A DNA stretch of 64,000 bases. It comes from Pseudomonadota bacterium (lineage in GTDB: Bacteria; Bdellovibrionota_B; Oligoflexia; Oligoflexales; CAIYRB01). Shown piece after piece: positions 1 to 64,000 of this stretch. The notes under the pieces were generated by a model. The model had not been told where the DNA came from. It was given only the letters and a program-made list of their open reading frames with translations, and searched no databases. The stretch lies in NCBI GenBank assembly GCA_026390435.1, contig JAPLFY010000103.1, forward strand, positions 1 to 64,000, in the 5' to 3' direction. The position numbers were made by a program, and so were the translations under genes. Numbering within the stretch: position 1 is the first letter of the stretch; the number at the start of each line of letters is the position of its first letter.

Positions 1-1610
1 TGAAACCAGTCTTTAATCCGCTGCGCCGTCAAATAACTATCTAAGAAGGCCATCGCTTTAGGCGACCGGGCCATCACGCCAATATTTGCGGTGTCACCCT
101 TATCACCACTGCGCGCCAAGCAGATCTCGTACAAGGGCGTGCCAGTTTTTGCAGCTGCAGCTGCAGCTGAGGTCGATTGGCTCACCTTGTCTGCCACTTG
201 TCGATCACTCTCATTAGCCTGGAAATTACCCGATCGCGTCGAAGTAACTTCATGTTCATTGACGAAGCCGCCTTCGTATAAGGCCACTCGCGGCTGGATA
301 GCAGATTTAGGCATCAGCGCTGGCCAGTAGCTGACAATTTCTTGAGTTTTGGCAACACCACCGAGAATGCAGACTCCAGGAGGGCCACCTAAAATTACCG
401 ATGGCACCACTTTCGCAAAGCGCCTCAACTTTTTCGGGTCATTATCCCGTGCACCTAAACGCAAAATAATTTCATTGGCCTCGTCGGCCCCACCCATGCT
501 GCGATGGAAGGCATTCAGACCAAAATACTCCGTCTCTGTCGCCGTGAAATCAGTACCCGCTCGGTCCCAGAAAATTCCCGCGAACGTCTCGGCCTTGCGC
601 CGCGCGTTTGGTCCGGAGATCGCTATCTCACCGACACACTTGGATCCGTCGCTGTAGGCCATGGACACTTTATACAAAGGTGTAGGCTCGCACCCTTTGA
701 TACCAGAGACTCGGACGCGATTAGGACCATCTGCGGATAATTGAATCGTCGAAAAGTCTGCCACTACATCCGGCGTAATATACGCAGTCGGGGAGCCCAT
801 TTCATAAAATAGCTGCTCCCTGACGGTGTCAACAGACACCAATCCACCGGTATTGGGATGCTTAGTGACAACAAAACTTCCGTCTGCCTGCATTTCGATG
901 ATCGGATAACCAATATTCTTGTAGGACTTGACCAGGTGCCAATCAGAGAAGTTGCCACCCGTAGCTTGGCTACCGCACTCAATGATATGACCTGCAACCA
1001 CTCCGGCGGCTAATTTATCCCAATCATCCCAACGCCACCCAAAAGTGTGCACCATCGGACCGATAGAAATACCGGTGTCGGTGACTCGACCGGTGATAAT
1101 GATATCTGGATCCCAAGTTAATGCTGCTACGACCGGCGTGGCGCCAAAATAAACATTGGCTGCCTCAACACGCTTATCAATCTCTTCAAAGGGCTTGCCC
1201 GTCTCCATGTTGGCAAATGCACACCCTCTAGTGCGCAGTTCGTCAAGGTGATCGAGGATGTTATCTCCGTGCACCACGGCAATACGGGGATTCAGGCCCA
1301 GGCGCTTGGCCATGACGCTAATAGCCTCGGCGCAAGCTCCTGGATTAATACCGCCGGCATTGGTGATGATCTTAGTTTTGTTCGCCAGCAGTTTAGCCAA
1401 AACCTGCTCCAACATCGGGAGAAAGTCTTTGGCGTAGCCAGCATCAGGATCGCGACGCCGCTGCTTTTGCATAATCGACATGGTGATTTCAGCGAGAAAA
1501 TCCATGGAGATATAGTCGAGCCTGCCACCGTTCACTTGCCTACTTAGGGCTTCCGGATCATCACCCCAATAGCCGCTGGCGTTGCCGATGGTAATGCTAG
1601 TTTTGCTCAT
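1..1610 (-). CDS. AtuA/DUF1446 family protein, C-terminus cut by window edge
   Basis: Reading the minus strand from the ATG at 1610 gives an uninterrupted frame to the window edge (about 536 codons, no stop). The start reads MSKTSITIGNASGYWGDD, and inner motifs include TNAGGINPGAC and GRVTDTGISIGPMVH, characteristic of the DUF1446/AtuA family. Close to the edge the frame enters the AtuA C-terminal ferredoxin-like domain, with LARSGDKGDTANIGVMAR. The family takes its name from acyclic terpene utilisation, but members commonly sit beside methylcrotonyl-CoA or related acyl-CoA carboxylase genes, as here; the exact reaction is not established. It lies 78 bp downstream of the carboxyltransferase gene and is probably co-transcribed. 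Only the last few dozen residues should be missing. Confidence 0.85.
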   Translation of the reverse strand, partial: MSKTSITIGNASGYWGDDPEALSRQVNGGRLDYISMDFLAEITMSIMQKQRRRDPDAGYAKDFLPMLEQVLAKLLANKTKIITNAGGINPGACAEAISVMAKRLGLNPRIAVVHGDNILDHLDELRTRGCAFANMETGKPFEEIDKRVEAANVYFGATPVVAALTWDPDIIITGRVTDTGISIGPMVHTFGWRWDDWDKLAAGVVAGHIIECGSQATGGNFSDWHLVKSYKNIGYPIIEMQADGSFVVTKHPNTGGLVSVDTVREQLFYEMGSPTAYITPDVVADFSTIQLSADGPNRVRVSGIKGCEPTPLYKVSMAYSDGSKCVGEIAISGPNARRKAETFAGIFWDRAGTDFTATETEYFGLNAFHRSMGGADEANEIILRLGARDNDPKKLRRFAKVVPSVILGGPPGVCILGGVAKTQEIVSYWPALMPKSAIQPRVALYEGGFVNEHEVTSTRSGNFQANESDRQVADKVSQSTSAAAAAAKTGTPLYEICLARSGDKGDTANIGVMARSPKAMAFLDSYLTAQRIKDWF

Positions 1611-1626
1611 ACTGACATCCTGTCCT

Positions 1627-1678
1627 AAGACGTTTTAAATCAGCCGTTTTAAATCACACGCTTTAAATCACACGTTTG
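1627..1678. repeat. short tandem repeat between carboxylase and AtuA genes
   Basis: Three and a half imperfect copies of a 14-15 bp unit with core TTTAAATCA lie end to end in the 78-bp gap between the carboxyltransferase and AtuA-family genes. The unit is AT-rich in the middle with a CACG/AGCC edge. It has no obvious coding role. It might tune translation of the downstream gene or mark replication slippage. Confidence 0.6.
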
Positions 1679-1688
1679 CTCTAGGGGA

Positions 1689-3293
1689 TTACATCCGGAA
1701 AATTCCAAATTTTGTTGGTTCCCAGGCGTAGTGCAAGGTCGAAGCCAACGACATGGCCAACACTTGCCGCGTTCGCCGCGGGTCGATGACACCGTCATCC
1801 CAAAGGCGGGCCGACGAATAGTAGCAAGAGCTCTCGCGTTCATATTTATCTAAGATTGGCTGCTTGAGCCGCTGCCGCTCTTGTTCGTCCAGCACCGCAC
1901 CCTGACGAGCGAGCTGCTGTTCTTTCACTGTCACCAGCACATTCGCTGCCTGTTCTCCGCCCATCACGGAGATCCGCGCATTGGGCCACATATACAGATA
2001 CCTTGGATCATAGCCGCGTCCGCACATCCCGTAATTACCGGCACCGTAGCTACCACCGATGATCATCGTCACCTTCGGTATATTGGCACATGCGACCGCA
2101 TGGACAAGCTTGGCCCCATCCTTAGCAATACCACGATGCTCATACTGTTTGCCGACGATAAACCCTGTGATGTTTTGCAAAAAGAGTAGCGGTACATTCT
2201 CTTGAGCGCAGAGTTCGATGAAGTGCGCTGCTTTTAGCGCACTCTCTGAAAAGAGGACGCCATTATTAGCCAAAATACCGACTGGAATACCTTCGATATG
2301 GGCGAATCCAGCCAACAAGGTCGTGGCGTAATTACGTTTAAATTCAAAAAATTCTGAACCATCAACCACGCGTGCAATCACTTCCCTAGCATCGAAGAAC
2401 TTACGCGGATCACTCGGAATAACGCCTAACAACTCCGACGGATCATAAGCCGGTGGCCTAGCTTCCCGCAGTTTAATCGGCGCTGATTTAGGCGCTCCAA
2501 GATGCGCGACAATATCGCGCAAAATCTCCACTGCATGGGCATCATCTTCAGCCAAATGGTCTGCCACACCTGAAATGCTCGTGTGAACATCGGCACCGCC
2601 CAGCTCTTCAGCAGTCACATCCTCACCAGTTGCTGCTTTTACTAACGGCGGGCCGGCGAGAAAGATCGTACCCGTGCCGCGAACGATGACATTTTGATCC
2701 GACATCGCCGGAATGTAAGCACCACCTGCCGTACAAAGACCGTGTACGGACGAGATTTGCTGGATACCGCGAGCACTCATGCGCGCTTGATTATAAAAAA
2801 TGCGTCCGAAATCATCTTTATCGGGAAAGACTTCGTCTTGCATGGGCAAGAATGCACCACCGGAATCGACCATATAAATGCACGGCAGATGATTTGCCTC
2901 AGCGATCGCTTGAGCACGCAGATGCTTTTTCACCGTAATCGGATAGTAAGTCCCACCTTTCACGGTTTGATCGTTGGCGACAATCACGCAAGTCCGACCG
3001 CTGACTTGGCCAACGCCGGTCACTATGCCGCCAGCTGGGACATTCTCTTCATAAAGGCCAAATCCAGCTAGCTCCGACATCTCAAGAAACTGGCTACCGG
3101 GATCTATTAATGCCGCAATGCGTTCACGCGCCAGCATCTTGCCTTGTTGACGCTGATAATCGGCAGCCTTCTCCCCACCACCGCGAGCCGCTAGAGTTTG
3201 TCGCTCACTCAACTCGGCTACTAGACGACCATGGAATTCTTGATTCTGATTAAACTCAGGACTGTTTGTATTTACCTGACTGGTTAATTTCAT
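1689..3293 (-). CDS. acyl-CoA carboxylase carboxyltransferase (beta) subunit, methylcrotonyl-CoA type
   Basis: A 534-residue protein of the right length for the carboxyltransferase subunit of methylcrotonyl-, geranyl- or related acyl-CoA carboxylases. These transfer CO2 from biotin to an acyl-CoA in leucine or terpenoid breakdown. N-terminal crotonase-like half: [20 protein letters not shown] (residues 38-57), [10 protein letters not shown] (143-152) and [10 protein letters not shown] (190-199, oxyanion region). C-terminal half: [19 protein letters not shown], typical of the MCC beta family rather than propionyl-CoA carboxylase. The exonuclease gene ends 6 bp upstream and the AtuA-family gene follows, a neighbourhood that favours leucine or isoprenoid catabolism. 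No biotin-carboxylase (alpha) subunit is in the window. Substrate within the MCC/GCC group cannot be fixed from sequence alone. Confidence 0.88.
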
Positions 3294-3299
3294 GTTTAT

Positions 3300-3986
3300 T
3301 TATACCGTATAGGGTTGAAAGTGAGACCAATTCGTCAACTGCGTTGCATCTTGCTGCAGCATCCCGGCAAGTACACCAACAGTAACTTTAATGTCGCCGA
3401 TAGCACGGTGGCGCGACTCGAATTTCAGGCCGTAATGAGCAGCCAGCGTGTCCAATTTTTTGTTCTCTAGTTCAGCGAGAAAGGTACGGGCCATTTTGAG
3501 AGTACAGAAACACGGCCATTCCAAATCGATCCCTAGCCTAGAGCAGGCAGCCTTAAGCATGGACATATCGAATTCGGCATTATGAGCGACCAGAATGCTT
3601 CCTTCGATAAAAGACAGAAATTCAGGAATAACCGCAGCTATCGGTGGCTGACCCTTAAGCATATCGGGAGTGATTCCCGTCAACTTAATGATGTCGTCGG
3701 TCAGTTCAATGTCTGTGGTCACCAAAGAGGAAAATTGGGTGACTTCGTTAAATCCATTGAGCCGGATCGCACCGATCTCGATGATGCGGTCAGCCTTGGA
3801 ATCTAGGCCGGTCGTCTCTAAGTCGAAAACCACAATACTGCCGCTGCGCACGGGCGTCTCGGGTAGCGGCACATAACGCTTCAGCCGACGTAGCTGCAGC
3901 ACATCGGATCCGTCATCTCCCGCACCTTGCTCTGATGCTGGGAAGAGCACATCCTGAAACATGGAATAAATCAGCTGCGTGCTCAA
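3300..3986 (-). CDS. DnaQ-like 3'-5' exonuclease (DEDDh)
   Basis: A 228-residue exonuclease of the DNA polymerase III epsilon family. The five DEDDh active-site residues are visible: D55 and E57 in DLETTG, D140 in HNAEFD, and H193 and D198 in HRAIGD. A 50-residue N-terminal extension precedes the exonuclease fold, and no C-terminal polymerase-binding tail is recognisable, so it may be a stand-alone nuclease rather than the replicative epsilon subunit. It lies in a minus-strand series, 80 bp after the transporter gene and 6 bp before the carboxyltransferase gene. No functional link to its neighbours is evident. Confidence 0.85.
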   Translation of the reverse strand: MSTQLIYSMFQDVLFPASEQGAGDDGSDVLQLRRLKRYVPLPETPVRSGSIVVFDLETTGLDSKADRIIEIGAIRLNGFNEVTQFSSLVTTDIELTDDIIKLTGITPDMLKGQPPIAAVIPEFLSFIEGSILVAHNAEFDMSMLKAACSRLGIDLEWPCFCTLKMARTFLAELENKKLDTLAAHYGLKFESRHRAIGDIKVTVGVLAGMLQQDATQLTNWSHFQPYTV

Positions 3987-4066
3987 ACCGAGCCCTCGCT
4001 AGTCGAAAAAGGTCATTGGAACTACCAGGCCTTATTTAGCCGATTGCAGTCCCATTGTCACCAGCC

Positions 4067-4744
4067 TCAATCCTTAAGACTGAAAGGCGTAAAGTTGGTG
4101 TCCCTGTCGAAGTAGTCTTCTTGTTCTGCCCGCTTCAAAAAGTTCACGACCACATAGGTCAGGGGGGTGGCCAGGACTTCCCAGGCAACTTTGATCACGT
4201 AGTTACCGAGCATGACCTTGAGCAGCAACTCCTGGTCCAAAATCCCCAGGAATGCCAGTGGGTAAAACAAAGCACTATCAACGGCCTCCCCGACTATGGT
4301 CGACCCGATAGTCCTCGCCCATAGAAACCGCCCCTCGGTGAATACTTTCATCTTGGCTAGGACAAACGAATTCATGAACTCGCCGATGAAATAAGCCATC
4401 ATTGATGCCGCCGTAACCCGGGGTGTCGCCCCAAATACCCGCTCCATCGCCTCTTGACCGGTGTAGCCAGCAGCCGGTGGAATGGTCAACACCACCCACG
4501 ACATGAATGACGCAAAGATTAGGGCAGCAAATCCAGCCCAAACAACCCGTCGCGAGCGAGCGTATCCATAAACCTCAGTCAACACGTCGCCGAACAAATA
4601 GCTCAAGGGAAAAAATAGTGCCCCGCCCCCGAAAGTAAAACCCGCAACTGTCACGGGTTTACCCACGCCGATCAGATTGGAACACAGCAGCGCCGTGACA
4701 AAGGCTGCCATGATCAAATCGTAATATCGGTATGTGCGGCGCAA
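4067..4744 (-). CDS. yhhQ: queuosine precursor transporter, YhhQ/COG1738 (VUT) family
   Basis: A 225-residue integral membrane protein with about six hydrophobic segments. It carries the family landmarks SYLFGDVLTEVYGYARSRR near residues 49-65, the YFIGEFMNSFVLAKMK region, and DSALFYPLAFLG. Members of this family import queuine or other 7-deazapurine precursors for tRNA queuosine modification. That role is known for E. coli YhhQ and inferred here. The gene follows the CFI-box protein by 15 bp in a minus-strand run. No queuosine synthesis genes are visible nearby, consistent with a salvage role. Confidence 0.85.
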   Translation of the reverse strand: MRRTYRYYDLIMAAFVTALLCSNLIGVGKPVTVAGFTFGGGALFFPLSYLFGDVLTEVYGYARSRRVVWAGFAALIFASFMSWVVLTIPPAAGYTGQEAMERVFGATPRVTAASMMAYFIGEFMNSFVLAKMKVFTEGRFLWARTIGSTIVGEAVDSALFYPLAFLGILDQELLLKVMLGNYVIKVAWEVLATPLTYVVVNFLKRAEQEDYFDRDTNFTPFSLKD

Positions 4745-4759
4745 GCTAGCTCCCAGGCA

Positions 4760-6124
4760 TCAATACCACTCGTCGGTAGCCTTAAGTAGGGATGCTGGCA
4801 CAGCCAGAAGGCTGCGCACCGAAACCCTTAACCATTCATGTTGACTGATAAAGTCAGCTAAAGGCGGACTCCAACGGTAGTATAGCTGAACGCCGTATTG
4901 ACCGAGGGGATGCTGCAGCAGCACGCGATCCCGGAATTTACGAAACAGCCTCAGATCTTGATGCAGCGGTGAGCCATATGCGGCCGTGGCGATAAAACAA
5001 CGGAAGTCTACCGTTCGCCCACCTGCCTCACCGTTGAGTTCGGAAAGCGTAAAGTTTGGCGAAGGAACACCGATGACGCACTGCTGGCCAACGGCAGGAG
5101 TGATGCTTGGTGTGTCGTATTGCAGGAATACTACGTACCGATGGTTATTGATCAGTCCATTCACCGTCAGCGATCCAGCGCCATTGGCTGCCGTCTGCAC
5201 AATTGCGCCGGGAATATTCTTCACTATATCGGCTGTCGATAAGTAAATCTGATCTTCGCCGGTACCAGTGCCCGACCCTGGACAGCTCACGCAGGTACTA
5301 AAGACAGTAGTCGGCTGGACATAAGAACACGTCGCTGACTGGTCGCTGCTGGTTCCAGACGTATTCGTGGAGCCGGCTTTGTACTTAAATCCTGGCAGAT
5401 CCTGGCTGGCCACATCGGCATCAATCACAATCACATTAACGCTGCTAGGCGCTGCTTTACCAGTGCTGCCGGTAACAGCTACTTGTGCAGCCGGAACCCA
5501 CGACACTGTGATCTGTTCCATACTTCCGGCAACTTGCGCCGTTGGCGAAAACTGGGGCACTTCAGTAGCAACATAATCCGCTTGCTTGATAGTAGTGGGG
5601 GTAGACACATTCGAGCCCACTAGACTGTTGGAGCTGAGCCCCCCCAAGTAAAAAGCAGCCCCAATCTGGATCGATGCCGGAGATCCTTTGCCGGCTAAAT
5701 TGGCTGGCGAATTCTTGCCACCAGAATCGAAAGCGGGCATGTACCAAAAGTTGACCTGATAGACGAAGTCAAAGTTAGACCCGCTAGGAGTCCCCGTGTC
5801 GGGCGTCGACGTCGTAATCGTCACGTAATAGGGCATACCTGAGGTGACTCTGGTAGAATTCGGTGCGGCAGGCGTATTGGTACCACCCACTGACTGCGGC
5901 AGGTATAACTGCAGACGATTAGTGGCAACCCGGTCGACGGTGCCTGCCGCCACTTGCTGAGCTGTGACCCCAACGACCTGAACTGTCACGGTAAAACTGC
6001 CGGCGCTTAAGTTGCGCGGCAGGGTACCGGTGATATTGAAGTTCACTGCTAAAGCCGGCCCTGCCAGCAATAGGCCAGCGATGACTGCCATTAAGCGCAG
6101 AAACTGCGACGCACACCTGATCAC
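4760..6124 (-). CDS. secreted protein with CFI-box C-terminal domain
   Basis: A 454-residue exported protein of unknown function. I start it at the GTG at 6124, preceded by AGGAG, which avoids overlap with the hydrolase gene; an upstream in-frame start at 6301 would overlap that gene by about 150 bp. The N-terminus is a signal peptide ending in LLLAGPALA. The middle (about residues 25-370) is beta-rich, Ser/Thr/Gly-rich, with CSYVQPTTVFSTCVSCPG carrying several cysteines. Near residue 380 the motif CFIATAAYGS opens a CFI-box C-terminal segment with a hydrophobic, Arg-rich tail, a putative sorting domain known from myxobacteria and relatives. The protein probably ends up on the cell surface or in the envelope. 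Confidence 0.75.
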   Translation of the reverse strand: MIRCASQFLRLMAVIAGLLLAGPALAVNFNITGTLPRNLSAGSFTVTVQVVGVTAQQVAAGTVDRVATNRLQLYLPQSVGGTNTPAAPNSTRVTSGMPYYVTITTSTPDTGTPSGSNFDFVYQVNFWYMPAFDSGGKNSPANLAGKGSPASIQIGAAFYLGGLSSNSLVGSNVSTPTTIKQADYVATEVPQFSPTAQVAGSMEQITVSWVPAAQVAVTGSTGKAAPSSVNVIVIDADVASQDLPGFKYKAGSTNTSGTSSDQSATCSYVQPTTVFSTCVSCPGSGTGTGEDQIYLSTADIVKNIPGAIVQTAANGAGSLTVNGLINNHRYVVFLQYDTPSITPAVGQQCVIGVPSPNFTLSELNGEAGGRTVDFRCFIATAAYGSPLHQDLRLFRKFRDRVLLQHPLGQYGVQLYYRWSPPLADFISQHEWLRVSVRSLLAVPASLLKATDEWY

Positions 6125-6147
6125 GGCAGCTCTCCTGGAAAGTCGTC

Positions 6148-7116
6148 TTAAAGCTCTACTTTTAGACCATCGTATGCAAGGCGCAGACGCGGCCCCTCGG
6201 GCTGCACTTTTTCCCATACGGCACGATAAGAGTCTAACTGGGAGTGTAAGTATTTCATAGCATTGGCATACATACGCCGCAGTTTTTCCTCGGTCGACCA
6301 TGGATCGTGATGGGTGAATAAGACAGTCTTAATCCCCTCTCTTAAGGCCAGATCGATACCAATATTTGGACTGCAATGCCCCCAGTCGAAACGGCTAGCT
6401 AACTCGGACATTTCATACTGAGCGTCGAACAGCAGTCCGTCGAGGTTTTGATAAAATTCCAAATCCTTGCCGAGTTCGCTTGGGGTCAAACGCTTAAACT
6501 CACCGTCAACACCAATAGCGAAGGAGCGGCCACCGCCCTCGATACGAAACCCAAACGACCCGCCGGGATGGTCTAATACAAAAGGCCTTACGGTAAGCGG
6601 CCCTATTGAGACCGTCTCGTAGAGCTTCAACTGATGAAATTCTACGGTACTACCCAGTTGCCCCCAGGCTAGCGGGAAGTTGACGCCATTGAAATTGATG
6701 CGGATAAACTCCGGAGCGTTGCGGTGCACATGATAGATATTTACTTTGTATCCAGGGATATGAATCGGGATGAAAAAGGGCATCCCCATGATGTGATCCC
6801 AATGCATATGAGTCATAAAGACATGAAATTCTTTGACTCCTTGCTGCATCGCGGCAGTACCAGCCTCACGAAAACCGGAGCCCATATCGATATAAACCGA
6901 CTGGCCTCCATGATGAATCTCTGTACAAGACGTATTGCCACCGAAGACTACCGGATGGTTGAGCCGTCCGTCTTTGAGCGCCGTCAAAAGTTCATGGGCG
7001 CTAGTCACACCGATTTTGCTGCCTTGAACAATAGCGTCTTCAAGTATCGTTAAAAAACGTTCGTGACTCGTAGGCACCGGTAGGGAGCCACGTGTACCCC
7101 AGCATTTTACATACAC
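6148..7116 (-). CDS. MBL-fold metallo-hydrolase
   Basis: A 322-residue metallo-beta-lactamase-fold hydrolase starting at GTG 7116 (reading MYVKCWGTRGSLPVP). The metal-binding motif THMHWDH (102-108) fits HxHxDH. Further conserved histidines appear in LDHPGGSFGFRI, DWGHCSPNIG and LFTHHDPW. The opening WGTRGS(L/I)P is typical of the subgroup annotated as phosphoribosyl-cyclic-phosphate phosphodiesterase (PhnP-like) or response-regulator-associated hydrolases. An insertion (about residues 20-55) lies between that motif and GGNTSC. The substrate cannot be assigned. It is the first gene of the minus-strand series running to the window start. Confidence 0.85.
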   Translation of the reverse strand: MYVKCWGTRGSLPVPTSHERFLTILEDAIVQGSKIGVTSAHELLTALKDGRLNHPVVFGGNTSCTEIHHGGQSVYIDMGSGFREAGTAAMQQGVKEFHVFMTHMHWDHIMGMPFFIPIHIPGYKVNIYHVHRNAPEFIRINFNGVNFPLAWGQLGSTVEFHQLKLYETVSIGPLTVRPFVLDHPGGSFGFRIEGGGRSFAIGVDGEFKRLTPSELGKDLEFYQNLDGLLFDAQYEMSELASRFDWGHCSPNIGIDLALREGIKTVLFTHHDPWSTEEKLRRMYANAMKYLHSQLDSYRAVWEKVQPEGPRLRLAYDGLKVEL

Positions 7117-7242
7117 TCGGTGCCTCGTGCATCTGCGCCGCGCATGGCGCCTACTTTCGCCAGAAATGTCGATGGTTAAGTTGTTTTAGTATAGCTCAAG
7201 CGCCCCCTCAGGGTATACAATTTTAACAAACAGGGGGTCCAT

Positions 7243-7713
7243 GTGACGACAGGAATCCAAATCGAGCAGAAGGCCGACGTTTTTTTTATTAAAGGCGTGC
7301 TGGACGAGTACGCAGACCTGAGTCCCCTTTTAGAAAAACCTGCCCCCCTACGCCTTGATTTGCGCGGCCTGACCCGGTTGAACAGCATCGGGATTAGGAA
7401 CATGCTCAAATTTCTCGCTGGATGGGGCGATAGACCTCTAATTTACGAGCATTGCACTAGTGAGTTCATCGATCAAGTAAGCATGATTCCGGCTTTGCTG
7501 GGCATTAAAAAGCAGGGCACTATAGCCTCTTTGTACGTACCTTACGAATGCAACAGCTGCGACCATGAAGAAGACATCTACCGGGATCTTCCTCAATATT
7601 CTGAGGCACTTAAATCAGGTATATGGCCGAAAGAAGTTTGCAAAAAATGTGGCACCGACATGCAAGTGATCAGCGACACGTTTTTTGCCTTCGTCGCTAG
7701 CAAAGACGCATAG
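7243..7713 (+). CDS. STAS-like protein with C-terminal zinc ribbon
   Basis: A 156-residue protein starting at GTG 7243 behind a GGGGGT ribosome-binding site; an overlapping ATG two bases earlier is out of frame and stops at once. Residues 1-90 resemble a STAS (anti-anti-sigma-like) fold, with LRLDLRGLTRLNSIGIRN matching the strand-loop-helix that carries the phospho-acceptor Ser in STAS domains (here NSIGIRN). Residues about 105-150 hold two Cys pairs, CNSCDHE and CKKCGTD, forming a likely zinc ribbon. The combination suggests a regulatory or scaffold protein. No kinase or sigma-factor partner lies next to it. It reads toward the rpsP operon. Confidence 0.65.
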   Translation: MTTGIQIEQKADVFFIKGVLDEYADLSPLLEKPAPLRLDLRGLTRLNSIGIRNMLKFLAGWGDRPLIYEHCTSEFIDQVSMIPALLGIKKQGTIASLYVPYECNSCDHEEDIYRDLPQYSEALKSGIWPKEVCKKCGTDMQVISDTFFAFVASKDA

Positions 7714-7790
7714 CCCAAAAGCTAAGGGCCAAGGTGGGATTGTTTAGTCCTAGCCTCTCGCCCACCCCTGTGTTATACCCTCCCGTCCAT

Positions 7791-7812
7791 AGGGGCTACA
7801 CCCCTGTTTTTT
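7791..7812 (+). terminator. terminator-like hairpin just ahead of rpsP ribosome-binding site
   Basis: AGGGG (7791-7795), loop CTACA, CCCCT (7801-7805), then GTTTTTT to 7812. The stem can be extended by a T-G and an A-T pair. It ends one base before the rpsP ribosome-binding site (GGAGGA, from 7814). It could end transcription of the upstream gene or act as a leader attenuator for the ribosomal-protein operon. Confidence 0.5.
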
Positions 7813-7827
7813 GGAGGAATACCTTAC

Positions 7828-8100
7828 ATGGCAGTGCACGTACGCCTCTCTCGGCACGGAACTCGCAACCGTCCTTTTTATCACGTGGTGGCAGCTGATC
7901 ACCGAATGCGCCGGGATGGCCGTTTTATCGAAAAACTGGGCGTTTACGACCCAGGTCAAGAACCATCCCTGTTCGACGTCAAACATGACCGCTTACAGTT
8001 CTGGTACGAACGCGGAGCTCATCTCAGCGACACAGTAGCTAAACTACTCAAAGTCAAGAACGTCAAACTTGAGCGCAAAAACACCGCAAAAAAAGCCTGA
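7828..8100 (+). CDS. rpsP: 30S ribosomal protein S16
   Basis: A 90-residue protein of standard length. MAVHVRLSRHGTRNRPFYHV at the N-terminus and RRDGRFIEKLGVYDP are diagnostic of S16, a 30S assembly protein. The ribosome-binding site GGAGGAA precedes the ATG at good spacing, directly after a terminator-like hairpin. The last 32 bp overlap the proposed start of rimM, so the two are probably translationally coupled. The tail is Lys-rich (KVKNVKLERKNTAKKA). Confidence 0.97.
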   Translation: MAVHVRLSRHGTRNRPFYHVVAADHRMRRDGRFIEKLGVYDPGQEPSLFDVKHDRLQFWYERGAHLSDTVAKLLKVKNVKLERKNTAKKA

Positions 8101-8695
8101 AACAACAGCGGCGTCAGCCGTTAACGCCTATGTGGTTATCGGCCAAGTCGGTAGACCGCATGGGCTTGCTGGGGCATTCTTCGTGTCTGGGCGAGATGGC
8201 ACCATCGACCCTCAGTACGGAGAGTTGCGCATTGGACCGACACTGGCCAAGGCTCAGAGCGCTAGAATTGAATCATCCGCAACGCAAGCAGGCAGACCTC
8301 TACTCAAGTGCTCTTTGGCCAGTGACCGGACAGCCGCATCGCTACTAACAGGATGCCTAATCTTTGCCGAGAAGCACAAGATCGAGGCTCGAAGCGGCAG
8401 CGAGATGCTCTGGAGCGACCTCGAAGGCGCAGAGGTAGTGGACTGCGACGGCGAAGTAGTTGGCCGAGTGCATCATGTCTACAATGCCGGATCCAGTGAC
8501 ATAGCCGAAGTGAGCGCTAACAACCGCAGCGTAGACATCCCACTGATCGCCGACTACTTAGCTGCGGACAAGCCACTGGTAAAATCCGAGCAGGGTCGAC
8601 ATCGCTTGCGTTTGCGCGTACCAGCATCCTTCTTCCTTGATGTTTGGAATGATCAAACAGCTAATCGGGACAAAGCTGACGTGTCCGATGCTTAG
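8069..8695 (+). CDS. rimM: 16S rRNA processing / ribosome maturation factor RimM
   Basis: A 208-residue RimM, which binds S19 and helps mature the 30S head. VVIGQVGRPHGLAGAFFV at about residues 22-39 is the family opening, and the C-terminal PRC-barrel region holds LEGAEVVDCDGEVVGRVHHV and DIPLIADYL. The only plausible start is a TTG at 8069 inside rpsP, since the next in-frame start-like codon (GTG at 8131) falls in the conserved motif. No strong ribosome-binding site is seen there, so translation may depend on coupling to rpsP. The gene ends 8 bp into trmD. Confidence 0.88.
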   Translation: MSAKTPQKKPETTAASAVNAYVVIGQVGRPHGLAGAFFVSGRDGTIDPQYGELRIGPTLAKAQSARIESSATQAGRPLLKCSLASDRTAASLLTGCLIFAEKHKIEARSGSEMLWSDLEGAEVVDCDGEVVGRVHHVYNAGSSDIAEVSANNRSVDIPLIADYLAADKPLVKSEQGRHRLRLRVPASFFLDVWNDQTANRDKADVSDA

Positions 8696-9386
8696 TTGCC
8701 ACGTACTTACAGTTCACCCCGAGTTCATCCGCGCCTACAGCTCTTTTGGAGCACTACGAACCGCGCAAACGAAGGGGCTAGCACGAATCGATCCCATCGC
8801 TTTGCGTGACTATGCGGTAGACCGTCACGGCAGTATCGATGACCACCCCTACGGTGGCGGTGACGGCATGGTGCTGCGGCCAGAGCCTCTGGCTGCCGCG
8901 ATAAATGCCCTACCCACTCGACCGACTATCATCCTGACATCACCCGTCGGCAAGCGCTGGACTCAGCAAGACGCACAACTCCTTGCAGCCTCAGATCGCC
9001 CGCTGGCCTTTGTTTGCGGCCGCTTTGCCGGAGTCGATCAAAGATTCATCGACAAGTATGTCGATGCTGAATATTCCTGCGGAGACGTCATCTTGACTGG
9101 CGGGGAACTCCCCGCCCTGATGATGATCGACTCGATCATCAGACTTCTACCGGGTGCTCTAGGCAACCCGAAGAGTGCCGTTGACGACTCTTTTGCCGCC
9201 GGCTGCGGCGGCAGGCTCGAGCATGCACTTTATACTCGGCCACCTGTTTTTGAGGGCGAGACAGTTCCAGAGGTTTTACTATCGGGAGATCACAACGCCA
9301 TTACTTCATGGCGCAAACGCGATGCTCTGGACAGAACCCGCAGGTATAGACCAGACCTTATCGACGATGACGCAGCCCGCGATTAA
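8688..9386 (+). CDS. trmD: tRNA (guanine-N1)-methyltransferase
   Basis: A 232-residue SPOUT-class enzyme that makes m1G37 in tRNAs from S-adenosylmethionine. The start ATG at 8688 overlaps the rimM stop by 8 bp. An upstream in-frame ATG at 8637 exists, but the protein homology begins at LSCHVLTVHPEF. Conserved elements: YGGGDGMVL (55-63), SPVG (85-88), GRFAGVDQRF (111-120) and the trefoil-knot segment LTGGELPA (136-143). Third gene of an rpsP-rimM-trmD operon. rplS, commonly next, is absent and an antiporter gene follows instead. Confidence 0.95.
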   Translation: MLSCHVLTVHPEFIRAYSSFGALRTAQTKGLARIDPIALRDYAVDRHGSIDDHPYGGGDGMVLRPEPLAAAINALPTRPTIILTSPVGKRWTQQDAQLLAASDRPLAFVCGRFAGVDQRFIDKYVDAEYSCGDVILTGGELPALMMIDSIIRLLPGALGNPKSAVDDSFAAGCGGRLEHALYTRPPVFEGETVPEVLLSGDHNAITSWRKRDALDRTRRYRPDLIDDDAARD

Positions 9387-9448
9387 TGCCATCATTCGAT
9401 GATTAGCCTCAAACGCACAGCTCTGCATTCACGAGAGTATTACCGGTG

Positions 9449-10732
9449 ATGGACCAATCTGCTGCCGAAAATATGCGAACAATTGCTACGATATTCTTCG
9501 TAGTTGCCGTACTGCATACATTCGCTACAAAGCCAATCCTGACACTCGCTAGACGCTTTAAACCTGGATCCGTGCAAGAAAACTTGCTGCAGTATTTAGG
9601 TGAAATCGAGATTATCTTTGGCGTCTGGGCAGCCGCTCTAGTCACCGTTTGGTCATTTCGTTTCGGTACGGACTCAGCGGTACGGTTCGTTGAAACAGTT
9701 AATTTCACAGAACCAGCGTTCGTTTTCGTCATCATGTGCATGTCAGCAACGAAACCGATCATGTCTCTGGCCAAATGGGCGATCGATTTAACGTCTCGCG
9801 CATTGCCTATACCGCGCCGCATGGCTCTCTACATTGTGACGCTGATCGTTGGTCCCATTTTGGGTTCCTTCATCACAGAGCCAGCAGCCATGACGGTGAC
9901 CGCGTTACTTTTGAAAGAAAACTTTTTCGACCACTCGATGAGTACGCGTTTTCGTTATGCGACTTTAGGACTTCTGTTCGTCAGCATCTCAATCGGCGGA
10001 ACTCTGACCAACTTTGCAGCGCCGCCGGTGCTTATGGTAGCGGCAGCATGGAAATGGGATACACCCTTCATGCTGCAAGTATTCGGATGGCGTTCAAGCG
10101 CCGTGATTGTGATCTCGACAATTTGCACGGCAGTATTTTTCCGCAAGGAACTTACGGCAGCAACAGCGTCCAATCAAAGACTGGACGATTCAACAACAAA
10201 AAAACCCAAGCTTTGGCTTGCTGCATCACACCTTATTTTCATCGCACTAACCATCTTCCACAGTCATCATGTGGCATTTTTCATCCCTATATTTCTGTTT
10301 TTTCTTGGGTGGTGCGCCGTCACAAAGGAATATCAAGACGAATTACGCATTCGCGAGAGCCTACTCGTAGCATTTTTTCTCGGCGGCCTGGTTACTCTAG
10401 GCCAGCTGCAAGACTGGTGGCTGAAGCCACTTTTAGCCAACTTAGGCAGCACACCGCTTTTTTGGGGCAGTCTCACCCTAACCGCCGTGGCCGACAACGC
10501 CGCCCTGACCTACCTTGGCACCCTCGTGCCCAATTTAACTGCTGAGGCAAAGTACGCCCTAGTCGCAGGCGCTGTCGCGGGCGGTGGACTCACCGTCATT
10601 GCCAACGCACCGAACCCAGCAGGATACGGCCTTCTACGCGAGACATTCGGCGAGGGCGGCATCAACCCCCTCGCTTTACTCGTCGGCGCATTACCCTATA
10701 CAGTTTTAGCCGCCGCGGTATTTTTGATTTAA
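9449..10732 (+). CDS. putative Na+/H+ antiporter (Na_H_antiport_3 / DUF1504-like)
   Basis: A very hydrophobic 427-residue protein with roughly ten to twelve membrane segments. Two half-repeat signatures are visible: GSFITEPAAMTVTALLL followed by GGTLTNFAAPPVLMVA in the first half, and VADNAALTYLGTL with NAPNPAGYGLL in the second. These resemble the ion-transporter superfamily (NhaD-like) and the family annotated as putative Na+/H+ antiporter. The ATG at 9449 (or the GTG three bases earlier) is used. It follows trmD by 62 bp and converges on flagellin. Ion specificity is inferred only. Confidence 0.8.
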   Translation: MDQSAAENMRTIATIFFVVAVLHTFATKPILTLARRFKPGSVQENLLQYLGEIEIIFGVWAAALVTVWSFRFGTDSAVRFVETVNFTEPAFVFVIMCMSATKPIMSLAKWAIDLTSRALPIPRRMALYIVTLIVGPILGSFITEPAAMTVTALLLKENFFDHSMSTRFRYATLGLLFVSISIGGTLTNFAAPPVLMVAAAWKWDTPFMLQVFGWRSSAVIVISTICTAVFFRKELTAATASNQRLDDSTTKKPKLWLAASHLIFIALTIFHSHHVAFFIPIFLFFLGWCAVTKEYQDELRIRESLLVAFFLGGLVTLGQLQDWWLKPLLANLGSTPLFWGSLTLTAVADNAALTYLGTLVPNLTAEAKYALVAGAVAGGGLTVIANAPNPAGYGLLRETFGEGGINPLALLVGALPYTVLAAAVFLI

Positions 10733-10740
10733 ATTTCCGC

Positions 10741-10757
10741 TAGGCGCGACGAGCCTA
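10741..10757. terminator. weak hairpin between convergent antiporter and flagellin genes
   Basis: TAGGC (10741-10745), 7-nt loop, GCCTA (10753-10757) in the 40-bp gap between convergent genes. The stem is short with only modest AT-rich flanks, so this is a tentative bidirectional terminator. Confidence 0.3.
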
Positions 10758-10772
10758 ATATCAAATAGTGAC

Positions 10773-11699
10773 TTAGCCTTGCAGTAGCTTTAAGGCAATT
10801 TCTGGCTGCTGATTTGCCTGGGCCAGCACCGCTGCGCCAGCCTGCTGCAAAATGCGACTCTGCGTGAGCGCTGCTGTCTCACTCGCAAAATCAACATCCT
10901 TGATCCGCGAACGGGCTGCGGTAAGTGATTCCGTTTGGACCGCGATAGCTTTATCGGTTTTCTCGAGGCGATTCTGCACGGCACCAAGCTCAGCGCGGTA
11001 GCGAGCAACCTTCTCCAATGCATCATCTATTTTGCCAAGAGAACTCTGGGCACCGACTTTGGAATCAATCCGAGTCCCGTCCTCCGATTGAGCACTTCCA
11101 AGCCCAAGCGATCCTTCACCACCGGTGAATGCATTCAACCTCGACATGTCGATCCGAATGACGTTCGTCGGATTCGGATGAGTGAGTGCATCGGACTCTT
11201 TGAAATAGTTCTTACCGACCTGGACTTCTAACGGCGGAGGGTTGTGATGCGATCGCAGCTCCTCCGGAATTTCCCGCGTGCCCGTCAGAAGCCGGGTACC
11301 GTTAAATTCGGTACTGGAAGCAATCCGGTCGACCTCGTCTTTCAGTTGAAAGAACTCCTGATTAAGATAACCACGCTCGCGTTGGCCGATAGTATCAGAC
11401 GCCGCCTGCACCGAGAGCTCGCGTAGGCGAACCATAATGTTATTAATCTCGGATAGACCACCCTCAGCTACCTCGACCAGCGAAATACCATCGTTGGCAT
11501 TGCGTCGAGCTTGCGCAAGCCCGCGCACGTCCGCCCTCAACATCTCTGAGATGGCAAAGCCAGCAGCGTCGTCTGCGCCTTTATTGATCCGATAGCCAGA
11601 CGCCAAACGTTCCGTAGACTTAGCTAAGTCTTCACCGGACATCATCATGTGGCGCTGAGCAATGAGGGATTGAACATTAGTCCGGACGCGTAAGCCCAT
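10773..11699 (-). CDS. fliC: flagellin
   Basis: A 308-residue flagellin. Both conserved D0/D1 ends are present: N-terminal MGLRVRTNVQSLIAQRHM, LASGYRINKGADDAAGFAIS and NDGISLVEVAEGGLSEI; C-terminal KVARYRAELGAVQNRL, RIKDVDFASETAALTQSRIL and a terminal leucine-rich KLLQG. The central variable domain is small (about residues 140-215), so the filament subunit is short. The start codon lies 23 bp inside the 3' end of the upstream reductase gene. No other flagellar genes are in the window and no sigma-28-type promoter was recognisable. The symbol fliC is generic. Confidence 0.95.
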   Translation of the reverse strand: MGLRVRTNVQSLIAQRHMMMSGEDLAKSTERLASGYRINKGADDAAGFAISEMLRADVRGLAQARRNANDGISLVEVAEGGLSEINNIMVRLRELSVQAASDTIGQRERGYLNQEFFQLKDEVDRIASSTEFNGTRLLTGTREIPEELRSHHNPPPLEVQVGKNYFKESDALTHPNPTNVIRIDMSRLNAFTGGEGSLGLGSAQSEDGTRIDSKVGAQSSLGKIDDALEKVARYRAELGAVQNRLEKTDKAIAVQTESLTAARSRIKDVDFASETAALTQSRILQQAGAAVLAQANQQPEIALKLLQG

Positions 11700-12339
11700 G
11701 GGTAGCCCTTTTCATTAGGTCATAAGATAAGATTACAAGGTTTCCCATGACCTGAGAAGAAGCCAGCCTAAGATAGACCGGAGCTGGTAAGTCTGGCTGG
11801 ATTAGCGGTATAGCGTCTGAGCGGGCAAGAACTAAGGGACAAATCGTGACAATTAGGCGATCAACCAAATCTGTAGCGTAAAATTCACGGTTTACCGAAG
11901 CGCCGCCGAAAAGCAGGACGCGCTCAACGCCAGCCGCAGATAATGCTGCAACTGTTGCCTGTGCCGGCGACAGATCACCGCTGACAATGTTGCGTAACAC
12001 GCCGCCATAATGAGGCAATTGTAAAGGTTGTGGAGAAACCAACCAACGAGTCAGCTCTGCTTGCTGATAAAATGGCTGCTCAGCGGGCAGTCCACGGTTG
12101 GTTAACACTGCCCAAATGGGGTAGACGCCACGATCATTGAGGCAACTAAATGCTCGCCCACTGGCTTTTAACGAGCTGCTGCCGACTATCACCGCATCAG
12201 TAGCCTTAAGTAGCCCTAATAGGTGATTGAAATCGTCACCGTTAGTAAAGCCAAGCGCTAGACGCTCGGAATCAGACTCGTTGGCATGGGAAGCTATCCG
12301 GCCGTCAACACTGACGGCCATCACATTGGTAATCAGCAT
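11677..12339 (-). CDS. RibD C-terminal-domain reductase family protein
   Basis: A 220-residue protein of the RibD_C/dihydrofolate-reductase-like fold. It opens with VMAVSVDGRIASHAN, followed by DAVIVGSSSLKASGRAF and the nucleotide-binding stretch GVERVLLFGGASVNREF. DRLIVTICPLVLARSDAIPL matches the C-terminal strand region. Family members reduce pteridine or ribitylamino-pyrimidine substrates with NADPH. No deaminase domain is fused and no riboflavin genes adjoin, so the physiological substrate is unclear. Its 3' end overlaps the flagellin start. Confidence 0.78.
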   Translation of the reverse strand: MLITNVMAVSVDGRIASHANESDSERLALGFTNGDDFNHLLGLLKATDAVIVGSSSLKASGRAFSCLNDRGVYPIWAVLTNRGLPAEQPFYQQAELTRWLVSPQPLQLPHYGGVLRNIVSGDLSPAQATVAALSAAGVERVLLFGGASVNREFYATDLVDRLIVTICPLVLARSDAIPLIQPDLPAPVYLRLASSQVMGNLVILSYDLMKRATHGLTRPD

Positions 12340-12406
12340 GGTCCCTCACGCTGTCTACGAATATTAGTGCTATTTCCGGGCTCACTTTGCCAAGCCTATA
12401 CCTAAA

Positions 12407-12892
12407 TCAGTTAGGCATGAGGAGCTGATTAAGCTCGACTTCAACCTCGGTAGCTTCACGGCCAGCGGCAGCACTGATTTCGGATACAAGCATAGCCAAT
12501 GCCTTATCCATCATCTTTTTCTCGCCGTAAGAGAGATCCTTGTCACCTTTAAGTGAACAAAGATCACGTAAAACCTCGGCTATATCCGCCACAGAACCCG
12601 TACGGAGCTTATCATTAAACTCCCTAAAACGGCGGTTCCAGGTCGTGTGGGAAATTTTCCCTGGGCTGCGTAAGATGGTGTAGACCGAATTGATCTCTTC
12701 ATCACTGATCAGGCCACGCATTCCAGCGCGCTCACAGCCGCTAATTGGCACCATTAGAGTCGCCCCGGAGGCCAGAATCTGAAGCACATAAAAGTCTTGG
12801 TCAGTGCCACCAATTTTGCGAGATTCGATTCTCTTGATGACGCCGACACCGTGGGCAGGGTAAACCGCCTTGTCACCGACTTTGAATTGCAT
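12407..12892 (-). CDS. CarD/CdnL-family RNA polymerase-binding regulator
   Basis: A 161-residue CarD-family protein. The N-terminal Tudor-like RNA-polymerase-interaction domain reads FKVGDKAVYPAHGVGVIKRI, then FYVLQILASGATLMVPI. The C-terminal helical DNA-binding part holds NRRFREFNDKLRTGSVADIA and LSYGEKKMMDKA. CarD/CdnL proteins bind the polymerase beta subunit and stabilise open complexes at growth-related promoters; that role is known for the family and inferred here. Ribosome-binding site GGAG precedes the start. A roughly 400-bp non-coding gap separates it from rpsO on the other strand. Confidence 0.93.
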   Translation of the reverse strand: MQFKVGDKAVYPAHGVGVIKRIESRKIGGTDQDFYVLQILASGATLMVPISGCERAGMRGLISDEEINSVYTILRSPGKISHTTWNRRFREFNDKLRTGSVADIAEVLRDLCSLKGDKDLSYGEKKMMDKALAMLVSEISAAAGREATEVEVELNQLLMPN

Positions 12893-13289
12893 ACATGACT
12901 CCGGTTTGATGAGGTTCGGTCAATGATGCGAGCTAGGCTGATCGCGAAAGTGAGGAAGGACGCACGGCAATAACTGGCAGGTCGTATCGGACCTGCGACA
13001 GAAGACCCAATGCTAGGGTGCGGGCGCCTGATCGACTGGCCCCGATGGGCGGACTTTCAGCCAATATAGATTCACACAAGGGCAAATTAGCTATTTTTAG
13101 AAGAAATGTCAATTATTTAATAACAAAATGCCTGAGTTATTTCTGGAATTTTAATTATAACAGCAGTTTGAAAGAGCTTCACTTGCCTGTTTCGTTAAAT
13201 TGCGCTAAACCACCACCCTTGCTACCCGCAAACGCGGATTTCCCTGTTAGCTCGTAGTCATCATTCAGTTTTATTTGGAGATATAGTCC
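12893..13289. other. non-coding gap between carD and rpsO
   Basis: Divergent promoter region of about 400 bp. The stretch 13080-13160 is markedly AT-rich and probably contains the rpsO-pnp promoter, but I could not settle on a convincing -35/-10 pair. A ribosome-binding site (TTGGAG, about 13274) lies ahead of rpsO. A 79-codon open frame here shows no protein-like features. Confidence 0.6.
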
Positions 13290-13559
13290 ATGTCATTGAC
13301 CACCGCCCAGACTGCGGAGTTGCTGAAAAAGTACGGCCGCCACGAGACCGACACCGGTTCCCCAGAGGCCCAAGTCGCCTTGTTAACCGCCCGCTTAACT
13401 TACCTTAATGACCACTTCAAAGGTCATAAAAAGGACCACCACTCGCGCACCGGCTTGATGAAACTCGTAGGCCAACGTCGCCGCTTGTTAGACTTCTTGC
13501 ACCGCCAAAATTACGAATCGTACAAGAAACTGATTAGTGAGCTTGGAATCCGCAAGTAA
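13290..13559 (+). CDS. rpsO: 30S ribosomal protein S15
   Basis: 89 residues, standard for S15, which binds the central domain of 16S rRNA. Diagnostic motifs: [38 protein letters not shown], and [12 protein letters not shown] with a C-terminal [12 protein letters not shown]. The gene is followed 51 bp later by pnp, the classic rpsO-pnp arrangement, in which the two genes are usually co-transcribed and post-transcriptionally controlled. Confidence 0.97.
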
Positions 13560-13610
13560 TGGGTTCGTCGGTAGTGCTGAGTGCTTTTTCCCACGCGAAG
13601 GATGCTGCGA

Positions 13611-15701
13611 ATGAGTCTGATTAGAGAAGTGACCGTCGGCGATAAGTTGATTAAGCTGGAATTCCAAAAGTTTGCGAAGCAAGCCAATGGATCGGTTATG
13701 GTTAGTTGCGGTGACACCCAAGTGTTAGTCACCGTGTGTGCTTCTGACGATCCGAAAGAGGGGCAAGATTTCTTCCCTCTCACGGTAGACTACATTGAGA
13801 AATTCTACGCAGCTGGTCGCATCCCGGGCGGCTACTTTAAGCGCGAAACAAAGCCTACCGAGCGCGAGGCGCTAACAAGTCGAGCGATCGACCGCCCTCT
13901 GCGGCCTTCCTTTCCGGAAGAGTACATGTGCGAAACCCAAATCGTCGCCACTGTGATGTCATTCGACCCCAAACATAATCCAGCAACTCTGGCCCTCCTT
14001 GGTGCCAGTGCTGCCCTTATGGTCAGCGATATCCCATTCAATGGACCAGTTGCTTCTTTGCGCGTCGGCCTCCACGAAGGAAAGCTGATCCTTGACCCAC
14101 TGGCAAATCAGCCTTCAGACTTAGATCTCAATGTAGCTTGTCGCCCAGACGCTGTCCTTATGGTCGAAGCGGGCGCCAACTTCCTTAGTGAAGAGCAAAT
14201 GCTGAACGCCATCACCACGGCACAGCAATGGATGAAGCCGCTCTTCGACGTCCAGCTTGAAGCGCAACGCCTAATTGGCAAGCCAAAACGTGAGCTAGTT
14301 AAAAAAGTAGTCGACGAAGCTTTGAAGGCAAAAGTCTACGCTGCCGCAAAGGGCCCGATCGCGGCTGCCTTCGGCGTCAATGACAAGATGGAACGCAACA
14401 AAGCACTCAAACTAGCTGGCAAGCAAATCGTTGCTGCAGTTGTCAGCGCTGAAGACGGTCCCGAAGTTAAAGGCGCAGTCAAAGCAATCATCGAAGACCT
14501 CAAATACAACATGATGCGCAGCCAGATCCTCGACGAAAAACGTCGGATCGGTGGCCGCGGTTTCCGTGACATTCGTGACATCGCCTGCGAAACACGAGTT
14601 CTTGGCCGCCCACATGGTTCGGCCTTGTTTACTCGCGGTGAAACGCAAGCACTTGCCACTATCACTCTGGGCGCTGGCGATGATGAGCAGCGTCTTGATT
14701 CGATCCATGGCGCAGATGAGTGGAAGAGCTTCATGCTCCACTACAACTTCCCACCTTTCTCCGTCGGTGAAGCAAGACCACTTCGTGGCCTGAGCCGCCG
14801 GGAGATGGGACACGGTGCCCTGGCTGAGCGCGCGATCGCTCAGATCATGCCAAGCAAGGCGAAGTTTGGTTACACAGTTCGTCTGGTATCCGAAGTTTTG
14901 GAATCTAACGGCAGCTCTTCTATGGCGACGGTTTGCGCCGGTACCATGGCACTTCTTGACGCAGGCGTGCCGATCGTTGAGCCGGTCGCCGGTATCGCTA
15001 TGGGCCTGATTAAGGAAGGCGACAAGTACGCCATCCTTTCTGACATCCTTGGTGACGAAGACCACCTCGGCGACATGGACTTCAAAGTCTGCGGCGGCGA
15101 GAATGGGATTACAGCTCTCCAGATGGACATCAAAATTGGTGGCCTATCCAATGAGATCATGAGCTCTGCCCTGGAACAAGCGAAGGAAGGACGTCGTCAC
15201 ATCCTGAGCAAGATGCGCGCGTGCATCACTGACCCGAAAGAGCTGAGTGAATTTGCTCCGCGAATCTTCCAGATAAAAGTAGCTACCGACCGGATCCGTG
15301 ACCTTATCGGCCCGGGTGGTAAGATGGTCAAAAAGATCGTCGCTGAAACCGGCGTCAAAATTGATATCAATGACGACGGCATGGTCAACATCGTATCTCC
15401 AGACGTGCTCTCGGCTGAAGCAGCCAAAGCAATGATTCGGATGGTTACGACTGACCCTGAGATCGGCGGGATCTTCCTCGGTACAGTTAAGCGCATCATG
15501 GACTTCGGTGCATTCATCGAAATTCGTCCAGGCCAAGAAGGTCTATGCCACATTTCCGAGCTGGAAGAAGGCCGGGTCAATAAAGTGACCGATGTCCTTA
15601 AAGAAGGCGAAGAAGTCATGGTTAAGGTGTTGGACATTGACCGTCAGGGTAAGATTAAACTCAGCCGCCGCGGTGCCCTTGACAAAAAGCCAACTACCTA
15701 A
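13611..15701 (+). CDS. pnp: polyribonucleotide nucleotidyltransferase
   Basis: A 696-residue PNPase, the phosphorolytic 3'-5' exoribonuclease of mRNA turnover. Two RNase PH cores are separated by a helical linker. The first holds [20 protein letters not shown]; the second holds [20 protein letters not shown] and [22 protein letters not shown] domain follows at about residue 562 ([14 protein letters not shown]), then an S1 domain from about 620 ([20 protein letters not shown]). I start it at the ATG at 13611 because GAAGG lies about 9 bp upstream; in-frame starts at 13581 and 13602 lack this. It is transcribed with rpsO and ends at a strong terminator. Confidence 0.96.
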
Positions 15702-15732
15702 GCTGATCATTCTCTAGAGCAATATGGTAATT

Positions 15733-15763
15733 AATTAGCCGAGACTTCTCGGCTAATTTTTTT
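15733..15763 (+). terminator. rho-independent terminator after pnp
   Basis: A perfect 11-bp inverted repeat, AATTAGCCGAG / CTCGGCTAATT with loop ACTT, merging into a run of seven T. It lies 32 bp after the pnp stop codon, and is a textbook intrinsic terminator for the rpsO-pnp operon. Confidence 0.92.
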
Positions 15764-15835
15764 GTGTAAATCACGTGTCTTTAGACATTGATCATTGGCT
15801 TTGGCCGCTCCAACAAATCCTGCCCGTCATAAACT

Positions 15836-16801
15836 TCACGGAGTATCAAAGACCGCAAAAGGGACTATTGCATCAGCATTGGCAGTCAATGACACCTGCA
15901 CAATTTTATCCGAGCCCGAACTGTACCAAACTAGCTGACTATAGCCTTTGGAGGTGGCAAGTTTCACAGTTCTCTTCGTGAACTTGCCGGGTCTTCCGGC
16001 CAACGTCTCACCTGCTGTCGATTTGAAGTCGGAGCAAACACTGATCGGACGCAACACTGTACCGGAGGCGTCACTGGCACTTACTGTTCGGATGGTTACC
16101 CCTGAATTGCTGAGAGCAATAGGCGTTACTGTGCGGATAAGGACTCCGTCACTGCCTCGGATCTCCCAAGTTTTGAAATCGGGCGCAGGTTTCATCGCAA
16201 AGTTTCCGCGCTGCTCGCCACTGATACTTAATTTAAATGCAGCTGCACCTACTGCGGATAAATCGGCCAACGGAGATCCACATCCTGTAAATGCGAGATC
16301 GACCAGGAGCAACGGAAAATTAGCTTCCGTAAGTTGGCTGTCACTGATAGCGACTGGCACAGCAGACAAATCGGACTTAATCTTTGCTAATTCGCTTCCG
16401 CTGAAGACACTAGCTCCAGAAGCTGCGCCGGTTCCAGAACCAATACCAGAGCTGGCCGCCACTCCACCAGACAGCACGCCCGATGCTAGCGAGCGAGCCA
16501 TAAACGGGTCAATTTGACCACCAGCGCCAATAGCTGCTACTTGCCCGAATGACTCACCATTGTTGAACGGAGTAAATAGACCACCGTCTGAGGCCGAGGC
16601 AAACGGATCGGATGCAGCTTTCGGAGCTTGATTGTCACTGCTTGAAACCGAATTCGGGCCTTGACCCGAACCCGTAGAACCTGGATCACCCGGCTTAAGC
16701 CCATTGCCAACTTCAGTGCCCAAACTACATGCTGTAGTTAACAAAAAAGATAAGACAGTCAGGCCAGATTTTAAGCTGGAGTTTTTGCAACCTCGGATCA
16801 T
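15836..16801 (-). CDS. secreted lipoprotein of unknown function, partner of TIGR02147 protein
   Basis: A 321-residue predicted lipoprotein. The signal sequence ends in a lipobox-like LTTAC, giving Cys25 for lipidation. A Gly/Ser/Pro-rich low-complexity linker follows (about residues 27-75), then a Gly/Ala-rich segment and a C-terminal domain from about residue 130 with two cysteines (FTGCGSP and ISVCSDF) that could pair. I do not recognise the domain. Its ATG overlaps the stop of the TIGR02147 gene by 4 bp (ATGA), so the two are translationally coupled. It probably acts in the envelope under the same control. Confidence 0.75.
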   Translation of the reverse strand: MIRGCKNSSLKSGLTVLSFLLTTACSLGTEVGNGLKPGDPGSTGSGQGPNSVSSSDNQAPKAASDPFASASDGGLFTPFNNGESFGQVAAIGAGGQIDPFMARSLASGVLSGGVAASSGIGSGTGAASGASVFSGSELAKIKSDLSAVPVAISDSQLTEANFPLLLVDLAFTGCGSPLADLSAVGAAAFKLSISGEQRGNFAMKPAPDFKTWEIRGSDGVLIRTVTPIALSNSGVTIRTVSASDASGTVLRPISVCSDFKSTAGETLAGRPGKFTKRTVKLATSKGYSQLVWYSSGSDKIVQVSLTANADAIVPFAVFDTP

Positions 16802-17712
16802 CCGCTTACCTTTCTCGTCACAGGATACATCTGAACATTCACCTGAATAACCGACTCAGGACTAGTTTCTGTCACTGCGTGAACCGCCCAAGCGTGTAGA
16901 TCACGGCGAAATTGCTTGATCCTCTCCTTTAGCGCCGGAACCGCAGCCTCAGGGAGCATCACGGTAACTGCTCCGTATTCGCGCTCACTGACATCTAAAG
17001 CCTCAATGGCATGCTTCGCCAAATCGAGCATCTGCCGATGATAGTTTCGAATAGCCAAGCTGCGCATTTCATCACTCGAAAACACCATGTTTTCGCGGGT
17101 GACGAGCCTGTCACCCTCGCGAACCAAAAAGCCAGCCTCAATGAGAAAGCGAACTGCTTGAGTTACATCTGTTACTGAAGCGGCCCCGACTAAGCGGCGA
17201 GAGATCCAGTATGGATCCTCCCTAAAATCAGGAAGCGCCACCATTTCTCGTAGCACCGGATAGAGCCAGTGACTGAGGTAGGTCAGCTCATCGCCGTGCA
17301 GATCACGACGCTTTGCTTGCGGAGTCAACTGTTGCAGGACTTTAAAACAGGCTTCTTTTTCTACGTCTGACTTAGCCTGATTCATCTGCACAAGAGCCGC
17401 AAAGTAGGCCGCCATGGTGCCCTTCAAATTTAACCCTTGTGCAAACTGATCAATCGCGTTTGCGCCGATATTGCGCTCTCCAGTGATCACTAAGTGCAAG
17501 GTATTCGGCGCTGTAAATCCAGCCGCTTTAGAGAAGGCTCTGTAGCTGTACCCCCGCTGACTAGACTTACGAAATTCGTAGAAGTCGCGAAGATACATTC
17601 GAAAGTCGGTATAGCCAAAGATCGATAACACAGCAGGCTCCCGATCGCCCTTTACTTTTACACCAGGCTTAGCGCCTGGCTTTGCATTTGGTTTTGACGG
17701 TGCCTTAGACAT
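16798..17712 (-). CDS. TIGR02147/DUF4423-family regulator-like protein
   Basis: A 304-residue protein with the family signature FGYTDFRMYLRDFYEFRKSS, then YSYRAFSKAAGFTAPNTLHL (a possible DNA-binding helix-turn-helix of the Xre type) and GERNIGANAIDQFAQGLNLK. The C-terminal half contains FLIEAGFLVREGDRLVTREN, which resembles a winged-helix segment. Start chosen at ATG 17712, preceded by GGAAGGG; the upstream in-frame ATG at 17787 would add 25 residues without family similarity. The N-terminus has a Pro/Lys repeat (KPNAKPGAKPGVKVK). The family is expanded in Fibrobacter and Bdellovibrio-like bacteria, often beside envelope genes. It is followed by the coupled lipoprotein gene. Confidence 0.8.
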   Translation of the reverse strand: MSKAPSKPNAKPGAKPGVKVKGDREPAVLSIFGYTDFRMYLRDFYEFRKSSQRGYSYRAFSKAAGFTAPNTLHLVITGERNIGANAIDQFAQGLNLKGTMAAYFAALVQMNQAKSDVEKEACFKVLQQLTPQAKRRDLHGDELTYLSHWLYPVLREMVALPDFREDPYWISRRLVGAASVTDVTQAVRFLIEAGFLVREGDRLVTRENMVFSSDEMRSLAIRNYHRQMLDLAKHAIEALDVSEREYGAVTVMLPEAAVPALKERIKQFRRDLHAWAVHAVTETSPESVIQVNVQMYPVTRKVSG

Positions 17713-17959
17713 TGGAACTTGACCCTTCCGTTTATCTCTATAAGCGTATTCGGCATAAACCAGCCAAAACTTGAGCGCTATTTCCAAGTATTTGGATTTA
17801 TTTAAAATTCCGAGTGCCGCTGTATACAGGAATGCTCAGCACTTTTTTGTATCGGGATAACACCCGCTAAAAAAAGGGAATGTTGCCCAGATTTGTAGAC
17901 AACTAAATTGATAGTTTTTAAACATTCCTCAATTGTGTCGATAGTCAATCTAGGATGGT

Positions 17960-19390
17960 ATGTGCCTTGGGGGTGCCGTGATCACCAAACTGACTAATCT
18001 TATTTCTGGACTAACCGGTGCCGAGAGTGCCGCTGAGAGGTCACATCTCCTGGCTTGGCAGCGCAGCCAAGAGGCGACCATGACTCCCGCGTTTTACCTG
18101 CCGGTAACAGTAGGAGCTTTTTTTGCGGTTGTGGCGAATTACTTCTTCGCGTCCCAGATCACCAGAGTGCCTTTAATTACAATTTTTTCATTAATTTTTC
18201 TGCTGGCTGCGTTACTACCGCTAGTAAGTAGAATATGGCCGACCAAAGTTCAGAAAGTAAACTCCTTAGTGACCTTTTTGGCTGGTCAGACCGCTTTAAT
18301 CGGGATGTCATTCGTTTTCAAAATTGACATTGCGACAGGCGATCGGCTCGATTATGCGGTGATGAGTTCAGGTATCTATTGTTGTCTGGGAATTTTAACG
18401 ATCATAATTAGCCCGTTTCATAATGGCTTTCTCTTCTTTCTAGCTTCAGAATTTATAGCAATGGGAATGTTTAGTTGGGGAGTAGAGCACCCCTTAGAGC
18501 GAACAGTGGCGTGGTTACTAGTACTGTTAAGTTTTGCCAGCGTTGCCACTGCGTATCACATAATTGCTTTTCGCCGACTTCGACTACACGCAAAAATTGA
18601 ATGGACTCAAAGGGTTTTGCAGCAACAGAACGAGCGACTTCGCATGAACGCAATTGAGCGAGAACTTACGGTTGCCAGGCAACTCCAGGATTCACTGTCA
18701 CCGGCGACTACGACATTGGAATGCAGTCACGCGACAGTGAGAGTCTATCAACGCCGCTTCGACATTCTCGGCGGTGACTGGGTTGGAGTCAGACTGGACA
18801 AATCCGGTCAATTGATTTTGGCTATTGCCGATGTTACCGGTAAGGGCATTCCGGCAGCGATGGTCGCACAAACTATCAATTCTCTTTGGGCCTTAGCCCT
18901 TACCGAGGAGAAGTTTGAACCAATGCAGTGGATCAATCGAGTAAACTCAACACTGATCATGCTAGGGCATTCCGCACCGCATACAGCAACTCTCGGCGTG
19001 CTCATCGTTGATGCCACCAGCGCCGGGTATTATTCCTGCGGCCACTTGCCGGTGTTTGTTGCTAATGGCTTTGCGCGCGATCATCTCAATACATCTGATG
19101 AACATGTTGTATTTGACTCGTTGGTAAGTCGTGGAAATCTAGTTGGCCTCTTTGACGAACTTGATTTGAAGCCAGTCAAGATTTCCTTCTCAGAGACTCC
19201 TGTTGAATCTTTGCTGCTTGGTACTGACGGCATTTTTAATCAAGGTGGCCGGATCAAACGCCGTACGATTCAGGACCTACTATACGACCTCGACCAAAGA
19301 GGCGACCAAGCTCTGGACCGAGCCAACGTAGACGACGACCAACTTTTGATTTGGGTCGAGCGCAAGACCGCAATAAATAAGGCCGCGTAA
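17960..19390 (+). CDS. membrane-anchored PP2C/SpoIIE-type Ser/Thr phosphatase
   Basis: A 476-residue protein. The N-terminal half has about six hydrophobic segments (residues 45-210). A short coiled-coil (EWTQRVLQQQNERLRMNAIE) leads to a SpoIIE-like PP2C domain with RQLQDSLSP, LGGDWVGVRLDKSGQLILAI, ADVTGKGIPAAMVAQTI (289-305), YYSCGHLPVFV and LLLGTDGIFNQGG. Metal-binding Asp residues are in GGDW, ADVTGKG and GTDG. Such phosphatases typically dephosphorylate anti-sigma-factor antagonists; the partner here is unknown, although a STAS-like protein is encoded at 7.2 kb. The start may instead be GTG 17978, which has a GGGGG sequence just upstream. Confidence 0.85.
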   Translation: MCLGGAVITKLTNLISGLTGAESAAERSHLLAWQRSQEATMTPAFYLPVTVGAFFAVVANYFFASQITRVPLITIFSLIFLLAALLPLVSRIWPTKVQKVNSLVTFLAGQTALIGMSFVFKIDIATGDRLDYAVMSSGIYCCLGILTIIISPFHNGFLFFLASEFIAMGMFSWGVEHPLERTVAWLLVLLSFASVATAYHIIAFRRLRLHAKIEWTQRVLQQQNERLRMNAIERELTVARQLQDSLSPATTTLECSHATVRVYQRRFDILGGDWVGVRLDKSGQLILAIADVTGKGIPAAMVAQTINSLWALALTEEKFEPMQWINRVNSTLIMLGHSAPHTATLGVLIVDATSAGYYSCGHLPVFVANGFARDHLNTSDEHVVFDSLVSRGNLVGLFDELDLKPVKISFSETPVESLLLGTDGIFNQGGRIKRRTIQDLLYDLDQRGDQALDRANVDDDQLLIWVERKTAINKAA

Positions 19391-19406
19391 GAGGAGCACC
19401 TCCTCT
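19390..19406. terminator. hairpin between convergent phosphatase and START-domain genes
   Basis: AGAGGAG, 3-nt loop CAC, CTCCTCT: a perfect 7-bp stem occupying the 15-bp gap between two convergent genes. There is no T-run, so intrinsic termination is only possible, in either direction. Confidence 0.4.
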
Positions 19407-20149
19407 CATTCAGCTGCCTTACCATTCGCAAGGTTCAAACGCTGACGCAGGGCGTTAGCCAACTTTGCATCAAATCCATCTGTTTTCACCAGAGCACTTA
19501 GTTTCAGCAACGAATTAGCGGGGAAATTTTTAAGGACTGCCTCACTGAGTGCCTTTGGACCATCCGCAGCAGTATCGACTACAATAGCCATATCCACTTC
19601 AGTTGCGTCAGCGTCTTTAGGCAGAGTCGTTAAGGCTATAGTAACCTTCATTGCGAGCATTCGGACCCTGTCTTTACGCTCGGGATACTTCGCATCACTT
19701 GCTAGTTCAGAATAAAGTAAATAACCCTGCGGCTCACCTGCCTTAACGGGAATTATTTCCATGTGGGACTTCACGACGTAATCGCGATCACTTAGAGGCC
19801 AAGGCGCAGAATTCACTCCGTAGACCTTAGTAAACTGCCCAGCCATCGGTTGCTTTGGATCGAAAGAAATTTGTCGTTCGAATTCCTCACTATGTTTGCA
19901 GCCATCGAGCCAAGAGGCAAAATTTTTGCCTTCAATAGCTACTGCAGCCACACGGCTGATATCGGAATTAATCAACATTTTACTACGAAATTCAGTTAGA
20001 CCAGTGTCACCATATGGACGTCTATAAACCTTGAGGCCGTCTACATTGCCTGACTCGATCCACGTACTGTCAATTGGCAAAGCCGAGGCGGCCGTAGAAG
20101 TCAGCCCGAGTAAAATATAAAAAACGGATACCAACCGGTGAAAAGCCAT
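19406..20149 (-). CDS. START-domain lipid-binding protein, exported
   Basis: A 247-residue protein beginning at the ATG at 20149 (an in-frame TTG 15 bp upstream is less likely). The signal peptide ends near LTSTAASA. The rest matches a bacterial START-like fold: GLKVYRRPYGDTGLTEFRSK, FASWLDGCKHSEEFERQ and the typical APWPLSDRDYVVKSHME. START domains bind lipids in a hydrophobic cavity. Last gene of the minus-strand ABC/LolA-like operon, 40 bp after the second LolA-like gene. A periplasmic lipid-shuttle role is inferred from that context. Confidence 0.8.
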   Translation of the reverse strand: MAFHRLVSVFYILLGLTSTAASALPIDSTWIESGNVDGLKVYRRPYGDTGLTEFRSKMLINSDISRVAAVAIEGKNFASWLDGCKHSEEFERQISFDPKQPMAGQFTKVYGVNSAPWPLSDRDYVVKSHMEIIPVKAGEPQGYLLYSELASDAKYPERKDRVRMLAMKVTIALTTLPKDADATEVDMAIVVDTAADGPKALSEAVLKNFPANSLLKLSALVKTDGFDAKLANALRQRLNLANGKAAE

Positions 20150-20189
20150 CTGACTTGCCCCCAAACAGATAAGTTACTAAGTGTAAGAA

Positions 20190-20960
20190 TTATAGCAGAT
20201 TTTTATCGAACATTTGTTTTGTTACTTTCTTAGTATTCAGATCAACCTCAGTCATCTTAAGTATCGATGAATCCCCAGAGTCACTTACTTTAATGGTGAC
20301 TTGCGTTGGAGTTTTGAAGCCGTTAACCTCTTTCACCTCGTCTATTGTTAGCTCCTTCAGCAATTTATTGTCCTTCGAATAATATTCCACTTTGTCTGGA
20401 GAGTAATCTGAAATGCCGACCAAATTCACCAAGTAAGCTATCTCCCCTTCAGCCTTATCCGGGGTCGCTTTCACCTTATAGTGCGGCGCACCCTTGTAAT
20501 CGGATTCACACTTACCCGCGTCACAGATCATTTCGTATTTGAAATTTGCTGATCGAGCAAACTCTAGGTCCGAGTAATTAAAGTGCGATTGAACAAATGA
20601 TTGGTCGCCACCGCCACCGGAAATCCTTTTTGCAGCCCCGCTGCTGGTCTTGATCCACCGATCATCGGTACCGCTCTTCCGACTATGCGCCAAAATCCTA
20701 GTAGTGTTTGGCTTCTCGAATTCGATCAGACTATGAGATTCGTCGTCGCTTATCTTAAGACTCCAGGTCTTAAAAACCTTTTCCACAGTAGCATCACCCT
20801 TTTTGATCAACAACTGTACATGAGCGTAGGCACTCTCGGGTGCCTTCCGATCTCTGACCTTCTTCATAATCTCATCAGCGTTTGGCTTAGCACCGTCGGC
20901 CATAGAAGTGATCGAGGAAAACAAAAGCAAAGCTGCGGCAGATGAATTTAGAATCTTCAT
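20190..20960 (-). CDS. outer-membrane lipoprotein-sorting-type (LolA-like) protein, second copy
   Basis: A 256-residue periplasmic protein. It has a signal peptide (to about residue 22), then DEIMKKVRDRKAPESAYAHV, the opening typical of the LolA-like family often named outer membrane lipoprotein-sorting protein. FKTWSLKISDDESHSLIEFE, WIKTSSGAAKRISGGGGDQ and YKVKATPDKAEGEIAYLV are consistent with the half-barrel that holds a lipid or acyl chain. A cysteine pair (CDAGKC) may form a disulfide. It sits between the second permease and the START-domain gene. It is a clear family relative but not a close copy of the protein at 22.4 kb. Cargo is unknown. Confidence 0.82.
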   Translation of the reverse strand: MKILNSSAAALLLFSSITSMADGAKPNADEIMKKVRDRKAPESAYAHVQLLIKKGDATVEKVFKTWSLKISDDESHSLIEFEKPNTTRILAHSRKSGTDDRWIKTSSGAAKRISGGGGDQSFVQSHFNYSDLEFARSANFKYEMICDAGKCESDYKGAPHYKVKATPDKAEGEIAYLVNLVGISDYSPDKVEYYSKDNKLLKELTIDEVKEVNGFKTPTQVTIKVSDSGDSSILKMTEVDLNTKKVTKQMFDKNLL

Positions 20961-21017
20961 AACGGCTCCAAAAATAATATTTCATCACCAATCGAGTCTT
21001 CCAAATCCAAACTAGTC

Positions 21018-22355
21018 TTACAAGTGACGCATGGCATCGGCTACGACCATATTAGCCGCCCGCCTTGAGGCCAAAGTCGCTGTTAAAGTCGCCAACCCGG
21101 TCAGGATAAGCGCGCTAATCAACCAAGATTGAGGCACCCAGGCAATTCGCATACTGATTGGAGTAGTCAAAAGGCCAGCGCTAAAGCGAATATCGGCCAG
21201 ACTGATCATCTGGGAGGAAAAGATTACGAGCAGTAGACCAACAAAACAGGCAAATAGGCTTAGGTACATCCCTTCGATGGAAAACATAACGATTAGGTGT
21301 CGACGAAAGAAGCCAATACTCCGCAACGTACCGATCTCACGAATCCTCTCATTGACCGATTTCATCATAGTATTGGTTACCGACATGATCACAATGAATA
21401 CAACTACGCTCAAAAATATGTTCCGAACGGTATGTTGTAGCTGAATACTTTTTAATACCTGAGTAGTCGCTGGATGCTCGTACCAGTGCAAAATTTCGAA
21501 CTGATAACCCTTAGCTGCAGAGGCCTCCCGCAACTTCTGAATGAATGCGTTAGCGTCTACTTTTTCTTTCAGCTCTACATTTACTGCTGAAATCTTATCT
21601 GTATCTAGCAGCTGTTGAACTGAAACCAAGTCCATAGCGACAGCTCTGCGGTTTAATTCTCGAACCAAATTATCAGTGATTGCCACAGGAGGATAATTTG
21701 CCACGTTCGCTTGACCACTTTCAGTCGACACGCTCAAAGTAACACTTGGAAATTTGCACTTGAAAGGGCGCTCCTCTGCTTTTAGACCACCCTCGGGCAG
21801 GATAAAGTCTTTTCCCTTGTATGTGCTATCACAGCCCAGAATATGCGCTAACCCCATACCAAGAGCTAGTGACGGTTCGGATAAACTTTCCAGAGGCACG
21901 CCGGCTACCGCGGACCAGGCATACTTTTCGCCTCGCATCTGTGCGCCTTCTTTCAAATCTATGCCGGTTCCCACAAAAACTGCACTTTGGTCACCGGCAG
22001 CAGCAACCCCAAAGACATTCAGCGAGCGGACATAAACCTTAACGTCGCCATCGTTTTTAAGAAAATCTTTTAGGAAGTTTTGCTCATTCACGTTTAGAGC
22101 ATGATTCCATTGATCTTGAAATCCGGCTGCATTAGCGCCCTTCTGAGCAATAACTACGTCGCCGAACATTCCCCGCTTCCTCGCGCTATCAGATGCGAGT
22201 TCGTCCAGTGAGGTAGTAAAACCGTCCAGAAGTGCGATGGCCATGAAACCGGCCGATATGGCCAGCAGCGTCGCCACACTGTGACGCCAGTTACGCAGCA
22301 CGTTGCGCCGCGCAATCCGTGCAATTTGCTTATAAATCAGAGGTGACTCAGACAT
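21018..22355 (-). CDS. FtsX-family ABC transporter permease (LolC/E or MacB type), second
   Basis: A 445-residue permease with one N-terminal membrane segment (HSVATLLAISAGFMAIALL, about 25-43), a large periplasmic domain, and three C-terminal segments. The FtsX core reads SVTNTMMKSVNERIREIGTL, RSIGFFRRHLIVMFSIEGMY. It starts 7 bp after the upstream LolA-like gene. The topology is that of LolC/LolE and MacB, which do not pump substrate through the membrane but extract it to the periplasm. It pairs with the permease at 23.2 kb and the ATPase at 24.5 kb. The periplasmic domain contains two Cys (LGCDSTY, PFKCKFP). Confidence 0.88.
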   Translation of the reverse strand: MSESPLIYKQIARIARRNVLRNWRHSVATLLAISAGFMAIALLDGFTTSLDELASDSARKRGMFGDVVIAQKGANAAGFQDQWNHALNVNEQNFLKDFLKNDGDVKVYVRSLNVFGVAAAGDQSAVFVGTGIDLKEGAQMRGEKYAWSAVAGVPLESLSEPSLALGMGLAHILGCDSTYKGKDFILPEGGLKAEERPFKCKFPSVTLSVSTESGQANVANYPPVAITDNLVRELNRRAVAMDLVSVQQLLDTDKISAVNVELKEKVDANAFIQKLREASAAKGYQFEILHWYEHPATTQVLKSIQLQHTVRNIFLSVVVFIVIMSVTNTMMKSVNERIREIGTLRSIGFFRRHLIVMFSIEGMYLSLFACFVGLLLVIFSSQMISLADIRFSAGLLTTPISMRIAWVPQSWLISALILTGLATLTATLASRRAANMVVADAMRHL

Positions 22356-22362
22356 AAGTTCC

Positions 22363-23124
22363 TCACTTCTTAAAGTTACTCAGATCCAAAGAACCGTCTG
22401 GGATATCTATAATCTTGGGCATTTTTACTTTAATGTTTGTGGTGCTGTCCGGCCTTTGCGAATCAACGATCAGCATATCGCTCACAAAATGCTGATCCTT
22501 TTTGTCCAACTTCAACTTGTTATCGTATTTAAAACGAGCAGTTTTAAAAACCTCACCTTTAACCGACAGGAAGTCGGCCTTGATTCCGAGATGATCTGTT
22601 TTAGTGATCCAATAGCGGATCCCGTTATAGCTGACATTTTTTGCTTTTGCTTTAAGTTCAAGCTTCCAGCAATCGACTCCGTCAACCTTATCCTCCCCGA
22701 CAATCGTGCCATCATAATCACGAAAGTAATTAGTCGAGGCGATGTCCGCATTAGAGGCAGGACCGGTGAGCTTCTGCCGTGCAGAAATGACGACAGCTCT
22801 CTTCATTCCAGGCTTCAAATACCATAGATTGCGTTCTTTAAAGATAAGGTACTCACCCTTTGCTGCCTCAGGAGCCGTGGTCTCGGCGACGGCCTTATCC
22901 CCTTTCGACTTGATCACGTACTCAACCTTACTAACTGTCTTGCCGTCGACGGTATCAACGGCAGTATTCCATGAAATACCACTCTCAACCGCCCCCCGGG
23001 CCCGGTCAGCGTCCTTCAGAAGGACCTCCGTGGTAGGCGTGGATTCATTCCCAGCAAAAATCGTAGCACTCCAAGCCATCCCAACTAAGGTGCTAGAGAA
23101 TTTAATTTTTTTCAAGTTCACCAT
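22363..23124 (-). CDS. outer-membrane lipoprotein-sorting-type (LolA-like) protein, first copy
   Basis: A 253-residue exported protein. Start placed at ATG 23124, which follows AGGAG by 5 bp; an upstream in-frame start at 23145 is weaker. After the signal peptide come LLKDADRARGAVESGISW, KGEYLIFKERNLWYLKPGMK, and SNADIASTNYFRDYDGTIVG, the strongest family landmark, where the conserved NADI-like turn precedes the aromatic loop. The fold should be a LolA-like half barrel in the periplasm. It lies between the two permeases, which suggests that each permease has its own carrier. The substrate is not identifiable. Confidence 0.85.
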   Translation of the reverse strand: MVNLKKIKFSSTLVGMAWSATIFAGNESTPTTEVLLKDADRARGAVESGISWNTAVDTVDGKTVSKVEYVIKSKGDKAVAETTAPEAAKGEYLIFKERNLWYLKPGMKRAVVISARQKLTGPASNADIASTNYFRDYDGTIVGEDKVDGVDCWKLELKAKAKNVSYNGIRYWITKTDHLGIKADFLSVKGEVFKTARFKYDNKLKLDKKDQHFVSDMLIVDSQRPDSTTNIKVKMPKIIDIPDGSLDLSNFKK

Positions 23125-23172
23125 CTTAACTCCTAAATAATTCAAGCAATCAAAATAATGTAACTTTCATGT

Positions 23173-24534
23173 TTAGTGATTGGATCCCGTCAGAAGCGTC
23201 GCTACGTTAGTCTTAGCAACACGCCAGACTGAGAAAAGTGCACTACCTATCGCAAGTACAAAAATAGATCCTGCGCAATTCATGACTATAGCGGGGCTAA
23301 CGGACATTTTGACCGTTAAACCACTGAGCACCATCGGCAAATCCAATGGAAATCCGGCTCGATTAAGCAGCCAAATTAAACCAGATCCAAACACACCACC
23401 TGAAACTAACGAGACGGCTGCGACACAGGCCACTTCAATCAAAAACAGGATCCGAATCCAACGGCGTGTGAACCCAAGTGAGCGCATCATGCCTATTTCT
23501 TTGGAACGTTCGATAATCGTCATACTTGCAGAGTTAGACACTGAGAGGACGACCACGACTGCAATAATTGATGCTATAAACGTCACCAAAGTCATCAAAA
23601 AACCGGACATGCCGGTATATTGCGGTGATAGAGCGGCATCGTTCCAAGCATATACATCCACGTTAAGTCCATTGGCCTTCACGCGCGACTTCATCTCCGC
23701 AAGAGCAGAGTCAACTTTACTTGGATCGTTGAGCCAGACCGAATAGTAAGCCGCCCCATCCGTGCCGTATAGTTTGCGCAGCTGTGATATCGGCATCCGA
23801 ACAGCAGAACTGTCATAGTAGGCATTTGCGGTGTGAAAGATACCTGTCACCTGCGCATCACCACCGGTCATTAGACCGTTCCAGCTGTAGGATGCCAATT
23901 GAACCACAGGATCTGCCGCCAGCTTCATAGATGCGTCTGGCGCCTGACAATCGATCGGATCCGAGCTGCCGGTGTCTTCACCCAAATCTCGCGGATTTTC
24001 CTTCTTCAAAAATCCAGCAAGCCCGCTACTCAAAGAGATTGCCGGCGAGTCACTTGGATACTCCCAAAGTTCACGCCCCTTATCTAAACTGGTAAGGCCA
24101 GCATTCCACTTAAGATTGTATGGATGCTGCTGCACCTTCCAGTCCAGTTGGGGATCGATGCCCATGGCGTAAAATGGCAGCGACTGACACCCGTTGCTTA
24201 CAAGCCCTGGCCCGATGAGCTGCTCACCCTCGAACTCAACCGAGTTCATCGTGGCCGTAATGCGACGTAGGGCACTCAGATCGTGGGTATCAAGACCGAA
24301 CTCAAATGGCCTCGTCTCGAACATGTCCAGACCGTCGTGCTTATACACCACAAGATGCCCGGTCCGATTGCCGTACACTGTATAGGCGCGCAGGCTATGC
24401 TCGACTTGGTTTTGAAAACCAAGTATCGCCAATAGACCAGCAAAACCTAACCCTAAAGCAGAACCAGTCGCAATGTTACGCCGGACATTTCGCGATAAGT
24501 TGCGAGCACCCATCTTGAAGAGTTGAAAATTCAT
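23173..24534 (-). CDS. FtsX-family ABC transporter permease (LolC/E or MacB type), first
   Basis: A 453-residue permease. N-terminal RNIATGSALGLGFAGLLAIL is the first membrane segment, a periplasmic domain of about 260 residues follows, and the C-terminal FtsX core contains SNSASMTIIERSKEIGMMRS and LGFTRRWIRILFLIEVA. The start overlaps the stop of the ATPase gene by 4 bp (ATGA), showing tight coupling. Two cysteines in the periplasmic domain (NGCQSLPF, DCQAPD) may bond. With the other permease it would form a heterodimer like LolC-LolE. Confidence 0.88.
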   Translation of the reverse strand: MNFQLFKMGARNLSRNVRRNIATGSALGLGFAGLLAILGFQNQVEHSLRAYTVYGNRTGHLVVYKHDGLDMFETRPFEFGLDTHDLSALRRITATMNSVEFEGEQLIGPGLVSNGCQSLPFYAMGIDPQLDWKVQQHPYNLKWNAGLTSLDKGRELWEYPSDSPAISLSSGLAGFLKKENPRDLGEDTGSSDPIDCQAPDASMKLAADPVVQLASYSWNGLMTGGDAQVTGIFHTANAYYDSSAVRMPISQLRKLYGTDGAAYYSVWLNDPSKVDSALAEMKSRVKANGLNVDVYAWNDAALSPQYTGMSGFLMTLVTFIASIIAVVVVLSVSNSASMTIIERSKEIGMMRSLGFTRRWIRILFLIEVACVAAVSLVSGGVFGSGLIWLLNRAGFPLDLPMVLSGLTVKMSVSPAIVMNCAGSIFVLAIGSALFSVWRVAKTNVATLLTGSNH

Positions 24535-25274
24535 GACTTGATCACTCCATCCTGGATGTGGACCATCCGGGAAACGCGACCCATTAATTTCTCGTCATGA
24601 GTCGAGAAAAGAAAAGTCACCTTACGACGTGCATTCAGATCCAACATAAGGTCGATGATTCTGTGCGAATTTTCTGAGTCTAAGTTCGCGGTAGGTTCGT
24701 CTGCTAACACAAGATCTGGATTACCGGCAAGCGCGCGAGCAATCGCCACTCTCTGCCTCTGGCCACCAGATAGCTGATCAGGCAAATTACGCATAAATTT
24801 GCTACAACCAACATCTTCCAAAGCCTGCGCCACTCGGTCCTTACGCTCCGAAGGAGACACTGTCGTATTGATCAGGAGGGGCAACTCCACGTTTTCTGCG
24901 ACAGTCAATACGGGCACCAAGTTAAAAGACTGGAAAATGAAGCCAATTTTCTGGTTTCGCAACCGACTGCGTGCATTATCGTCAAGTGAGAGCACGTCCA
25001 CACCATCGATAACAATCGACCCTGACTCAGGTTCGTCGATACAGCCGATCATGTTGAGCAGCGTGCTTTTTCCGGAGCCCGATGCACCTATCACTGCGGT
25101 AAACTCACCCCGATTCAGCTCCAAACTGACCCCGCGGAGTGCAGGAACTATGGTCTGACCCAAGCGATAACTTTTAACTAGGCTGCTTAGCACAACGATC
25201 GAATCCGCAGTGGCTGTAACTAAGAGCGCGTCTTTTTCATTATTCTCGTTGATGCGTGTCACTGGTAAAGCCAT
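24531..25274 (-). CDS. ABC transporter ATPase (LolD/MacB type)
   Basis: A 247-residue ATPase. Start at ATG 25274, about 9 bp after AAGGAG; an in-frame upstream start at 25295 precedes that site and is unlikely. Walker A GASGSGKST (63-71), Q-loop FIFQSFNLVPVLT, signature LSGGQRQRVAIARAL (168-182), Walker B LVLADEPTANLD and a switch His in STHDEKL. PVLTVAENVELPLL is typical of the LolD/MacB/FtsE group. It is the first gene of a six-gene minus-strand operon and energises the two FtsX-type permeases that follow. Confidence 0.93.
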   Translation of the reverse strand: MALPVTRINENNEKDALLVTATADSIVVLSSLVKSYRLGQTIVPALRGVSLELNRGEFTAVIGASGSGKSTLLNMIGCIDEPESGSIVIDGVDVLSLDDNARSRLRNQKIGFIFQSFNLVPVLTVAENVELPLLINTTVSPSERKDRVAQALEDVGCSKFMRNLPDQLSGGQRQRVAIARALAGNPDLVLADEPTANLDSENSHRIIDLMLDLNARRKVTFLFSTHDEKLMGRVSRMVHIQDGVIKS

Positions 25275-25439
25275 TGCCGTCGTCTCCTTCATCAATCGTG
25301 AATGACTGAGGGATTATCGGACGGAAAAAGCGTTTCTTTAGTTTTTTTCAAAAAAATATAAAGCGATATTAAAAAAAATTATTTTTATATCAATAGATCA
25401 GTGACTTAGGATGCGTCGCCGCGCAAAGGAGCCCGCAAA

Positions 25440-28400
25440 TTAATTGCCTGGAATTAATTGTGTAGGCAGTAAAACACCGCCTAGATTTGTAGAGGATCCG
25501 GTAAAGGTAATACTGCCCGTGAGCGCGTTTTGGGCGAGTGCTAAGACTTTAAGAGACGGACCAAAAAGACTATTGTCCGTATATATTGCTGACGCCTCTC
25601 CACTGTCCAATTTGCCGTTGTTATTTGAATCGCGAAATGCCGCAATTAATACATCGCGAATTTTCCGGGTTGAAGGATCAACCAGCCCGGGCGTAAGTGC
25701 TGGTAGAATTGGAATCGTGATTGTGGCGTTGCCTTTGTAGGCGATACGGGAAAAACCAACCACCTGACTAAAATCTATACTTGATAACTGACTCGCTATT
25801 GCTAGTAAGTTATTACTCGAAGTATCCACATGATAGGCCGCAACGAGCAGGGGATCCCCAATAGATAAAGCACTGCCACCATCAAGCTTGACGACGACAC
25901 TGCCATCGTGCTCGTAAAATATTCGATTAATTTGCATGGTATAACCTGATGCATCGAGCGCATTTTCGCCGGGAACCAAACTGATCGCAGTGTCTTGATT
26001 ACTGCTATCAAACAAGATGCCAACCTGTGCTCCCTCTGTCAGTTGATTTGCCGGAGCACTGCTGCCCGCTGGCTGATTAAAGGCGAAGGCGGTGATTCTA
26101 TCTCCAGGTTTTAAATCGGTCTTGCTAAGGTCAGCATAGAAATCGCTCGATCCTGAACCGACCGTCTTAAATGCCTTAACGTAGGACATAGGGTCTTTAG
26201 CCAAACCGGAAAGTCCTGACTCGGCAAGGATCGCCACGTTAACCGGCGTTTGAGCCGTATTCAGAGCAAATATACTATCGATCTTTGCTCTTGCGGACAT
26301 CGGAATACCTGAAGGTACTGGTAGCCGGAAGTAAGAGTTGAGTACCAGAGTCGCAGTCGATTCCGCTGTGATACGAAACGAAGCGGGCATACCCCCTGCC
26401 TTGGGACTGTTAAATCCTATCAACTCCCCCGGATCCGGAGTCCCGTTACCGTTAGCATCGAATACGGTAATGAGAATCGCACTACTTACAGGCAATTTAG
26501 AAGTCGGAAGTAACGGCACATCAAATGACGAGCGGTTACTAGACTTCACAAAATCTTTGAATCCAACAACCTGTGAAATATCAATTGTATCCAAACCGAG
26601 CTCAGTCAATGCGCCTGCATACAAAATCGTCAGCATCCGCCCGCTATAGCTGGCCTGTGCGCCTGCGGCGATGGCCACATCGACGGACTTTTGAGTATTG
26701 AAAATCGTAAAATTGACGTTAATAGGCAGGTTGCCGTCACCTGCTTGGCGCAGCTTTTGGGTAAAGCCGGACAAACTTATCCCACCTATGCCCACGCGGT
26801 CTCCGGGCGTCATGGAGAACGACTTATCTTTATCAACAAGAATGCCCACGAGAACGGGGTCACCTGGCTGCAGATCCGTGTCCTCAAGCGTCAGGGAGTA
26901 GTTTTCTGGCCGGCCGTCGAGACGCCTGAAGTATTTCAGTGAACCCAGCGGATTTTGGGTAATCGCATCCAGAGAATCACCGCGCGCGACAAAAATATAT
27001 GCTGAGTCCGTCCCGGTCTTCTCGGCATCGGGCCAAGTTACTGCACCCGCTAGTGGCATCAGATTGCCTTTAGGTATCTGAGTCGTGAAACTCAGGTTCA
27101 AGTCGAGAGATGCCCCCTGTCCCTGTATTAAGGTGATCTTTTCGGGCACGCGATCTGACCTGGAACTATAGAAATGGAAGGTCTCCCCAGGATCCAGCTT
27201 TTGGTTCCCATTAGTATCCGCAATGGCAACGATATATGCCTTGATCGGGAAGGGCTGGCCAAGAGGACTAATCGGCAACTCGTACCGTGCATTGGCACCA
27301 CCAACGATCTGGCTGAAGCCCAAAATTTTACTGTAGTCTAAATCGAAGGATGTCACGCTTTCCAGATCACCAGCGTATGCAGCGACTAGCAGATTATCTG
27401 GAGTATTCCCAAGAATTCTTCCGGACACCTGCGTCTGCCCTTCATAGATCTGTCGATCGATAACCAAGTCTAACCCAGTGTTGACACCGGAAATCAGACG
27501 ATGAGTCAAAGCTGTCTTCCCTGAGTGAATACCAATCAAATCATTTGTAGAGAGCTCGGGAAATCCAGTTGCGCTGGGGTTACGATCGTACAAACCAACG
27601 ATCAAAACATCATCACCGACACGCAACTCTGAGTGAGACAAATCGATCGTGAAAGTGCCACCAGATGGCTTCATTTCACCGACAGCTTGTATGTGGCGAG
27701 CAAGCTGATCCGGCGAAAATGAAGGGATGTCGCCATCAAGGACCAAGATATAGACTTTACCTTTATCACCAGCACCACTAACCCTAATATTGCCGGACAC
27801 GGACAATGGGACACCACTCACTGCTGGAATGACTCGCGACTGGTTATATTCGAAGGCAAATACAGAGCCAATATCGATGGTAAGAGAGAGTGGACCATTG
27901 CTCATAGGATCAAGCGAATACCATACTCGTTCACCAGGATCGGCCTGGCTATTGCCGTTTGCATCTTCAACTAAAAATGGAATCGCCCGCAATGGCAGCC
28001 GTTGACTCGTCACTAAGGTCTTGAAACTCAGACTAAATCGATCGGTATTTTTATCGGCTCCAGTGGCTGCAACAAATGCATCTGGTGTAAATGTCTGATT
28101 AACCAAGTCCAGTGGGCTTCCAGTATATAAGGTAGCTAAAACAGCTCCTCTGTATGGACTAACGAGAGTACCTAGTACTGAAACTTTGTCTTTATATTGC
28201 GAACGGTCGATCACTAAATCAAGTCCACGATTATCCCCTGCCTTAAGCACGTACCCCAAACTGCTTCCAGAACTCTGAACACCGATCAAGGATCCCGCAC
28301 CTAAACTCGGGAAATCGCCATTACCATCAGAAGTCACGCCGAAGACAAAAACCTTATCACCTGCCTTCAACGACGTATTTATTAGGGGAATTTGATAACG

Positions 28401-30170
28401 GTTAGCCACACTAGGCACTTTCTGTGACGCCTTTACGTGCTTCAAAGGATCGGCCATTACCTCATCTAAGCTTTCGCCCTGGGCGACCATGATGTGCACG
28501 TATCGCGAAGTTACCGGCGATGTGAAAAGGAATTTCCCACTGACCGTGATGCTCTGATTGGATGGAATTTGGAGGTTGTAGACATAGTTCAGGGAGGCCT
28601 GCAATTGATCGCCATTATTCACGATCAGTTTGATTGGAACACCGTTACCATCGAGCGGCAGTAGTAGTGACTCCCCAGCATCAGGCTTCTGGCTGCCATT
28701 GGCGTCGAGAAGTGCCACGACATAAGTGTCTAGTGGCCATTTTTGTCCGAGGCTAAAGATGTTCAAATCGGCCTGAAGTTTTTGGTCAGTCTTCTTTAGG
28801 CTGGAAAAACCGGCAATTTTGTCTGGATCCAGACCCGCGGAGTCCAGATTTAACGATCCGGCATATGCAAACAGCATCATAGGACCGCGGTAGTCGCCGT
28901 CTAACGAAACTTTTATAGCAGCTCGTCCATCGTAGTAACGCTTAGTCATCTTGATATCAAAACCTGGATTGACCCCAAACTGGACAGGTCGATTGATGAG
29001 TACGTTATCTTGGATAGCAAGACCAAGCGCATCACCGTCTGTCAAAGCCGGCAAGCCGCGGTCTTTGGTGTCGCCAATTGCAAATGTCGTGACTTTAGTT
29101 CCTGGTAAAACGCCAGCCGCCGTCACATCGAGTTCGTAATCGGTCGCATCAGCAGGTACAGGAGAAAATGCCAAAATATTGCCAGCAATTTGCTCTGGAC
29201 TAAAACTCATCTCTTCTTGACGGACAGCGATCACAAAAAAGCGCTTAATATTCTCGCGCAGATCCGAAGATATCGAGAGTCCACCCTTAATTATCACTGG
29301 CTGTGAACTAGCTGCCGGTATCGTCCGATTGACCGTGACCCTAAGAGGCACAGTTTGCGGTAGATTCAAATCGAACTGGACGGGAACATTGGTCTTACTA
29401 TCGGCGTAAAATCCAAATTTTTCACCCGGCTCGAGAATTTGGTTGGCGTTAGCGTCGCTATACGCGAATAGGTAGCAAAGATTATTTTGATTCGCTTGCA
29501 GCAAAGAAAATGTCATTAAGGCGGACTGAAGACCTTGAGATTTGGGTAGCTCCTGAACATGAATTAGGCTGTCAATATCGAGCGACTTCGCATTGAAACT
29601 ACTAATTTCTCCGCAATAAACCCCGACCGAAGTCCGTCCCTCGCTGCCCGACACCTCAACTGGAATTTGGATCTGACGGTCCTTGAACTCGCGATTCACT
29701 AATAAATCAGCGTACAAAGTCTTACTGCTTAGGTCAGTAAGAGTCAGACCAATTTTAGTGTCGTTACGATAAAACCCGAGAAGATCACCTTTCTTAATGC
29801 TAGGAATCTTCGTCAGTGTTACTTCGCGATGAAATACAGCGAAAATCTGCAAAACCGAAATATTCGCTAGCTGAGCTTCAGGTAACTTAATCTCGTAATT
29901 GGTAAAATCTTTAGTAGCGATGAATTTTAACGTATGCGAGATAGGGTCAGTTGCAATCTCATCGAAGGAATTACCAGATACTCCAACGAGCAAAGTCCCA
30001 GTGTTTGCATCTGCAGGTAAAGTAATACGACCACGAATCGTGATTTCTTTATCGCTATTTTTTCCACCCGTGCACGCTGCACTCATTAACAGCAGCACAA
30101 GCAGAGCGCCCCACCAACCAGCCGAAGTTTGCACCTGAGACTTAGAGCCGCGCAGTAGATTCCGCCACAT
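25440..30170 (-). CDS. giant repeat lipoprotein with six EF-hand-like loops
   Basis: 1576 residues. The ATG at 30170 follows GGGGGT. The signal sequence ends in LLLMSAAC (lipidated Cys33). The mature protein consists of six tandem modules of about 250 residues. Each has a part resembling VFVARGDSLDEI...DPL...LKPGDKV...GD.IGI, then a part resembling LLVAAYAGSL...KILGFSQI, and closes with an Asp/Asn-rich loop and PGE-type end: DANANQILEPGE (near 238), DANGSQKPDAGE (488), DANGNSQADPGE (733), DTNGNQKLDPGE (984), DANGNGTPDPGE (1236), DSNNNGKLDSGE (1513). These loops look like EF-hand/dockerin calcium sites. I recognise no enzyme domain. It lies between the ABC/LolA-like operon and the divergent barrel/RND pair, so a surface or envelope partner of that system is plausible but unproven. 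Confidence 0.85.
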   Translation of the reverse strand: MWRNLLRGSKSQVQTSAGWWGALLVLLLMSAACTGGKNSDKEITIRGRITLPADANTGTLLVGVSGNSFDEIATDPISHTLKFIATKDFTNYEIKLPEAQLANISVLQIFAVFHREVTLTKIPSIKKGDLLGFYRNDTKIGLTLTDLSSKTLYADLLVNREFKDRQIQIPVEVSGSEGRTSVGVYCGEISSFNAKSLDIDSLIHVQELPKSQGLQSALMTFSLLQANQNNLCYLFAYSDANANQILEPGEKFGFYADSKTNVPVQFDLNLPQTVPLRVTVNRTIPAASSQPVIIKGGLSISSDLRENIKRFFVIAVRQEEMSFSPEQIAGNILAFSPVPADATDYELDVTAAGVLPGTKVTTFAIGDTKDRGLPALTDGDALGLAIQDNVLINRPVQFGVNPGFDIKMTKRYYDGRAAIKVSLDGDYRGPMMLFAYAGSLNLDSAGLDPDKIAGFSSLKKTDQKLQADLNIFSLGQKWPLDTYVVALLDANGSQKPDAGESLLLPLDGNGVPIKLIVNNGDQLQASLNYVYNLQIPSNQSITVSGKFLFTSPVTSRYVHIMVAQGESLDEVMADPLKHVKASQKVPSVANRYQIPLINTSLKAGDKVFVFGVTSDGNGDFPSLGAGSLIGVQSSGSSLGYVLKAGDNRGLDLVIDRSQYKDKVSVLGTLVSPYRGAVLATLYTGSPLDLVNQTFTPDAFVAATGADKNTDRFSLSFKTLVTSQRLPLRAIPFLVEDANGNSQADPGERVWYSLDPMSNGPLSLTIDIGSVFAFEYNQSRVIPAVSGVPLSVSGNIRVSGAGDKGKVYILVLDGDIPSFSPDQLARHIQAVGEMKPSGGTFTIDLSHSELRVGDDVLIVGLYDRNPSATGFPELSTNDLIGIHSGKTALTHRLISGVNTGLDLVIDRQIYEGQTQVSGRILGNTPDNLLVAAYAGDLESVTSFDLDYSKILGFSQIVGGANARYELPISPLGQPFPIKAYIVAIADTNGNQKLDPGETFHFYSSRSDRVPEKITLIQGQGASLDLNLSFTTQIPKGNLMPLAGAVTWPDAEKTGTDSAYIFVARGDSLDAITQNPLGSLKYFRRLDGRPENYSLTLEDTDLQPGDPVLVGILVDKDKSFSMTPGDRVGIGGISLSGFTQKLRQAGDGNLPINVNFTIFNTQKSVDVAIAAGAQASYSGRMLTILYAGALTELGLDTIDISQVVGFKDFVKSSNRSSFDVPLLPTSKLPVSSAILITVFDANGNGTPDPGELIGFNSPKAGGMPASFRITAESTATLVLNSYFRLPVPSGIPMSARAKIDSIFALNTAQTPVNVAILAESGLSGLAKDPMSYVKAFKTVGSGSSDFYADLSKTDLKPGDRITAFAFNQPAGSSAPANQLTEGAQVGILFDSSNQDTAISLVPGENALDASGYTMQINRIFYEHDGSVVVKLDGGSALSIGDPLLVAAYHVDTSSNNLLAIASQLSSIDFSQVVGFSRIAYKGNATITIPILPALTPGLVDPSTRKIRDVLIAAFRDSNNNGKLDSGEASAIYTDNSLFGPSLKVLALAQNALTGSITFTGSSTNLGGVLLPTQLIPGN

Positions 30171-30358
30171 AAATAACCCCCATCAGATACTCAGGTTATC
30201 GGTCGAAATATCCGACACCTTTAATGCCCTGACTTTAAAGTTTTTGTGGGCTCGCCAGCCCTTCGATTGAGCCCGCCCGCTTGTCGTGGTATGATGCTGA
30301 TATCATTTGAGATTTATCGATTATAGCAGTAATCACACCCAAACCCGGGGATAGACTT

Positions 30359-31819
30359 ATGAGCGATCAATGGCCGCGACTTCTGTCGACATTTTTTGCA
30401 TTCTGTATAGCCGGGGTCGCTCTTGGGGGGAAGGATGCATCACAAAGTCCCACAGCGTCTTCAGCCGAAGAGAAGGATGCAAGGGAAGATGATACAGGGA
30501 TTTTCTCGGCAGTGACTTGGCAACATAGCTCTAACCTGAGTTTGACCGCAACCGAGGGTGTTGACCCAAATCGCGTATCATTTCTTCCCACTCGGGAACT
30601 GCGCTTAACGGACAAAGCTAAAGTCATCCTAAACTCTACCAGTTTGATCTGGAATGTACGCATTCAGATCAATCGCAATCTGATGACAAAATCTGAATTC
30701 ATCGACGATCCATATACCGTAAAGCCAACCACCCTACCAAACGGTTCTATTATCGGTAAAGGCTACCAACTGATGGTTCAGGAGGCATACGTTCAAGAGT
30801 CACATGAGAAATGGCTTTTACAAGTCGGATCTCAACTTTTCGGATGGGGCAGCGCGGACTCGATTAATCCCATGGCTGTCTTTAATCCGCCGGACCTTCG
30901 ACTAGGTTTCATCGGTGAAAAAGAGACAAAGGTAGCGCCCATACCCGCGGCAAAGTTTGCTCTTATGGCAGACGGTTCAACACTGAACTTTGTCTACGCA
31001 CCGTGGCGTCGAGCACCACTTACACCAAGCTATGGTCAGAACTGGTATGTGACAGCGGACAACTTTGCTTTCAATTCTAATTTGCAACCAAATGACCGTG
31101 TAGATAGTAAAGGTAGTGTGGCCATTAAATATGATCGAACCATTCCGGATGGTGATATTTCTATCTTATATTATAGAGGTGCCGACTATGACGTTACAGG
31201 AATCATTAGTGGACTTTTAGTCGAAAACAATCAGCCTTTAGTACTGGATATCAACCAAGTGGTGCCCGATAAAACTTCTTTAGGCGCTTCCTACACGCAA
31301 ACATTTGGCAAATGGGTGATGAAGGCGGAAAGTCTCTACACTCTAAATAAACAAGTTCTCCCCTCAATTGATGCGAACAAGATTGAAGACCAGAGTTTTC
31401 CGATCGGACTACGCTCAACACCCGCATATCAAATCACAGCCGGATTCAATTATTTTTCAGCAATCAGAGATTTTTTTGGCATCCCCCTCGGCGACACGGT
31501 GTTTACCGCCGAATACTATAGATCACGATTATTGGCTAAAGACACAACACGGCCATTCGTATCAGACCTGCTGCTTACCAATATTCGCACCTCTTTTCTG
31601 GACGACCGACTCGAAACTTTGCTTTCCTATGTTGTCGATGTCGGCGCAAATGGTAGCTCCTTCATGGGAAAGTTAACATACGCAGGAGAAAGCCTGCGGC
31701 ACGGCCTGGCTTACAGCGGCTTCGACGGGCGCAAACCATCGACCAATCAGATAGGATCGCTGTTTTACTACTGGCGTACAAATGACCATATTTCTTATGA
31801 AATAAGTTATCCTATTTAG
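30359..31819 (+). CDS. outer-membrane beta-barrel protein, DUF1302-like
   Basis: A 486-residue exported protein with an N-terminal hydrophobic stretch (FFAFCIAGVALGG) as a likely signal. The body is beta-rich with alternating aromatic strands, for example YQLMVQEAYVQESHEKWLLQ, VGSQLFGWGSADSINPMAVF and TSLGASYTQTFGKWVMKAES. The QLFGWGSADSINPMAVFNPP segment recalls DUF1302-type outer-membrane proteins, whose genes commonly lie next to MMPL/RND exporters, as here (98 bp ahead of one). The C-terminus ends ISYEISYPI, close to a barrel-type terminal strand though without a final Phe. It is divergent from the giant lipoprotein gene. Confidence 0.68.
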   Translation: MSDQWPRLLSTFFAFCIAGVALGGKDASQSPTASSAEEKDAREDDTGIFSAVTWQHSSNLSLTATEGVDPNRVSFLPTRELRLTDKAKVILNSTSLIWNVRIQINRNLMTKSEFIDDPYTVKPTTLPNGSIIGKGYQLMVQEAYVQESHEKWLLQVGSQLFGWGSADSINPMAVFNPPDLRLGFIGEKETKVAPIPAAKFALMADGSTLNFVYAPWRRAPLTPSYGQNWYVTADNFAFNSNLQPNDRVDSKGSVAIKYDRTIPDGDISILYYRGADYDVTGIISGLLVENNQPLVLDINQVVPDKTSLGASYTQTFGKWVMKAESLYTLNKQVLPSIDANKIEDQSFPIGLRSTPAYQITAGFNYFSAIRDFFGIPLGDTVFTAEYYRSRLLAKDTTRPFVSDLLLTNIRTSFLDDRLETLLSYVVDVGANGSSFMGKLTYAGESLRHGLAYSGFDGRKPSTNQIGSLFYYWRTNDHISYEISYPI

Positions 31820-31916
31820 GATATCGCCAATTCCTTCGAACCCGCGATCAGTCAAAAAATTCTGAATCCAGCCGACACTTCCTGTAGGCATTTCACGCTT
31901 GCCGGAGGGCAGCCCG

Positions 31917-34256
31917 ATGATTTCTTTTATTAAGACTAGCGCACACCACTCAATAAAGCTGAGTCTCGGCTTCGCTTTATTAGTCGGCGCTTCGCTGTGG
32001 TTTGCTCCGAAGCCGATGATAACCGGTCGCATGGAAGCACTGATGGAGGCTAGCGACCCTGTCATCACGGACTATCAAAAGTTCAAAAAAACATTTAATG
32101 AAGGCGAAGTTCTGGCCGTTACTTTTCGACCCGCTGAACTATTCACTAAAGACGGAATAGAAGGCCTACGTCAGCTAACGAGCAAGTTAGAGGCCATCTC
32201 AGGAGTCACGGGTGTCACCAGCCTCACCTCAGTGTCGCTACCGAATGTTGTTGGCGAAGGTGTGGAATTTAAGAAGCTGATACCGGATGAGGACCCAAAC
32301 GACTTAACGCCAGAGGTCCTCAAAGAAATCAAAGATAAATCATTAGCTACTGCTTCACTAGTAGACCGCTTCATATCGCACGATGGGCAAACAGCAATCG
32401 TAGTCGCCGAAACCAAACTCGGACTGGACCTAGCTGAGAGACGTTCTGCGTTTGAAAAGGCGAAGGCTGAAGTTATATCCCTACGGACCGATTCAACAGA
32501 GCTGCACCTAATCGGCACCGAATACATTGATGCTGAGATCGAATCTTTACTTAAGAGCGATTGGATTAGATATGGAATTGTCGTCGTTTTATTGACGGGA
32601 GTTGGTCTGATCTTGTCGTTCGGCTCTATGTCACTTGCGCTTGTGGGTGTTGCTCAGGCAGTAACCGTTACAAGCTTGGTCATGAGTGCATTTGCCTTTT
32701 TCGGCGGCACACTAGATGTTGTGACAGCCGTGATACCGGCGCTCACCTTGGCACTGTCCCTGGCAGCTGTGACACCAATTCTAGCGCAATTCCAACATTC
32801 ACTATTAGGCCTAGGATCAGTTCACGAGGCAATCCAGGCAAGCTTCCTTGTTAAGCGTTCAAACCTGGTGTTTTGCTTCTTAGCTACTGCTGGGACCTGC
32901 CTTTCGATGCTCGCGACGACTTTACCAGCGCTGCGGAGTCTTGCCGTTTGGGGATTGGTGGCTCTGGTCATAAATGCTCTCTGCTTATGCTTTCAATTGC
33001 CAGCACTGCTAGCTATCTGCGCCAAAGTTACTCCAGCAAAAGGCGTAGAGACCATAAGAAAGACCATAGTTCTTCATTGGACTAAGACCGCGTACCAATC
33101 CGTTCATTTACGCCATATAGTAACCGGTGTTTTAGCAGCCTTAGCTTGTGTTTCCGCACTTGGTATCTCTAAATTGCATTTCGAAACTAACCCAACGAGT
33201 TTTTTGTCATTCCACAATCCGCTGAAACAGGAGATTAACTATTTCGATAACATCGCCGGCGGGCCGCTGACGATTGACGTCCTTGTAAAAGCAAAGAACG
33301 GTGCGGCAAATTTCTCGGTCAAAGATCCTGTGAATAAACTGAAAGATGTCCAGAATTCGATGGTGAAAGAGTTCCCAAGAGACTTTAGCGGGTCCTTGTC
33401 TATTGCTGATTATTATAAAGAGTTACATCGCGCGTTTACCCCTGGCGCTGAACATGGCGACGGAATGCCCCAAACTGACGCGGATTTCTCGAATTACACG
33501 GACTTACTCGAGCTATCCGATGGGAAAGTACTCGGCAAGTTGCTGACCATCGACAAACAGTCGGCACGGGTTTTGCTCTCCAGGCATTTAGGTAGTTGGT
33601 CCTCACCCTCGGCCATCGCGGCTTACGTCGAAAACACCCTGCCGAATATCCTCGGTGATCAGTTAACGGCTACAATTGCTGGATTCGGGGCAATCTGCGT
33701 AAGACTCGACAAACTTGTATTCGAAAGTATGTGGTCGAGCTTTGGCGTGGCATTTATTACGTTGGCACTACTCCTCGCACTGGTCTCACGAAGCCTATTG
33801 GTAGCCCTAACCTGTGTGTTTTCGACGGTCATTGCTCTGGGCGCTGTTTTCGGCATCATTGGGCTAGTCGGCAAGCCGATAGACGTGTGCATGGCTCCCT
33901 TATCTGGTCTTGGTGTGATTATTGGCGGCCTCATAGGCATTCCCTTTTTCCTTCGCTATCAGCAAAGCGGCCTCAGCCATGGCGATACACGCTTTACCAA
34001 GCTACGGCGGGCATGTATCGAAAGTATCCCAGAGGTTATATCTCTGACTTTAATTTGTGCTCTGGCAATGGGCTCACTGGTTTTTAGCGGCCTGAGAACG
34101 ATTGGAGCTCTGGGCATTTGGTCAGCGCTCCTTGCCTGTGTTGCAACGATCACACAAACCTTAGTACTGCCAGCTCTACTGTCCTATTTTTGCAAAGAAG
34201 ATGCCGCATTGATGGAAATTGGTGAGACTCATGAATCACCGAAATCAGCAGCATAA
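31917..34256 (+). CDS. MMPL/RND-superfamily exporter
   Basis: A 779-residue protein starting at ATG 31917 (CCGGAGGG upstream). Layout is typical of the MMPL class: one N-terminal helix (residues about 13-33), a periplasmic domain to about 215, a five-helix bundle (220-380), another helix (about 395-415), a second periplasmic domain (420-600) and a final five-helix bundle. VTAVIPALTLALSLAAVTPIL and PIDVCMAPLSGLGVIIGGLI are the paired TM4/TM10-like segments. MMPL proteins export lipids and polyketides, for instance hopanoids via HpnN. It is paired with the barrel gene and divergent from the ABC/LolA-like operon, which supports a role in envelope lipid transport. Confidence 0.85.
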   Translation: MISFIKTSAHHSIKLSLGFALLVGASLWFAPKPMITGRMEALMEASDPVITDYQKFKKTFNEGEVLAVTFRPAELFTKDGIEGLRQLTSKLEAISGVTGVTSLTSVSLPNVVGEGVEFKKLIPDEDPNDLTPEVLKEIKDKSLATASLVDRFISHDGQTAIVVAETKLGLDLAERRSAFEKAKAEVISLRTDSTELHLIGTEYIDAEIESLLKSDWIRYGIVVVLLTGVGLILSFGSMSLALVGVAQAVTVTSLVMSAFAFFGGTLDVVTAVIPALTLALSLAAVTPILAQFQHSLLGLGSVHEAIQASFLVKRSNLVFCFLATAGTCLSMLATTLPALRSLAVWGLVALVINALCLCFQLPALLAICAKVTPAKGVETIRKTIVLHWTKTAYQSVHLRHIVTGVLAALACVSALGISKLHFETNPTSFLSFHNPLKQEINYFDNIAGGPLTIDVLVKAKNGAANFSVKDPVNKLKDVQNSMVKEFPRDFSGSLSIADYYKELHRAFTPGAEHGDGMPQTDADFSNYTDLLELSDGKVLGKLLTIDKQSARVLLSRHLGSWSSPSAIAAYVENTLPNILGDQLTATIAGFGAICVRLDKLVFESMWSSFGVAFITLALLLALVSRSLLVALTCVFSTVIALGAVFGIIGLVGKPIDVCMAPLSGLGVIIGGLIGIPFFLRYQQSGLSHGDTRFTKLRRACIESIPEVISLTLICALAMGSLVFSGLRTIGALGIWSALLACVATITQTLVLPALLSYFCKEDAALMEIGETHESPKSAA

Positions 34257-34257
34257 T

Positions 34258-34293
34258 AAAAAAAGTCATCGTCAGACGGATTCTAACGATGAC
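34258..34293 (-). terminator. rho-independent terminator for the acs-aceB-aceA operon
   Basis: On the minus strand GTCATCGT, 13-nt loop, ACGATGAC, followed by seven T. It lies 67 bp after the aceA stop and immediately after the stop of the convergent RND gene. Because the plus-strand side has an AGATTTT tail it may serve both. Confidence 0.85.
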
Positions 34294-34359
34294 CTAGATT
34301 TTCGACATTTGTCACTTATAGTGCCTTGGACTTTTTAGGCCAGGCACCTAGTGATGCCA

Positions 34360-35649
34360 TTATTTATGGAACTGCTCTTCCTCAGTGGATCCCGCATAGG
34401 CAGCAGTCGCTGCCTTACCGCCTGTGACAGTCATAAGGATCTTATCAAAGTAGCCAGTGCCCACCTCGCGCTGATGCTTAGTTGCGGTATAACCTTCAGC
34501 TTCTTTTTTGAACTCACGAGACTGAAGATCAACGAAGGCCGTCATGCCTTTATCTTTATAACCTTGGGCAAGATCATACATGTGATAATTCACGGAGTGC
34601 CAACCCGCCAGCGTAATGAATTGGAACTTGTAGCCCAGCTCGCCGAGGTCAGTCTGGAAGCTAGCAATTTGCTTGGCGCTCAACTTCTTCTCCCAGTTAA
34701 ACGATGGCGAGCAGTTGTAGGCCAGATATTTTCCTGGAAATTTTTCATGAATAGCCTTGCTGAACACCTTTGCCTCTTCGATATCGGGGACAGAGGTTTC
34801 AAACCAAAGCAGATCTGCATACGGTGCATAGGCCAGCGATCTGGCGATCGCCGAATCCAGACCAGCTTTAACACGGAAGTAACCCTCGCTGGTGCGTTCA
34901 CCAGTTGTGAATTGCTTGTCGTAGGAGTCAATATCTGAGGTTAACAACGTCGCGCCCAGCGCATCAGTCCGGGCCACAATGCAAGTAGGTACATTGCATA
35001 CGTCGGCTGCTAAACGTGCTGCCGTTAAAGTACGAATAAACTGTGAGGTAGGCACCAAGACCTTACCCCCAAGGTGGCCGCACTTTTTCTCAGATGCTAG
35101 CTGATCCTCAAAGTGGACAGCGGCAGCACCCGCCTCGATCATACCCTTCATTAATTCGAAGGCATGGAGCGGGCCACCGAAACCAGCTTCGGCATCGGCA
35201 AGTATTGGGGCATACCAATCTTCCACCGAAGATTTACCCTCGCCTTGCTCGATTAAATCTGCGCGCGACAACGCTGCATTGATACGACGCACTAGCGCAG
35301 GAACGCTATTTGATGGGTACAGACTTTGGTCTGGATATGTTTGACCCGAGAGATTGGCGTCCGCGGCTACTTGCCAGCCACTCATATAGATGGCTTTGAG
35401 TCCAGCCTTGACCATTTGCACGGCCTGAGCGCCAGTCATAGCACCCAGTGCATTGACGTAGTTATTAGACTCAAGCTGCTGCCAAAAACGGTGAGCACCG
35501 TGCTTAGCAAGACTGTACTCGATGTCGAGCGATGGGCGCAGCTTTAACACCTCTTCCGCGCTGTAAGGGCGCTTAACACCCTGCCAACGAGGGTTAGTAG
35601 ACCAGTCCTGTGCGAGCGCTTTTTCGGCAGCTTTCTTGTCCGGTTTCAT
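34360..35649 (-). CDS. aceA: isocitrate lyase
   Basis: A 429-residue isocitrate lyase, cleaving isocitrate to glyoxylate and succinate in the glyoxylate shunt. The catalytic motif KKCGHLGGK (188-196) with the active-site Cys190, SGWQVAAD (90-97) and ADAEAGFGG (151-159, metal-binding Asp) are intact. Length fits the short bacterial form. It is the third gene of an acs-aceB-aceA operon, 24 bp after aceB, and ends at a strong terminator. No regulator such as iclR is adjacent. Confidence 0.97.
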
Positions 35650-35673
35650 AACTTAAGTCCTCATGCTCAAGGT

Positions 35674-37263
35674 TTATGGTGTCAACTCAGCGTACGCTGG
35701 AAGCGTCAAAAATTCCGCAAATTCTGGATCGAGTACTAAGCCATCGAGGATTTCAGCAGCACGTTCGTGCTCGGCGGCCCCGACTTTTGATAATTCAGTA
35801 TCACGCAACTTACGAAACAGATCCGTATTGAGTCTCCGCCCATCCTCTAGCATACAACCGTGGTGCACCCATTGCCACAATTGTGCACGAGCAATTTCGG
35901 CAGTGGCTGCATCCTCCATCAAATTATGCAAAGCAACAGCGCCGTTGCCTCGCAGCCATTGTTCTATATATTGGAGCGCAACGTTAATGTTGTTGGCAAC
36001 GCCACCGGCGGAAATCTTACCACCTGGTACCGTCAAAGTGGTCAACTCAGCGGCTGCCACATGAACATCCTGGCGCAGCTTCTCACGCTGATTAGGCTGG
36101 TCGCCCAGTACTAAATTAAAAGCGGTATTTGCCACGTCGGCCAAATCGGGATGGGCGATCCAAGTGCCATCAAAGCCAGCCGCAGCTTCGCGGTCTTTAT
36201 CTTCTTTTACCTTCGCTAAGGCGGCCTTATTGACCTCCGGATCTTTGCGACTCGGAATAAATGCCGCCATCCCGCCCATGGCATGCGCTCCTCTATGGTG
36301 GCAGGTCTTAACTAAAAGATCACAATAAGATCGCATAAAGGGCACTGCCATCGTGACCTGTGCCCGATCGGGCAGCTGCCGGGCCTTGTCATGACTAAAC
36401 TTTTTAATAATACTGAAAATATAGTCCCAGCGACCGGCATTTAGTCCGGTGATGTGGTCCTTAAGTTCATAGAGAATCTCATCCATCTCAAACGCCGCTG
36501 TGATAGTCTCGATCAACACCGTCACTTTGACGCTGCCTCTCGGTATGCCGATATAATCTTGGGCGAACAGAAAGACCTGATTCCACAGCCGAGCCTCAAG
36601 ATGGCTCTCCATTTTTGGCAGGTAAAAATAAGGGCCAGTTCCTCGCGCTAACTGCTCCTTGGCATTATGGAAAAAAGCCAAACCGAAATCGACCAAACTT
36701 CCCGAAAGCGGCGTACCGTCCACGGTCAGATGCTTCTCCGGCAGGTGCCACCCGCGCGGACGAATCAGCAGCGTAGCGATCTTGTCATTGAGTTTGTATT
36801 CCTTCCCAACTTCGTTGGTGAAGGTGAGCTTGTGACGAACGGCTTGCTGCACATTGATTTGGCCATGCATCACATTCGACCAGGTAGGCGACAGAGAATC
36901 CTCGAAATCGCACATAAACGTCTTGGCTTGCGAATTTAATGCATTGATCATCATCTTTGCCTCGGCTGGGCCAGTGATCTCAACGCGGCGATCTAGCAGA
37001 TCTTTAGGTGTAGGAGCGACTTGCCAGGTTGCCTTGCGAATATGCTCAGTCTCAGGCAAAAAATCCAGGGCTCGGCCGTGCCGCAACGCCAGCTGACGCT
37101 GCCGCCGACGTTCGAGCAGGGCGAGACGGTGATCGTTAAACTCCTGATGCAGAGCGTACAGAAAGCGCCGAGCCTCAGGTGTCAATACAGAACGCTCAAA
37201 GTGAGGATTATGCGACGCTTCGACGGCGACATCAGCGGTATTTGTGTAAGTTCTAGTAGTCAT
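35674..37263 (-). CDS. aceB: malate synthase A
   Basis: A 529-residue malate synthase of the A type, condensing glyoxylate with acetyl-CoA. [10 protein letters not shown] (119-128) holds acidic residues near the Mg site; [20 protein letters not shown] and [27 protein letters not shown] also match. The C-terminal catalytic Asp region reads [18 protein letters not shown]. The ribosome-binding site AGGAG precedes the ATG by a good distance. The gene lies between acs (26-bp gap) and aceA (24-bp gap). Confidence 0.97.
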
Positions 37264-37289
37264 GGATGCTCCTTTTAGACTTCCGGCGA

Positions 37290-39266
37290 TTAGGTTTCCT
37301 CACTGTCTCGCAACTTAGCAAGGACACTGTAGTCCTCTAACGTAGTCGTATCACCGCAGCTTTCACGACCCGCCGCTATGTCGCGTAGTAGGCGGCGCAT
37401 AATTTTGCCTGAGCGGGTTTTGGGCAGGGCTTCCGTAAAGTAGATGGATTCTGGACGAGCAAGCGCACCAATCTGCGCCACAACGTGCACGGCTAAGATA
37501 GATTTCAATTCCGACGACGAACTGATGGACGCTTCGAGCGTGACAAATGCGTGGATGCTTTCCCCTTTCAAATCATGGGGCGCACCGACTACGGCCGCCT
37601 CAGCTACGGCAGGGTGGCTGACTAAGGCACTTTCGATCTCCATCGTACTGAGTCTATGACCGGACACATTCAGCACATCGTCAATGCGCCCCATGATCCA
37701 GTAATAACCATTTTGATCGCGGCGGGCTCCGTCACCGGTGAAGTAAACACCAGGTATTTGGCTCCAATACTGCGTCTTGAAACGCTCGTCATCGCCCCAA
37801 ATGGTGCGGAGCATGCCGGGCCATGGTTTCTTGATGACAAGAAAGCCGCCCTGGTCGGCTTCCACACTCTTACCGTCCATATCGACAATGTCCGGCACTA
37901 TGCCGAAGAAGGGCCGAGTCGCTGATCCAGGAATAGTGGGAGTGGCGCCTGGTAAAGGAGCAATCATGATGCCGCCGGTTTCTGTCTGCCACCAAGTGTC
38001 GACGATGGGGCATCGACCACCCCCGATGACATCTCGGTACCACATCCAGGTTTCGGGGTTGATCGGCTCTCCGACCGTGCCAAGTAGGCGCAGTGATGTC
38101 AGATCATAACGTGCTGGTATGTCACTACCCTGACGGGCAATGGCACGAATAGCCGTCGGTGCCGTATAAAGTATATTAACGCGGTGACGCTCAACGATTT
38201 GCCAGAATCGCCCCCAATCGGGATGATTCGGCGCCCCTTCGTACATCAACGTGGTGGCCCCATTAGCCAGAGGTCCGTACACAACGTACGAATGTCCGGT
38301 AACCCAACCCACGTCGGCGGTGCACCAATAAGTGTCGTCATCCTTCAGGTCAAAGACGAGTTTACTGGTTAACGTCGCATGCAGCAGATAGCCGGCAGTC
38401 GTGTGCAAAATACCCTTGGGCTTACCGGTACTGCCGCTTGTATAGAGCAGAAATAATGGGTGCTCACTGTCCAGGGGCTCAGCCGGGCAATCTAAACTAG
38501 CCTTGTCGACTGTGTCGTGCCACCACACATCGCGACCTTCTTGCATGGTGACTTCTTGACCAGTGCGCCGAAGCACAAGCACCTTCTCAACGGTTGGTGA
38601 CTTGAGCAACGCTGCATCGACATTGTGCTTGAGTGGCACTAGGCCGCCACGGCGCCAACCGCCGTCAGCAGTGATCACTAAGCGGGCCTGGGCATCGTTG
38701 TTGCGATCGGCAATGGCTTCCGCACTGAAACCGCCAAATACCACATTATGTGTGGCCCCAATCCGGGCGCAAGCGAGCATGGCAATGGCCAACTCGGGAA
38801 CTAGTGGCATATAAATCGTGACACGGTCACATTTCTTAATGCCGAGGGCTTTGAGTGTATTGGCGCAGCGGCATACTTCCCGGTGCAGATCATTATAGGT
38901 AAGGACGCGATTTTCACCGGCCTCTCCTTCCCAAATAATCGCCGCTTTATTCTTCCGCCAAGTTGTGAGGTGACGGTCGACGCAGTTGTAACTGACATTT
39001 AATTTGGCACCGACAAACCACTTGGCATGCGGAATCTGCCAATCAAGCACCCGGTCCCAGCGCCGCGTCCAACTAAGTAGGCTCTCGGCCTGCTCCGCCC
39101 AAAAACGCTCTGGCTGCTCTGCAGCGTAATTCCACAGTCGCTCGTACTCACTGACGCTGTTGATAGCCGCACGGGCTTGAAAAGCAGCTGGCGGAGGAAA
39201 TGAGCGATTCTCCTTCAGAAAGCTGCTTATAGCTTTGGAACTTGTGGCAGGGGGGTCAGGGAACAT
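37290..39266 (-). CDS. acs: acetyl-CoA synthetase
   Basis: A 658-residue acetyl-CoA ligase producing acetyl-CoA from acetate with ATP. The AMP-binding P-loop [11 protein letters not shown] lies at about 274-284, [10 protein letters not shown] further on, and the regulatory acetylation-site lysine in [11 protein letters not shown] near residue 619. The start ATG at 39266 follows GGAGG; an in-frame start 21 bp upstream precedes that site and is less likely. First gene of acs-aceB-aceA, giving acetate activation and the glyoxylate shunt in one transcript. Confidence 0.96.
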
Positions 39267-39471
39267 GATGCCTCCATACTCGTACACAGCTCTGATGTCC
39301 GAATAGTAACGCTAGCTTGAGCGGGGTGCTAGCAAAAGCACAGCCAGGTCGGCCACCGACATGCGCCATGTCCTTCGACGCGGCCGCTGCGGCTCGGCTA
39401 GGTTGCTGTTGGCGGGAGTCATGGGGACAACCGCAGTTTGCTGAACATTGGTTAAGTGAGAGGAAACAACG

Positions 39472-40020
39472 ATGAAATTAAACAAGAGCTTTTGGTGGTT
39501 GGTAGGACTTCCCCTATGGTTGTTTGGAGGCCAAAGTTTTGCCGCAACATTGGATGAGGATCTGGGCGCTTTAGTTGGTGACTGGCAAGGGCAAGGAGGC
39601 GACGGCACAGGCATCAATATGAGCTTCGCTCAAGGGCAAGGCAATGTAGTGCTTACCGGCAGTTGGAAGATCAGTGGCGGTGGTTTTGCGCGCGAATCCG
39701 GCCTTAGCGTGCTGCGTTCGGGCGGCCTCTGTTTTCTCCTACCAGACGCCTCCCCATTCACTCCGGGTGCACAGCCTTACTCGCTGACGCGGTTACCGGG
39801 CGGCGGCTTGCGATTTACCCAGCTGCGCCACTTGGATGGCGATAAGGGTCCAAGTGTCAGTGTTGAGGAGGTACGTATCAGTAAACAGCGTGACGATGGG
39901 ACCCGCACTCTCCATTTGGGCACAAGCGAGACATTGTGCGCCGACGAAACCGCAACCGTCGGGAAAGTTTGTGGCGAGGGAACCAAGCAAGACTACAGCC
40001 TACGTAAGGTAAGCCACTAA
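39472..40020 (+). CDS. small exported protein of unknown function
   Basis: A 182-residue protein with a clean signal peptide ending LFGGQSFA (cleavage near residue 24). The mature part starts LDEDLGALVGDWQGQGGDG, resembling the opening of lipocalin- or THAP4-like barrels (a GxWxGxG-type pattern), and continues as beta-rich sequence. Three cysteines follow (GGLCFLLP, SETLCADE and VGKVCGEG). A GAGAGG ribosome-binding site is present. It stands alone between acs (divergent) and yebC. A periplasmic ligand-binding barrel is possible but not established. Confidence 0.65.
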   Translation: MKLNKSFWWLVGLPLWLFGGQSFAATLDEDLGALVGDWQGQGGDGTGINMSFAQGQGNVVLTGSWKISGGGFARESGLSVLRSGGLCFLLPDASPFTPGAQPYSLTRLPGGGLRFTQLRHLDGDKGPSVSVEEVRISKQRDDGTRTLHLGTSETLCADETATVGKVCGEGTKQDYSLRKVSH

Positions 40021-40029
40021 AACCTCCGT

Positions 40030-40054
40030 GGCGGTGCCGTTTGCCGGCACCGCC
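40030..40054 (+). terminator. GC-rich hairpin after the small exported protein gene
   Basis: GGCGGTGCCG (40030-40039), 5-nt loop, CGGCACCGCC (40045-40054): a perfect 10-bp stem starting 9 bp after the stop codon. The T-run expected for intrinsic termination is lacking, but stem strength and position fit a transcription end. Confidence 0.6.
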
Positions 40055-40175
40055 ATGCCATGATATTTCTAGTTGATTGCGCTAGGCCCGCATGAGTAAT
40101 GTCTAGACTCACTAGGTCGGGGACGTGGCTTAACAATTTCAGCCATGGCGCCTAAGTGCTTAAGGAGGGTTCGTC

Positions 40176-40901
40176 ATCGGAGCGCAATGGAAACACGCGG
40201 GAAAACAAGATTCTGCGGCAAGGCGTGGTCTCGTATTTGGTAAGTTAGCGAAAGAAATCTCGGTTGCGGCCCGCTTAGGCGACCCTAGCCCAGAGAATAA
40301 TGCTCGCCTTCGCGCAGCTATCGAGGCTGCCCGCAAAGCTTCGGTGCCTCGCGATACCATCGATCGCGCCATCAAGAAGGGCGCCGGCCTGACCGGTGAC
40401 GACGTACATTATGAGTTAGTCACCTATGAGGGATTCGCCCCACACAAGGTGCCGCTCATTGTTGAGTGCTTGACGGATAACAAGAACCGCACGGCTTCCG
40501 AAATCCGCGTCTGCTTTCGCAAAGAGGGCCAACTCGGTGCCATCGGCTCAGTTGCCTGGATGTTTGACCGTGTCGGTGTGATCGAAGCATCGAACCCAAC
40601 AGCTGGTATCGATAGCGAAGCAGCCGCCATTGAGGCCGGCGCCCAAGACGTCGAAGCTCTGGAAGAATCCGAGGTAGAGAACGGCCACGTGGGAGCCCGC
40701 TTCTACACCGAACCAACCGATCTCGATCTAGTCAACAAGGCTCTCACGGAAGGCGGCTGGTCCGTCTCCAAATCAGAGTTGAGTTACCGCGCCAAAAGCT
40801 TTGTCGAGTTGGCCCCAGACGCTCGCAAGGAAGTGGAAGATTTCCTCGGTAACATCGATGATATGGGCGATGTTCATAGGGTATATGCTGGAATCAAATA
40901 A
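40176..40901 (+). CDS. yebC: YebC/PmpR-family protein, apparent AUC start codon
   Basis: A YebC-family protein (a translation factor reported to relieve ribosome stalling in some bacteria, and a DNA-binding regulator in others). The full family sequence, 241 residues, begins GAQWKHAGKQDSAARRG and FGKLAKEISVAARLGDP, then SVPRDTIDRAIKKGAG, YEGFAPHKVPLIVECLTDNK and GSVAWMFDRVGVIE. The first codon consistent with this N-terminus is ATC at 40176. AAGGAGG (40162-40168) lies exactly 7 bp upstream, an in-frame TAA sits at 40161, and no ATG, GTG or TTG occurs between. The next in-frame GTG (40344) would remove 56 conserved residues. glpK follows after 32 bp. Confidence 0.88.
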   Translation: MGAQWKHAGKQDSAARRGLVFGKLAKEISVAARLGDPSPENNARLRAAIEAARKASVPRDTIDRAIKKGAGLTGDDVHYELVTYEGFAPHKVPLIVECLTDNKNRTASEIRVCFRKEGQLGAIGSVAWMFDRVGVIEASNPTAGIDSEAAAIEAGAQDVEALEESEVENGHVGARFYTEPTDLDLVNKALTEGGWSVSKSELSYRAKSFVELAPDARKEVEDFLGNIDDMGDVHRVYAGIK

Positions 40902-40933
40902 GCGTCTTCAACGACTGGTGGGAGTGCATCCAG

Positions 40934-42484
40934 ATGGCTCAGTTCATTTTGGCAATCGACCAAGGTACGACGGGAACTACAGTACTCGTGGTCGATGTGA
41001 CGACGCCGGATGCCACCGCCATCGTCGGCAAGCAGACGATTGACTTCACTCAGCACTATCCGCAGACCGGATGGGTCGAGCACGATCTCGATGGCATCTG
41101 GAGTTCCGTGGCGCAAGCAGCTGCACAAGCTGTGGCGCAGGCAGCAGCTGCGCATAAAGGCTTCGAGCCAAAGCAGATTATCGCCATTGGCTTAACCAAT
41201 CAGCGCGAGACCCTGTGCGTTTTTGAACGCAAGACCGGCAAGCCCTTAACCCGCGCCATTGTCTGGCAGTGCAAGCGGAGTGCCGAGATCTGCAACCGCC
41301 TCAAAGCTGACGGCCTCGAGGCAACGATTAGAGCCAAAACGGGCCTGGTCCTAGACCCTTATTTTAGTGGCACCAAAATTACTTGGCTCATGGAAAACCG
41401 CTCCGACCTTGCCGCCCAATTACGGCAAGGAACAGCAGTGCTGGGCACGATAGACACTTACCTGATGGCGCGACTGACGGGCTCCGAGGCGTTCGTCACC
41501 GAAGCGAGCAACGCCTCCCGGACACTGGCCTTCAATATTCATACTGGGCAGTGGGACGCCGAATTACTCGAATCCCTATCCATCCCGAACCGCGACATTC
41601 TACCAGAAGTACTCGATAGTGCTGGTATTTTCGGGAAAACAAAAGGACTCAGCTTTCTCCCTGACGGAATCCCGATCAGCGGCGTTCTGGGCGACCAGCA
41701 AGCAGCACTTGCCGGCCAAACTTGTTTTGACGTGGGCGAAGCCAAATGCACGTACGGAACTGGTGCTTTTTTGTTGGCGAACTTAGGAGACCAGCCCTTG
41801 GTTTCCAAAGCAGGCATGCTGACTACTGTCGCATGGTCCCTAGCTGGTAAATTAACCTATGCCTTCGAGGGCTCCGCTTTTATCGCTGGGGCCGCAGTCC
41901 AGTTTTTACGTGACCAGATGCGCATCATCCGTAGCGCTGGCGATACGGAAGCGCTCGCAAGCACAGCCACGGCAGCGCCGGAAGTGTACTTTGTACCAGC
42001 TTTAGCGGGGTTGGGAGCTCCCTACTGGGACCCTAAGGCGCAGGGAGCTTTTTTTGGACTCACTCGCGGCACTAGTCAGGCGCAAATGGTACGCGCAGTC
42101 CTTGAGGGCATCGCCTTTCAAGTGCGCGAGCTGACGGAAGCTATCGCCCGCGATCTTGGCTCTCCGCTGCAAGTGCTGCGTGTAGATGGCGGTGCCTCAG
42201 CTAACAGCCTACTGATGCAAGTCCAAGCAGATTACTCCGGCATCCGTGTGGATAGGCCAGTAAATCTTGAGACCACCGCGTTTGGCGCTGCGCTATTTGC
42301 CGGACTCGGTATTGGACTTTACGCCAATCTCGATCAACTGCGTCGCGTACGCCGGACGGAACATATTTTCTCACCTGCGACGAGTGCCGCTGAGAAAGCC
42401 TCTATTTCCCGCCAAATTGCTGGCTGGCAACGGGCCGTCAAGGCGGTGCAAGTGTTCGCTGGTACAGCTACAGCTACAGCTTAG
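40934..42484 (+). CDS. glpK: glycerol kinase
   Basis: A 516-residue FGGY-family kinase making glycerol-3-phosphate. DQGTTGTT (9-16) is the N-terminal phosphate-binding loop. GLTNQRETLCVFERKTGKPL with RAIVWQCKR matches the glycerol-binding region, and YGTGAFLLANLG and LRVDGGASANSLLMQ are typical of the C-terminal ATPase half. The Gln/Ala-rich stretch SVAQAAAQAVAQAAAAHKG near residue 60 and the TATATA tail are unusual low-complexity pieces. It lies 32 bp after yebC. No glycerol facilitator or dehydrogenase gene is adjacent. Confidence 0.95.
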   Translation: MAQFILAIDQGTTGTTVLVVDVTTPDATAIVGKQTIDFTQHYPQTGWVEHDLDGIWSSVAQAAAQAVAQAAAAHKGFEPKQIIAIGLTNQRETLCVFERKTGKPLTRAIVWQCKRSAEICNRLKADGLEATIRAKTGLVLDPYFSGTKITWLMENRSDLAAQLRQGTAVLGTIDTYLMARLTGSEAFVTEASNASRTLAFNIHTGQWDAELLESLSIPNRDILPEVLDSAGIFGKTKGLSFLPDGIPISGVLGDQQAALAGQTCFDVGEAKCTYGTGAFLLANLGDQPLVSKAGMLTTVAWSLAGKLTYAFEGSAFIAGAAVQFLRDQMRIIRSAGDTEALASTATAAPEVYFVPALAGLGAPYWDPKAQGAFFGLTRGTSQAQMVRAVLEGIAFQVRELTEAIARDLGSPLQVLRVDGGASANSLLMQVQADYSGIRVDRPVNLETTAFGAALFAGLGIGLYANLDQLRRVRRTEHIFSPATSAAEKASISRQIAGWQRAVKAVQVFAGTATATA

Positions 42485-42565
42485 GCTACAAGTCCGAGCA
42501 TGTCTTTTCCCTTTGGCTTGACCAATGGCTAGGATGCCGCAGTCACATAAGTGGGAGAGACTGAA

Positions 42566-42931
42566 ATGGACGACTTGGCATTTGCTTATCATCGTAAACT
42601 AGATCTTAAGTTTGAGGAGGCTGATCGCCTCGCCGCTCTACCGCACGCAGCGAGAGAGTTATACCGAAGGTTGTGTGTACTTAGGTTGCGACTTGCCAGG
42701 GACGGTCGCGTACCTGCCTATCAAGTACTGGCTAACCAGGCATTATTGGCACTTTGCGAGCAAAGCCCTAGTGATGAGGAATCACTGGTGCGCATACGCG
42801 GCTTCGGCCACGTCCGCATGCGGGCATACGGTGCTGAGTTTCTCGCGGTAATTAATGATGCAACGCACCCGCGACTTAGTCTTGGAGGCTTAGCCAGCAT
42901 TGGCAGGAGTGAAATCCAATGCGATACTTGA
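42566..42931 (+). CDS. stand-alone HRDC-domain protein
   Basis: A 121-residue protein starting at ATG 42566 (GGGAGAG upstream; an in-frame GTG at 42551 precedes that site). Residues about 28-100 match an HRDC fold: LYRRLCVLRLRLARDGRVPA, YQVLANQALLALCEQSP and LVRIRGFGHVRMRAYGAEFL. HRDC domains bind nucleic acid and normally form the C-terminus of RecQ helicases or RNase D; here no helicase or nuclease domain is fused or adjacent. The gene ends 3 bp before the permease start, suggesting co-transcription with it. Confidence 0.72.
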   Translation: MDDLAFAYHRKLDLKFEEADRLAALPHAARELYRRLCVLRLRLARDGRVPAYQVLANQALLALCEQSPSDEESLVRIRGFGHVRMRAYGAEFLAVINDATHPRLSLGGLASIGRSEIQCDT

Positions 42932-42934
42932 GAC

Positions 42935-43600
42935 ATGCTTAAACCGTGTGAAACAACCATCCTGATCTTGGCTTGGTGCCTCTTGTTGGCCTTGTGCTGG
43001 ACAGCAGCAGTCTTTGGCTACTTATGCCGCTCACAACAGGCACCTAGCGAATCGATTGATGGCTTAGGACGCGGCGTCATCATCCCAGCCTTGGTGGTGG
43101 CTCCGGTGACTCTGCTCATCGCATTCCGCTACGCTGGAATTAACCTGCTTTTTCCCATTGAGATCTTTGCCACTGCGACAGAGCTTTGCACCGCTGCGTT
43201 AGCGCCGGCGGCTGTGTTGTTCATTGTCAGCGGCTTGGCAGGAGCCCTGATGCGGCAACTTAGGCTGGAGCACGACTACTGGCAACGCCAGCCCTTTGCC
43301 CTTGCTGCAGTTGCCTATGGCCACGACAAAAACAAAGCTGTCCGACGGATTGTCCTACTTAAGGGCTTTGTCACTGCTTGGGCTCAGTGCCTACCATGGC
43401 TTTACGGAGAACTAATCATAGTGGAAGCTGTATTTAACGCTCCAGGATTGGGACTCAGTGCGTGGCACATGGCGAGGGCCCGTGATCACATGGGCCTGCT
43501 CGCTACTATTGGACTACTCATCCTACTCTATGCTCTAAGCGTGGCAGTTACCGCCTGGGGCAATAGTTGGCTTGGACGGAGACTCGAGTCCTATGCCTAG
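42935..43600 (+). CDS. peptide-type ABC permease, DppB-like, N-terminally reduced
   Basis: A 221-residue membrane protein with about five hydrophobic segments. The C-terminal part holds an EAA-like loop (FALAAVAYGHDKNKAVRRIV) and GELIIVEAVFNAPGLGLSAW, the hallmark of DppB/OppB-type permeases. DppB homologues are normally over 300 residues, and the N-terminal periplasmic region between the first two helices is largely missing here. It overlaps the second permease gene by 8 bp. No ATPase or substrate-binding protein gene adjoins, so the rest of the transporter must be elsewhere. Confidence 0.72.
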   Translation: MLKPCETTILILAWCLLLALCWTAAVFGYLCRSQQAPSESIDGLGRGVIIPALVVAPVTLLIAFRYAGINLLFPIEIFATATELCTAALAPAAVLFIVSGLAGALMRQLRLEHDYWQRQPFALAAVAYGHDKNKAVRRIVLLKGFVTAWAQCLPWLYGELIIVEAVFNAPGLGLSAWHMARARDHMGLLATIGLLILLYALSVAVTAWGNSWLGRRLESYA

Positions 43601-44498
43601 ACGTAAACGCTACCTCGCTACTGATGTGATTGTAGTCATCATTGTTCTCATGCTGGCCATGCCACCGTGGGGAAATTTTTTCAGTGTTAAAGTCGATCTC
43701 GCTCACATGCACAGCGCCTCTAGTTGGCAACACCCCTTAGGAACGGACAATCTCGGCCGCGATCTGCTGGTCCGGCTGTCGCAGGCCTTAGCTCAGGCGG
43801 TGCTACCGCTATGGTGCAGCGTTATTATGGCTTCAACGGCTGGACTAATCATGGCGCAAGTGGCTCTAGCTACAGCTAGCTCCCGGTATTCGAGGTATTT
43901 TTTTAATACCTTCGGCATGCTCGCCGTTGCAGCCGCCAGCGTCCCGATGACCGTAACGACCTTTGCTTGGGCCGCATGGTTCGAGGAAGCAGGCCTTTTT
44001 TCGGTGATCTTGGCACTCAGCGTGATTTTTACTGCGCGCGCTTTTTTACACATTAAGGATCTGGCGCGACAGAGCACAAATCTAGCATTTTGGTCCGCCC
44101 ATGAGGCGCTGGGGGGACGCACCGGCGACCGTGTTTGGCGCTACGGTATCAGCTCTGCCTGGACTCCCGAGCTACTGTTAGCGATCGGACTCAATCTACG
44201 CGTCGCTGTGGCTATCGAAGCCTCACTCAGCTACCTAGGATTTGGCATCCAAGAGCCTACGGCATCCTTTGGCAATATACTGGCCGCTCATTTTGATGAG
44301 TATCTGAAGGGGCAATGGACAGTGATGGCGATGACTTTAGCCGCACTTGCGCTCACCGCGGCTGCGCCGCTGGCCTTTATGCGTCTTTTTATAGACTCAG
44401 GCCTACTGCAGGTTATCACCCGACTTCTCGCCAAGGTGGACGGATTGCACTTTAATGCTTTAAAGCAGCGACTGCGAGTGCACACCAGCCAACAATAA
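43593..44498 (+). CDS. peptide-type ABC permease, DppC-like
   Basis: A 301-residue permease starting at ATG 43593 (GGAGAC upstream). Typical DppC/OppC features are HPLGTDNLGRDLLVRLSQAL near residue 45, ARAFLHIKDLARQSTNLAFW, and VAIEASLSYLGFGIQEPTASFGNIL. Its start overlaps the DppB-like gene by 8 bp, so the two form a heterodimeric permease for a peptide or nickel-type ABC importer. The 3' end overlaps the convergent DUF423 gene by 47 bp, which is unusual. The substrate is unknown. Confidence 0.82.
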   Translation: MPRRKRYLATDVIVVIIVLMLAMPPWGNFFSVKVDLAHMHSASSWQHPLGTDNLGRDLLVRLSQALAQAVLPLWCSVIMASTAGLIMAQVALATASSRYSRYFFNTFGMLAVAAASVPMTVTTFAWAAWFEEAGLFSVILALSVIFTARAFLHIKDLARQSTNLAFWSAHEALGGRTGDRVWRYGISSAWTPELLLAIGLNLRVAVAIEASLSYLGFGIQEPTASFGNILAAHFDEYLKGQWTVMAMTLAALALTAAAPLAFMRLFIDSGLLQVITRLLAKVDGLHFNALKQRLRVHTSQQ

Positions 44499-44823
44499 AG
44501 CCTAGGCCACCGATAGGGGTGATCATGCCCAAAGCGCGTATATTGCTGAGCACCAGTGCATAGAGGCTGCCCGAAAAAAGGACACTGCCACTGGTGAATG
44601 CAATCCCAGCGATCCGCACTGCCACACTGTCCACTTTCACGCTCAACAGTCCGACGGCAATCAGAGCGAGGGCATGATACATCTGATAACGGGCCGCGGT
44701 CTCAAATACCGCGAGGTTCTCTGGGGTTAAATTAGCGCGCAGTGCATGCGCCCCGAACGCCCCGCAAGCCACTGATAAAGCTGCGGATATCGCCCCGATT
44801 GCTACCCAAATTGTCCACTCCAT
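44452..44823 (-). CDS. DUF423 small membrane protein
   Basis: A 123-residue protein with four hydrophobic segments. AAISAALSVACGAFGAHALR, ETAARYQMYHALALIAVGLL, FTSGSVLFSGSLYALVLS and ITPIGGLGFIVGWCALAV are the DUF423 (YgdD-like) landmarks. Start placed at ATG 44823 after AGGTAGGT; the upstream in-frame ATG at 44841 is less well placed. Function of the family is unknown. It is tail-to-tail with the DppC-like gene, overlapping it by 47 bp. Confidence 0.82.
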   Translation of the reverse strand: MEWTIWVAIGAISAALSVACGAFGAHALRANLTPENLAVFETAARYQMYHALALIAVGLLSVKVDSVAVRIAGIAFTSGSVLFSGSLYALVLSNIRALGMITPIGGLGFIVGWCALAVAALKH

Positions 44824-44928
44824 GGGATACCTACCTCTCACCTTTTTACTGGAGACACTCAGGCCGACTACTGTATCTTACGACGTTCGTAACTCCAAAC
44901 ATTCCGAGCAGTCTTTAGGGGATGAACT

Positions 44929-45744
44929 ATGGGTCTCTTCACAGGCAAAAAAGGCATCATCATGGGCGTGGTGAACGAATATTCGTTAGCCACTGGTGTT
45001 GCCAAATTTCTGATCTCTGAGGGTGCACAGATTGGCTTCAGCCATCTTCCTGACAAAGACGGACGCGACCGCATGGCCAAGCGGATTCAGCGTGTCGCAG
45101 AACCTCTGGGCATTACCTTCATCAAGCCCTGTGATGTGTCTATCGATGATGACATCACTCGCTTCTACGGAGAGGTCGGCGAATCCTTCGGCAAGATCGA
45201 TTTTGTCCTCCATTCGATTGCCTTCGCTCCCCTAGAAGACCTCCGTTGCCCGACGCTCGAATCGTCACGCGAAGGATTTAAACTAGGCATGGACATTAGC
45301 GTCTACAGCTTCATCGCTGTCGCCCGCGCCGCCGCAAAAGTTATGAATAATGGCGGTGCCATGGTCACTATGTCGTACTTTGGTGGCGAGCGAGTGATCG
45401 ATGGCTACAACATGATGGGCGTCTGCAAGGCAGCGCTTGAAATGGCGACTCGCTACTTGGCATTCGATCTTGGTCCACGCAATATTCGCGTTAACGCACT
45501 CAGTGCTGGGCCGATGAAGACTCTTGCAGCCTCAGCTGTGGGCGATTTCTCACGCATGCTTAACTCCCATGCTAAGGGCGCCCCATTGATGCGAAATATC
45601 ACGCAAGAAGACGTGGGCAAGACCTGCGGCTTCCTACTCAGCGACATGTCGTCCGGCACCACTGGCGAGATCTTGCATGTAGACTGCGGTTACAGCATCA
45701 TGGGCAGCCACGAACACGTGGAAGAGCGAATCAAACACTACTAG
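44929..45744 (+). CDS. fabI: enoyl-[acyl-carrier-protein] reductase
   Basis: A 271-residue NADH-dependent enoyl-ACP reductase, the last step of the fatty-acid elongation cycle. GVVNEYSLATGVA replaces the usual GxANxxSIAxGIA coenzyme loop. SIAFAP and the catalytic triad Tyr150, Tyr160 and Lys167 (SYFGGERV...YNMMGVCK) are present. NIRVNALSAGPMKTLAA and a C-terminal GEILHVDCGYSIMG match FabI. It is preceded by a 31-bp leader with AGGGG, and the SprT-like gene follows at 19 bp. Confidence 0.95.
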   Translation: MGLFTGKKGIIMGVVNEYSLATGVAKFLISEGAQIGFSHLPDKDGRDRMAKRIQRVAEPLGITFIKPCDVSIDDDITRFYGEVGESFGKIDFVLHSIAFAPLEDLRCPTLESSREGFKLGMDISVYSFIAVARAAAKVMNNGGAMVTMSYFGGERVIDGYNMMGVCKAALEMATRYLAFDLGPRNIRVNALSAGPMKTLAASAVGDFSRMLNSHAKGAPLMRNITQEDVGKTCGFLLSDMSSGTTGEILHVDCGYSIMGSHEHVEERIKHY

Positions 45745-45762
45745 CACTATACAGCGACTATT

Positions 45763-46899
45763 ATGATGAATCACGACGATGTCCGGCGCGACCTTCTACG
45801 CGCCTGGACTGAACAACTTTATAAAGAACACGAAAACGTACGCCTCTACTTTGGTGTACGTATGGGTACGCCTGTTATCTGCGTCGAGGAGCTGACTAGC
45901 TCTTGGGGGCAGTGGCAGGCCACCACCCGCAAGCTAACGATAAGTCGACGCCTGATTGAGCAGCACTCCTGGGATATCGTCATCGAGATCCTCAAGCACG
46001 AAATGGCGCATCAGATAGCCGATGAGCTGCTTGGAGGAGGGGGAGGACTTCCACACGGAGCAGCATTTCAGCGAGCCTGTGACATGCTGCGAGTGGCTGA
46101 GTGGGCGCGGAGTGCCAGCGGGGCATTACCTGAAAGTATTCCCAATTGGCGAGATCGCAGCCTAAGTATTGAGGAAGAAAAATTACTCAAGCGTGTGGAA
46201 AAATTACTCGCTCTAGCAGGATCAAATAACGAGCATGAAGCAGCCCTCGCTATGCAACGGGTACGGCAACTTTACGCGCAGTACAATCTAGAAAGTCTAC
46301 GCGACAAACGTCAGGCGACTTATGTGTACTGCATCATCAACCAAAAACTTAAGCGCATCAGCTCAGAAGAATCGATGATCTTCAGCGTCTTGACGCGGCA
46401 TTTCTTCGTTCGCGCGATTTATCTCGATCAATTCGATGCGCAAGATGCTTGCAGCTATAAAGCTGTAGAACTGCTCGGCACACACGAAAATGTGTTGATG
46501 GCGGAATACGTTTACCACTTTCTCCGCAATCAACTGCGTTCCCTTTGGACGGATTATCAACGCCGCACTCGTAAGCCAGCAAATGCTCGGCGCTCTTATA
46601 TGCTGGGTGTCTTGTCGGGGTTTAGCGATAAGTTGACGGCAGCTGCAGCACAACAGCCAACGGAAAGTGGCGAAACCAAACTGAGTGCAAATGCCGAACG
46701 TGCGCTTATACGCCAAGGGGATCAGGAGCTTGCCGAATTCGTTGGACAACGCTATCCACGCCTAAGTAACCGCCGCAGTGGTGGCCTGCGCGGCGATAAG
46801 AGCTCCTTTGACGCAGGCGTGAGTGCAGGAACTAATCTCAACTTGCATCGCGGCGTCACCGAGCGCAGCGGCAGTAAGGGATTGCTGCTTAAGGGTTAA
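45763..46899 (+). CDS. SprT-like zinc metallopeptidase fused to DUF2786
   Basis: A 378-residue protein. An N-terminal SprT-like zincin has HEMAH at 79-83 and a third likely zinc ligand, His98, in GGLPHGAAFQRACD. A DUF2786 segment follows at about 140-180 (EEKLLKRVEKLLALAGSNNE, AMQRVRQLYAQYNLES), then a helical region carrying RNQLRSLWTDYQRRTRKPAN. DUF2786 and SprT parts co-occur in other bacteria, often in mobile or phage settings, but the function is not known. The start is one of two consecutive ATG codons; no good ribosome-binding site is seen. Confidence 0.78.
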   Translation: MMNHDDVRRDLLRAWTEQLYKEHENVRLYFGVRMGTPVICVEELTSSWGQWQATTRKLTISRRLIEQHSWDIVIEILKHEMAHQIADELLGGGGGLPHGAAFQRACDMLRVAEWARSASGALPESIPNWRDRSLSIEEEKLLKRVEKLLALAGSNNEHEAALAMQRVRQLYAQYNLESLRDKRQATYVYCIINQKLKRISSEESMIFSVLTRHFFVRAIYLDQFDAQDACSYKAVELLGTHENVLMAEYVYHFLRNQLRSLWTDYQRRTRKPANARRSYMLGVLSGFSDKLTAAAAQQPTESGETKLSANAERALIRQGDQELAEFVGQRYPRLSNRRSGGLRGDKSSFDAGVSAGTNLNLHRGVTERSGSKGLLLKG

Positions 46900-47317
46900 A
46901 TTTTCGTGGGATTACTGATGCCCGAAGACTGATGCCCGATGCCCGATTCCCGAAGCCTGATAACTGGTCCAGTGATCACCTGAGCTGATCGAAACATGCG
47001 ACAACTGATGAAACAAAGTCCAAATAAAAGTCGGGCTGAGCTGGCCTATTGCCGAGCGGACGGCTGGCGCAGACGTTTACGAAGATTGCTCCCAGTCAAG
47101 GTTGTAGCAAAGGTGACTGGAAAGGGGATATCGATCAACTTCAGGCAGAGAGTGGGTTGAGGATGCGGCAAGTTGGCGTAGGTGGTGAGTGAGGGGCGTT
47201 GGCGCAATAGGGGTTGAATGACCTACCATCCTACGCGGATTCCCATTGGCGCTGGCGCTATTGCCTGTTCATGATATTTCTTGATAATCCCCCTAAAAAG
47301 GATTATCGTAGAATACT
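46900..47317. other. non-coding region before the AbiE-type operon
   Basis: About 420 bp with no convincing gene. Near 46917-46965 the 9-mer GATGCCCGA recurs in a small slippage-type repeat. GCAATAG (47204-47210) and CTATTGC (47258-47264) form a distant inverted pair. The end holds the palindrome described separately. It marks the transition from housekeeping genes to accessory DNA. Confidence 0.6.
47283..47307. promoter_or_regulatory. palindromic operator upstream of AbiEi-type antitoxin gene
   Basis: GATAATCC, 9-bp spacer, GGATTATC: perfect 8-bp arms ending 10 bp before the antitoxin ATG. AbiEi antitoxins are known to repress their own promoter by binding inverted repeats, so this is the obvious autoregulatory site. 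Its closeness to the start codon suggests a very short or absent leader. Confidence 0.6.
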
Positions 47318-48124
47318 ATGAATGACAAAACACCAGTTCTTGGCAAATTTAAAATGCAGTTTCTGGCTTGGATACAGCTTGAGAAGAAAACTCAAGTTGT
47401 TACAGGTGAGACTGCCGAAGCATTAGGTCTTACAGCCACGCAAGAGCGAAAGCTTCTAAGTCGCATGTCACAGCAAGGTCTGATTGTGCGGCTAAGGAGG
47501 GGGCTCTACATGGTCCCGGCACAAGTCCCTCCGGGTGGAAAGTGGAGCCCAGGGGAGTACAGACTAGCTCGCACGCTGATGGAGGATGCGGGCGCTTCCT
47601 ACCAAATTGGAGGAGCCATCACGTTCCATCAGTACGGTTTTGACGATCAGGTTCCAAACGAGATCACGGTATATAACGACAAAATATCGAGGCGGAGCAC
47701 CATGGGCGGGCTGCGCTTTACCTTTATCAAGGTGCCGGCGAAGCGTTTGGGCGGTAGCAATAAGATGAAATTACCTGATGGTGGAGAAGTAAAGATAGCA
47801 TCGTTACCGCGAGCCCTTATGGATGCGGTCTACGATTGGGATCGCTACAATACGCTGCCACGCGCATACGTCTGGATCGCTGCGCGAAAGGATGAACGGG
47901 AGACAATCAAGGAACTCGTCCGTATTACCTTGCGGCACGGAAATATTGGGACGATGCGAAGGATTGGTTATATCCTTGCAAAATGCAAAGTTTCGCCGCG
48001 ACTGCTTGGTAAGCTTAAGGCCAGAGTGTCCGTAGGGCGGTCGCTGGTCAAGCTCGATCCAACGCGGCCCGCTCGTGGCGACATCAACCGAGAATGGGGG
48101 ATCATTGACAACGAGCAATCCTAA
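47318..48124 (+). CDS. AbiEi-family antitoxin, type IV toxin-antitoxin system
   Basis: A 268-residue protein. The N-terminal winged helix-turn-helix region reads TGETAEALGLTATQERKLLS, RMSQQGLIVRLRRGLYMVPA, the AbiEi/transcriptional-regulator pattern. It continues with YQIGGAITFHQYGFDDQVPN and SLPRALMDAVYDW, the C-terminal antitoxin domain. It precedes the nucleotidyltransferase toxin gene with only a short gap. In studied systems AbiEi counteracts the toxin without direct binding and represses its own operon. The operator palindrome just upstream supports this. Confidence 0.87.
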   Translation: MNDKTPVLGKFKMQFLAWIQLEKKTQVVTGETAEALGLTATQERKLLSRMSQQGLIVRLRRGLYMVPAQVPPGGKWSPGEYRLARTLMEDAGASYQIGGAITFHQYGFDDQVPNEITVYNDKISRRSTMGGLRFTFIKVPAKRLGGSNKMKLPDGGEVKIASLPRALMDAVYDWDRYNTLPRAYVWIAARKDERETIKELVRITLRHGNIGTMRRIGYILAKCKVSPRLLGKLKARVSVGRSLVKLDPTRPARGDINREWGIIDNEQS

Positions 48125-48140
48125 TGGGGCGCTATTAGAT

Positions 48141-48998
48141 ATGGCTCCGCATAACAACGTGGATAAATTTCGCGCAGCTATAGATTATACAGCTGCGACA
48201 AGCGGTTTTCGTCGGGAGCTGATTGAGAAGGATTATTTTTGCTCGATTGTCCTGGCATTTATTTTTGCCGAGGAGACGCCGCTTGTTTTTAAAGGCGGGA
48301 CCTGCCTTAACAAAATACACGTTGGGTTCTACCGGTTGAGTGAGGACCTCGATTTTAGTATCGCCATGAATATTGGGGCGACTCGTGGCGACCGCCGTAA
48401 AGCTATGGAACCAGCAAAGCGTCAGTTTTCGTCCATTCAAAAAGCCGTTCCCGCGCTCAAAATCGTCAGCGATCTGGCCGGTCACAATGAAGGTCGTCAA
48501 TATACAGCGACACTTGCTTATCAATCCGCTGTTGCTCCGATGCCTGGGACAATCAAGTTTGAAGTCGGATTGAGAGAACCGCTGTTTGACGAAGTGCAAC
48601 GGTCATCATCTCGAACTTTGGTTCAGGACCCTTTCAAGAAGGTTGATTTGCTTGCTATCGCGTCGGTTAATTGTCTGTCAGTGAGAGAAGCGTTCTCCGA
48701 AAAAATCAGGGCGGCGTTGACGCGCAAAGAGCCAGCTATCCGCGATCTATTTGATCTAGATTATGCGATCCGTCACAAGACAATCGACCTTAACGACTCG
48801 GGACTGTTGGAATATGCGCGGCGTAAGATTGCGATTCCAGGCACCAACGCCATTGACATCACGGCTTCAAGGGTTGAGGCAATGCGTTTGCAGTTAAAGA
48901 CAGAGTTGCAACCCGTGTTGCGGCAAGATGACTATGATGCCTTTGACTTCGATCAGGCTGTCGTCCAAATCGTGGGTCTTGCCAATGTTCTGAAGTAA
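48141..48998 (+). CDS. AbiEii-family nucleotidyltransferase toxin
   Basis: A nucleotidyltransferase of the AbiEii (DUF1814) family. RRELIEKDYF leads to KGGTCLNK (51-58) and SEDLDFS (67-73, metal-binding Asp69 and Asp71), then PGTIKFEVGLREPL, and the late motif IRDLFDLDYAIRH. Members transfer nucleotides to tRNA or other RNA and block growth, giving phage abortive infection in the lactococcal prototype. Start uncertain: ATG 48141 (285 residues) is chosen, but in-frame TTG 48105 (GGGGGA upstream) and GTG 48075 would overlap the antitoxin gene and couple translation. Confidence 0.86.
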   Translation: MAPHNNVDKFRAAIDYTAATSGFRRELIEKDYFCSIVLAFIFAEETPLVFKGGTCLNKIHVGFYRLSEDLDFSIAMNIGATRGDRRKAMEPAKRQFSSIQKAVPALKIVSDLAGHNEGRQYTATLAYQSAVAPMPGTIKFEVGLREPLFDEVQRSSSRTLVQDPFKKVDLLAIASVNCLSVREAFSEKIRAALTRKEPAIRDLFDLDYAIRHKTIDLNDSGLLEYARRKIAIPGTNAIDITASRVEAMRLQLKTELQPVLRQDDYDAFDFDQAVVQIVGLANVLK

Positions 48999-49356
48999 TT
49001 GAAGATGTCCTACGGCTGACAATCGTAGTGCGTCAAGTGGTGAGCGATTCGTCGCACTTCTTGCCTAACGGCGTGGGGGGGGGCTCGAAATGACTCAACC
49101 GAATCAATTCCAAAAAAATTGACGACTTCAGGCTTGTGATTGTCATCCGGATCGAAGGGCACAATAGCCAAGCGCTAGTGCTTGGATTTTTGGGAATCGC
49201 GGCCACGGCAATTACCATTCTATTCGCGAGGTACAGGCCATCTTTGATCTCGTGGGTGATCGGCGCAACTATGGAGCTGTAAGATGCTCTGGCACTCACG
49301 CAGGCTACCAAGGGCGATGCGGTAAAACCGCGCGCGATCAGCAAAAGTGAAGCTAG

Positions 49357-49460
49357 GGGGTCGGGCACTGGCGCTAAGCTATTGAAAGCGCGAGATCTTA
49401 TGAAGTCAGGTTTTGTGGCGTTCTAATGGTGTCAATGAGTTGCCATAAGTGCCCGACCCC
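49357..49460 (+). repeat. 104-bp element with inverted ends, copy 1
   Basis: Starts GGGGTCGGGCACT and ends AGTGCCCGACCCC, a perfect 13-bp inverted repeat. It differs from the copy at 61812 at only 3 of 104 positions. Flanking GCTAG and AAGAAGCC are also shared, so the unit may be a few bases longer. No coding capacity. Resembles a MITE or a REP-type palindrome pair. Confidence 0.85.
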
Positions 49461-49550
49461 AAGAAGCCCTTAGTTCATTCCCGGTCATTTGACTCGCATA
49501 ATCCACACAACTGTCATGTTGGCTGGGCGCGTTTCCGGATCGAATTAGGT

Positions 49551-49585
49551 GGGGTCAGGCACTGGCACTAAGTTATTGAAAGCTC
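49551..49585 (+). repeat. truncated copy 3 of the palindrome-ended element
   Basis: GGGGTCAGGCACTGGCACTA and the following bases to 49585 match the first 35 bp of the 104-bp element with a handful of substitutions. The match then stops at the 3' end of the hypothetical gene at 49587. An older, decayed insertion. Confidence 0.7.
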
Positions 49586-49586
49586 G

Positions 49587-49985
49587 TTATGTCTTGTGGG
49601 TACATTTTTTGATGTTATCGAGTTCGGCAAGTGCAGAGCTGATCCCATCTTCCCATAATAATGGCCACTGCGGATCCAGCAGGTAATTTAATACCAGGGC
49701 TGGATCCTTGTCCTTATTGGCGATCATGTATTGCACTTTATCCTGAAGCAGGCAATTTACGAAGCGCCCAGGTCCGTCGCTAGACACTATGTGATACTCC
49801 GGATTCTCTCGGCAAAAATCGATAAGCTGAGAAAGATGCCATGAACCAAAGACACCAGAAAAATCTTGCCCCGTGAGTCCTAGCCACTCAAGATCGTAGT
49901 AGTTGTTGATAAGGCCGACTTGCCGGTTGAAATCTTCAGACTGAACCATCAGCTCGATTTTGTTTTCTTTAGCTCTCGCGCTCAT
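49587..49985 (-). CDS. hypothetical protein
   Basis: A 132-residue protein, probably cytoplasmic, with no domain I recognise. ATG 49985 is preceded by GAAGG at 8-9 bp; an in-frame TTG lies two codons upstream. The composition is that of a real acidic globular protein: YYDLEWLGLTGQDF, FGSWHLSQLIDFCRENPEYH, and DPQWPLLWEDGISSALAELD near the C-terminus. Its stop codon abuts a truncated palindrome-ended repeat, so the original C-terminus may have been altered by that insertion. It could belong to an accessory immunity-type family, but nothing supports a specific call. Confidence 0.55.
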   Translation of the reverse strand: MSARAKENKIELMVQSEDFNRQVGLINNYYDLEWLGLTGQDFSGVFGSWHLSQLIDFCRENPEYHIVSSDGPGRFVNCLLQDKVQYMIANKDKDPALVLNYLLDPQWPLLWEDGISSALAELDNIKKCTHKT

Positions 49986-50172
49986 GATCAAACCTTCAGG
50001 TTAGTTTTGCTAAGCAACCTCATAAGATGTATCGGACTGTAATGGTCAGAATTTAGGCGCCATAGTCATTCTGATATAAGGCGCTGTATCTGCAGAGTGA
50101 TTTATCGCCTGGGTAATCGAGAGCGGTCATTTGCAAACCTGCTGAGTAAAAAGAGAATGGCAAGTTTGCCGG

Positions 50173-50525
50173 CTAGTTTCGTAGATTAAAGACTTGGGTG
50201 GCCGCTATGTTGGCACGGTTGATCAAGAAGCGTACTTCCAAAACAAGCCTTGATTGCCTTACAAACTTATTGTTGGCGCTACGCCAGGTGGAGCTGCTGT
50301 GGCTCCAACTAGCTGAAGTTTCAGTCCTGTACAATTTACGACTGAGGCGATTTTGCGCATTCCTGACAAATCTGCGCATCTTACTGTCCTCGGTCGTTGT
50401 CGCCGTAGTGGTGTAGAAGGTACCTAGATAACGCCTCGCCGTATCTCCAATCTTGACGTAAATGCCATCCTGGAGAATCAAACTCGTGGCGCGCGCGTTG
50501 CCGCTGCTCCAGGACGCTACGTCCC
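50173..50525 (-). pseudogene. C-terminal remnant of a phage-type structural protein
   Basis: Minus-strand reading from about 50525 gives ATSLILQDGIYVKIGDTARR, YLGTFYTTT, then TEDSKMRRFVRNAQNRLSRK and SWSHSSSTWRSANNKFVRQS to a stop at 50173. The pattern QDG.YVK.GD..RRYLGTF, TEDS..RFV.N..NR..R and SW....WR.AN is one I know from the C-termini of phage tail or minor structural proteins. Upstream the frame runs into antisense of the IS3-type remnant (from about 50529), so the 5' part of the gene has been lost there. No complete phage genes are nearby. Confidence 0.6.
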
Positions 50526-50528
50526 GAA

Positions 50529-50928
50529 GTGAAATACGCCTTCGTCCCCAATCATCGGGAAGAGTTTGATGTGCTGCTGATGTGCGAGGTGCTCGGTGCA
50601 TCAACGAGTGGGTTTTATACCGATATTTCACTCCGATCGGGGCAGTCAATATGCCAGCTAGGAATTTCAAGGCCAGCTTACCGCATATGACCTAGTGGCT
50701 AGTATGAGTCGTAGCGGTAACTGGTATGATAATGCGCCTATGGAGAGCTTCTGGTACACGCTAAAGACGGAGTTTGTTCACCATGAACAATTTGCCACGA
50801 GGGCAGAAGCTAAAGCAAAAATCTTTGAGCGGATCGAGGTATTTCATAATCGAGAGCGGCTTCACTCATCGCTCGGTTACAAGACTCCAGTTGATTTTGC
50901 ACAAGAGAAAATGTTAGACGCCGCGTAA
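50529..50928 (+). pseudogene. IS3-family transposase (orfB) remnant, internally deleted
   Basis: The GTG at 50529 opens KYAFVPNHREEF and LLMCEVLGASTSGFY, the N-terminus of an IS3-type orfB. At about 50625 the frame shifts, and sequence jumps to HSDRGSQYAS, which holds the second catalytic Asp of the DDE core, so some 150 residues including the first Asp are gone. A TAG at 50659 interrupts this part. It then continues with SMSRSGNWYDNAPMESFWYT and HNRERLHSSLGYKTPVDFAQ, the conserved C-terminus including the catalytic Glu. It cannot make active transposase. An open frame of 77 codons (50695-50928) survives. Confidence 0.82.
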
Positions 50929-50957
50929 TACTCGTGTCCGAAATTGGCAGGGGTACA
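50529..50957 (+). mobile_element. IS3-family insertion sequence fragment with right terminal repeat
   Basis: The transposase remnant ends at 50928, and the sequence TGTCCGAAATTGGCAGGGGT through TACA to 50957 fits an IS3-type right inverted repeat, which ends in CA. No matching left end (TGTACCCCTGCC) was found upstream, so the left side of the element was deleted together with orfA. The end lies 39 bp from the stop of the giant RCC1 lipoprotein gene. Confidence 0.65.
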
Positions 50958-50996
50958 TCAGGAGTGACCTCCGCTGCATTTAGATTTTACCGGGAA

Positions 50997-53900
50997 TCAA
51001 TTCGGCCTGGTCGTATTTGTCGTAGCACCGTTAGCGCTTTGTCCCAAGCTGTTATCCCCCCAACAGGTAAAGTAGGGGCTGCTTGGTTTTAAGCCACATG
51101 TGTGGTTGTTGCCAGCGGCATACTGCTGCGACGTAAAAAATGTTGTGCCGGTAGATAAAGAAATCGCTGAGGTTGGCACTGTACTGCTTGAAGTTAAGGA
51201 GCCGCTACCTAGTTGGCCTTGCGTGTTGGAGCCCCAGCAGTACATGGATCCAGCAGCTGGACCAGCCGCGTTAACGACGCACGTGTGATTGACGCCGGCG
51301 ACAGCATATCCTGGGCTTACTGCTGTCGGCAGTGTTACTGCGAAAGGCGCAGTTTTATCGCCGGACCCAGTTAATTGTCCAGAGGAGTTATTACCCCAAC
51401 AGACCAGCGAAGCCGTCATCGAGATTGAGGATGCTTTTGCCACTGCGCAACTGTGCGTAGATCCGGTAGCAAGATTCATTGGCATGTATCCGCTACCCAG
51501 TGCACTGCCTGTGCCGCTTGCAACTGCAGTCGCAGTTGTTACAGGAGATGTCGTCAAGCTATTGCCGGCTTGCCCGCTGCTGTTTAGGCCCCAGCATTTT
51601 ATTGACATGCCAACCGGTCCAATCGCGATGCCACAATTGTGGTTGGCCCCAGCCGCTAGCGATCTAAACTTGTCGGTGCCTGGTAACGCAACTACCCCTG
51701 TTTTCGCTACTGTATCGTTTTGTCCGAGTTGGCCGTTAGCATTTCCACCCCAACATTGGACGCTCATGTCGTCCATGATGGCGCAGTTGTGTTGCTCACC
51801 AGCGACGAGATAGCGAGGAGACCGGCTATTGGCGAATGCGACGGATGTCGCTGGTCCGCCAGAGGCGTAGCCTAATTGTCCGCTGGAGTTGTTGCCCCAG
51901 CATTTTACCGTGTAATCATTGAGCATGGCGCATGTATGGCTCTGTCCAAGCGCGAGTTGTCGTACCGCCGTGCTGGTGACACTGGTTACGGTGGTCGGTG
52001 TGTTCTCGGTTAAGTTGGCGCTGCCCGTTCCCAGTTGACCAAAGTTGTTGGATCCCCAGCACGTGGTGCCTGATGTACTAAGCAAACAAGTGTGGTTTCC
52101 CCCGGTGTAGATCTTGTTGTCGACGATAAGTGTTTCCAGCGCGGGCGCAAGCTGTGTTGTGCCAGCAGCGCCCATAGCACTGTCTCTGGCCATGAGTTTG
52201 ACTTCACCCGCATTAATCGCCCTGACGTAGACCTGCGTTGTGGATGCTAATGACACAGTTGCAGGGGTGCCAGTGATCAGAGTCACACAAGTATTATCGC
52301 TATAAACCTGCGCCGGACCTTCAAGCTCGATCGCGATACTGCGTGTCGTTACCCCGGACACTGAGTTCCCATTGCTGTCGACCTGGCTAAGCGTAATTGG
52401 TTGGCACGACGCGCTTGCTAGCATGCGCGGAGCCTGGCTCCACTTGAGTGATGTGGCTGTGGTGCTGGTCGGTCCCGTTGATGACGTCCAGCTGACATTC
52501 ACGACATTACTGACCGCAGAATTGCCCGCCGCATCATTTACCGAGAGCTTAAAGCCGTAAGTTCCGGCAGCGCTCGGTGTGACTGTGGTTGCAACGCTGG
52601 TGGTTCCTCCCCCAAGCGTTCCACTTGCGTTGGCAAAAGCTAGAGTGCCGCTGCCGCTCTCCTGGATCCAGTTGTAGGAGCTTGCGCCGCTTACATTAGC
52701 TGAAATATTCAGGCCAGTCAGGACGGTCACTGAGCTTGGTACAGAGCCAAGTGAGGCTGTCGGCGCCGTTTTGTCTACGGTCACTTGTAGGCTTGAGCTA
52801 TAGAGCGATAAGGGGCCGACTGTGTATCTGACGCAAACGCGGCGCGGTCCGTCTGCCCCAGCGGATAGCGTCGCGGCAGTTGGAATGGAAGTAGTGTAGG
52901 TCTGACCACTGCAGCTTGCAGCGGGTAATGTGACGGCATATTCGCTCTTCCAATCGGTCGGGGTGACAGGCGCTTCGATGGCGAGGTCACTTAATCCGGC
53001 GTCGGCATAGTTGATGTAGCCATCAGCTGCCGGCCCCTTGAAATTTACTGCGATGACGCCAAAAGCCTTGGTGGTATTCAGCGTCGTAGTCCCGGAGGCC
53101 AATGAGGTCATAATGCTGATTGGAGATGTCGCAGCCTCGGATGCTCGGACGAAAAACTGACCTTCTGTTGCACCAGCTACCACGGATACTGATGTCGAAG
53201 GTGAGTTGCAACTAGCGTCATTATAAAAACTAGCTCCGCTTCCGCTAGACAGGCTCAAGTCGACTGTCATAACAGCCGGTGCCTGGGACGGTAGTTGCAC
53301 TTTCTGAGGTACACATGCAAACCATGGTAGCTTGTCTAATCCAGGTATTAGCATGCTGGTAATGGGCGCGTTCCAAGTGACCTGTACTTCGTCAAAAGTT
53401 TGGTTACCGGCCGCGTCGCTGGCCACAAATCGCAATCCGTAGGTTCCCGCAGCTACCGGCGTTACAGTTGCGGATTTAGGATTTTGTGCATAGGCCTGAA
53501 TTTGCAGGCCGCTTGAGCCTTTCCATTCATAAACGAGACCGTCCGGCCCGCTACCGGTTACAGTTATGGGTGTCAAGCTACTCAGGACTTGATCAGCGCC
53601 CGCGTCGACGATCGTTGGTGCAATCGTGTCGATGTCGAAATTAGGACTCGACCCGTATAAAGTGTCCATTCCCTTGGTGAAACGGAAACAGTAGCGGTAC
53701 GAGGCTCCGTCCGGGGTAGTCGCTAAGCTGCTGGCCGTCGGTGCCGTTATGAAGCTCTGATAATTTGCGGCGGCGTTACACCTAGTCAAACCGGAGACTA
53801 AGGTGATCTCCGTCATGATGTCAGAGGGCATCTGGCCGAGGGTCAGGATGCTTTGGTTTGCACTTTTGTCATTTGCGTTGATCCACCCATCAGCGGCGAC

Positions 53901-56900
53901 CCCAGCTAAAGAAATGGACAGCACGGAAACGGTCTTGGAAGCGAACAGGCTGCCAGCCGTAGCATTCAAATTAAATGCGCTCGAAACACTTGGCGGCACG
54001 TTGGCATAGATGGTGCCTGCGCTCATCCCTGACGCGATGACTCCAGCAGTGATCGACGAAGTAGAGCAGTCCGCATCTGAGTGCAAAGAGATCGCTGGTC
54101 CAGAACTCATGGAAAAGCTTGTGCTGGATGAGGGCGCTGTCGGCAAGACGACAACGTAAGGGCTACAGGATCCGCCGGGTGCAATGCCGCTACCGTTAAT
54201 CGCTAACTGCGAACTCGTACTGGAGACTGTGATGATGGGGCTGATCACATAAAGATATTCGCCGCTGACCATTTGGATGCGGCCGCAGATTCTATAGTCT
54301 GCGTTGGCTGGTTTAGCATAAACTTGTTGTGCTGTCGGGTAAGCAGTTAAAGGGTAAAGTGTCATCGATGCAGTACAATCCTGAACCGCAGAGACTATCG
54401 CATACCCAGCAATGCCGCTGGGAGCGCCGCTCAAAGTCACGACTGGGTTGATGTTTGACTGCTCGTCCTGACTTATCTGGCCATCAAAAGCAGCATTTGC
54501 AAGCATGAATTTGACTAAGTTGATACTCATGCTTGCGACCAAGGAGCCGCCAATCGCATTCAAACTAAAGGTTTGTGAAGCAGCATCTCCGGCGCGCAAA
54601 TATACAGTAACTTTGTTGGTGTCAGTACCAATGGTTGGGTTCGACAAGGTAGTGCTACAAGTGTTGTCACTGAATAACTGAACATTGCCGCTCGACACAT
54701 TGAGAGACACTGGTAGAGCAGACGATGGATTAACTAATCCGTCAACGTTGCGAGCCTCGATGTCAAAAGGAAAGCAGCCACCTGAACTGACATAGGTTTT
54801 GCCCTTGATCGCCAAGGCGGTGACGTTACTGCCAGTACTGCTCGTCGAACTGTCCATGACGGTGATTTTCGGGCTCTGTAAATACATAGCCCCATTGCCG
54901 ACTGCCACTTTGGCACATACGGTAAACGACTCGGCGGCACCTGTGCTCGCCGCGAAATTTGACTGTTCGGCACCTGACAATGTGTACGCGGATCCTGTAG
55001 TCGGGCAGGCCGATTCAGCTTGGCTGTTCTTGTAATAACTAAATGTCGGTGTGAGTACGGTTGGGATCCCGCTGATCGATACGATATTTGTCGATCCGTT
55101 GCTGCGCTCTGCAACCGCGATGACCATATCAGAAGCGTTGCCACTTGAGTTCAGCCGAACGATATTGAGCGGCAGACTTGCGGTAAGGCTTGATCCAGTG
55201 GCCGCACTAGCAGAAAGATAGACTGGTGAATAACTTGACGCATCGGTTCTGACCCAGAATTGGGTGGATGAACCGCCCGAGGGAATCGATGCTGAATTGG
55301 CAGAATTGCTGCAGGTAGCATCCGAATAAGTTGTGACACCGCGCATTCCCGTCGGCAAATTGAACAGTTGCGTGGATGTGGCGGTGACGGCAGCGCCAGA
55401 CGAGTTCTGTAGCGACAAGGTCACTGGTAAGCAGGTACTGTCTTGAGTTAACGATGCGGCCACCATCCTCAGAACGGTCTGGTCCAAATCCTGAACGACG
55501 ATCTCGTCGGAACGCCCGAAGAAGAATCTGCTGCTGTCACCAATCCGCAAGCAGACGCGGTAAGATCCAACGCCAGACGAAAATGCTGTCTCCAGTCTTG
55601 GAACGATAGCAGAATAACTTAAGTAGTCGGTACAGATGTTGGGCGATTTGACGACAGAATAACTAGCTGTGGTCCCACTTGGTAGGCCGGAAATGCTGAG
55701 CAGATCTCCAGTCGCGGCACGCTCTCCTGCAGTAATCAATAGGTCACCGGCACTGCTGGCTAGAGTTATGCCAATCTTGTAAACATTTCGGGTTGATGCC
55801 GTTACTGAACTGGCCTCTGCAGATAACCCGATCAAAGATGGAGCATTCGGAGCGGCTTTGAGAAAGAATACCGCGTTGGTCGAACCAGTAATGGCGGGGA
55901 CTGTGTAGAAGCCGCTCGGTCCACTTTGAGCTGCGGCAGAGCAGGTGCCATCCATGTAGACGGTTACACCGCTTGGGACACCTAGGCTGATGCTGATTCC
56001 ACTTGAAATACTGATCTTGGTACCACTGGAATTTAGTAAATCGATCACAAATGGAGCGGAACATGTGTCGGCAATCACTGCCTGAGGGCCATTTAAAGCC
56101 AGTGCGGCCAAAGTGCCAGATGTTTGCGTAGGTCCAGACGGCTGATAATTAATAGTGAGATCTTTGACGCTAAAGTTTCCGGCGCTGTCCAATGCTCTTA
56201 TGCGAATCCCGTAAATGCCCGCAGTAGTAGCACTCATCGTAGTGGTTGCACTACTGGGAGATCCAAAGGAGACTTCAGCTGGTCCGTAGGTCTTGAACCA
56301 CTGGATATTTTGCACGTCTCCAGTCACCGTTACTTGAAGCTGACTACTCGATCCAGAGACGTCCATCGAGTCGCTGCCAGCATAGATGATTGCTGGAGGT
56401 GTCGTGTCGACGTTGAAGGCAGGACTACTTCCGAATGCTGGCTCTCCCGATGAGCTTTCTAGACGGACACAAACTCGGTAGGTAGAACCGTCATTAAGAC
56501 CGACCAAGTCACTAGAAAGCGTAGCTAGAGATGGCACCATGCGCAAATATTGAATGGTATCGTTGCACGTGCTTGATGTTGTGACAACTGCGTAACTGGT
56601 CTTAACCGGATCATGGCCGCTTGCTACAAGGTTTGCAACTAATGGATCGGGGCTGAGGCTGTTAGCCTCGAAACGATTTAAGATACGGTCCGTGACCATT
56701 CCGGAAAGCGCAATACCAGCAAATGCAGCGCTGGTGCCATTGCTGTTGGCCACTGGGTTAGTTGTTGTTGCTAGTGTCGCGAATTTGCGCTCTGTCGCAG
56801 TGCCGTTAGAAAGCATGTAGACAGGAGATATTGCGTATTGAAATGCCGTCTGATAGTTAGCGGTAGCGTCGGTGAAATTGTCGTTGTCACCCATGAATAC

Positions 56901-59900
56901 AACGGTCCAGCCGTTTCCGATTTGGGCCTGAGGGTATAGCTTCTCCGGGCTAAAGTCAGTTGTTGCGAGAGCCGCCTGGCTGGCGGTCGGTGCGTGACGG
57001 ACAAGCACATATCCGACCGCGCTCATCGTTGAGCTCCCAACCGTCGTTTTGGCTCGGGACCATGACAACTTAATAGCGCCAGTCGTACCACTGCCATTCG
57101 CTGGCGGAATCGGAGTAGCTACCAACTCGGACACTGGCGATAAGACCGAGCTCAAGTCGGTCTGAGTCGTGCTGCCGCTGCCACCCGAGGTGCTCAAGAG
57201 CGCTGCCGTAACGGAAGAGAGCGACTCGATCGCTTTGGGTGTGACTGACACCGTGGATGCACTGGAGTAGGTAGGACCGGTGCAAAGGAAGTTAACAGCA
57301 TAGAGATCGTAGCCGTATGCTCGGCTTGAGTCTTTCGCGTCGAAATCGGCGAAGCTTGTGCCGTTGCCACGGAAAATGACAATGCTGGTTTCTCCAGACC
57401 CATTCGTGTCTGTAAAGCGTGATCTGAGTTCATATGGTTTGCCATCGGCTACGGTATAACTTCCATTGCCGGATCGGCGCACGAGCAAATAAGCGTCCCC
57501 GGCTCCCGACCAACCGAGTTGAATACCGCCGATCAAACCGTTACTTAAAGTGAACTGCGGCATTTCTGGTTTGCTCTTGGTGTTATCGCATGTCGCTACC
57601 TGCGCCTTCTCGCACTGGCTGCTATCTGGGTTAAAGACGAGCCCGGGACTACACGAACCGAGTGCTCGACAAGCCTTAGCTGTGGGATCCCAGGGCATAT
57701 TGGTGGGGCATGTCTCGCAAGAACCAGAGACCAGGATTTTGCCATCTGCGCACTGAGTAGCGGCGATGGTGATCGAATGGCAAGTTAAGGACACGCTGTC
57801 CCATGTCGTAGCGTTTGTGCAGTTTGTGCGGCAAGAGAGACTCGTTGCATCCCAAAACTGGCCGCTCGCACACTGGCCAAACGGATTACAACTGCCACTG
57901 TTGTTGCGGTAGGTGCCGGATGTACAGGTGGTTGAAGAATTGCTCGTGGTGGTTGATACAGCCACGCACTTTTGTTGGCTGGCGTTGTATGGGGCTCCAG
58001 TGGGACATTGGGGTGTCGCGCTAACGGCGACACACTGGGTAGTCACAAATGTATAGCCGGAGGCGCAGGTCGTGGTCGCAGCTTCGCAAGATCCAGACGC
58101 AGTCCTGCGTTGACCAGTAGGACATGTGTAAGTGGTGTCATCGGCAACGCAGCCGCCGCTCATGCTGAATCTCTGTCCGACTGGACAGAAGAAAGTGGTG
58201 GTCTTACAGCCAACGCCATAGACAAACGCCTCGCCTTCGGCGCATGTTTTGACCTTCGGGCGGCAACCGACACCGTATACATATTCGGATTCAGTAGAGC
58301 ATGTTACGTTTACGCTGGTCGTATCAACGATCAGCTCGCGGTACATGAAGCAGCGCTCACCCGTGGCGTCTGCATTCCAAGTGTATTTGTACCCCGCCTG
58401 AGTCGATGAACTTGGGCAGCTGGCTCCCGCAACTTTGGTACAGGCTACAGTTGATGTCGTCACAGTGTCGCTGCACGACTGCATGGCGTCCTTGCCGCCG
58501 ATGGCCTGGACCACAACGTTTCGACTGCCGGTTTGGATCGAAGCAAGCACTTTGGGATCTAAATTCGTCCCCATTACACCAAGGCGGTTGTTGAGCGCAG
58601 TCACTGCGGTTTGCATTTCAGTAGGTTTAGCATTCCAAGCACCACAGAATGTTGCCAAAGAATCGGCGGTAATCGTCTTTGATAGCTCGCCGACATCAAC
58701 CGTCGTGGATTTAGACGTTGCTACAGTCTGAACATTATAAATGTATTGAGATGTGATAGTAGCAAACGCACCATTCAAATCATCGGGTGGCAAAACAGTC
58801 GCCAGCTTCTCGCCCACGGCTTGAGAGGCCCGTGTTGGTATGCTTTTCAGCACATTTTCGCTTAGGTTGGGTGCCGTGCCGGAGCCAGTCGCCGTATAAA
58901 TGGTGTTCATGGAGCTTACGGCAGCATCCATGGTTTTTGAAAGTATGCTAGACGAAGCTGCGGCAGCAGCGGCTCGATTGGTGGTCCCTAACTTTGCCAC
59001 GCCTTCGATGGCGCCCTTAATCATGGTGTCATAGAAATTTGTCACTTTCGTTTCGTCTGTGACGTCGAGATTGAGATTGCCTCTGTTTGCCGTTGCCAAT
59101 TCGAATGCTTTGCTGACGAGCTGTGGGGCAATGTCGTTGGCAGCATTGGTCTGGCTAGCAGCACCTAGGGCTGAGATAGATCTTGTGAGCGTCGCCTGGA
59201 TGACCTGCATGCGTCCTTGCGAATCGCTGACTAACTGATCAAGTTTACCCATAATCGCCTGCATCGGGCGCGACGCTATGTCATTCGCAACAATGGTCGA
59301 AGTTGACGCTGACGATTTGGCAAGACCAACTACTGCTCCTTCAGCGATTTTCGGTAGATATGCCGCAATTTCGGCAGCTGATGGAGAGAGTTTTGCGACA
59401 AAGGAATCAACAGTAGTTGTGGTCACTTTGTCGAGAGCGGAGGCTAGTTTGTCAGTGGCCATCCACGCTGGAATGGAAGTGCTTACACCTTTGGGGATCT
59501 CAGCCAAAGCACTGTTTTTTTCGTCCTTAGTGAGCCGTGTACTGGCCGCTAGCCCCGAAACAAAGCCTTCTGTGGTCGAGGAAACCGCAGCGGTTGGGTC
59601 TGGAAGCGGTAACTTGCCCAGAGCTGAACCAGCTTTTTCAGCGGCCTTGCCGAGGGCGTCTGGAATCTTATCGGTGCTTAATGCTGTAGCTGCAACGCCG
59701 CGGCCAATCTTATCGGCGATCACCTGAGCGGTAGATGTAAGGCTATCCGGAGAGATCTTGCCGGCTACCATACCGCTAAAGGAGGCATCAGCTACAAGGC
59801 CGATGGCATCGATGGTGGCCTCCGTTGAAAGCGACGCCTCGGCTGTTTTAGTAACAACTGTCTCGGCAATCGCTCCGATCAGGGCCGGGCGCGCGCTGTC

Positions 59901-60404
59901 GTCAATTTGCTTTTCACCAGTGAACTTAACTGTAGCCGAGACTATTACGCCGATGGCTTTCTTGCGGGTTTCTTCGTCCAATCCTGCGGCAGGTGAGTCC
60001 AAGTTGGCGACAAAGGCACCGGCAACATTAGGTGCCACCAAATTTAAGTCCTGCTGATCCGCCAGATTTAAGCTGCTGCCAGTCTGGATTGCTAGCACGC
60101 CACTCGATGTGACATCGTTCGTGATGACATGCGCCTGGCTCTCCGATATCCCGCTCTCAACAAGCGCTAGCGATATTGTGTTAGCGAGCTCTTGACCAAC
60201 CGAAATCGCAAGTGTGCCGGTCGGTCCTCCGCCAGGCGCAGGGGTGGAAGCCGGAGCTGTGGTCGCAGCGCCGCCACTACTGCCGACATCCTTGGTGCCT
60301 TTGGTACAGCCCAGCCCGCTAAGTAACGCAACGCATGTTGAAGCTAAAACAATACCCCAATTCGCTCTTTGATTTACTTGGCGAGATAGGTTGGAACTGA
60401 CCAT
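50997..60404 (-). CDS. giant lipoprotein: Cys-rich stalk, Ig-like repeats, seven RCC1 blades
   Basis: 3135 residues from ATG 60404 (GGAGGTGTTGCC upstream; an in-frame GTG 30 bp earlier precedes that site). The signal sequence ends LLSGLGC, so a lipid anchor is likely. Residues about 50-640 are Ala/Ser/Thr-rich helical sequence. About 690-940 is Cys-rich, with EGF-like units such as VYGVGCRPKVKTCAEGEAFV. A long middle part (about 940-2760) carries beta modules repeating SDNTCS, DGQI and YRVCVR-type motifs. The last 370 residues hold seven RCC1 units (HTC...CWGxNxxGQLG), enough for a complete propeller. It is probably a cell-surface adhesin or binding protein. Function not identifiable. Confidence 0.85.
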   Translation of the reverse strand: MVSSNLSRQVNQRANWGIVLASTCVALLSGLGCTKGTKDVGSSGGAATTAPASTPAPGGGPTGTLAISVGQELANTISLALVESGISESQAHVITNDVTSSGVLAIQTGSSLNLADQQDLNLVAPNVAGAFVANLDSPAAGLDEETRKKAIGVIVSATVKFTGEKQIDDSARPALIGAIAETVVTKTAEASLSTEATIDAIGLVADASFSGMVAGKISPDSLTSTAQVIADKIGRGVAATALSTDKIPDALGKAAEKAGSALGKLPLPDPTAAVSSTTEGFVSGLAASTRLTKDEKNSALAEIPKGVSTSIPAWMATDKLASALDKVTTTTVDSFVAKLSPSAAEIAAYLPKIAEGAVVGLAKSSASTSTIVANDIASRPMQAIMGKLDQLVSDSQGRMQVIQATLTRSISALGAASQTNAANDIAPQLVSKAFELATANRGNLNLDVTDETKVTNFYDTMIKGAIEGVAKLGTTNRAAAAAASSSILSKTMDAAVSSMNTIYTATGSGTAPNLSENVLKSIPTRASQAVGEKLATVLPPDDLNGAFATITSQYIYNVQTVATSKSTTVDVGELSKTITADSLATFCGAWNAKPTEMQTAVTALNNRLGVMGTNLDPKVLASIQTGSRNVVVQAIGGKDAMQSCSDTVTTSTVACTKVAGASCPSSSTQAGYKYTWNADATGERCFMYRELIVDTTSVNVTCSTESEYVYGVGCRPKVKTCAEGEAFVYGVGCKTTTFFCPVGQRFSMSGGCVADDTTYTCPTGQRRTASGSCEAATTTCASGYTFVTTQCVAVSATPQCPTGAPYNASQQKCVAVSTTTSNSSTTCTSGTYRNNSGSCNPFGQCASGQFWDATSLSCRTNCTNATTWDSVSLTCHSITIAATQCADGKILVSGSCETCPTNMPWDPTAKACRALGSCSPGLVFNPDSSQCEKAQVATCDNTKSKPEMPQFTLSNGLIGGIQLGWSGAGDAYLLVRRSGNGSYTVADGKPYELRSRFTDTNGSGETSIVIFRGNGTSFADFDAKDSSRAYGYDLYAVNFLCTGPTYSSASTVSVTPKAIESLSSVTAALLSTSGGSGSTTQTDLSSVLSPVSELVATPIPPANGSGTTGAIKLSWSRAKTTVGSSTMSAVGYVLVRHAPTASQAALATTDFSPEKLYPQAQIGNGWTVVFMGDNDNFTDATANYQTAFQYAISPVYMLSNGTATERKFATLATTTNPVANSNGTSAAFAGIALSGMVTDRILNRFEANSLSPDPLVANLVASGHDPVKTSYAVVTTSSTCNDTIQYLRMVPSLATLSSDLVGLNDGSTYRVCVRLESSSGEPAFGSSPAFNVDTTPPAIIYAGSDSMDVSGSSSQLQVTVTGDVQNIQWFKTYGPAEVSFGSPSSATTTMSATTAGIYGIRIRALDSAGNFSVKDLTINYQPSGPTQTSGTLAALALNGPQAVIADTCSAPFVIDLLNSSGTKISISSGISISLGVPSGVTVYMDGTCSAAAQSGPSGFYTVPAITGSTNAVFFLKAAPNAPSLIGLSAEASSVTASTRNVYKIGITLASSAGDLLITAGERAATGDLLSISGLPSGTTASYSVVKSPNICTDYLSYSAIVPRLETAFSSGVGSYRVCLRIGDSSRFFFGRSDEIVVQDLDQTVLRMVAASLTQDSTCLPVTLSLQNSSGAAVTATSTQLFNLPTGMRGVTTYSDATCSNSANSASIPSGGSSTQFWVRTDASSYSPVYLSASAATGSSLTASLPLNIVRLNSSGNASDMVIAVAERSNGSTNIVSISGIPTVLTPTFSYYKNSQAESACPTTGSAYTLSGAEQSNFAASTGAAESFTVCAKVAVGNGAMYLQSPKITVMDSSTSSTGSNVTALAIKGKTYVSSGGCFPFDIEARNVDGLVNPSSALPVSLNVSSGNVQLFSDNTCSTTLSNPTIGTDTNKVTVYLRAGDAASQTFSLNAIGGSLVASMSINLVKFMLANAAFDGQISQDEQSNINPVVTLSGAPSGIAGYAIVSAVQDCTASMTLYPLTAYPTAQQVYAKPANADYRICGRIQMVSGEYLYVISPIITVSSTSSQLAINGSGIAPGGSCSPYVVVLPTAPSSSTSFSMSSGPAISLHSDADCSTSSITAGVIASGMSAGTIYANVPPSVSSAFNLNATAGSLFASKTVSVLSISLAGVAADGWINANDKSANQSILTLGQMPSDIMTEITLVSGLTRCNAAANYQSFITAPTASSLATTPDGASYRYCFRFTKGMDTLYGSSPNFDIDTIAPTIVDAGADQVLSSLTPITVTGSGPDGLVYEWKGSSGLQIQAYAQNPKSATVTPVAAGTYGLRFVASDAAGNQTFDEVQVTWNAPITSMLIPGLDKLPWFACVPQKVQLPSQAPAVMTVDLSLSSGSGASFYNDASCNSPSTSVSVVAGATEGQFFVRASEAATSPISIMTSLASGTTTLNTTKAFGVIAVNFKGPAADGYINYADAGLSDLAIEAPVTPTDWKSEYAVTLPAASCSGQTYTTSIPTAATLSAGADGPRRVCVRYTVGPLSLYSSSLQVTVDKTAPTASLGSVPSSVTVLTGLNISANVSGASSYNWIQESGSGTLAFANASGTLGGGTTSVATTVTPSAAGTYGFKLSVNDAAGNSAVSNVVNVSWTSSTGPTSTTATSLKWSQAPRMLASASCQPITLSQVDSNGNSVSGVTTRSIAIELEGPAQVYSDNTCVTLITGTPATVSLASTTQVYVRAINAGEVKLMARDSAMGAAGTTQLAPALETLIVDNKIYTGGNHTCLLSTSGTTCWGSNNFGQLGTGSANLTENTPTTVTSVTSTAVRQLALGQSHTCAMLNDYTVKCWGNNSSGQLGYASGGPATSVAFANSRSPRYLVAGEQHNCAIMDDMSVQCWGGNANGQLGQNDTVAKTGVVALPGTDKFRSLAAGANHNCGIAIGPVGMSIKCWGLNSSGQAGNSLTTSPVTTATAVASGTGSALGSGYMPMNLATGSTHSCAVAKASSISMTASLVCWGNNSSGQLTGSGDKTAPFAVTLPTAVSPGYAVAGVNHTCVVNAAGPAAGSMYCWGSNTQGQLGSGSLTSSSTVPTSAISLSTGTTFFTSQQYAAGNNHTCGLKPSSPYFTCWGDNSLGQSANGATTNTTRPN

Positions 60405-60434
60405 GGCAACACCTCCGGGGCCTCGGATTCTCAC

Positions 60435-60882
60435 AATCTGTCCCTCATTCGCGCCATCGGACTGTTTTTTGAAAACCTTAGAATAAATTTGTTTATCAAT
60501 GAATATCAGCGGCTTCGGGTCTTGAATTGAGCCAGTCTGGAAGGTGGTGCCGTGTCGGATTCCAAGGTGGCACGGCCGGTGCCTTCGGGAAGATTTAGGG
60601 CCATGCTGCTAGATACGCACGCCTTGCGGAGGTAAGTCACAGGTACAGCCGTCTCAAAATCCGTAACCCGCAGATTTCACGCGCACCCCCCTTGGCGTTG
60701 ATATTTCCCCGTGATCACTGGAGCTTAACCGTCCAAAACCGCTTCTGTATACGCTTGTATACGGAATCTTGCCCAAACCGTGCGAGCGCTGCCTTAAATT
60801 TGCCGAAGAGGGGTAAGTCACGGGCACAAAGCGGGCAATCAAAAACAAAAAAATTACCCTAACCACTGCGGAGCGAATGCAC
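60435..60882. other. divergent intergenic region with palindrome and repeats
   Basis: About 450 bp between two divergent lipoprotein genes. A near-perfect palindrome GGCACGGCCGGTGCC spans 60569-60583; with its preceding T it also fits a sigma-54 GG-N10-GC core. GTATACG occurs twice at 10-bp spacing (60747-60753, 60757-60763). GTAAGTCAC occurs at 60632 and 60812, each after a GAGG-type run. No open frame here looks real. Promoters of both neighbours must lie here, but I cannot place them. Confidence 0.5.
60747..60763. promoter_or_regulatory. paired GTATACG boxes, possible operator
   Basis: Two GTATACG boxes separated by 3 bp, one helical turn apart, about 120 bp upstream of the lipoprotein start at 60883. 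GTATAC is self-complementary, so the pair is both direct and inverted. The arrangement would suit a dimeric repressor, but no candidate regulator gene is adjacent. Confidence 0.3.
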
Positions 60883-61803
60883 ATGACAACTAAGAAACTT
60901 GGCAAAATTCTAGTGAAAAGCAGCATCATTGGAGCGATGGCACTGACCTACACGGGTTGCGGACTACAAGATCAAAAGCAGACGAAAGATTCTGCTGCAG
61001 AAAATTCGACTGATCTAAGAAAAAATCCGACCGATAAGGCCAGTCTCGCCTTGGCACTACCGAGCAATCTGCCAGCGGCTGTGGATGAGGTCGAAGTCAC
61101 ATTGTCGCGCTTGATGGTTTTCAATGATGGCTGCGGGGATGTGGTCGCGGCATCATCGAAGGTCCATCAACTTGGGCGTCCATGCATGTGGCCTGGCGCC
61201 TCAACCGGCCCACAAAACGCACTCGGCCAGTTAAAGACTGTTAAGAAACCCTCGGCCACATCACCAGACATTGAGGTATTCAGTCCGATTTCATCGGAAA
61301 CATTCAATGGATCAATTAGCGATACGGTTTTTACTCAGATATTCCAAATCAAAGGCCAAGCCATTCAAATCAATGACCTTGAAGCGGGCGATTACTGGGT
61401 CACCGTTAGTCTAGTAAATAGCTCCACAGGCCACGTCTACTCCCACGGCGAAGGTAAGGCAACTATCCAGGCCGGAAAGCAAGCCACTGCCCGTATCTCC
61501 ATGACTAAACTTGAGGAGACGACCGGTGGGCTCGTCATCATCCTCGACGATGCAAGCGTACCGCCTCAAGGGATTAAGCCTTTACCAAGACCAATGCCTC
61601 CACAGATTTGCAACCTGATGGCAAAGGCTCCAGTTTGTGTGGCACCAGGCAAGAGCGCACATTACGAAGTCTATCAATTCCAGCGCGCTCCCAATAGCTG
61701 CGAGTTCTTGCCACTGCCCCTATTCTTCACACAGGTTCCAGACAAACTGTGCAAAGGTCTCTCCGACGTTCACAATACCCCACCAAAAGTAATAGGTTTG
61801 TAA
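60883..61803 (+). CDS. secreted lipoprotein of unknown function
   Basis: A 306-residue predicted lipoprotein. ATG 60883 has GGAG 9 bp upstream; the ATG two codons earlier is too close to that site. The signal ends ALTYTGC with lipidated Cys26. The mature protein is beta-rich: VDEVEVTLSRLMVFNDG, AIQINDLEAGDYWVTVSLVN (an Ig-like or DUF4382-type strand pattern) and KATIQAGKQATARISMTKLE. A Pro-rich hinge (GIKPLPRPMPPQICNLMAK) leads to a C-terminal piece with four Cys. It is divergent from the giant lipoprotein gene and its stop lies just before a palindrome-ended repeat. Confidence 0.75.
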   Translation: MTTKKLGKILVKSSIIGAMALTYTGCGLQDQKQTKDSAAENSTDLRKNPTDKASLALALPSNLPAAVDEVEVTLSRLMVFNDGCGDVVAASSKVHQLGRPCMWPGASTGPQNALGQLKTVKKPSATSPDIEVFSPISSETFNGSISDTVFTQIFQIKGQAIQINDLEAGDYWVTVSLVNSSTGHVYSHGEGKATIQAGKQATARISMTKLEETTGGLVIILDDASVPPQGIKPLPRPMPPQICNLMAKAPVCVAPGKSAHYEVYQFQRAPNSCEFLPLPLFFTQVPDKLCKGLSDVHNTPPKVIGL

Positions 61804-61811
61804 TCGGCTAG

Positions 61812-61915
61812 GGGGTCGGGCACTGGCGCTAAGCTATTGAAAGCGCGAGATCTTATGAAGTCAGGTTTTGCGTTGTTCTAATGGTGTCAATGAGTTGCCA
61901 TAAGTGCCCGACCCC
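61812..61915 (+). repeat. 104-bp element with inverted ends, copy 2
   Basis: Same length and ends as the copy at 49357, in the same orientation, with 101 of 104 positions identical; the differences cluster at 61871-61874. Outside the 13-bp ends both sides show GGCT-type sequence, so the terminal repeat may be imperfectly longer. It sits in the gap between the 60.9-kb lipoprotein and the tail-fibre-like gene. Confidence 0.85.
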
Positions 61916-61935
61916 AAGAAGCCAAGAAGCTCCTA

Positions 61936-62529
61936 TCACCTCAGCTCAGCCCAAACACTAAGACTACTGCTGGAGGTGACTGAGTAAGTCGCTCCATTTG
62001 GAACCACAAATGAAAGCGGTGCACTATTATAGTAAGCTGCGCTTATTTGGCCTCCAATATTTGCAACTGTCACTCCTCCGACGATAGCGCTACCCCCGAC
62101 GTAGCCGTTCGCGCCAACATTGCCATACACCGTCACAGAAACAATTATCGGACTGCCGCTCGAATTTGTATATGTTGTTCCTAAAGCGCGGCTTGCAATT
62201 AGGTTTGTCCATGATTGACCAATGCCAATACCATTAAGTGCCACCCACGTCGTACCATTACAGTATTCCATATAATGAGTCGTGTAATTATAGCGTTGAG
62301 ATCCCTCGCCATTGGCTTGACCCGATCCGCAGGTAGTCACAGACGCGCTGCTACCCGCCCGGAGGGAGCCGTTGACGTCCAGTGTCACTCCTGGGGATGT
62401 GGTACCTATACCCACGTTGCCGCCGTTTGGATTTAGAAGCAGTGGATACGTTGTTCCCAGGGAAGTACGGTGTGTACCTTGAAGCCATAAGCCCCATGGC
62501 GCAGCATTTGCCTGACCGATGTCCAGCAC
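61936..62529 (-). CDS. C-terminal fragment of tail-fibre-like repeat protein
   Basis: The last open part (up to 197 codons) of the broken gene that enters from the window end. The GTG at 62529 lies within the module LDIGQANAAPWGLWLQGT, so it is unlikely to be a natural start. The frame reads LLLNPNGGNVGIGTTSPGVT, LDVNGSLRAGS, then a Cys-containing segment (TTCGSGQANGEGSQRYNYTT, MEYCNGTTWVALNG) and a beta-rich end to the stop at 61936. The NPNGGNVGIGTTSP-LDVNG pattern is common in phage-tail-like and surface repeat proteins. It is separated from the upstream part by a frame break at about 62596. Confidence 0.6.
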   Translation of the reverse strand: MLDIGQANAAPWGLWLQGTHRTSLGTTYPLLLNPNGGNVGIGTTSPGVTLDVNGSLRAGSSASVTTCGSGQANGEGSQRYNYTTHYMEYCNGTTWVALNGIGIGQSWTNLIASRALGTTYTNSSGSPIIVSVTVYGNVGANGYVGGSAIVGGVTVANIGGQISAAYYNSAPLSFVVPNGATYSVTSSSSLSVWAELR

Positions 62530-62596
62530 GTTATAGTTCGCGGCCTCAAGCCTTGCTATGCCAGTCTGGGCACTACCAGAGCTTGCCGGATAACCT
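62411..62596 (-). repeat. 186-bp duplicated module, downstream copy
   Basis: Identical to 62758-62943 except for one base, with 347 bp between equivalent points. It encodes the module running from GYPASSGSAQTGIARLEAAN to LLLNPNGGNVG. Because 347 is not a multiple of three and the entering frame differs, the two copies are not read in one continuous frame. Confidence 0.9.
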
Positions 62597-62948
62597 TATC
62601 AGACGACACGTTCGTGAAAAAGCTAACCGTTGAACCGCCTCGCTTCAGTAGTAGCTGTGTTGCCTGACCTGTAGCGGCATTAATAGAAACAGCCGCGGTA
62701 CTCGCGTTTGCGCTGTTATCAACGTCTAGGTTCGCGGTAGGCGCCGTTGTGCCAATCCCCACGTTGCCGCCGTTTGGATTTAGAAGCAGTGGATACGTTG
62801 TGCCCAGGGAAGTACGGTGTGTACCTTGAAGCCATAAGCCCCATGGCGCAGCATTTGCCTGACCGATGTCCAGCACGTTATAGTTCGCGGCCTCAAGCCT
62901 TGCTATGCCAGTCTGGGCACTACCAGAGCTTGCCGGATAACCTGTCAC
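62556..62948 (-). pseudogene. middle fragment of tail-fibre-like repeat protein
   Basis: An open stretch of 130 codons in a frame different from that of the parts on either side. It begins VTGYPASSGSAQTGI in the upstream 186-bp module, passes VGIGTTAPTANLDVDNSANA, then QATQLLLKRGGSTVSFFTNV, SSDKVIR, and runs into the downstream module out of frame, ending 13 residues later. In intact relatives SFFTNVSSDKVIR-type sequence would lead straight into another module, so this is a piece of a single larger gene. Confidence 0.6.
62758..62943 (-). repeat. 186-bp duplicated module, upstream copy
   Basis: Partner of 62411-62596 with 185 of 186 bases identical. Entry from the preceding sequence occurs after FLRGD, in a frame one base away from the module's own, so the preceding open frame stops within 8 codons. 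Confidence 0.9.
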
Positions 62949-64000
62949 CGCGCAGAAACTTCACGTTGTCGGCTGCAGCAGGACCAGGGACAGCTCCGGC
63001 CGTACCAGCGGCCGTACCATTGGCACCACCCATAGCAGGAAGATCTCCGGCCACTAGCGTGCGAAATGAAGGAGCGCCAGAGCCGCTTGTCGGGCCAGCG
63101 AAAACAGAATTTACTGGTGTTGACGAGACACCGGTACCACCATTGGCAACGGCCAAAGTACCAGAACTTATAAGAGCTGCGCTATGTGCAGGGATATCCC
63201 CCGCAACTAAACTCGTCCCGGCGGTTGCGCGGCCTTTGGCATCGACAGTCACCTTGGTGTAGGTGCCAGCAGTAACTCCGGTAGTGGAGAGTGATGCAGC
63301 AGCTGATCCCGCGCCAGAGGCAGTGACATCACCGGTGAGGGCAGTGATATAGCTACCGGCAGCTTGCTTACTATTAAATGTGGTCCAATCAGCCGAGCTT
63401 AGGTAGCCGTTTGTCGTGCCGTTTGCTTGCGACATGGAAATCACTGGAGTTGAGGTACCGCTTGCTACTGAGATTGGAGCCGTTCCAGTGACGTTTGTGA
63501 CGCTACCGATAGCAGCAGATACCCAGCTTAGAGTCCCTGAGCCGTTAGTTGATAGTACCTGCCCAGACGAGCCAATGGTGCTTGGTAGCTCCCAGGTAAG
63601 TGACGACGCCAGAGTATCAGGAGCTTTCAGTGCGACTGAGTTAGTTGAGCCTTTGTCATTGAGAACCAGTTTATTTGCTGTAGTGCTGTTACCAAGGATA
63701 GTGACATTACCTTGGGAGCTAACACTCACAGCTGTCAGTGCCCCCGTCGCAGCGGTGCCCGTCGTACTAATTGTAGTCGATCCGCCAATACTCGATGTGC
63801 CGTTGATCGTGGCGGCAGTCAGTGTTTTATTGGTAAGAGTTTCTGTCGCTGCTTCCGTCACCACTACGCCCGAGGTCGGGAAGATAGCGGTCGAGTTTAC
63901 GCCGGTACCGCCATTAGCTGCTGCAAGAGTGCCGGACGTGATGATGGCTGCACTCAGTGGCGGGATATCTGCTGCTGCCAGTGATGTACCTAAGGTCACT
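62920..64000 (-). CDS. tail-fibre-like repeat protein, internal part, 5' end beyond window
   Basis: 360 codons open from the window edge; the Val codon at 63999 is internal, and the true start lies outside. The sequence is a low-complexity beta-repeat: SGTLAAANGGTGVNSTAIFP, TLTNKTLTAATINGTSSIGG, WELPSTIGSSGQVLSTNGSG, YLSSADWTTFNSKQAAGSYI, and a second SGTLAVANGGTGVSSTPVNS with DIPAHSAALI, ending PGPAAADNVKFLRGD. These motifs recur in phage tail-fibre-type and surface proteins. After FLRGD, where a conserved GTW normally follows, the frame hits the 186-bp module out of phase and stops. The product as read would lack its C-terminal domains. Confidence 0.7.
   Translation of the reverse strand, partial: VTLGTSLAAADIPPLSAAIITSGTLAAANGGTGVNSTAIFPTSGVVVTEAATETLTNKTLTAATINGTSSIGGSTTISTTGTAATGALTAVSVSSQGNVTILGNSTTANKLVLNDKGSTNSVALKAPDTLASSLTWELPSTIGSSGQVLSTNGSGTLSWVSAAIGSVTNVTGTAPISVASGTSTPVISMSQANGTTNGYLSSADWTTFNSKQAAGSYITALTGDVTASGAGSAAASLSTTGVTAGTYTKVTVDAKGRATAGTSLVAGDIPAHSAALISSGTLAVANGGTGVSSTPVNSVFAGPTSGSGAPSFRTLVAGDLPAMGGANGTAAGTAGAVPGPAAADNVKFLRGDRLSGKLW

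Follow-up and report, generated by a model that had tools for sequence, protein, structure and literature searches.

In E. coli, infC and pcnB start at AUU, a near-cognate codon that is discriminated against by IF3. Further weak starts are the AUA of ccpN (S. aureus/B. subtilis) and the AUU of the staphylococcal cvfC1; in S. aureus reporters grown in poor medium, conserved AUA/AUU starts with an extended Shine-Dalgarno (SD) sequence reach about 10% of the AUG level (PMC13009471). In vitro, IF3 lowers the yield of fMet-peptide at weak third-base pairs, with AUU/CAU falling to 31.1% at 1.5 µM IF3 (PMC10158994). In B. subtilis and S. pyogenes, YebC-family members take part in translating proline stretches (PMC11990639, PMC12234827). 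Here, we describe a gene of this family, relatives of whose product assist stalled ribosomes, that starts at AUC.

The gene occupies 40176..40901 (+) of the window, i.e., the whole 64,000-nt stretch of DNA analysed, and encodes 241 residues of the YebC/TACO1 family, PRK12378 (NF009044) subfamily. Its protein scores 146 bits against PF01709 (cut-off 27) and, with residues 7–71, 80.9 bits against the N-terminal domain PF20772 (cut-off 36) in Pfam. In NCBIfam, it scores 239.4 bits against NF009044/PRK12378 (cut-off 196), where residues 2–240 align to profile positions 2–236 and profile position 2 falls on residue 2 of the AUC-started protein; the scores for TIGR01033 and NF001030 are below the cut-offs. 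Moreover, solved YebC structures are matched by sequence (1lfp, 2.1e-41; 4f3q, 6e-39; 1kon, 2.4e-35). The profiles PF01709, PF20772, and NF009044 and the structures support the YebC assignment of the initial annotation. The NCBI name for the family is still transcriptional regulator. A PF01709 search of the genome returned yebC as its single match, the sole YebC/TACO1-family gene found.

The yebC start site and its counterparts in relatives

Read directly from the window, the ATC start codon lies at 40176..40178 (+). It is preceded by the SD sequence AAGGAGG at 40162..40168 (+), which together with position 40161 forms the 8-nt match TAAGGAGG in the stretch TTAAGGAGGG (40160–40169), and a spacer of 7 nt (40169–40175) connects SD and ATC. 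Directly after the ATC follow GGA GCG CAA TGG AAA CAC, the first five of which encode the family N-terminus GAQWK. Upstream, a TAA at 40161..40163 (+) closes the frame, and only GGA GGG TTC GTC stands between this stop and the ATC. Downstream, the frame spans 241 codons up to its stop (40899–40901). The first canonical in-frame start is the GTG at 40344..40346 (+), codon 57 counted from the ATC, and no in-frame ATG, GTG, or TTG occurs upstream of it; a mechanical ORF caller opens yebC at this GTG. Hence, the initial annotation had described the locus correctly, with an ATC 7 bp past AAGGAGG and ahead of GAQWK, an in-frame stop at 40161 without a canonical start in between, and a next usable GTG that removes 56 residues.

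A protein search for yebC in 56 relatives gave matches in 52. Starts were read at 30 located matches (L002–L031), 18 of which are GAQWK-type genes with residue 1 aligned. At the aligned start, nine of these 18 genes carry ATC and nine carry ATG. The ATC genes come from all six genomes of the window's own genus (g1, G000–G005) and from three of the five genomes of g20, a genus of another family (G027, G033, and G036); G030 and G039, which complete the five, gave no match to a GAQWK-type yebC. Intact ATG-start genes, all more distant, are present in G041, G026, G032, G029, G013, G024, G038, G042, and G006, and these homologues place the ATG exactly at the codon aligned to the ATC of the window. 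G006 belongs to the family of the window genome, and its yebC is 63% identical.

Two pattern scans extend this picture. In 58 genomes of the class/phylum, 24 matches comprise the nine ATC genes, ten ATG yebC genes, and five unrelated places. The ten ATG genes include a broken one (G040:C193:12986-13679), whose frame is interrupted by stop codons and which was excluded from the selection analysis and the tree. Searching GTDB r220 contigs for SD and ATH-GAQWK, with GGAG required 5–10 nt upstream, gave 27 stretches in a scan that may omit records near the window's own and is not a full census. Seven of them are yebC and come exclusively from g1 or g20, in part under the titles Oligoflexaceae or Oligoflexus. 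The remaining 20 matched internally or by chance. Among MAGHSKW-type YebC genes, an ATH start was seen in none of the 58 genomes of the phylum.

The codon comparison proposed by the initial annotation therefore has a clear outcome: Close relatives have ATC, not ATG, and with ATC in nine of nine orthologues from two genera the AUC start of yebC is genuine. A sequencing or assembly error for ATG might be considered given that the genome is a draft of 153 contigs, as nearly all genomes compared here are draft assemblies. However, the ATC occurs in nine separate assemblies, seven of which are also represented among the GTDB contigs under their own records, and many synonymous differences surround the identical codon. 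Since the relatives carry the same ATC, we rejected such an error, whose probability is negligible.

Selection on the N-terminus and constancy of the start codon

A start at the GTG of codon 57 or at another internal codon, leaving the N-terminus untranslated, would agree with this GTG being the first canonical start in the window genome. However, codons 2–56 are under purifying selection. Between G000 and G002, they differ by 11 synonymous changes and one non-synonymous change; between G000 and G036, 38.8 of 40.8 synonymous sites and 19.2 of 124.2 non-synonymous sites are changed. Between the genera, pS in this segment is 0.80–0.95, near saturation, at a pN of 0.15–0.19, close to the pN of 0.16–0.18 in the rest of yebC. 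Selection on codons 2–56 thus resembles that on the remaining gene, which argues that the N-terminus is translated. Moreover, the first canonical codon varies from codon 19 to codon 57 among the nine genes, G005 and G027 lack one at position 57, and an internal start would cut PF20772 (residues 7–71). On account of the N-terminal selection and the shifting canonical codon, we do not regard the GTG as the true start, and internal initiation was rejected as extremely improbable.

The nine ATC genes all have a strong SD, with a match of 6–8 nt at a spacing of 6–7 nt. In comparison, the match in the ATG genes is 4–7 nt (Mann–Whitney p 0.028, with rows that are not independent and relatedness uncorrected). 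For these matches, a standard anti-SD was assumed, as the 16S gene was not found in the window's own assembly. The leaders of the nine ATC genes align poorly between genera. Their consensus RNA fold around the start is weak (−6.5 kcal/mol), neither a conserved structure nor a shared leader was found in these nine leaders, and the scan for sigma-70 promoters gave 0 sites. Likewise, the residues encoded ahead of the ATC lack conservation; at position −1, the nine genes read V, V, A, A, A, A, T, V, and D. The leaders also bear on whether the frame could be entered from an overlapping upstream frame by reinitiation or frameshift, with AUC not serving as start. An ATG in another frame lies shortly upstream in G000 and G002, but no frame is evidently common to the nine leaders, whereas the SD and its distance to the AUC remain constant at 6–7 nt. 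For these reasons, upstream entry was rejected, being very unlikely.

When the start codon was left out of the yebC tree, a single branch with moderate support (76/83) set the nine ATC genes apart from the others, corresponding to one state change. The ATC start thus probably arose once, in the ancestor of the nine-gene clade. Since G006 has ATG and belongs to the window's family, while g20 has ATC and belongs to another, the gene tree departs from the assigned families. Transfer of yebC between lineages is one possible reading of this pattern.

The gene neighborhood of yebC is fixed in all six g1 genomes, in the order of a gene on the other strand (presumably acetyl-CoA-synthetase-like in the window), a small gene without Pfam match, yebC, and an FGGY kinase. 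In the window, the small gene, whose place is kept across g1, lies at 39472..40020 (+) and ends 155 nt before the AUC, and the FGGY-family, glycerol-kinase-like gene follows downstream at 40934..42484 (+). None of the g1 flanking genes has a match in the g20 yebC flanks. As g1 and g20 share the ATC despite their different neighborhoods, the start travels with the gene rather than with its neighborhood or leader. Apart from this, the ATG of the FGGY gene is located 11 to 39 nt past the yebC stop in the six g1 genomes, and the two genes possibly share one transcript. Further downstream in the window, 42551–42931 encodes a small protein made up largely of an HRDC domain (57 bits), with no helicase part.

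Is the start codon more constant than other codons of the gene? Between g1 and g20 genes, pS is about 0.7–0.95 overall and thus near-saturated. Of 139 degenerate, amino-acid-invariant columns, only four show the same codon throughout the nine genes, and of eight Ile columns, none does. As so few invariant columns keep their codon while ATC is kept in nine of nine genes, the start varies far less in its third base than ordinary codons do; with nine genes sharing a tree, this is a comparison and not a p-value. The observation bears on the main rival explanation, in which AUC is the true start but merely tolerated, fixed by drift in the ancestor, with the strong SD sufficing and no regulatory meaning attached. 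The single origin of ATC on the gene tree, the strong SD in the same genes, and the failure to find a regulatory RNA structure at the start or in the leader all agree with such tolerance. However, the third base is unchanged in all nine genes at a pS of about 0.7–0.95, where 135 of the 139 comparable columns vary, and ATG is only one C-to-G change away. We therefore regard tolerance as unlikely, although it carries considerably more weight than error, internal start, or upstream entry.

Initiator tRNA, IF3, and AUC use in the genome

The tRNA search gave 42 matches; 26 of the 30 located ones were passed through ARAGORN, and 11 others were pattern-scanned only. In the loci scanned, we found three CAT tRNAs, one of which is initiator-type and ordinary, as well as one ordinary GAT tRNA-Ile, and saw no changed initiator tRNA reading AUC (GAT initiator). 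Given an ordinary CAT initiator and no GAT initiator, the simplest reading is that fMet-tRNA binds AUC with a third-base mismatch, helped by the strong SD.

The IF3 gene is present in all six g1 genomes. Judged from SD and spacing, infC of g1 most likely starts at TTG in six of six genomes (AGGAGA-N9-TTG; G000:C7:7417-7593; L143–L148), so that there is no sign of the classical, AUU-based feedback by IF3. The likeness to infC and pcnB and the regulatory role suggested by the initial annotation consequently hold only in part: They fit the conservation pattern of the yebC start, but a self-regulating infC with AUU or AUC is most likely absent from g1. The N-domain of IF3 scores about 51–71 bits in families f1–f11 and 110–118 bits in f12–f13; initiation in this order may differ, judging from the low scores. 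EF-P is present in 54 of 56 genomes, and its distribution shows no visible link to the AUC start in these 56 genomes. G005 gave no match, and EF-P of G027 comes in two pieces near contig ends (C192 and C255); both cases possibly reflect assembly gaps.

To see AUC use beyond yebC, ATC starts were scanned in 464 kb with 415 called genes, about 11% of the window's own genome (4.28 Mb, 153 contigs). There, yebC alone has a long, strongly coding, and SD-preceded stretch behind ATC. The two other ATC candidates are 9-codon extensions. Among the weaker ATC candidates, one that we take to encode a DHH-type protein possibly has a GTG 9 codons further on. Within the 464-kb sample, AUC use looks gene-specific.

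A weak start, probably retained by selection, and its known relatives

Taken together, we favor, at a probability of about 0.7, that the AUC start is real, decoded by the initiator tRNA, helped by the SD, of single origin, and kept by selection to limit YebC synthesis. The ordinary initiator tRNA would decode the AUC as fMet, and the strong, well-spaced SD would rescue the weak start. Selection would retain this start because it limits synthesis of the YebC-family protein, and the yield of yebC would come to depend on how strictly IF3 guards the start codon and on the conditions of initiation, much as for infC, pcnB, and ccpN. We infer fMet decoding, low yield, IF3 dependence, and the benefit of low yield, of which the parts on yield and IF3 are carried over from other species and from AUN codons other than AUC. 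A regulatory meaning of the AUC is likely, as suggested by conservation and by analogy. More tentatively, and with doubt prevailing, the AUC might link stalling relief by YebC to how initiation proceeds. More YebC would then be made at scarce IF3 or reduced initiation fidelity, and a single base, retained in both genera, would couple initiation stringency to elongation rescue.

To our knowledge, conserved AUC starts have very rarely been documented, and we found no earlier report of an AUC start on yebC in the open-access full-text literature. Gene callers restricted to ATG, GTG, and TTG miss the yebC start and would cut most of the N-terminal domain. Moreover, with a translation-factor family and near-saturating synonymous divergence, the gene is a natural example well suited to the question of what makes cells keep a bad start codon.

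E. coli infC and pcnB resemble yebC as translation- or RNA-related genes with a near-cognate start, whereas yebC has AUC instead of AUU and is not infC. The YebC2/YebC proteins studied in B. subtilis and S. pyogenes as translation factors belong to the same family as the window protein, which has the N-terminal, second, and third domains; the term "start codon" is absent from the main text of either report (PMC11990639, PMC12234827). Close parallels are also ccpN and cvfC1, which, like yebC, combine a conserved non-AUG start of the AUN type with a strong or extended SD and keep this start across related species (PMC13009471). In contrast to these genes, yebC uses AUC, encodes a YebC/TACO1-family product, and belongs to an unrelated clade. 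The features typical of infC, pcnB, and ccpN recur in yebC, with a conserved near-cognate start as well as a strong SD at proper spacing in all nine genes. By its sequence, yebC joins the genes with weak conserved AUN starts; it adds the codon AUC to AUU and AUA, and an unstudied clade to those already represented.
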